Positions 1-20,446 of a DNA stretch of 20,446 nucleotides are shown here, piece by piece. Origin of the DNA: a virus; IMG/VR virus record IMGVR_UViG_3300046734_000088, positions 1 through 20,446 of that record; one strand, written 5' to 3'. Within the stretch, counting starts at the first letter, position 1. Every line of letters starts with the position of its first letter. Made by a program: the position numbers and the translations under genes. Below the pieces are notes generated by a model that saw only the letters and a program-made list of their open reading frames with translations, searched no databases and was not told the origin of the DNA.

Positions 1-76
1 GCCTGTTTCGCTCGTCAGCATCCGGGATAAACTTGTCCAGTAGCCCTGTAACGGGGGCTATAAGAGATTCAAGCAT
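1..76 (-). CDS. Putative 3-TM holin, N-terminal fragment
   Basis: Only the first 25 codons are in the window; the gene continues past the left edge. The peptide starts MLESLIAPVTGLLDKFIPDA and continues DERNR. This closely resembles the N terminus I remember for the 'holin of 3TMs' family (PF11351), which occurs in gene transfer agents and many marine phages and is thought to release particles through the inner membrane. The predicted membrane segments would lie downstream and cannot be seen. The start ATG is at 74-76, nine bases after the stop of the fibre gene at 86, with AAGGA about six bases upstream as ribosome binding site. Holin identity is an inference from the N terminus alone; another small membrane or adaptor protein remains possible. 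Confidence 0.6.
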   Translation of the reverse strand, partial: MLESLIAPVTGLLDKFIPDADERNR

Positions 77-85
77 GATTAGTCC

Positions 86-1057
86 TTAGAACGTGGACAG
101 CGCCACGCGCTTCCAGCTATTAGTGGCTACGCAGACGTATATATAGTCGCTGTCGTAGGCAATTTCGCCTTTTGTGCCTGACGCGGATGAGTTAGCTGGA
201 GTCTGGGTTGTGTCGATCCTAATGTGATCGCCTGTTGTCACTAGCGCCGAAAACGTGCCTGCACCGGGAGTGGACGCCCCAATATTAGTTCCATCAATGT
301 CGCCGGCATTAATATCCACCGTGGTTAGGGTGGATGTGCCAGATGCGGTCAGATTTGTAAATGTCCCCGCAACGGCTGACGCGGCGCCAATCACAGTGCC
401 GTCAATTGCCCCGCCATTGATATCTGCACTGCTAAATGAGGATGATCCTGTCGATGTGATATTGCCGGTTACGTTACCTGTGACATCTCCCGTGACGTTC
501 CCAGTGAGATTGCCGGTCACATTCCCAGTCACCGCGCCCGTCACATTGCCGGTTACATTGCCGGTCACATTGCCGGTGACATTTGCTGTTAAATTGCCAG
601 CAACAAGGTCAACAAACACCTGAGTGACCGTGGCACCTGACCCAGTGCCGCTAAACTTCAGTACCGCGTCTTTGCCGTTTGCCAGCTCAAAGTCATTAGA
701 TGCACTGTATGTGCCTTGAAACAGGATGACCGATCTTGATCCAGACAGGCTGTTGCGGACAAAAAGTATCTTTTCCGCGTCGTTGGGGGTCAATCGGACA
801 TAGGCAGTAGCGCCAAGATCACCGCCATCAGTCAGCTCAATAAACTTATTCCTGCCGTTAGAAACCGCTCCGTTTGTGACAGGTATGTCTGTGGGAGAGC
901 CGGAGCTTCCGGCAGACGACAGTGTTAGCGACAATATGCCGTTAATCGCCTGATCTAAAATGTCAAAGTTGGTGTTTGTCGTGGCCCCCCACAGGCCGGC
1001 CTGCTCGCCGGTCGTGATCTTTTCAATGCCAAGATTTGTTGTATATGTGCTAGGCAT
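86..1057 (-). CDS. Tail fibre-like protein with NVTG tetrapeptide array
   Basis: A 323-residue fibre-type protein. Residues 1-40 (STYTTNLGIEKITTGEQAGLWG, then a TNTNFDILDQAI segment) match a leader I associate with marine phage fibre proteins. Residues 155-202 are twelve consecutive tetrapeptides of the NVTG type (variants NLTA, AVTG, NLTG, DVTG, NITS). Residues 207-237 and 243-271 are two copies of a roughly 30-residue module with core DIN(G/A)GxIDGTxIGA followed by GTF. The C terminus (about 278-323, ending NSWKRVALSTF) looks like a compact tip domain. No catalytic motif or chaperone-cleavage site is seen. The start ATG has GGGGAG just upstream, eight bases after the 275-residue gene. The repetitive beta-prone architecture suggests a trimeric fibre or collar, but host binding is inference. 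Confidence 0.72.
   Translation of the reverse strand: MPSTYTTNLGIEKITTGEQAGLWGATTNTNFDILDQAINGILSLTLSSAGSSGSPTDIPVTNGAVSNGRNKFIELTDGGDLGATAYVRLTPNDAEKILFVRNSLSGSRSVILFQGTYSASNDFELANGKDAVLKFSGTGSGATVTQVFVDLVAGNLTANVTGNVTGNVTGNVTGAVTGNVTGNLTGNVTGDVTGNVTGNITSTGSSSFSSADINGGAIDGTVIGAASAVAGTFTNLTASGTSTLTTVDINAGDIDGTNIGASTPGAGTFSALVTTGDHIRIDTTQTPANSSASGTKGEIAYDSDYIYVCVATNSWKRVALSTF
452..595 (-). repeat. 12-bp-period array encoding (NVTG)n
   Basis: Twelve tandem 12-bp units within the fibre-like gene encode NVTG-type tetrapeptides. On the plus strand the unit is approximately attgccggtcac. The units differ mostly by synonymous changes and a few amino-acid changes (A, L, D or I variants). The array keeps frame because 12 is divisible by three, so copy number can change without breaking the protein. 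Confidence 0.85.
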
Positions 1058-1065
1058 GGTCTCCC

Positions 1066-1893
1066 CTACGCCGCAATTTCAACCCAGTTCGGGTCTTGAT
1101 TGACAATAATTTCGTTCCAAGAAACAACGGACGCTCCCGATGTCTGGCCTGTTCCAGCAACGCCTGTCACAAACACCTTTATTTGAGCATTTGGAGCAAC
1201 AATGCCGACCTGACCCTGCAACCTTGGTGAGGTAATAGCGACAGCAACGCCCGATCCCTGCACAACCGTGACAGCCCCCGGAGTGCCCGTTGCGGCAACC
1301 CCTGTCGGACTGACATTGGCCCCGCCAATAACGCTGACGCTATCTACCTCGCCCGTGGCAGATACGCCTGTAACGGGAACATTTGCGGCGGCATTGATGA
1401 CAACGCTACCTACCGTGCCGGTGCCCTCTACTCCTGTAACCGAAGCGGCAACGCCGGTAGTAACGTCAATTGTGCTGTTGATGTCTTCAGCAAGACCCGC
1501 AAACGGCTCTTCGGCAAAAGACAGTCCGCCAAACAGCGAGCCGCCTAGCTCTGCTTTATTACCGCCAACGAGGCCCGTGGCAGAAACACCGGTGACGGCG
1601 ACCACGTCAGGCAAGGATGCAATTGCAGTTCCGACTGCCGCTGTAGCGGCTAATCCAGTGACGCTGACAGACTCACTAAACACAACGCCACTTATCTGAG
1701 CTGTGGCTTGTAGTCCCGTTACAGAGATGCTTCCATCTGTATTAACGGTTATGAGGAATGGAGTGCTGTTTTCTGACGCAAAAGGCGCTTCAGCAAAGGA
1801 ATTTTCTGTGATCGCACCCCCATGCTCTTCTGCGGGGTTTGGAAGTGCGCCCTTGGCAGAGACGCCAGAGACGTTGACGGAGACGCCAGCCAT
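1066..1893 (-). CDS. Repeat-rich virion or fibre-like protein (VTGVSATG repeats)
   Basis: A 275-residue protein dominated by about nine copies of a short beta-prone repeat of consensus V-x-V-T-G-V-x-A-T-G-x-V-G. Copies lie near residues 5-14, 57-66, 77-86, 98-108, 151-162, 173-185, 195-207, 219-230 (degenerate) and 240-250. Two related insertions, FAEAPFA (33-39) and FAEEPFA (126-132), interrupt the array. The C terminus reads WNEIIVNQDPNWVEIAA, a Trp/Asn-rich cap I associate with marine phage structural proteins. There are no cysteines, signal peptide or membrane segment. The start ATG lies six bases after the stop of the 83-residue membrane gene and has only a weak ribosome site, which suggests translational coupling. 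It is probably an elongated virion surface protein; the exact role is unknown. Confidence 0.65.
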   Translation of the reverse strand: MAGVSVNVSGVSAKGALPNPAEEHGGAITENSFAEAPFASENSTPFLITVNTDGSISVTGLQATAQISGVVFSESVSVTGLAATAAVGTAIASLPDVVAVTGVSATGLVGGNKAELGGSLFGGLSFAEEPFAGLAEDINSTIDVTTGVAASVTGVEGTGTVGSVVINAAANVPVTGVSATGEVDSVSVIGGANVSPTGVAATGTPGAVTVVQGSGVAVAITSPRLQGQVGIVAPNAQIKVFVTGVAGTGQTSGASVVSWNEIIVNQDPNWVEIAA

Positions 1894-1899
1894 GACTTA

Positions 1900-2151
1900 C
1901 TACTTGTCCGCCTTTTGGTCGATCTTAGCCTCTATCTGATCCAGCTTTGTAAAGAGCCGCTGAACGCCGTCTTGAAACTCTTCCCTGCGGACGTACTCGC
2001 CGGCCACCAGCACTTCAACACGGTTAACTTTGTCGATAATCATGTCGTCAGTCTTTTCCAGCATGCGCACAGAGTCCCATAGAGTTTTAAGCAACCAGCC
2101 AAAAATGCCGCCAGCAAGGGTGATAATCGTGTTTACCATACCCTGATCCAT
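1900..2151 (-). CDS. Membrane-anchored coiled-coil protein, possible holin accessory
   Basis: An 83-residue protein with an N-terminal hydrophobic stretch (about residues 5-20, VNTIITLAGGIFGWLLKTLW) and then a charged helical region with heptad-like spacing (KVNRVEVLVAGEYVRREEF, then LFTKLDQIEAKIDQK). One membrane anchor plus a coiled coil recalls XhlA-type holin-associated proteins, though here the anchor is N-terminal. I chose ATG 2151 over the upstream GTG at 2157 because AGGGGG lies about five bases before it. It sits downstream of the exported EF-hand protein and the 158-residue membrane protein and near the holin fragment, which supports a lysis or envelope role. Function is inference. 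Confidence 0.6.
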   Translation of the reverse strand: MDQGMVNTIITLAGGIFGWLLKTLWDSVRMLEKTDDMIIDKVNRVEVLVAGEYVRREEFQDGVQRLFTKLDQIEAKIDQKADK

Positions 2152-2181
2152 TACCACCCCCTACCAGCGGATAAATAATAG

Positions 2182-2580
2182 CTAGCCTTCCCAGCCCGAA
2201 TCATTTTCATCGTACTGGCCATCGCCGTTAGTGTCGCAGTAGCGTTGCCATGAGACCATGTTAAACGTCAAGCCCTCGCTCCACGGGGCATACTCTTTGC
2301 ACCAACCGTGCGAGCCAACCGCAAACTCGTCTGTTGGCTCCGGAACGTAATCACGCTTGCTCCAAGGGCTTTGAGCAACAAAATACAGGTTGCCGTTGTT
2401 GTATGTGCGCTGTGTATACAAGGTCGCGCTTTTTTCGCCGATGTAGACATCTTGGCCTTCACTCACGGTGTACGTTGAGCCGTCTTCATAACTGATGACG
2501 GTCTGCGCCGAGGCGCCCAAAGAAAAGAAAACAAAAGGTACAAGCAGTGCTATTACTGTCAAGTCAAGCGTATTGCGCAT
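2182..2580 (-). CDS. Exported protein with EF-hand calcium-binding loop
   Basis: A 132-residue protein with a classic signal peptide: basic MR start, hydrophobic core at residues 8-21, and a signal peptidase I site after GASA (A25). The mature part is rich in Tyr, Trp and acidic residues and has two cysteines, C94 and C115, that could form a periplasmic disulfide. Residues 116-127 read DTNGDGQYDEND. This fits the 12-residue EF-hand loop at every ligand position (D1, N3, D5, G6, aromatic 8, D9, D12). I recall similar exported proteins in marine phages with the W-C-K-x-Y-x-P-W and W-Q-R-Y-C-D-T-N motifs, but no assigned function. The start ATG overlaps the upstream stop as TAATG. A single EF loop is also dockerin-like. 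Possible roles include spanin-like lysis, superinfection exclusion or virion attachment; none is shown. Confidence 0.72.
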   Translation of the reverse strand: MRNTLDLTVIALLVPFVFFSLGASAQTVISYEDGSTYTVSEGQDVYIGEKSATLYTQRTYNNGNLYFVAQSPWSKRDYVPEPTDEFAVGSHGWCKEYAPWSEGLTFNMVSWQRYCDTNGDGQYDENDSGWEG

Positions 2581-3056
2581 TATGCGGTCCTCAATAATTG
2601 GATTAGGTTGATGGTGAAGTAAACAATGCCGCCAGCAACAATCAAACCCATGCTTACTGCTGACACGTCAAGCATAAATCGTTGTCGCTTGCGTTGCTTG
2701 TAAATAATACGCTCGCGCTTTGCCCGAATGTCGCGGCGCATTTGCATCATCTCTTTGTATGTTTCAACGCCGTATGCCCAAGTAATTAACTCTCGGACCT
2801 GCTTTTCCTGCTCTTCTATCTTTTTTTTTGCAATTACAGCGTTTAATGCTTGCTCCTCAACAGAGGCGCCATCAAACATCTTTTTGAAGAGGGGTGGCTT
2901 TTCCGCTTCGCGCTCGGCCTGATTAATGTCAGATACCAGCGTGTACCAGTGACCAAGTTTCTTGGCCACATGCTCTATTTCGGCTCCTTTACTTACCAGT
3001 ACCTGCAACCCCTTGAAAGTGGTCGAGGCCATCGCTACCAGTGATAAGGGGTCCAT
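2580..3056 (-). CDS. C-terminally membrane-anchored helical protein of unknown function
   Basis: A 158-residue protein opening MDPLSLVAMASTTF. The first 130 residues are strongly helical and charged, with a KKKIEEQEKQVREL segment at 78-90 and a very basic stretch at 107-126 (RRDIRAKRERIIYKQRKRQR). A single hydrophobic segment follows at about 131-155, ending LLRTA. By the positive-inside rule the large N-terminal part is probably cytoplasmic. I recall homologues in marine phages next to fibre and lysis genes, annotated only as hypothetical. The stop overlaps the next gene as TAATG. It may belong to a lysis or envelope cassette with the exported EF-hand protein and the 83-residue coiled-coil protein. 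An internal virion protein is an alternative. Confidence 0.65.
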   Translation of the reverse strand: MDPLSLVAMASTTFKGLQVLVSKGAEIEHVAKKLGHWYTLVSDINQAEREAEKPPLFKKMFDGASVEEQALNAVIAKKKIEEQEKQVRELITWAYGVETYKEMMQMRRDIRAKRERIIYKQRKRQRFMLDVSAVSMGLIVAGGIVYFTINLIQLLRTA

Positions 3057-3063
3057 TCATTGC

Positions 3064-3564
3064 TTACTCAGGCTTTGTGGGCCAAGTAATAGTGCCGGGG
3101 AAGTTTTCCTGCTGTGGTACGTCACGCAAAGCCTGCCTGTAAGTCGCCATATCTGCTGACATGGTTACATCAGACAGCCCGTAGTGGTCTGTAGCTTTTA
3201 ACAGTACGTCCCGTGTAGTGCGTTCTGCGGCGGCTAAAGAGGCATTGTCAGCCGCAGTCTTAGCGTCCTTCTGAGCCTGCACAGTGACAGTGTTGCCGTC
3301 ATCGTCCGTATACTCAGCAAACATCTCACGCTCTGTCCAAGCCTGCACCCAGTTGCCGTTGGCGTCCTGCTCTACGCCATTACGTACAACTACCTTAAAC
3401 TCGTCAGACGGAGCCGGTGCGGGCGCTATTAGTACAGGGTCGATGCCAAGTGTTTCATTGACGTTTTCATTCCAGACTTTTGGTAATGACACATTAGGAT
3501 TGTCGCTTCGGATTTGGCCTTGAGTTTTGACCTCACCCGTTGATCTAATGCGATATTCCGACAT
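3064..3564 (-). CDS. Protein with tail-assembly-chaperone-like C terminus
   Basis: A 166-residue soluble protein. Residues 1-50 (MSEYRIRSTGEVKTQGQIRS and on to GIDPVL) form a leader found in many phage proteins encoded beside fibre genes. Residues 58-95 contain NGVEQDANGNWVQAW and the acidic DDDGN turn. The C-terminal part (about 110-166) reads RTTRDVLLKATD, then YRQALRDVPQQENFP and ITWPTKPE. That is the signature of the phage tail assembly chaperone-like family (PF16778, Phage_tail_APC), in which an RDxLLxxTD helix precedes YRQALRD and a W-P motif. AGGAGA sits seven bases before the ATG. Its place directly after the 662-residue fibre gene fits a role in assembling or capping that fibre, which is inferred. 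Confidence 0.75.
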   Translation of the reverse strand: MSEYRIRSTGEVKTQGQIRSDNPNVSLPKVWNENVNETLGIDPVLIAPAPAPSDEFKVVVRNGVEQDANGNWVQAWTEREMFAEYTDDDGNTVTVQAQKDAKTAADNASLAAAERTTRDVLLKATDHYGLSDVTMSADMATYRQALRDVPQQENFPGTITWPTKPE

Positions 3565-3575
3565 AGTTGATTCTC

Positions 3576-5564
3576 CTATGCTATTGCGTAAAACAAGTAA
3601 GTGCCGTTATTGGCGTTAAGCGGCGTTGTTGCGTTTGATGTAATCGTAAAACCGCTAGATAGAGGGTCTATAAAGTCCTCGCTTGAATCTTGCGCGCCTG
3701 TTGTGCTCAACAATATGTACGGATCGTTGCCAGCCACAATGCCACGCTCAGAATCCCACAAGTACCAATCACCAACAGCGTCTGTACGCTTAACCAACAC
3801 AAACCTAGCGCCAGAGCTAAAGCCACAATCTACGTTTACGTCATTAGTTGTGCCTGTGTAAGTACCAACTTTTGATATTCCGTCAACGCTTGCGAATAGG
3901 TACGCTACCCAATCATAGCTTCGACCTATCATTGTGTCTGTATTTACAACAAAAGACGTACTGGTTGGTTGGGCATTTAAACCCAAGCTAGTGCCATAAG
4001 ATTCAGTCGACCCAGCTTGTGCGCCATTTAAAGAGGGATACTGTTTTACAGCGTTACTAGCCGTAAAGGTATGCGCGGCCCACCAGTTGTAGCTGGCACT
4101 CCTAGCCTTCACCCACATCATTTCTGGCACTACGCCAAGATTGTGGTTTATTGTCATTGTGCCAGCAGAACTGCTACCGGTATAACAAACAACATCAAAG
4201 AATCCCGGCGCTCTGCGGAACATCCAGCCATATTTTTCAATAGGTGTCTCAGCGCTTTTGCTAAAACCAAGGCTGACAGAGTTCATGCTATCCCAACCAC
4301 CCCAATCGCTTTCAGTAGTTTCAGCGTCAGCGGTTGGAGTTTCTAGGTATTGATCTCCTGTTAATCGCGCACCAATTCGCATTTCTGTGCTAGCTAAAAC
4401 ATTTCTTGACATTCCCATGTCTACAGGAAAATTGGACACAAAAGCATTATCTGCACTGGCTGTATTTGATCTTGGCGCTACCTTAAACAAATCAGTAGCC
4501 GCAAACTCCTCTGCTGGTTTGTGGGGTCTGCGGATGGCTACGTAGATGTATGTGCCGCCAGAGGCGTTCCCGTTTGCGTTAGTACCCACAAGCCTAAACC
4601 CGTTTGCAGTAGGAATCGGCCCTTCGTTGGTCGTACTTCCTTCGGCTGAACTACTGTCGGCATAAAGATCTTTTCCAGAAGCTGTGACAGGCATACCCCG
4701 CATAACATCCCTGATATGCCAAGATTCTGTGCCGCTGTCTGCTCTTTTCCACATAATCCACTGCGGCTCAAACCCTAGGTCAATAGTAGGGCCGTCAGAG
4801 TTTCCGTTACCCGTGTAACTTCCACACTTAATAATGCTCTCGTCTTCGTCTGTGCCAAAGTCTTGGGCATCGTGGGCGAATAGGTAGGCTACGTATGTGG
4901 CTCCATTGACGTTTGTGCATTTAGCATCAGCTAGACCACTTGGAGGGCCAACAACCTTAAAGTTTGCACTGTTAAACTGAAGCGTTGCTCCAGAGTCAGA
5001 TCGTGCGGCAGTGCTATTTAAATACAGCGCATAGTTACCGTTGTACCTGTGCTGAAAAGTCCAATCTGAAGTATTGTCAGTACGCTTTATTATTATTGCG
5101 CCCGGAGCAGACCCAAGATTGTGATTTATATCGCGGCTTGTTGTCCCATCACCCGTATACGTTACAACATCAAAAAACCCCGGTTGCTTGCGGAATGTCC
5201 AAGAAACGTATGGATTTTCATTTTGGTTGACTCTACTGGAAGAACTTAACTGAAAACCTGTAGAACTTGGTGTAAGTATGCTAGCTCCAAAATCAAATCT
5301 AGCATTGGTTGTATTGCTTTCAAGTACATACCTAAATGCGCCTTGCTCACTATCTATTAGCTGATGATCTATCTCAGTTGGATCGCTAGTTCTTGCTTTC
5401 GTCCATACCAAGCCGCCTTCACCAGCAAGGTCAATGCCGTTGGTAATAGCTTGTGTAGCATTAGTACCCGTGTACAGATACGTAGAAAACACATCATCAA
5501 CGTAAACAGCTTCGCCAGCATTGCCCGCCGCCGCCTGTATTAACTTGTTAGCCGCATTACTCAT
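3576..5564 (-). CDS. Large fibre or tail surface protein with internal repeats (DUF7483-like)
   Basis: A 662-residue protein built from about five related modules of roughly 100 residues: 22-125, 129-231, 246-346, 455-557 and 564-661. Between the third and fourth, residues 360-450 are partial or divergent. Each module opens with a (F)FDVVTYTG-type strand, then a NHNLG or DLGF turn, then a strand such as IIIKRTD, IMWKRAD, MMWVKAR or VLVKRTD, then a Trp-containing strand (SDWTF, SWHIRD, YNWWAAH, DWYLWD), and closes with YVAYLFA or a variant. This is the concanavalin/lectin-like repeat architecture I associate with the DUF7483 domain of marine phage tail proteins. The start overlaps the upstream stop as TAATG. 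Location in the fibre block and lectin-like repeats suggest surface glycan contact; no enzymatic residue is evident. Confidence 0.75.
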   Translation of the reverse strand: MSNAANKLIQAAAGNAGEAVYVDDVFSTYLYTGTNATQAITNGIDLAGEGGLVWTKARTSDPTEIDHQLIDSEQGAFRYVLESNTTNARFDFGASILTPSSTGFQLSSSSRVNQNENPYVSWTFRKQPGFFDVVTYTGDGTTSRDINHNLGSAPGAIIIKRTDNTSDWTFQHRYNGNYALYLNSTAARSDSGATLQFNSANFKVVGPPSGLADAKCTNVNGATYVAYLFAHDAQDFGTDEDESIIKCGSYTGNGNSDGPTIDLGFEPQWIMWKRADSGTESWHIRDVMRGMPVTASGKDLYADSSSAEGSTTNEGPIPTANGFRLVGTNANGNASGGTYIYVAIRRPHKPAEEFAATDLFKVAPRSNTASADNAFVSNFPVDMGMSRNVLASTEMRIGARLTGDQYLETPTADAETTESDWGGWDSMNSVSLGFSKSAETPIEKYGWMFRRAPGFFDVVCYTGSSSAGTMTINHNLGVVPEMMWVKARSASYNWWAAHTFTASNAVKQYPSLNGAQAGSTESYGTSLGLNAQPTSTSFVVNTDTMIGRSYDWVAYLFASVDGISKVGTYTGTTNDVNVDCGFSSGARFVLVKRTDAVGDWYLWDSERGIVAGNDPYILLSTTGAQDSSEDFIDPLSSGFTITSNATTPLNANNGTYLFYAIA

Positions 5565-6514
5565 TAACCTAGCGCCTGCCCAGCAGTGAATCCGTAATAA
5601 GTCGTTCCGCCGTCAATTGTAAAAAACACAAACACATCAACGCCGTTGTTGGTTGCCGTTAGGGTTGGTGCTGTCGCCGCTGGCCAATCAACGCTTCCGG
5701 GCCAAGTAATTGTTCTGGCGGAGCTATCTTGAATGACTTTGAGTATGAAGGCAGAAGCCCTGCCAGAAGCGGCGGGGTTGCTGAACGTGTAGGTGACATT
5801 TTCAGTCAGATCATGCTCAAAAACATTGCCGTCGCGAAGGTTAATCGTCGCCGCGTTAGAGCTAGACGTAATGCTAGTTGCCTCATCTATCGTGCCATTA
5901 TCAAAACTAACAACACCATTAGCATCTGACGTAACAATCCCTGACGCCTGCGTCAGCCCCAGCGTGTCGGGTAGCTTGACCGTGTAGGTAGCCGCCGCGC
6001 TGTGGGCTGGGCCTTGGACGGTAACTCCATGCGAATTGCTTTCGCAATTAAATCGAATGGTGCCCGCGTTGGTATTTCCATATAACTCAGTAAAGCCGGT
6101 GCCGTTTGGAAACAACTGGATGTTGCCGTTGGTGTCCGTTGACTTGATAGCGTTGGCGTTTAACTCAAGATTCTCTATCAAGACAGAGCCGTCAGACTCC
6201 TCATACACGGCCTTTTCAGCAGGGTAGGCAATAAATATATTTTTACTGCCAGCGCCAAAATTAACCGCCGACCCGCTGTTTGAGCTTTCTAGTACGGTCG
6301 TTCTTGTTAACGTGTTGCCACTACTGGCATACGTGCCCAAGCCCACCTCAAACGCGGTGTTGGTTGTGTCAACAATTGCGTAATATGTGGTATCTGCGTT
6401 AGACAACACCGCCGAGAACGCTTGAAAGTTCGCTACGGCGCCGCCTAGAGAAATAGCGCCCGTCCCCGTGGTCGTGGTTGTCTCTTTTACGCGGTCTTTT
6501 AGAACGAGAGCCAT
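5564..6514 (-). CDS. Tail fibre or baseplate-like structural protein
   Basis: A 316-residue protein with two recognisable ends. Residues 1-105 (MALVLKDRVKETTTTTGTG, then a TYYAIVD strand, GTY, TRTTVLESSNSG and YPAEKAVY) form a widespread N-terminal domain of marine phage tail proteins that I take for the virion-attachment part. The middle is Asn/Thr/Ser-rich and fibre-like. The C-terminal region (about 228-316) contains NVFEHDLTENVTYTFSNPAA, then SARTITWPGSVDWPA and ends YYGFTAGQALG, a tip-like beta domain shared with other phage fibres. The ATG follows the upstream stop by two bases with no clear ribosome site, so coupling is likely. No protease, lyase or intramolecular chaperone motif is seen. 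Structural role is well supported; receptor binding is inferred. Confidence 0.74.
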   Translation of the reverse strand: MALVLKDRVKETTTTTGTGAISLGGAVANFQAFSAVLSNADTTYYAIVDTTNTAFEVGLGTYASSGNTLTRTTVLESSNSGSAVNFGAGSKNIFIAYPAEKAVYEESDGSVLIENLELNANAIKSTDTNGNIQLFPNGTGFTELYGNTNAGTIRFNCESNSHGVTVQGPAHSAAATYTVKLPDTLGLTQASGIVTSDANGVVSFDNGTIDEATSITSSSNAATINLRDGNVFEHDLTENVTYTFSNPAASGRASAFILKVIQDSSARTITWPGSVDWPAATAPTLTATNNGVDVFVFFTIDGGTTYYGFTAGQALG

Positions 6515-6516
6515 GA

Positions 6517-6963
6517 TTATGCAATCCGAATGATAGCGTTAGAAGCGTCAGGGGTTGGGAACACAATGGTAAAGTCGCCAGCACTAGATGCCTTGTCAGC
6601 ACCAAAGTCGAGCACAACGACAGTATCTGTAGTGCCACTACCGCTAGCCGTCGTGGTGTTATAAATTAACGCGCCACGGGCTGTGATGGTCGAAGAACCA
6701 AAGGTCAAGTCGGCAAAGTCAGTCAGTGCCGTTGTCCCTGACGTGGTAGGGGTAACATTGGTCAGCGTGCCGCCGCCAGCCGAATAACCCGTACCGCTCA
6801 CCTCGTTGCTGGTGGTGTAGGCGGTTGTAGCCGCGTCAAAACTGGCGCTATTGGTGTACATGGCCAGCTTGAAGGTGTCCCCGCTACTGGCAGTAAAGTT
6901 GTGTGAGCCTACAAGCAGTTCCTGCTTGAATGAGGTGCACATGTAGTTTCCGCTAAAAGCCAT
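6517..6963 (-). CDS. Conserved small virion-type protein
   Basis: A 148-residue protein rich in Thr, Ser, Ala and Gly and predicted to be mostly beta. It opens MAFSGNYMCTSFKQELLVGS and includes FKLAMYTNSASFDAATTAY, a SGTGYSAGGGTLTN turn, ITARGALIYNTTT and a C-terminal DFTIVFPTPDASNAIIRIA. I recall this family as abundant in marine phages, always beside fibre genes and unnamed. A ribosome site AGGAGA lies inside the last codons of the upstream gene, about nine bases before the ATG. It resembles a tail-associated or decoration protein; no function is demonstrated. Confidence 0.66.
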   Translation of the reverse strand: MAFSGNYMCTSFKQELLVGSHNFTASSGDTFKLAMYTNSASFDAATTAYTTSNEVSGTGYSAGGGTLTNVTPTTSGTTALTDFADLTFGSSTITARGALIYNTTTASGSGTTDTVVVLDFGADKASSAGDFTIVFPTPDASNAIIRIA

Positions 6964-6964
6964 A

Positions 6965-7243
6965 TCAAAGTCTCCTGATAAGTTCGGCTAGGTCTTTTTG
7001 CCCTGCATCACACAGGGCGTTGTAAACAGTGGTTCGGTCGCTTTTTATGGCTTCCTTCATGTAGTGGACGAGGAGCTTCCTGATGTCAGCTCTAAATGCC
7101 TCGGCTTGTGCTCGCACTTCTGGCGCGGCGCTTTCTGCTATTGAGACAATTTTGTCTAAGCATCTCTCGGCAACTTCTTCCGGGGTAAACCCTCTGTTAG
7201 AGGTTGTTTGCACAAATACATTACCAACAGTAGCGTCGATCAT
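6965..7243 (-). CDS. Conserved small helical phage protein, function unknown
   Basis: A 92-residue protein. A short beta-like start (MIDATVGNVFVQTTSNRG) leads into an all-helical body: FTPEEVAERCLDKIVSIAES, EVRAQAEAFRADIRKLLVHY, MKEAIKSDRTTVYNALCDAG and the C terminus LAELIRRL. I recall the FTPEEVAERC and IKSDRTTVYNAL blocks as conserved in many phages between connector and fibre genes, without an assigned role. It overlaps the upstream adaptor gene by ATGA, so the two are probably translated together in fixed ratio. The tail of the gene carries the ribosome site of the next one. Confidence 0.68.
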   Translation of the reverse strand: MIDATVGNVFVQTTSNRGFTPEEVAERCLDKIVSIAESAAPEVRAQAEAFRADIRKLLVHYMKEAIKSDRTTVYNALCDAGQKDLAELIRRL

Positions 7244-7881
7244 GATCTAGGCTTCCTTACCTCTCCGCCACGGTAGCTGTCTGTTGTGCTGTAGCCCTCG
7301 CCCAGCTCCTCCAGTTTGGCCAGCGCCTCCATGTACCTCTGGGCATACAACTGCATTAGGTCTGGGTCGCCCTTGAGGTAGGTGTACGCCTCAACAAGAC
7401 AGCCATAAAGCAGTGTGGACTCAGCATTAGTGCCAAGCCAGCTAGTGCCGTCTGTGGAGGTGGTAATAGAGGTGGGCTTGTGGAAGTAGTGCAGTTCGGC
7501 GGTGTACGCCGCGTCTGGGGTAGGGCCAAGAATAAATGCTGTGCGACTAAAAATGCCGTAATACTTAGGTGCGCCTGTAGTCCCGGCGGCGGGATAAGCC
7601 TGTCGTATAAAGTTGACATCCTTGAAGATCAGATAGTCATACCCGGAATTATCAATCGCTAATGAGTAGGGCGTCAAAAAATCCGATGGCATCACCAGAT
7701 ACTGACTGCCTGCGGCGACAGACCCCTCCACATTTTTGCGGAAGTCGGGTAACTGTACCGTCTTGAGAATCTTGTCTTCCGCCTGCTGAATGATGGTCGG
7801 CAGGTTGTTGACGAAGCTGGTCTCGTTGGACTCCGTATAGTCCTGTATGGCCTGCTTCAACGTGGTAAAGGTAAACGCCAT
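7240..7881 (-). CDS. Head-tail adaptor-like protein (SU10 adaptor-like)
   Basis: A 213-residue protein. It starts MAFTFTTLKQAIQDYTESNE and continues FVNNLPTIIQQAEDKILKTV, LPDFRKNVEGSVAAGSQYLV, MPSDFLTPYSLAI, FILGPTPDAAYTAELHYFHK, WLGTNAESTLLYGCLVEAYT and YAQRYMEALAKL. This ordering (N-terminal helices, central beta sandwich, C-terminal helices around YMEAL) matches the portal-adaptor family exemplified by podovirus SU10 (PF24175 as I remember it), which forms a ring between the portal and the tail. It follows the 231- and 114-residue genes with a TGATG overlap. Adaptor identity is fairly secure; a T7 gp11-like tail tubular A protein is the closest alternative. Confidence 0.72.
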   Translation of the reverse strand: MAFTFTTLKQAIQDYTESNETSFVNNLPTIIQQAEDKILKTVQLPDFRKNVEGSVAAGSQYLVMPSDFLTPYSLAIDNSGYDYLIFKDVNFIRQAYPAAGTTGAPKYYGIFSRTAFILGPTPDAAYTAELHYFHKPTSITTSTDGTSWLGTNAESTLLYGCLVEAYTYLKGDPDLMQLYAQRYMEALAKLEELGEGYSTTDSYRGGEVRKPRS

Positions 7882-8225
7882 CAGGAAGTCTCTATTGTTA
7901 CGCGCCCAACCACGCCTGCCATGTCAAGGCCCACAGTGCGGCTCCCAAGAGCTGTATTGCCACCACCAACGGGATCAAAGGCAGACAAAGCGCGGCTTTC
8001 GTCAAGTGAATTGTCAGGTCTAGGGTATCTAAGAGCCTGCGGATCGCTCGCATTGACATCCCCCAATTTAAGCTGAGGCTGGTCCTGATCCACTACATCG
8101 CGGCCAACTAGCAAGCCGTTCCATCGGCCATCCTCTATTTGACGGACAAGGTCGCGCAGTGGGTAACGGAATCCAGTCCGATCACAAAAGCCGAAAGCAT
8201 GCTTACCCTTGGCATAACTGCTCAT
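7881..8225 (-). CDS. Small conserved protein resembling a cysteine-depleted zinc ribbon
   Basis: A 114-residue protein. I chose the ATG at 8225 because it overlaps the stop of the upstream gene as ATGA; the frame is open further upstream, but that part is a shadow of the upstream gene. Residues 4-73 read AKGKHAFGFCDRTGFRYPLR, then DLVRQIEDGRWNGLLVGRD, QPQLKLGDVNASDPQALRYP and RPDNS. I recall marine phage relatives with two CxxC-type pairs here (CDRCGF and V-C-P-x-C-W). In this protein only C14 remains, and the other three expected cysteines are T, G and V-type residues. The segment from about 74 to 114 is Ser/Gly-rich and variable. It lies between two adaptor genes, which suggests a connector or head-completion role. 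Function unknown. Confidence 0.66.
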   Translation of the reverse strand: MSSYAKGKHAFGFCDRTGFRYPLRDLVRQIEDGRWNGLLVGRDVVDQDQPQLKLGDVNASDPQALRYPRPDNSLDESRALSAFDPVGGGNTALGSRTVGLDMAGVVGRVTIETS

Positions 8226-8917
8226 AGGTCGTTGTAGCCTCCCGGCGCCATATACAGAGCCGCTTTCTCGCGAGACGCATCCGCCGCAAGATTCCACTGC
8301 TCCTCGTACACCTGCTTGAGGGCAGGCGCAATACCCATAGATTCTGGCTTTTTGCTGGCGATTTGATAAGCCAGCCCTGCCACTAGACACGGCAGATAGC
8401 GAGCGGGGACATCCATGTTATTGGACGCAGGCTTGCCGCTGTCTTCGATCCGGTCTAAATAGTAGTAAGCGAATGTGTAGCTGGTCGTTGCGTCTGGAAC
8501 AGGCCAAAAATGCACTGTAATACCAGCAGGCTTGCGCTCAATGTAGTACTGGAGCGGTCGCCCTTGAGTTAACTTGTTGGTCTGGTGCGCGTACTGGCTG
8601 ACCGAAATCCTCTGCATAGTCAGGTCGGACTGCTTGGATGTGTCGCCCGCGTCGGTGCGCAACAGCCCCTCTATTATGTCTAGCTTCTCAGATGTAAGGT
8701 CGTATGACGACGTTCCTGCAACAAGAGCCAGCGTGGCGTCTCGCACCGTCCAGAGATTAAGGCCGCGGTTTTGCCACTCAAGCATGAGCAGATCAATGCT
8801 CCGACGAGCAGTTTTGTAATCATATCCACTGCGCAACTCGGAGCCAGCACGCTCAAACGCCTCTTCCATTATGTCTGACAGGTCAAGAGTAAAGCTGGTT
8901 GTTCCGCTAGTCGCCAT
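8222..8917 (-). CDS. Head-completion or adaptor protein (P22 gp4-like)
   Basis: A 231-residue protein. The N-terminal helices (LDLSDIMEEAFERAGSELRS, then YDYKTARRSIDLLMLEWQNR and NLWTV, residues 10-58) are characteristic of the phage head-tail adaptor family related to P22 gp4. A beta region follows with SSYDLTSEKLDIIEGLLRTD, QRISVSQYAHQTNKLTQGRP, YYIERKPAGITVHFWPVPDA and SYTFAYYYLDRIED. Then comes a C-terminal helical part (MDVPARYLPCLVAGLAYQIA, PALKQVYEEQWNLAADASRE). The start ATG follows the 49-residue gene directly (TAAATG). In related phages such a protein docks under the portal after packaging and keeps DNA in the head. Two adaptor-like genes in tandem imply a two-ring connector. Confidence 0.73.
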   Translation of the reverse strand: MATSGTTSFTLDLSDIMEEAFERAGSELRSGYDYKTARRSIDLLMLEWQNRGLNLWTVRDATLALVAGTSSYDLTSEKLDIIEGLLRTDAGDTSKQSDLTMQRISVSQYAHQTNKLTQGRPLQYYIERKPAGITVHFWPVPDATTSYTFAYYYLDRIEDSGKPASNNMDVPARYLPCLVAGLAYQIASKKPESMGIAPALKQVYEEQWNLAADASREKAALYMAPGGYNDL

Positions 8918-9067
8918 TTAAACAACCACCCCTCGGGTCTTGCCGCGCATGGCAATGCCATTTCTGCACTTTGCCTTGGGTATCTTGCCCCCAACGGCCA
9001 TTTTCTTTTGCTTACACTTGGGTGCGTTTTTAACCTGTTTTGCGGTCTGCGCTCTGCTGATTGCCAT
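8918..9067 (-). CDS. 49-residue basic protein with IPKAKCRNGIAMRGKTRG motif
   Basis: A 49-codon gene. It starts at ATG 9065-9067, directly after the TAG of the upstream gene (TAGATG), and its TAA at 8918-8920 directly precedes the next ATG (TAAATG), so it fills the gap exactly. The protein begins MAISRAQTAKQVKNAPKCKQ and ends with MAVGGKIPKAKCRNGIAMRG then KTRGVVV. It is strongly basic with two cysteines. The CRNG-x-A-M-RGKTRG block is one I recall from other marine phage small proteins, which supports a real gene despite the length. It is in the same run as three other tiny basic genes. No function is known; DNA or head-interior binding is a guess from charge. Confidence 0.7.
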   Translation of the reverse strand: MAISRAQTAKQVKNAPKCKQKKMAVGGKIPKAKCRNGIAMRGKTRGVVV

Positions 9068-9382
9068 CTAGCTACCCTTCTTCCATTTCTTGGACTTCGA
9101 CTTGGTCTTGCTCGGACTCCACTTGACCTTGTCCGCCCAGTAGGCCGCAGACATCTTGCCGCGCTTAATGTTCTTTGCATGACGCGACTTAAATGCTTTG
9201 CGCTGGCCAACGGTTTGATTGGTCTTTACGCCCTGCTGGCCAAACCGAATGATTTTTTCTTTGCCGCCCTCACACGCCTTGACGATGTGGGACTTTTTAG
9301 AGTGACCGGGAGTCCGCTTCGGCTTGTTGCACGCCATAGCGCCCTTATCAACGCGACCGCCCTTCTTGTAATAGAGTCGCAT
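9068..9382 (-). CDS. Basic small protein with MRLYYKKGG leader, function unknown
   Basis: A 104-residue, very Lys/Arg-rich protein. It opens MRLYYKKGGRVDKGAMACNK and continues PKRTPGHSKKSHIVKACEGG, KEKIIRFGQQGVKTNQTVGQ, RKAFKSRHAKNIKRGKMSAA and YWADKVKW, with a Lys/Ser-rich tail. The CNKPxRTPxHxKKSHxVKACEGGKEKIIRFGxQG and SAAYWADKVKW blocks are, to my memory, conserved across marine phages with no known role. I keep the ATG at 9382, which overlaps the upstream stop as TAATG, although M16 (MACNKP) could be the original start of the core family. The first nine residues match those of the 67-residue protein exactly, through different codons. Two cysteines could bind metal, but no classic zinc motif is visible. 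Confidence 0.7.
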   Translation of the reverse strand: MRLYYKKGGRVDKGAMACNKPKRTPGHSKKSHIVKACEGGKEKIIRFGQQGVKTNQTVGQRKAFKSRHAKNIKRGKMSAAYWADKVKWSPSKTKSKSKKWKKGS

Positions 9383-9636
9383 TACTTCCGGTGCCTCGCT
9401 GTCTTTTTAGCCACTTTCTTTGGCTGGCTAGAATGCTGTTTACCTTTCTTGGTGTCAGCCCGCTTTTTACGGCTAGTTGCGGCGTATTCCTTTGAAGACA
9501 GCGATTTAATTGCCTTTTCTGGCAAATATCGCTCACCCGTAGCTTTTTTTCCTTGAGTACTAGGCTTTCCAGACTTGGTGCGCCACTTCTGCTTCGTCCA
9601 CTTCTTGAGGGACTTTTGCGACTTTTTGAGCGCCAT
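9382..9636 (-). CDS. Basic small protein, DUF5872-like
   Basis: An 84-residue protein, starting at ATG 9634-9636 in a TGATG overlap with the upstream stop; the longer open frame upstream is a shadow. It reads MALKKSQKSLKKWTKQKWRT, KSGKPSTQGKKATGERYLPE, KAIKSLSSKEYAATSRKKRA and DTKKGKQHSSQPKKVAKKTA, ending RHRK. The W-T-x-Q-x-W-R-T-K-S-G-K-P-S, ERYLPxKAIxSLS and EYAATxRKKRxD blocks match my memory of DUF5872, a family of unknown function seen in phages and some large viruses. It is extremely basic and low in hydrophobics, so it likely binds nucleic acid or an acidic partner. It lies in a run of four such genes downstream of the capsid gene. The DUF number should be treated as tentative. Confidence 0.68.
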   Translation of the reverse strand: MALKKSQKSLKKWTKQKWRTKSGKPSTQGKKATGERYLPEKAIKSLSSKEYAATSRKKRADTKKGKQHSSQPKKVAKKTARHRK

Positions 9637-9839
9637 CAGTCTTTGTAGCCGCCGCCCGCGGATTTGTACTGCTTTGCCAGCATCTGGGCCTTTCGCGCTG
9701 ACCATTGTCCGGGCTTGCCACCCTTGCCACCCGCCTTAATCTTGTTGAATAGGCGCTTGCGCATGGATGGCTTAGTGTAGTTTCCAGCCTCATTGACCTT
9801 CGACTTTGTCTTGCCGCCCTTCTTGTAGTACAGCCGCAT
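9636..9839 (-). CDS. Basic small protein with MRLYYKKGG leader and NEAGNYTKP core
   Basis: A 67-residue Lys/Gly-rich protein. It reads MRLYYKKGGKTKSKVNEAGN, YTKPSMRKRLFNKIKAGGKG, GKPGQWSARKAQMLAKQYKS and AGGGYKD. The NEAGNYTKPxMRKRLFNxIKAGxKGGKxGQWSARKAQMLAxxYKxxGGGY pattern is one I recall as highly conserved in marine phages, which argues for selection on the protein. It starts at ATG 9839 overlapping the stop of the 135-residue gene as TAATG. No acidic catalytic site or zinc motif is visible. Abundance of Lys and Arg and presence among structural genes suggest a virion-internal or packaging-related role, which is only inference. Confidence 0.7.
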   Translation of the reverse strand: MRLYYKKGGKTKSKVNEAGNYTKPSMRKRLFNKIKAGGKGGKPGQWSARKAQMLAKQYKSAGGGYKD

Positions 9840-10246
9840 TAGCCATAGCTCTTCTTTACTTTAAGCACGACGTTGTACGAGTCAGCATTGCTGGCACCAA
9901 CTGTGGTGAAGTTAATATCACCCGTCTTGCCCGATCCGGCATTGTTAGGAATGCCGACAAACTCGGAAAAATCTACTGTGTCTGAGTAGTCAGCAGGAAG
10001 CTCCCACGCTAAAACGTCGGTTGAAGCGTCAAACAGGATCTCTACGCCCATGCCAATGGTCGAATACCAGATGCACTCTATTTGCACGCTGGTGCACGCC
10101 TTGTCGCTAGCGGGGTCTTTAGATAATGAAGACACGTCGATCTTGGTCACAGCGGCTTCGCCAGAGCCATCGCTGACGTTAGTGAACGAAAAAATCGCCG
10201 TGCGAGGCCCGTCCTCAATAGTCTGACTGGTAACTGTATCAGCCAT
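9839..10246 (-). CDS. Conserved virion-type protein of 135 residues
   Basis: A 135-residue protein, mostly beta and without cysteine clusters. It begins MADTVTSQTIEDGPRTAIFS, followed by FTNVSDGSGEAAVTKIDVSS, an IECIWYSTIGMGVEILFDAS strand pair, DVLAWELPADYSDTVDFSEF, GKTGDINFTTVGASNADSYN and VVLKVKKSYG at the C terminus. I recall this family in marine phages near the capsid gene, with no firm role. I use ATG 10246 because GGAGGG lies four bases upstream; the TTG at 10258 in the same frame lies in the terminator tail. Possible roles are head decoration, head completion or tail tube. It begins a new ATG-coupled run that contains the small basic genes. Confidence 0.66.
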   Translation of the reverse strand: MADTVTSQTIEDGPRTAIFSFTNVSDGSGEAAVTKIDVSSLSKDPASDKACTSVQIECIWYSTIGMGVEILFDASTDVLAWELPADYSDTVDFSEFVGIPNNAGSGKTGDINFTTVGASNADSYNVVLKVKKSYG

Positions 10247-10256
10247 TTTGCCCTCC

Positions 10257-10276
10257 AAAAAAGGGGCTTACGCCCC
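10257..10276 (-). terminator. Intrinsic terminator after the 153-residue gene
   Basis: On the minus strand GGGGC-GTAA-GCCCC (stem bases 10272-10276 and 10263-10267) is followed by six T (10262-10257). It begins six bases after the stop of the 153-residue gene and ends right before the ribosome site of the next gene. Confidence 0.8.
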
Positions 10277-10281
10277 ATTGA

Positions 10282-10743
10282 TTACGCAAGGTTAATGTTT
10301 TGCTGATACAGAATAGTAAACCGCACTTCTCCAGCGTTTGTCGCGGCAGAGGCTGTTACAGTCAGGCGGAGGTCGGCAGTGCCGGTGTCTTCCCAAGCCA
10401 GCGCCGCACCCGCTTCAGTAGTTGGGTACTTTCGGCCTGCGTCAGTGCCGCTTGCGAAGGTATTTAAGATCGTAGCCGCGCCACCTACAGTGTCGCCAAC
10501 GCTTAGGTTGGTTGAGGTGTTTGCCGCTGTAATGATGTCGATTACACAGTCAATAATCTGAGAGTTGGCCGGAATGACAACGTCTGTGACAGAGGCCGCA
10601 ACTGCACCACCTGACAAGTCAACGGCAAAAGTCTGCGCCATTACAACTTGGCCAGTGTTCTTGATGTTTGTGCCGAGCGTTGTGCCGGTAGTCTCTTTGA
10701 TGGTTCCAGCCTTAATAGGACCGGAAAAAGTAGTAGTACCCAT
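10282..10743 (-). CDS. Conserved virion-type protein of 153 residues
   Basis: A 153-residue Thr/Ala/Gly-rich, beta-prone protein. It begins MGTTTFSGPIKAGTIKETTG and continues with TLGTNIKNTGQVVMAQTFAV, IPANSQIIDCVIDIITAANT and STNLSVGDTVGGAATILNTF, and ends EVRFTILYQQNINLA. The FSGP(I/V)xxGxIxxTTGTTLGxNxxNxG opening is familiar from marine phage structural proteins. I chose ATG 10743 because AGGAGA lies five bases upstream; an upstream in-frame TTG (10788) would add residues encoded by the parS-like dyad. Strong terminators lie both before it (after the capsid gene) and after it, so it may be expressed by its own transcript or read-through. Abundant head or tail decoration is plausible. Confidence 0.68.
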   Translation of the reverse strand: MGTTTFSGPIKAGTIKETTGTTLGTNIKNTGQVVMAQTFAVDLSGGAVAASVTDVVIPANSQIIDCVIDIITAANTSTNLSVGDTVGGAATILNTFASGTDAGRKYPTTEAGAALAWEDTGTADLRLTVTASAATNAGEVRFTILYQQNINLA

Positions 10744-10771
10744 GAGGATCTCCTGTCTTGGGTCGGTCTGA

Positions 10772-10787
10772 TGTTCCACATGGAACA
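10772..10787. promoter_or_regulatory. parS-like 16-bp dyad
   Basis: The plus strand reads tgttccacatggaaca, with perfect 7-bp arms around a CA centre. It differs at one central base from TGTTCCACGTGGAACA, a chromosomal parS form bound by ParB. The dyad extends to 10768-10792 if one bulged base is allowed (arm extension ctga and tcag). It lies between the capsid terminator and the ribosome site of the next gene. It could be a ParB site, an operator or a transcript hairpin. Confidence 0.55.
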
Positions 10788-10801
10788 ATCAGTCAGGAAA
10801 G

Positions 10802-10821
10802 AAAAGGGGGCCGAAGCCCCC
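10802..10821 (-). terminator. Strong intrinsic terminator after the capsid gene
   Basis: On the minus strand GGGGGC-TTCG-GCCCCC (stem bases 10816-10821 and 10806-10811, loop 10812-10815) is followed by TTTT at 10805-10802 and then CTTT. The UUCG tetraloop with six G-C pairs is a very stable hairpin. It begins seven bases after the capsid stop. Confidence 0.88.
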
Positions 10822-10827
10822 TGTCAT

Positions 10828-11736
10828 TTAGGAAGTTCCGGGCGAGCCGTAGATTCCCAGAGGATCGGATACGCCGAAGCTGTATCGCTCGCGAGCCTTG
10901 TACCGGACGTTACCAGTATCAAAGTCGCCGTCCATTGAAGTCTCCAACGCAGTACGGTTGAAGTGCTTCATGCCGTTCGGTACATCGGTGATCAAGAAGA
11001 ACGCATTCGTGTCAGTCAAGAAGTGATTGACAGAATAGCCTTCTGGAATCGATCCGTTGTTGCGAAGGGCATTGATGTCGTTGTCAGCCGTGCCAACTCG
11101 ACCCTCAGTCTCAAGCAAGCGAGTTGCTACAAACTGAAGTGCGGGTGGAACGATTAAACGACGGGGGCGAGCCGCGATCAGCAGTCCACGCTCATCGGTA
11201 AATGCGGCGATGTTAATCACAGCATCTTCCAGTGAGGTTTCATTCAGATCAGCCGCTACGGCAGGACGGTTAGCGTTAGTGCCACCGTTTACCAGCGGGT
11301 GAGCCGTGCTGAACAGCGTTACGCCGTCACCAGATTGGAAGGTGTTAAAGCCGTTGTTAAGCGGGTTTGCCGCTTTAACCTGCTTGGTGTGTGCCATAGC
11401 ACGGGCCAACGCCTTGGTGTAGCGAGCAGAAAGAGAATCGTAAAGATTGTCTTCCATCGCTTCTTCAGTGATGCTGAAGCCCAAAGCAATTGTTTCGTGG
11501 TTATAGCGAGCAGTGAACGACTCCTGCGCCGAGTCATAGCTAATGGCAGAGCCTTCAGCTTTAACTGGTGCGGCACCAAAGCCGGACAGCTTTACTTCTT
11601 CCTCAAACGACCGCTCAGATGACTCAGTGTCATAAATCATCGTGTGCTCATCGTCGTACCGCTCATACTCCAATCCGAACAAGGCGTTCAGACCGGGGAG
11701 CAGTTCTTTCAGCATTTGTGCGCGTGAAATAGCCAT
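10828..11736 (-). CDS. Major capsid protein (Mu gpT-like, HK97 fold)
   Basis: A 302-residue protein. Residues 1-40 form the N-arm (MAISRAQMLKELLPGLNALF, then GLEYERYDDEHTMIYDT). Further blocks are YNHETIALGFSITEEAMEDN (79-98), a long helix with ARYTKALARAMAHTKQVKAA (104-123), LFSTAHPL (141-148), RRLIVPPAL with QFVATRLL (192-208), VNHFLTDTNAFFLITDVPNG (236-255) and the C-terminal GNVRYKARERYSFGVSDPLG (275-294). The LFSTAHP and RRLIVPP blocks are hallmarks of the Mu-like major head subunit gpT family. Length is normal for the family without a fused scaffold, which fits a separate scaffold gene upstream. AAGGAGA lies upstream of ATG 11736. A strong terminator follows, as expected for the most abundant virion product. 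Confidence 0.88.
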   Translation of the reverse strand: MAISRAQMLKELLPGLNALFGLEYERYDDEHTMIYDTESSERSFEEEVKLSGFGAAPVKAEGSAISYDSAQESFTARYNHETIALGFSITEEAMEDNLYDSLSARYTKALARAMAHTKQVKAANPLNNGFNTFQSGDGVTLFSTAHPLVNGGTNANRPAVAADLNETSLEDAVINIAAFTDERGLLIAARPRRLIVPPALQFVATRLLETEGRVGTADNDINALRNNGSIPEGYSVNHFLTDTNAFFLITDVPNGMKHFNRTALETSMDGDFDTGNVRYKARERYSFGVSDPLGIYGSPGTS

Positions 11737-11749
11737 TTCCTAGTTCTCC

Positions 11750-12337
11750 TTAAACGCCGAGCTTGGTTTCGTAGGCATGACTCAAGGGAAGATAGGTCAC
11801 GATGCAGTCGGTGAAAGCATCACCTACTGCGCTCTTGGGACCATCCACAAAGTCAATGACACGAAGCGGAAGCGTGTTAGTTGTTGCAATTGAGCTAGCG
11901 TCCAAAGCATTTTTGCTTCGGCCAATAGCAGTTGAGCCAGCAGTGCTAATAGCTGATACGTTGTTGCCCAGACCAGTCTGAGCAATAGAACCGTCGCCCT
12001 GCATTTGGAACAAGAGCTTGGGATCGTCAACGACATATGCCATAGCATCTGACGCTACCGTGCCGGTAGGCCAGTACTGGTTGAAGGTTAGCTGACCGGT
12101 GCCGGGATCGGTGTAGGAACAGCCGACAAAAATGCCGACAGTGCCTGCCACAACGGCAGTCGTAACTGCCGCCTTTTCTACCGTACCAGCCGCAACCAGC
12201 TTAACGAAATCACCATAAAAGATGTCGGTGGCATAGCCAGACGCAACCTTAATATGGCGTACTTTTCCGGTGAAGGAGCCGGAAGCACTGAGCGTGCCTA
12301 CGGGTTCTGCACCCATCGGAGTAGCTGATGTAGCCAT
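11750..12337 (-). CDS. Putative head accessory or decoration protein
   Basis: A 195-residue protein encoded immediately before the capsid gene. It begins MATSATPMGAEPVGTLSASG and contains GKVRHIKVASGYATDIFYGD, FVKLVAAGTVEKAAVTT, GTVGIFVGCSYTDPGTGQLT, FNQYWPTGTVASDAMAYVVD and DPKLLFQMQGDGSIAQTGLG, ending LPLSHAYETKLGV. The composition is beta-prone and low in charge. I recall the GSFTGKVRHIKxASGYxTxIFYGDFVKL block in proteins next to the capsid gene in marine phages; it is commonly unnamed. Its place between scaffold-region genes and the capsid gene is where decoration proteins usually lie. GGAGAA precedes the ATG by five bases. The decoration role is inferred. Confidence 0.7.
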   Translation of the reverse strand: MATSATPMGAEPVGTLSASGSFTGKVRHIKVASGYATDIFYGDFVKLVAAGTVEKAAVTTAVVAGTVGIFVGCSYTDPGTGQLTFNQYWPTGTVASDAMAYVVDDPKLLFQMQGDGSIAQTGLGNNVSAISTAGSTAIGRSKNALDASSIATTNTLPLRVIDFVDGPKSAVGDAFTDCIVTYLPLSHAYETKLGV

Positions 12338-12389
12338 CTTTATTCTCCATTACGAGAGTTAAAGGCCGGTGCTCTCCGGGTTACCGAAG

Positions 12390-12842
12390 TCAGCTCCGAC
12401 CAAAGGTAGTCCGAGTTGACCGCTCAGGTTTCAGAACGGGCATTCGGGGGTCGTTTTGCTTGAGGAAGTTGTTGTCCACGGACTCCATCTGGCTCTCAGC
12501 CATGTTCTGGAAGTACTCCTCTCGTTGCTGTACCTTGCCCTCTGGGGCTTTGCACAATAACAAGCCGCCGATCTCAATGTTCCCGTCAAATCGGGAGTTG
12601 ATATCAGACATGACTTCCATCTCTGGATGATCTTCAGATTTCACCGGAACCCACCCCTCTCTGAATTTCTGAGAGACGTTCGTGTTGTCCGCGTGGCCCA
12701 ATGTGCTTGTGCGTACCCAACGAAATACCCACCCATCTATAGGGTCGGGCGTTGGTAGTACGGAGGCCGGCATCCACGAATCGGATGGTCGTTGTTCAAC
12801 TTCTCTGGACTCTGCGTCCCTTTTCTTGCGCTGTTCTGCCAT
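12390..12842 (-). CDS. Conserved head-region protein of unknown role
   Basis: A 150-residue hydrophilic protein. A charged N-terminal part (MAEQRKKRDAESREVEQRPS) leads to WMPASVLPTPDPIDGWVFRW, VRTSTLGHADNTNVSQKFRE, GWVPVKSEDHPEMEVMSDIN, an FDGNIEIGGLLLCKAPEGKV strand pair, and the helix QQREEYFQNMAESQMESVDN. It ends MPVLKPERSTRTTFGRS. I recall the GWVFRWxRxSTLGxADNTNVSxKFREGWVPV and LLLCKAPEE blocks in marine phages, always between scaffold and capsid genes. It starts one base after the scaffold gene ends, so it is likely made together with it. It could be a second assembly factor, an accessory shell protein or a capsid-associated protease cofactor; no catalytic triad is visible. Confidence 0.68.
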   Translation of the reverse strand: MAEQRKKRDAESREVEQRPSDSWMPASVLPTPDPIDGWVFRWVRTSTLGHADNTNVSQKFREGWVPVKSEDHPEMEVMSDINSRFDGNIEIGGLLLCKAPEGKVQQREEYFQNMAESQMESVDNNFLKQNDPRMPVLKPERSTRTTFGRS

Positions 12843-12843
12843 T

Positions 12844-13878
12844 TTATGACTCCTTTATGAGCTGGTTGGCATACTGTTCTGCGGTTAACCCTAGTCGCTT
12901 TGCGAGAGCGATTTGGGTGCGGCTCAACCTCACTTTGCGTGGTTTGGCACCGTTATTCCTAGAGGAAGGGGCCACCACCACGGAGGGGCTTCGGGAAGTC
13001 GAGGAAGGTTGTGCGCCCTGAGACGCCTCACCTGAGCCACTGTCTTCTTCGCCGAAGTAGTCTGGAAACCTTGACCGCATGGTGCGATCAATGGTCTCAA
13101 AGTATTCGTCCGAGTTAGGATCAAAGCCCTCGTCCCGAACTAATTTTTCATGCACGCCGTAAGCCAGCGCGGTCATATCTTTTTCTTGGCCAAACCAAGG
13201 ATTTTTTTCTGACCATTGCACTGCCTTCGCCGAGGGAGTTGGCGGTGCTGGTCCAACTTCGGGCTGTTTAGCCGGCTTTGCCGCTGGCTTAAACTGCTCT
13301 GGAGCCTGTTGAGGGCGCTGTTGAAGATGATTTAGCTGGTAGTCAGCAGACTTTAGCTCTGACTGCGCATTGATCATCGCCTCTTGCGCTTCAAGAATCT
13401 TGTCTGTGTTGCCCTCTTCGTAAGCCTGACGATAGCTATTCTTAGCTTGATCGACAGCCATAGACGCTCGCTCTCGTATCTGATGTACCAGATACTGCTC
13501 GCCTTCTTGAATGATCTTGTGATACTGCTTGCTTTGCTCCGCGTACTGTTGAGCAACTTTGATAGCCTCTTCGCGAAGGCGCTCTGCCTCTTCACGTTGA
13601 CGACGCTCTTCGTGCTGTTGATAGCGGAGCTTATTAATTCGTTTTTTGACCTTTTCGGAGTAACCCTCCAGCTCTTCGTCTCCGCTTGAGCTTGGCTTGG
13701 CCTCCTTTGTCTCCTTAGCAGGGGGGCGGCGGTCTTCTGCGGGTCGGTCATCTACCACCTCCACATCTACATCAGGAACTAGACCTTCGTCATCCGGCTT
13801 CTTACCAATAACCGTTTTGACACCAAAAAACTTTTCTTCAGCAGAATGCTCCTGCTGTTCCATTTGCTCTTCACTCAT
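12844..13878 (-). CDS. Capsid scaffolding protein
   Basis: A 344-residue, very charged protein with no globular hydrophobic core. An acidic N terminus (residues 1-75) leads to a long helical, coiled-coil region (about 75-185, KVKKRINKLRYQQHEERRQR and on through YAEQSKQYHKIIQEGEQYLV). A Pro/Ala/Lys linker (186-215) follows, then a block with NPWFGQEKDMTALAYGVHEK and GFDPNSDEYFETIDRTMRSR (about 226-270). A Ser-rich linker leads to a basic C-terminal helix-turn-helix-like segment (314-344, RKVRLSRTQIALAKRLGLTA). A basic C-terminal tail that binds the coat is standard in scaffolding proteins such as P22 gp8. It overlaps the GroES-like gene by ATGA. Order portal, chaperonin, scaffold, capsid supports the call. 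Confidence 0.8.
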   Translation of the reverse strand: MSEEQMEQQEHSAEEKFFGVKTVIGKKPDDEGLVPDVDVEVVDDRPAEDRRPPAKETKEAKPSSSGDEELEGYSEKVKKRINKLRYQQHEERRQREEAERLREEAIKVAQQYAEQSKQYHKIIQEGEQYLVHQIRERASMAVDQAKNSYRQAYEEGNTDKILEAQEAMINAQSELKSADYQLNHLQQRPQQAPEQFKPAAKPAKQPEVGPAPPTPSAKAVQWSEKNPWFGQEKDMTALAYGVHEKLVRDEGFDPNSDEYFETIDRTMRSRFPDYFGEEDSGSGEASQGAQPSSTSRSPSVVVAPSSRNNGAKPRKVRLSRTQIALAKRLGLTAEQYANQLIKES

Positions 13879-14228
13879 ACCTTTTCAATCCCCCTCGGGT
13901 CTTCTACAACTGCTTCGACGCTATCGTCGTTAATCAGGCGAAACTCTTTGCCGTGAATTTTGAACCGCGTCCCACTGTAGGAACGCATCAATATCCACTC
14001 GCCTTCATTGCAATATGGGCCGTGCGGGAAACGACTTTCATCGTTATAGGCATCTGGACCCATCTTCAGCACAAAGCCACAAATAGAACCGATTTCCTCT
14101 ATGTCCATTGTTTGCTTTGATTTGAGTATGCCGCCTTCCGTTTTTTCATCTGGCTCCGGAAGGGCTATAAGCAGTTTGTAACCTTTAGGCTCAGGTAGTT
14201 GACTAGCAGTTTTTTGCTCTTCAGTCAT
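13875..14228 (-). CDS. GroES-like co-chaperonin
   Basis: A 117-residue protein with the co-chaperonin layout. Residues 14-25 (PKGYKLLIALPE) are the first barrel strand. Residues 28-43 form the mobile loop with EGGILKSKQT, where GGIL (32-35) corresponds to the hydrophobic tripeptide that GroES uses to bind GroEL. Then follow GSICGFVLKMGPDAYNDESR (47-66), FPHGPYCNEGEWILMRSYSG (67-86) and TRFKIHGKEFRLINDDSVEA (87-106). Compared with bacterial GroES (about 95 residues) the extra length is at both ends. T4 gp31 and RB49 CocO are known phage counterparts for capsid folding. GGAAAGGA lies upstream of the ATG. Its place between the portal and scaffold genes supports a head-folding role with host GroEL; no GroEL gene is in the window. 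Confidence 0.78.
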   Translation of the reverse strand: MTEEQKTASQLPEPKGYKLLIALPEPDEKTEGGILKSKQTMDIEEIGSICGFVLKMGPDAYNDESRFPHGPYCNEGEWILMRSYSGTRFKIHGKEFRLINDDSVEAVVEDPRGIEKV

Positions 14229-14273
14229 AATTCCTTTCCTGCACCAGAGTTAGGCGTCTGGCGTCACCATGCA

Positions 14274-14286
14274 CTACACCGTGTAG
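14274..14286. promoter_or_regulatory. 13-bp inverted repeat before the GroES-like gene
   Basis: The plus strand reads ctacaccgtgtag, with 6-bp perfect arms and a single-base centre. It sits in the 62-bp gap between the 66-residue gene and the GroES-like gene, upstream of the latter. A hairpin with such a short loop would be poor, so a DNA-binding site is more likely than a terminator. There is no T-run. Function unknown. Confidence 0.3.
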
Positions 14287-14290
14287 CGAA

Positions 14291-14491
14291 TTAGTCGCGC
14301 TCTATCCTGTCGTTAAGATCAAGAAGTGCGCGCTCTGCGTAGGCTAATCCTTGAATAATCCCTACACAGCGGGAGTACTCTTCCATGTCCTTGCATCCGC
14401 CAACCGCTATATGGTCGGTGATCTCGTTCATGTGATCGCGATACTCAGTTTGAAGCGCCTGCAACATGTTGTTGCTTGCTTTTTTAGTCAT
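14291..14491 (-). CDS. Small helical protein after the portal, function unknown
   Basis: A 66-residue acidic, all-helical protein: MTKKASNNMLQALQTEYRDH, MNEITDHIAVGGCKDMEEYS, RCVGIIQGLAYAERALLDLN and DRIERD. The GIIxGLAYAERALLDLxxR block is one I recall from many phages directly after the portal gene. Its start overlaps the portal stop by eight bases (ATGACTAA), so translation is coupled. Length and helix-turn-helix-like amphipathicity suggest a small oligomeric head or portal-associated protein. It lacks a membrane segment and catalytic motif. Confidence 0.68.
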   Translation of the reverse strand: MTKKASNNMLQALQTEYRDHMNEITDHIAVGGCKDMEEYSRCVGIIQGLAYAERALLDLNDRIERD

Positions 14492-16919
14492 CGACTAAGT
14501 CCCTGATTGCATTGAAACCGGCTTTGAAGCCTTCGATTTCTTTTTGCGACTCATCCCTGCTCTGCTGGGTAGCCATCTTGGATGCGAGTCGTGCGCTTTC
14601 TATGCGCTCTTGTTGCTCCATCTTCTGGAGATCAACCATTGATTTGTTTTGGGACTTTTCAAGATCGGCCTGTATCTTAGCCATCTCGGTTTGCGCCTTA
14701 GCCATTGCCTCTTGCTCTTTGAGGGTTATCTCCCGTTGTTGCATCTGAACAATCGGGTCTTCCACTTGCTTGGCGTTTTGCTCGGCTTGGGCCATCATCT
14801 TGGCCTTACCGGTAATCTGGTCTGCCGCTGGGGCAACCAGCCTTGATATGCGGAGTTCAATATCCTCCGGTAGCTTTTCATCTGGGCCGGGAAGCGCCAC
14901 TCCCAGTTCTTTTTCTATCTTGGCGCGATACGCAAATGCGACGTGCTCTGCAATGTGAGAGGCCATTGCCGCTTGCATGACCTTGGCCTTTGGCGACTTG
15001 GCCGCTAGTTTTTGTATTTCTGGGTCTTCCATTGCCGCCATATGCACTTGGATGTGTGCCTCATGGTCTTGATAGATAAACGCCTTAACGGGGTCGCCGT
15101 TCAAGATGTTCATATTCTCGGTAACGGGGTCTGTCGGCTTTAGGTCGTCTTCTGTGGGGACGATCTTGTCTGCGTCTTGTATGCCCAGAACCTCTAGCAT
15201 CTGTCGGTGAAGAAGAGGCATGTCGTACATCTGCGGCGCGGACGTGGCAAGCTGTAGTGCCGCCTGATACTGCATAATGCGCTGGGCCATTGTTCCCGCG
15301 TTTGGGTCGCTGACCGGAATAATATCTACCCGATCATCAAAATCTTCGATCATTACCTGATCGTCTTCAGTCTCATACGGGTAGACTCCCGGCCCGTAAT
15401 CCCGAACGATCTCGGTCAAAATACCTAGCTCACGCGAAACAGCGGCATGAACACGGGCTTGAACCGCGCTCATCACCTTCATCTCTCGCTCAAGCACAGC
15501 AAGCGTGGTGCCAACCGGCGCTTCGCCATTAATATCTGAGGCTTTTACATCCGCCGCTGATGCGAATCTCCGGCCTTCTTGCACGATATCCCCAAGCAAC
15601 TGGTATAGGACGTTGCTGGGTTCTTTGTAAGGAAGGAACGAGATGTTGTCGCGGATTGCGCCACCCGGAACATCTACGTCTCGGAACTCTCCGGGCATGA
15701 TGGGAGTGTCATCACCCTTAATTCTGAGTCCCCGAGATTTCAATCCCCCCGGTAGGTTGGCAAGCGTTCCGGCGTCTACAAGCTGTCTCAGCAGTGATGT
15801 AGCTGACTTGGACAGTCCGCCAATCATATGCACTAGACCAAAGCCGTAGAAGCCCAGTCCGGGCAGGTATTGGTAATGGACGTAATGATCCCGCTTTAGC
15901 TTCTTGGGGTCGTCCTCGTACCAGTTGCGCCGAACTGCAAGTATTGTTCTTGATGACTTGTCAATAGTAACCACATACGGCAACGCAATGCCCGTAGGTT
16001 CTCCGCGATCTGTGTCTTCAAATCCGACAAGGTCGATATCGACGTGCATCTCAAGCAGGACGTGACGGTTGTCAAACTCGTAGTTTTCCGAGTCCCCTGT
16101 CAGCCTGTTGTACTTCTGCTGAATCTCCGAAATGTCCGGAGCGGGCGGCGGGAGGTCGATGTTGCTGTAGAACCCTGCAACCTGCAACTTCCTGATTTCG
16201 TTGGAAGTTTTCTTCATTATGTGGGTAGCACGCTCGCACGTCGTCAGGTCTGACGCGCCATAGCTCACCACAAAGTCCTCTGCCGGAACGAACATTGCGC
16301 AAGGACGATCCATGTTGGGGTCGAAATACACCTTGCGGAACGCAGATCCGGCAATCGGCAGAGAAAACAACAGTTTTTCCGTTTCCGTCCGATACTCAGT
16401 CATGCGCTGTGTAATCAGGTAGTTGAGGTAGTTCTCAACTCTGTGCGCCTGTTTTGTCTTGTCATCGGTGATTTTCCCGACGATAGAAGTCTTGACCGGC
16501 CCGCTAGCAGGGTAAATCTCTTGTATTGTTTGGGCTTGGAACCGGATAACCGCTTCGGACAGCATTGGGTGAAATACACCACAGGCGCCCTCCCACGGGG
16601 TGGATCGGTCCTCAAACTTTAATCCTAACAAGTCAAGACCACGGATATAAGCGTCTTCCCAGTCTGCGCGGCTGTTTCTGTCTGCCTCAAACTGAGCAAC
16701 AAGCTCGCTTGACAAGACATCAAGATCCGCCTGACCCATAAACTCAGCCAAGTTTGAGTCGTGCCGGACCCCCATCCGCTCAGAGGCATCGGGGCTAAAA
16801 TCAATAATCACACCGCCATCTTCGTCCATCATGCTGATAGACTCGGGGTTTTCGACCACGATCTCTAGATCTTCGCCCTCTGGCGCGTCAAAGGGCTGTG
16901 CAAGCCGGTCAATAGCCAC
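14484..16919 (-). CDS. Portal protein
   Basis: An 811-residue portal, the dodecameric ring through which DNA enters and leaves the head. Features in order: an acidic N terminus with DEDGGVIIDF; an ADWEDAYIRGLDLLGLKFED block; TPWEGACGVFHPMLSEAVIR followed by FQAQTIQEIYPASGPVKTSI, a strong family signature; FSLPIAGSAFRKVYFDPNMD; VPAEDFVVSYGASDLTTCER; and HYQYLPGLGFYGFGLVHMIG, the wing-clip region. A helical crown region with AADVKASDINGEAPVGTTLA follows. The last roughly 90 residues are Gln/Lys/Glu-rich coiled coil (EQEAMAKAQTEMAKIQADLE), as in other long portals such as P22 gp1 (725 residues). The start is one base after the stop of the 98-residue basic gene, and the end overlaps the next gene. 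Confidence 0.87.
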   Translation of the reverse strand: MAIDRLAQPFDAPEGEDLEIVVENPESISMMDEDGGVIIDFSPDASERMGVRHDSNLAEFMGQADLDVLSSELVAQFEADRNSRADWEDAYIRGLDLLGLKFEDRSTPWEGACGVFHPMLSEAVIRFQAQTIQEIYPASGPVKTSIVGKITDDKTKQAHRVENYLNYLITQRMTEYRTETEKLLFSLPIAGSAFRKVYFDPNMDRPCAMFVPAEDFVVSYGASDLTTCERATHIMKKTSNEIRKLQVAGFYSNIDLPPPAPDISEIQQKYNRLTGDSENYEFDNRHVLLEMHVDIDLVGFEDTDRGEPTGIALPYVVTIDKSSRTILAVRRNWYEDDPKKLKRDHYVHYQYLPGLGFYGFGLVHMIGGLSKSATSLLRQLVDAGTLANLPGGLKSRGLRIKGDDTPIMPGEFRDVDVPGGAIRDNISFLPYKEPSNVLYQLLGDIVQEGRRFASAADVKASDINGEAPVGTTLAVLEREMKVMSAVQARVHAAVSRELGILTEIVRDYGPGVYPYETEDDQVMIEDFDDRVDIIPVSDPNAGTMAQRIMQYQAALQLATSAPQMYDMPLLHRQMLEVLGIQDADKIVPTEDDLKPTDPVTENMNILNGDPVKAFIYQDHEAHIQVHMAAMEDPEIQKLAAKSPKAKVMQAAMASHIAEHVAFAYRAKIEKELGVALPGPDEKLPEDIELRISRLVAPAADQITGKAKMMAQAEQNAKQVEDPIVQMQQREITLKEQEAMAKAQTEMAKIQADLEKSQNKSMVDLQKMEQQERIESARLASKMATQQSRDESQKEIEGFKAGFNAIRDLVDD

Positions 16920-17201
16920 TTAGCCTTTTCCGCCCTTCTTCCCGCCTTTGGTGTTCATCTTGCTCATGACCCTGCCGCCTTTGAAGTAGCCCTTGGACTT
17001 AGGGACCATACCGCCCGCCATCATCTTGCCTTTGCCATCAGCCGCGAAGAAGGGCACCTTTGCACCGTCCTTTTCGACCATCTCAAGTTTGCCGCCCTTC
17101 TTGTACTTGTAGCCATCTGGATGGGTTTTTGTTTTGACCTTGCCGCCAGCGGCATACACCTTGGACTGCTTACGCATCACCTTGGACTGCTTACGCATCA
17201 T
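16920..17201 (-). CDS. Lys/Gly-rich small basic protein, function unknown
   Basis: A basic protein of 92 to 98 residues, depending on start. I prefer ATG 17201 (or the adjacent ATG at 17198) over ATG 17216, because AGGTGA lies about five bases upstream of 17201 and this start overlaps the stop of the upstream gene. It begins with MMRKQSKV, and MRKQSKV is then repeated exactly because of a 21-bp duplication. Further blocks are YAAGGKVKTKTHPDGYKYKK, GGKLEMVEKDGAKVPFFAAD, GKGKMMAGGMVPKSKGYFKG and GRVMSKMNTKGGKKGGKG. The KKGGKLEMVEKDGxKVPFFAADGKGKM block recurs, to my memory, in marine phages. It is one of six basic KGG-rich small proteins in the window. Role unknown; the gene sits just before the portal gene. 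Confidence 0.7.
   Translation of the reverse strand: MMRKQSKVMRKQSKVYAAGGKVKTKTHPDGYKYKKGGKLEMVEKDGAKVPFFAADGKGKMMAGGMVPKSKGYFKGGRVMSKMNTKGGKKGGKG
17157..17198. repeat. Perfect 21-bp tandem duplication
   Basis: Two adjacent copies of a 21-bp unit (17157-17177 and 17178-17198; core ttggactgcttacgcat) encode MRKQSKV twice at the start of the Lys/Gly-rich gene. The copies are identical, so the duplication is recent or kept by conversion. The second copy also contains the TAA stop of the upstream 228-residue gene. Confidence 0.9.
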
Positions 17202-17877
17202 CGCGATCACCTGCATATAAGTTGTCGAATACTCTGTTTACGTCCAGCGTGTAGTCCAAATCCGACTTGGAATAGTGGATGTGCTGAGACGGCCTAAAAT
17301 CTGGTGCCCCCTCGCCTGTCGAGAACCATGCTGGGTGTGTCACCCTGACACGGTTATTTGGCAAGGCCACTATGTTTCCGGTCCACGGGCCTGCATCTAA
17401 CAACTCCATCACATGGCTCTGCTTGTGCTGGGCAGGATCATCTGCGATTTCGTTGTCGGTGTAGTCCACCGTGAACATATACTTCGCGGGATAGAAATTA
17501 CCGTCTATCTTGGCAATCCAAGGGCATGGGGTTGCTCTGTCCAGCACATAGACACTGTGCTCTCTGGACGAACAGTCCCAAGGCTGTGCCGCGTAGACCG
17601 GCATTGGCTCTGGCCACTCATCAAATGGAGTGTCTCCAACCAGTGCGGTAATCGGCATTCTTGCCCACATTGCGCCACCGTGAACATTCGTCTCGTCGGT
17701 GTCGTAGGTCTCGGCGCCAGTAAAAATTATCTGAAAACTCAAGCACCTACACGGCATAGTTGTCACAGCGATTACCATCGCATGCAAGAACTCTCCGTGG
17801 TATTTACTATGGTTGTGCGTGTACTCACGCCTAACCCAGCACTTGAAGTGCGGGATATTGCTTTGCAGAAAAGCCAT
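17191..17877 (-). CDS. Conserved protein of unknown function between terminase and portal
   Basis: A 228-residue protein I do not recognise functionally. I chose ATG 17877 because GAGGAG lies three bases upstream; the longer open frame (to 18093) only mirrors the terminase 3' end. It begins MAFLQSNIPHFKCWVRREYT and has a His-rich patch (H21, H23, H27, H32, in HNHSKYHGEFLH). Then follow MVIAVTTMPCRCLSFQIIFT (C43, C45), GGAMWARMPITALVGDTPFD, a PWDCSSREHSVYVLDRATPC segment (C102, C118) and FTVDYTDNEIADDPAQHKQS. It ends LDVNRVFDNLYAGDRDDA. I recall the opening block as conserved in phages without annotation. Position between terminase and portal suggests a packaging or head role. The clustered His and Cys residues could bind a metal, but no known motif is visible. 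Confidence 0.72.
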   Translation of the reverse strand: MAFLQSNIPHFKCWVRREYTHNHSKYHGEFLHAMVIAVTTMPCRCLSFQIIFTGAETYDTDETNVHGGAMWARMPITALVGDTPFDEWPEPMPVYAAQPWDCSSREHSVYVLDRATPCPWIAKIDGNFYPAKYMFTVDYTDNEIADDPAQHKQSHVMELLDAGPWTGNIVALPNNRVRVTHPAWFSTGEGAPDFRPSQHIHYSKSDLDYTLDVNRVFDNLYAGDRDDA

Positions 17878-17884
17878 AAGCTCC

Positions 17885-19393
17885 TCAGTAGTAGTTGGCG
17901 ACCCTTGAATAGGGATCGAATTCGTCTTCTTCGTCTGTCCGGAGGGCGACAAAGCCACCCTGCCGGTAGCGGAGAAGAGCCTGCGTCGAGGAGTCAACGA
18001 GGTCGTCATGCTCCCCAGCGGGGAACGCGGCGAACTCTTCGATGACTTCCTCGGCGAATCGGGTCTCTGGCGCCCATACCACGCCAGAGGCAAACAAGTC
18101 AGCTACAGCGTTGACGCGAGCTATCTTGTCGTTTCCACGCGATGGTGTGTATTCCGATACCGGGATACCCATAGCGCGTAACTCAAATATGAGCGGCATT
18201 CCAGCCGCCTTTCCTTCTACTATGAAGGCGTCGGGTTGCATCTCGTTCCACATTTCAAAGGCTGTTTTTTTCAGCTCTGGGAACTCCAACCGTTCTTTGT
18301 AGGCATCCAACAGGATGATGTTCGGCTGTGTAACGCCGTCGTCGTCGGGGTGATAAAACACGCCCCACGTTGTGCAAGCTGAGTAGTCGGCTCGTTGAGT
18401 TTTCAGAAACGCTGTATCCCATGACTGAATCACGAAATCACACTGGGGCGGATAGTCGTGCTCCCACCTTTTCCACCACTCGCGTTTAATTAGTGCGCCT
18501 TCTTCGGCGGTTGGGTTTTGCTGATACTGCGCATTCCACTTGGAAGAGGGCAGTTCGCTACGCAGAGCCTCTAGCTCTGTTTGGCTCCAGAACTCAGGCC
18601 ACAGGGGTTTACCTGATGGCATGATTGCCGGAAACTCAATCACCTCCCACTCATCGGTTCCTACTCGCTGGGTGGAGGATTTAATGATCTTTCCTGTCAG
18701 ATCCCGCATGTGCCAGCGGGTCATCACGATCACGATAGCACCCCCCGGTTGGAGACGCTGTCGTGGTCCTGATGTGTACCAGTCATAGGTTCTGTCAAAG
18801 ACAGCAGGGTCTGCCGACTGGCCCTCCTGCTCCGAGTGAGGGTCATCGATGATTAAAAGGTCTGCACCTTTACCTGTCACCGCGCCGCCAACACCGATAG
18901 CGAAGTATTCGCCGTTTTTGTTGGTGCTCCAGCGTCCCGCGGCCTTTGAATCAGACCTCAACTGGAGTGTGGGGAACGCCTTCTTAAAGTCGTCCGAGTC
19001 CACTAAGTTCCTGACTTTCCGGCCAAAACCCACCGATAATTCAGCCGTATGGGCCGTTTGGATGATCTTTTTCTCTGGAAACTGGCCCAAAAACCATGCC
19101 GGTAGCAGAAACGACGCAAACTCCGACTTGGTGTGTCGAGGCGGCATATTGATGATTAAACGCTTTAATTCGCCTTTGGCGATGCGCTCAAACGACTCTG
19201 CCATGATTTTATGGTGCCGACCTTCAATAAATGCAGGCCATGTGTGCTTGACGAAGCCCATAAAGGTGCTTCGGGCGTCTTCAATCTTCTGGGCCTGCTT
19301 GGCCTGTTCCAGTAATTCTGCCGCCTTCAGCTTAACTTCTGGCGATGCGCCCTTTAGCCGCTTGGCTAGATCAGGCGAGAGGATCTCTGACAT
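17885..19393 (-). CDS. terL: Terminase large subunit (Terminase_6 type)
   Basis: A 502-residue DNA-packaging motor with both domains intact. The ATPase half has a Walker A-like MPPRHTKSE (83-91, with a Thr where many relatives have Gly), Walker B LLIIDD (179-184) and the coupling motif VMTRWH (223-228). The nuclease half, an RNase H fold, has IQSWDTAF with D326, FIVEGKAAG with E393, and EHDDLVDS with D463/D464, giving the three acidic metal ligands. The enzyme pumps genome DNA through the portal and cuts it. Its start overlaps the HNH-like gene as TAATG. No small terminase gene lies immediately upstream in this window. The last residues (DPYSRVANYY) are hydrophilic, and GAGGAG in the stop region serves the next gene. 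Confidence 0.92.
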   Translation of the reverse strand: MSEILSPDLAKRLKGASPEVKLKAAELLEQAKQAQKIEDARSTFMGFVKHTWPAFIEGRHHKIMAESFERIAKGELKRLIINMPPRHTKSEFASFLLPAWFLGQFPEKKIIQTAHTAELSVGFGRKVRNLVDSDDFKKAFPTLQLRSDSKAAGRWSTNKNGEYFAIGVGGAVTGKGADLLIIDDPHSEQEGQSADPAVFDRTYDWYTSGPRQRLQPGGAIVIVMTRWHMRDLTGKIIKSSTQRVGTDEWEVIEFPAIMPSGKPLWPEFWSQTELEALRSELPSSKWNAQYQQNPTAEEGALIKREWWKRWEHDYPPQCDFVIQSWDTAFLKTQRADYSACTTWGVFYHPDDDGVTQPNIILLDAYKERLEFPELKKTAFEMWNEMQPDAFIVEGKAAGMPLIFELRAMGIPVSEYTPSRGNDKIARVNAVADLFASGVVWAPETRFAEEVIEEFAAFPAGEHDDLVDSSTQALLRYRQGGFVALRTDEEDEFDPYSRVANYY

Positions 19394-19644
19394 TATGCCA
19401 TCCGGGCTGTTTTAGTCCGCTTAAATGATCTGTTTTTGGATGCGGAAGCCACCTTGAGGTTGGACTTCTTGTTTGACCCGCCTTTTGACAGGGGCTTCTT
19501 ATGGGCCACGTCTTTGCCGTCGCCCTTCTTAACTTTGCCGCCCTCCTCCATCATTTTTCGCGCCGCGTTACGTTGGGCGCGACGCTTCTTTTGGGTGGGC
19601 TGGGAGTGGTAGTTGTCGTATTCCTTGCGGTAGTTACGCCGCAT
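19393..19644 (-). CDS. HNH-like small basic protein adjacent to terminase
   Basis: An 83-residue basic protein. It begins MRRNYRKEYDNYHSQPTQKK, continues RRAQRNAARKMMEEGGKVKK, then GDGKDVAHKKPLSKGGSNKK, SNLKVASASKNRSFKRTKTA and ends RMA. The segment D45-V46-A47-H48-x-x-P51-L52, followed by S-N62-L63 and later N71, resembles the H-N-H beta-beta-alpha nuclease motif (VDHxxPLSKGG...SNL...CN). Relatives I recall from marine phages have DVHHKDxNP. The residue before H48, usually a metal ligand (D, E or H), is Ala here. There are no zinc-binding cysteines. HNH proteins next to terminase genes are known to aid packaging in several phages (Kala et al. 2014). It is probably a packaging partner; the nuclease activity may be lost. 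Confidence 0.68.
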   Translation of the reverse strand: MRRNYRKEYDNYHSQPTQKKRRAQRNAARKMMEEGGKVKKGDGKDVAHKKPLSKGGSNKKSNLKVASASKNRSFKRTKTARMA

Positions 19645-20446
19645 TAACGGTAGTAGCCTCCACCATAATACCCGCCCATTGGCTGGTACATGGGGCGCTG
19701 ATACATTGGTTGCCGATAGCCGCCCTTGCCGCCATAGGAGGGGAACCTCGGAGCTTGCCTCGGAAATACATCCCCCACCGGAGTAGGGAAGGGCATAGAT
19801 GTCTTGGGGGTCTGAGGGGTGGGGTCGCTAGCTGGATCAAAGCTGGAATCTACGTTGCGAGGATCAAAGAATGGTCTGGGTCCGCCGGTCATGGCAAACC
19901 TATCCTTCCCCCCCATCGGGCCTGTACCGGTGTTTTCAATCCCGTATGCGGAGTCAGCAACGGGGTCAGCATCTTCATAGCCTGTTGTTCCAGTCGGAAG
20001 TGGAGGTCTCACCGCATCGTCTGGCGCTCCGGGCACCATTCCGCGCATCATGCCAGTTGAGTAGGGGCGACCCTTGCCCATCATGGGACGCGCTGGGGCA
20101 TAGCCTCCGCCCTTGCCGCCTCCGTAGGGGCTGTATCCGCCATATCCGCCGAACCCTGATGGCCCTAGTAGGCCAGTCTGGGGCATGTATTGATTGGCCA
20201 TGCCATATCCGGATGAGTAGGGGTTCTGCGCAACCGATAGTGGGCTTGGGCCATATCCGCCCGAGTAGGGGTTCTGCCCATATGGGTTTGGTGGCGGCTG
20301 GATGCCTGTTCCGCCAGTGTTTTCGTTTGAAAACATCGGCCCTTGCTGGCCGGTTCCGCCTTTTGCTGATTGCCCATACTGAGAAAACATGTCTTGCTGT
20401 GCCTGTTGTTGCGCGGCAAGTTGGTCCATAAGGGCTTGTTGTTGTG
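19644..20446 (-). CDS. Gly/Tyr/Pro/Gln-rich low-complexity protein, possibly 5'-partial
   Basis: The frame is open to the right edge, with QQQAL before the ATG at 20429 (M1 of the 261-residue form), so the true start may lie outside. The N terminus is Gln/Ala-rich (MDQLAAQQQAQQDMFSQYGQ). The middle repeats NPYSGGYG (53-60) and NPYSSGYG (69-76), followed by a GFGGYGGYSPYGGGKGGGYA block (92-111). The end reads GGYRQPMYQRPMYQPMGGYY and GGGYYR. Aromatic-and-glycine low complexity of this kind is prion-like or adhesive and predicted disordered. There is no cysteine, signal peptide or membrane segment. It ends in a TAATG overlap with the HNH-like gene, so it belongs to the packaging operon. No function is assignable. 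Confidence 0.62.
   Translation of the reverse strand, partial: QQQALMDQLAAQQQAQQDMFSQYGQSAKGGTGQQGPMFSNENTGGTGIQPPPNPYGQNPYSGGYGPSPLSVAQNPYSSGYGMANQYMPQTGLLGPSGFGGYGGYSPYGGGKGGGYAPARPMMGKGRPYSTGMMRGMVPGAPDDAVRPPLPTGTTGYEDADPVADSAYGIENTGTGPMGGKDRFAMTGGPRPFFDPRNVDSSFDPASDPTPQTPKTSMPFPTPVGDVFPRQAPRFPSYGGKGGYRQPMYQRPMYQPMGGYYGGGYYR

Follow-up and report, generated by a model that had tools for sequence, protein, structure and literature searches.

The 20,446-base virus record analyzed here (the window), which comes from an aquatic virus of bacteria, carries four small, strongly basic genes in a row within its head block, on the stretch from the capsid gene to that of the head-to-tail adaptor. Three of them, P67, P84 and P104, belong to strongly conserved families that travel with head genes and are in some cases fused with one another or with head proteases, which makes it probable that these proteins act inside the head near DNA. 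In our preferred reading, held tentatively, the three proteins are small, folded, basic modules of the prohead, most likely DNA-bound and kept in the virion.

Results

A chain of four small basic genes in the head block

All four genes lie on the minus strand. P67 (9636..9839) encodes 67 amino acids with a net charge of +17 and the core ...KGGxPGQWSARKAQxLAxxYKxxGGGY; P84 (9382..9636), the ATG-initiated portion of a longer open frame, encodes 84 amino acids (+26) with the core SLxxWxxxxW...RYLP...GKQ; P104 (9068..9382) encodes 104 amino acids (+28) with the core NKPKRTP...IRFG...RH...SAAYW...W; and P49 (8918..9067) encodes a weakly constrained protein of 49 amino acids (+14) that starts with MAISRAQ. 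Overlaps of one nucleotide (TAATG or TGATG) join P67 to P84, P84 to P104, and P67 to the acidic head-module gene g139 (9839..10258, minus strand; 135-139 amino acids, usual ATG at 10246). P104 abuts P49, which in turn abuts the gene of a 231-aa SU10-type adaptor (8222..8917, minus strand), and the whole forms a single chain from g139 upstream through the four genes to the adaptor directly downstream.

The first-pass annotation had described four contiguous tiny genes of 67, 84, 104 and 49 codons, and this arrangement was confirmed, as was their very basic composition amid acidic head genes. Net charges run from +14 to +28, isoelectric points are 10.6 for P67, 11.1 for P84, 10.9 for P104 and 11.6 for P49, and lysine and arginine make up 28-36% of the four proteins; the surrounding head proteins have isoelectric points of 4-5.4, and nearly all remaining genes of the window encode acidic proteins. 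The description of the products as low in hydrophobic residues holds for P67, P84 and P104 (20-27% AVILMFWC) but not for P49 (41%).

The neighbors had also been read correctly as capsid and adaptor genes. The major capsid protein (10828..11736, minus strand) is 67% identical to the capsid protein of Pelagibacter phage HTVC027P, and both the 231-aa protein and a second adaptor of 213 aa (7240..7881, minus strand) passed the Pfam SU10_adaptor model. Capsid and terminase are closest to those of the HTVC027P/HTVC023P pelagiphages and of podophages such as DSL-LC04, in which a Pam1-type adaptor is annotated, and Pag-Yong1. Elsewhere in the head block, a 117-aa product encoded at 13875-14228 (minus strand) resembles a GroES-type co-chaperonin, and GroES genes are annotated at the same place in HTVC027P, HTVC023P, DSL-LC04, and Pag-Yong1. 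In HTVC027P, the genes gp44-gp52 (locus L416, 11690-14001), situated between portal and GroES, are tiny and basic, one of them being DUF6321-like, and parallel the run in the window.

Two further genes had been described as KGG-rich. This is correct for P98 (16920..17201, minus strand), located between portal and terminase, which encodes a basic 93-aa protein (+21) with several [YM]xxGGx[VL] motifs and without a family match. The other gene, P83 (19393..19644, minus strand), immediately upstream of the gene for the large terminase, is better described as encoding a small basic HNH-like protein and falls outside the set: it matches phrog_4590 (E 2e-22), a family whose member HTVC041P gp24 passes HNH_3, and scores 13.8 bits against Pfam HNH (cut-off 21.4). 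In other phages, this position is known to be occupied by HNH proteins with a part in packaging.

Conservation and family membership

Short open reading frames are possible by chance, and the reality of these genes therefore rests on conservation and PHROG matches; judged from their sequences, P67, P84, P104 and P49 are real genes. Median pN/pS values against usable relatives, obtained by simple counting over relatives that are not independent, were 0.136 for P67, 0.051 for P84, 0.026 for P104, and 0.586 for P49; the capsid protein gave 0.072 and the adaptor 0.047. These values place P84 and P104 under tighter constraint than the capsid protein and P49 under loose constraint. PHROG profiles matched over most of the length of P67 (phrog_17747, E 8.8e-35), P84 (phrog_14910, 1.1e-36), and P104 (phrog_7595, 3.1e-28), and all three families are without an assigned function. 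For each of the three proteins, at least about 570-595 relatives were confirmed in viral contigs, and family alignments revealed the invariant residues WSARKAQ, RYLP, and RH...YW. Searches of Pfam, PHROGs, and PDB sequences returned no function for P67, P84, or P104, and neither a Pfam match nor a confident PDB fold match pointed to a histone-like or HU-type identity.

P67 and P84 form a pair linked to head genes

All 134 loci holding both P67 and P84 have them on the same strand, with P67 upstream in 133 and a gap of at most 20 nt in 88. These counts do not represent independent events, as single proteins served to fetch the loci and close relatives are among them. No fetched locus contained P67 without P84. 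The association with head genes that had been noticed in the window extends to the relatives: the pair lies between capsid and adaptor genes in 60 of the 60 loci that have both, and none of the head genes detected was on the strand opposite to it. Dispersal in related genomes, named in the first-pass annotation as a finding that would speak against its interpretation, does not apply to P67 and P84. Gene order is kept in relatives for these two genes but not for the other two, P104 being often elsewhere or absent and P49 being present only in close relatives.

In six annotated phages the pair belongs to the late or structural block, with a varying position inside it. It adjoins TerL in MEP402, closes the late block in HTVC034P, stands near large internal-type genes in HTVC104P, and is divided in HMO-2011, where a methanesulfonate monooxygenase gene is found between the P67 and P84 homologues (gp63-gp59; locus L002, 6258-8619). 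Small very basic genes are enriched on late strands (37/251 versus 7/183; Fisher p=1.6e-4). In five loci, P67 and P84 form a single ORF, and the model of such a fusion (mean pLDDT 89.5) consists mostly of helices, with a helix-loop-helix predicted for the P67 part.

P84 is also distantly homologous (hhalign 91%, E 9e-7; 17 ORFs matched by both profiles) to the gp50-type family of HTVC027P, which is probably DUF5872; one of 23 P84-family relatives matches DUF5872 weakly (7e-4), and the window P84 itself does not match. Of 217 same-strand pairs, 188 have the KVYPSAYAN-type gene first and the gp50-type gene after it. In HTVC027P and 023Pt_psg01 these pairs lie in the interval from portal to scaffold genes, and in HTVC023P and DSL-LC04 in that from capsid to adaptor genes. 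Homology between P67 and the KVYPSAYAN family was considered and not accepted (hhalign 65% over 14 columns).

The P104 domain is shared with head proteases and other large proteins

P104 forms a single ORF with P84 in three loci, and its core recurs within larger proteins. In ICP1 ORF125 it makes up the C-terminal part, and in gp127 of Aeromonas phage 4L372D the N-terminal part. Each of these proteins contains a Peptidase_S78_2 (XkdF) domain (E 7.5e-10 in ORF125, 1.9e-20 in gp127), and four further fusions of P104 with a protease were identified. The gene order at the protease fusions is portal, P104-protease, scaffold, decoration, and capsid. ICP1 Gp125 has been assigned as the head protease in a review, according to which ICP1 virions are without a complete proteomic analysis (PMC9040626); for phages carrying P67, P84, or P104, we found no virion proteomics in the literature searched.

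The domain is also located at the end of a 1721-aa ORF and at the start of a polyvalent protein with SLT and ART-PolyVal domains (transglycosylase/ADP-ribosyltransferase). Phage polyvalent proteins have been predicted to be packaged and injected (PMC5512222). The polyvalent protein itself (locus L282, 101-3268) shows repeated [YF]AEGGx peptides in its inter-domain regions. In Melnitz-3, P104 is fused to CTP_transf_like and DUF5824 domains; in T4-like phages it stands beside a cytidylyltransferase-like gene, whose product is not obviously a head protein; and in HTVC026P it is upstream of the terminase gene. In roseophage SIO1, a P104 homologue is present that is not annotated as a gene (24077-24304 of AF189021; locus L169, 6001-6228).

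In the P104 model (pLDDT 75, pTM 0.65), helices come after a beta-hairpin and the ends are disordered. In BFVD, ICP1 ORF125, an XkdF protein, and one of Tunisvirus matched it, each with a probability of 1.00. PDB fold searches with the P104 and P67-P84 models gave no confident match, which is no evidence of a new fold. Weak matches to DUF5754 were obtained for 10 of 24 P104-family members (best 1.1e-4) and not for the window P104 itself; HTVC041P gp29 reached 22.8 bits, below the Pfam cut-off of 27.4. The giant algal virus CpV-BQ1 is reported to have both DUF5754 and DUF5872 (PMC12085832).

GG tags and the start of P49

P67 and P104 begin with the identical peptide MRLYYKKGG (9813..9839 and 9356..9382, both minus strand), encoded by differing codons. 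The motif [YFM][AK][AKE]GGx[VIL] was observed 28 times versus 1.9 expected from shuffles. In 44 of 71 N-terminal extensions, GG is no more than 25 aa away from the P67 domain (background 11-16%), and it is also found at the P84-P104 fusion joints. The tags of P67 and P104 did not co-vary significantly within genomes (p=0.14), and the motif was counted nine times in late genes versus zero in early genes, numbers too small to rely on. No Peptidase_S78, S78_2, or S49 was detected in the annotated phages examined that carry stand-alone modules, and the interpretation of the GG tag as a prohead-protease site was therefore demoted as unsupported.

P49 relatives carry a DUF6496 domain in their middle (42 bits in one case, cut-off 24), which the window copy does not have. 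In the window, P49 (9047-9067) and the capsid protein (11716-11736), both on the minus strand, begin with ISRAQ after two residues (MAISRAQ), and the two proteins have a common start of this kind in 41 of the 41 genomes that encode both. All 41 genomes have one capsid type, so that chance and shared function are inseparable as causes of this common start.

Discussion

In the interpretation that we tentatively favor, P67, P84, and P104 would be made late alongside the head genes and act within the prohead, where they most likely bind the DNA as it is packaged and stay in the virion. P67 and P84 would function as an obligate pair, joined in some cases into one chain, and P104 as a head-interior domain that stands alone in many aquatic phages and, when fused, may anchor head-interior proteins such as the maturation protease, ejection-type proteins, or polyvalent proteins to packaged DNA or the inner head. 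P49 would be a fast-changing accessory. The sequence data establish that the genes are real and constrained, that P67 and P84 pair, that the modules fuse and are linked to head genes, and that a domain is shared with head proteases; a location in the virion and DNA binding are inferred from these data, the DNA binding from charge, as the PDB fold searches gave no match to a known DNA-binding protein. The varying place of P67-P84 inside late blocks and the occurrence of P104 next to a cytidylyltransferase-like gene in T4-like phages and upstream of the terminase in HTVC026P speak against this interpretation, as does the negative outcome of the search for virion proteomics of carriers.

Much of the linkage would also fit assembly or packaging accessories, chaperone-like or binding to scaffold or portal, that work on the prohead or terminase and are gone before maturation, with the fused P104 docking the protease on the scaffold. 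The modules always accompany head genes in window-type phages, the pair adjoins TerL in MEP402, P104 is part of the protease gene directly before scaffold, and the small HNH-like P83 stands beside TerL in the same window. We regard this explanation as possible but doubtful, given that P104 is also fused to large polyvalent or internal-type proteins that are expected to remain in the virion, and the earlier suggestion of small adaptors for packaging is not supported as stated. Injected anti-host proteins usually diversify fast, whereas P84 and P104 rank with the most tightly constrained of all proteins compared here and were found across phages of many hosts. This makes it unlikely that the modules are injected DNA-binding protectors or effectors which, like T4 internal or P1 Dar proteins, shield DNA or act on the host, a role suggested by the fusion of P104 to an SLT and ART-PolyVal protein, for whose class packaging and injection have been predicted (PMC5512222).

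Simple neutralization of packaged DNA, as proposed in the first-pass annotation, fits poorly. Non-specific polycations, with a sequence irrelevant beyond its charge, would agree with net charges of +14 to +28 among acidic head proteins and with the enrichment of small basic genes in late blocks, but their invariant aromatic and polar motifs, pN/pS values of 0.03-0.05, and the confidently predicted fold of P67-P84 do not; because of the invariant residues and the strong constraint, pure charge neutralization is disfavored and appears quite improbable for the three modules, and P98 and P49 may yet be polycations of this kind. Even less probable are nucleic acid-binding regulators of late transcription, translation, or the host nucleoid that never enter particles. 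Such regulators could well be encoded by small, basic, late-block genes, and the literature yielded no virion data for carriers, but the fusions to head protease and polyvalent proteins and the strict placement in the head block of window-type phages are difficult to reconcile with them. Adenovirus core proteins offer the comparison case for precursors cut at GG, here by a prohead protease; the excess of the motif, the position of GG near the P67 domain, and the presence of GG at P84-P104 joints are consistent with cleavage, but the annotated carriers of stand-alone modules have no Peptidase_S78, S78_2, or S49, and we consider this the most improbable of the explanations.

The reading as DNA-associated modules of the head interior could be extended to a modular system, undescribed in the literature found, in which P67-P84 as an obligate pair organizes packaged DNA, P104 serves as a portable anchor that brings proteases, ejection-type proteins, and polyvalent proteins into phage heads, and short GG tags mark module edges, possibly shared with giant viruses; we consider this extension rather unlikely as a whole. 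Should these families indeed be internal head proteins, a role would be found for hundreds of small aquatic-virome genes now called unknown. The P104 domain would then, if the reading is true, be a sequence marker for head-interior proteins, making packaged proteins predictable from genomes.

Among known families, the closest are PHROGs 17747, 14910, and 7595, to which the proteins match strongly, but the catalogue is without the pairing, the fusions, and the link to head proteases. DUF5754 and DUF5872 are approached through weak matches of P104 and P84 relatives and the Tunisvirus fold match, whereas the window proteins themselves are unmatched. T4 internal proteins are small, basic, made late, and located inside the head, features that the window proteins share, with their virion location being predicted; in contrast, no sequence link to the T4 proteins was found, nor a head protease in the carriers examined. 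HTVC027P gp49-gp50, found in the nearest isolated relatives, resembles the P67-P84 pair in its two-gene order in the head block, in the relation of the gp50-type protein to P84, and in the MRxYYxxGG tag that some members carry, although the KVYPSAYAN family is not an established homologue of P67. Whereas ICP1 Gp125 and other XkdF-type proteases (PF14550) include a protease domain, the window P104, in which the Pfam scan detected no Peptidase_S78_2, has the extra domain only; what they have in common is the P104 domain itself, recognized in ICP1 Gp125 by both profile (phrog_7595, E 7e-12) and fold (probability 1.00).
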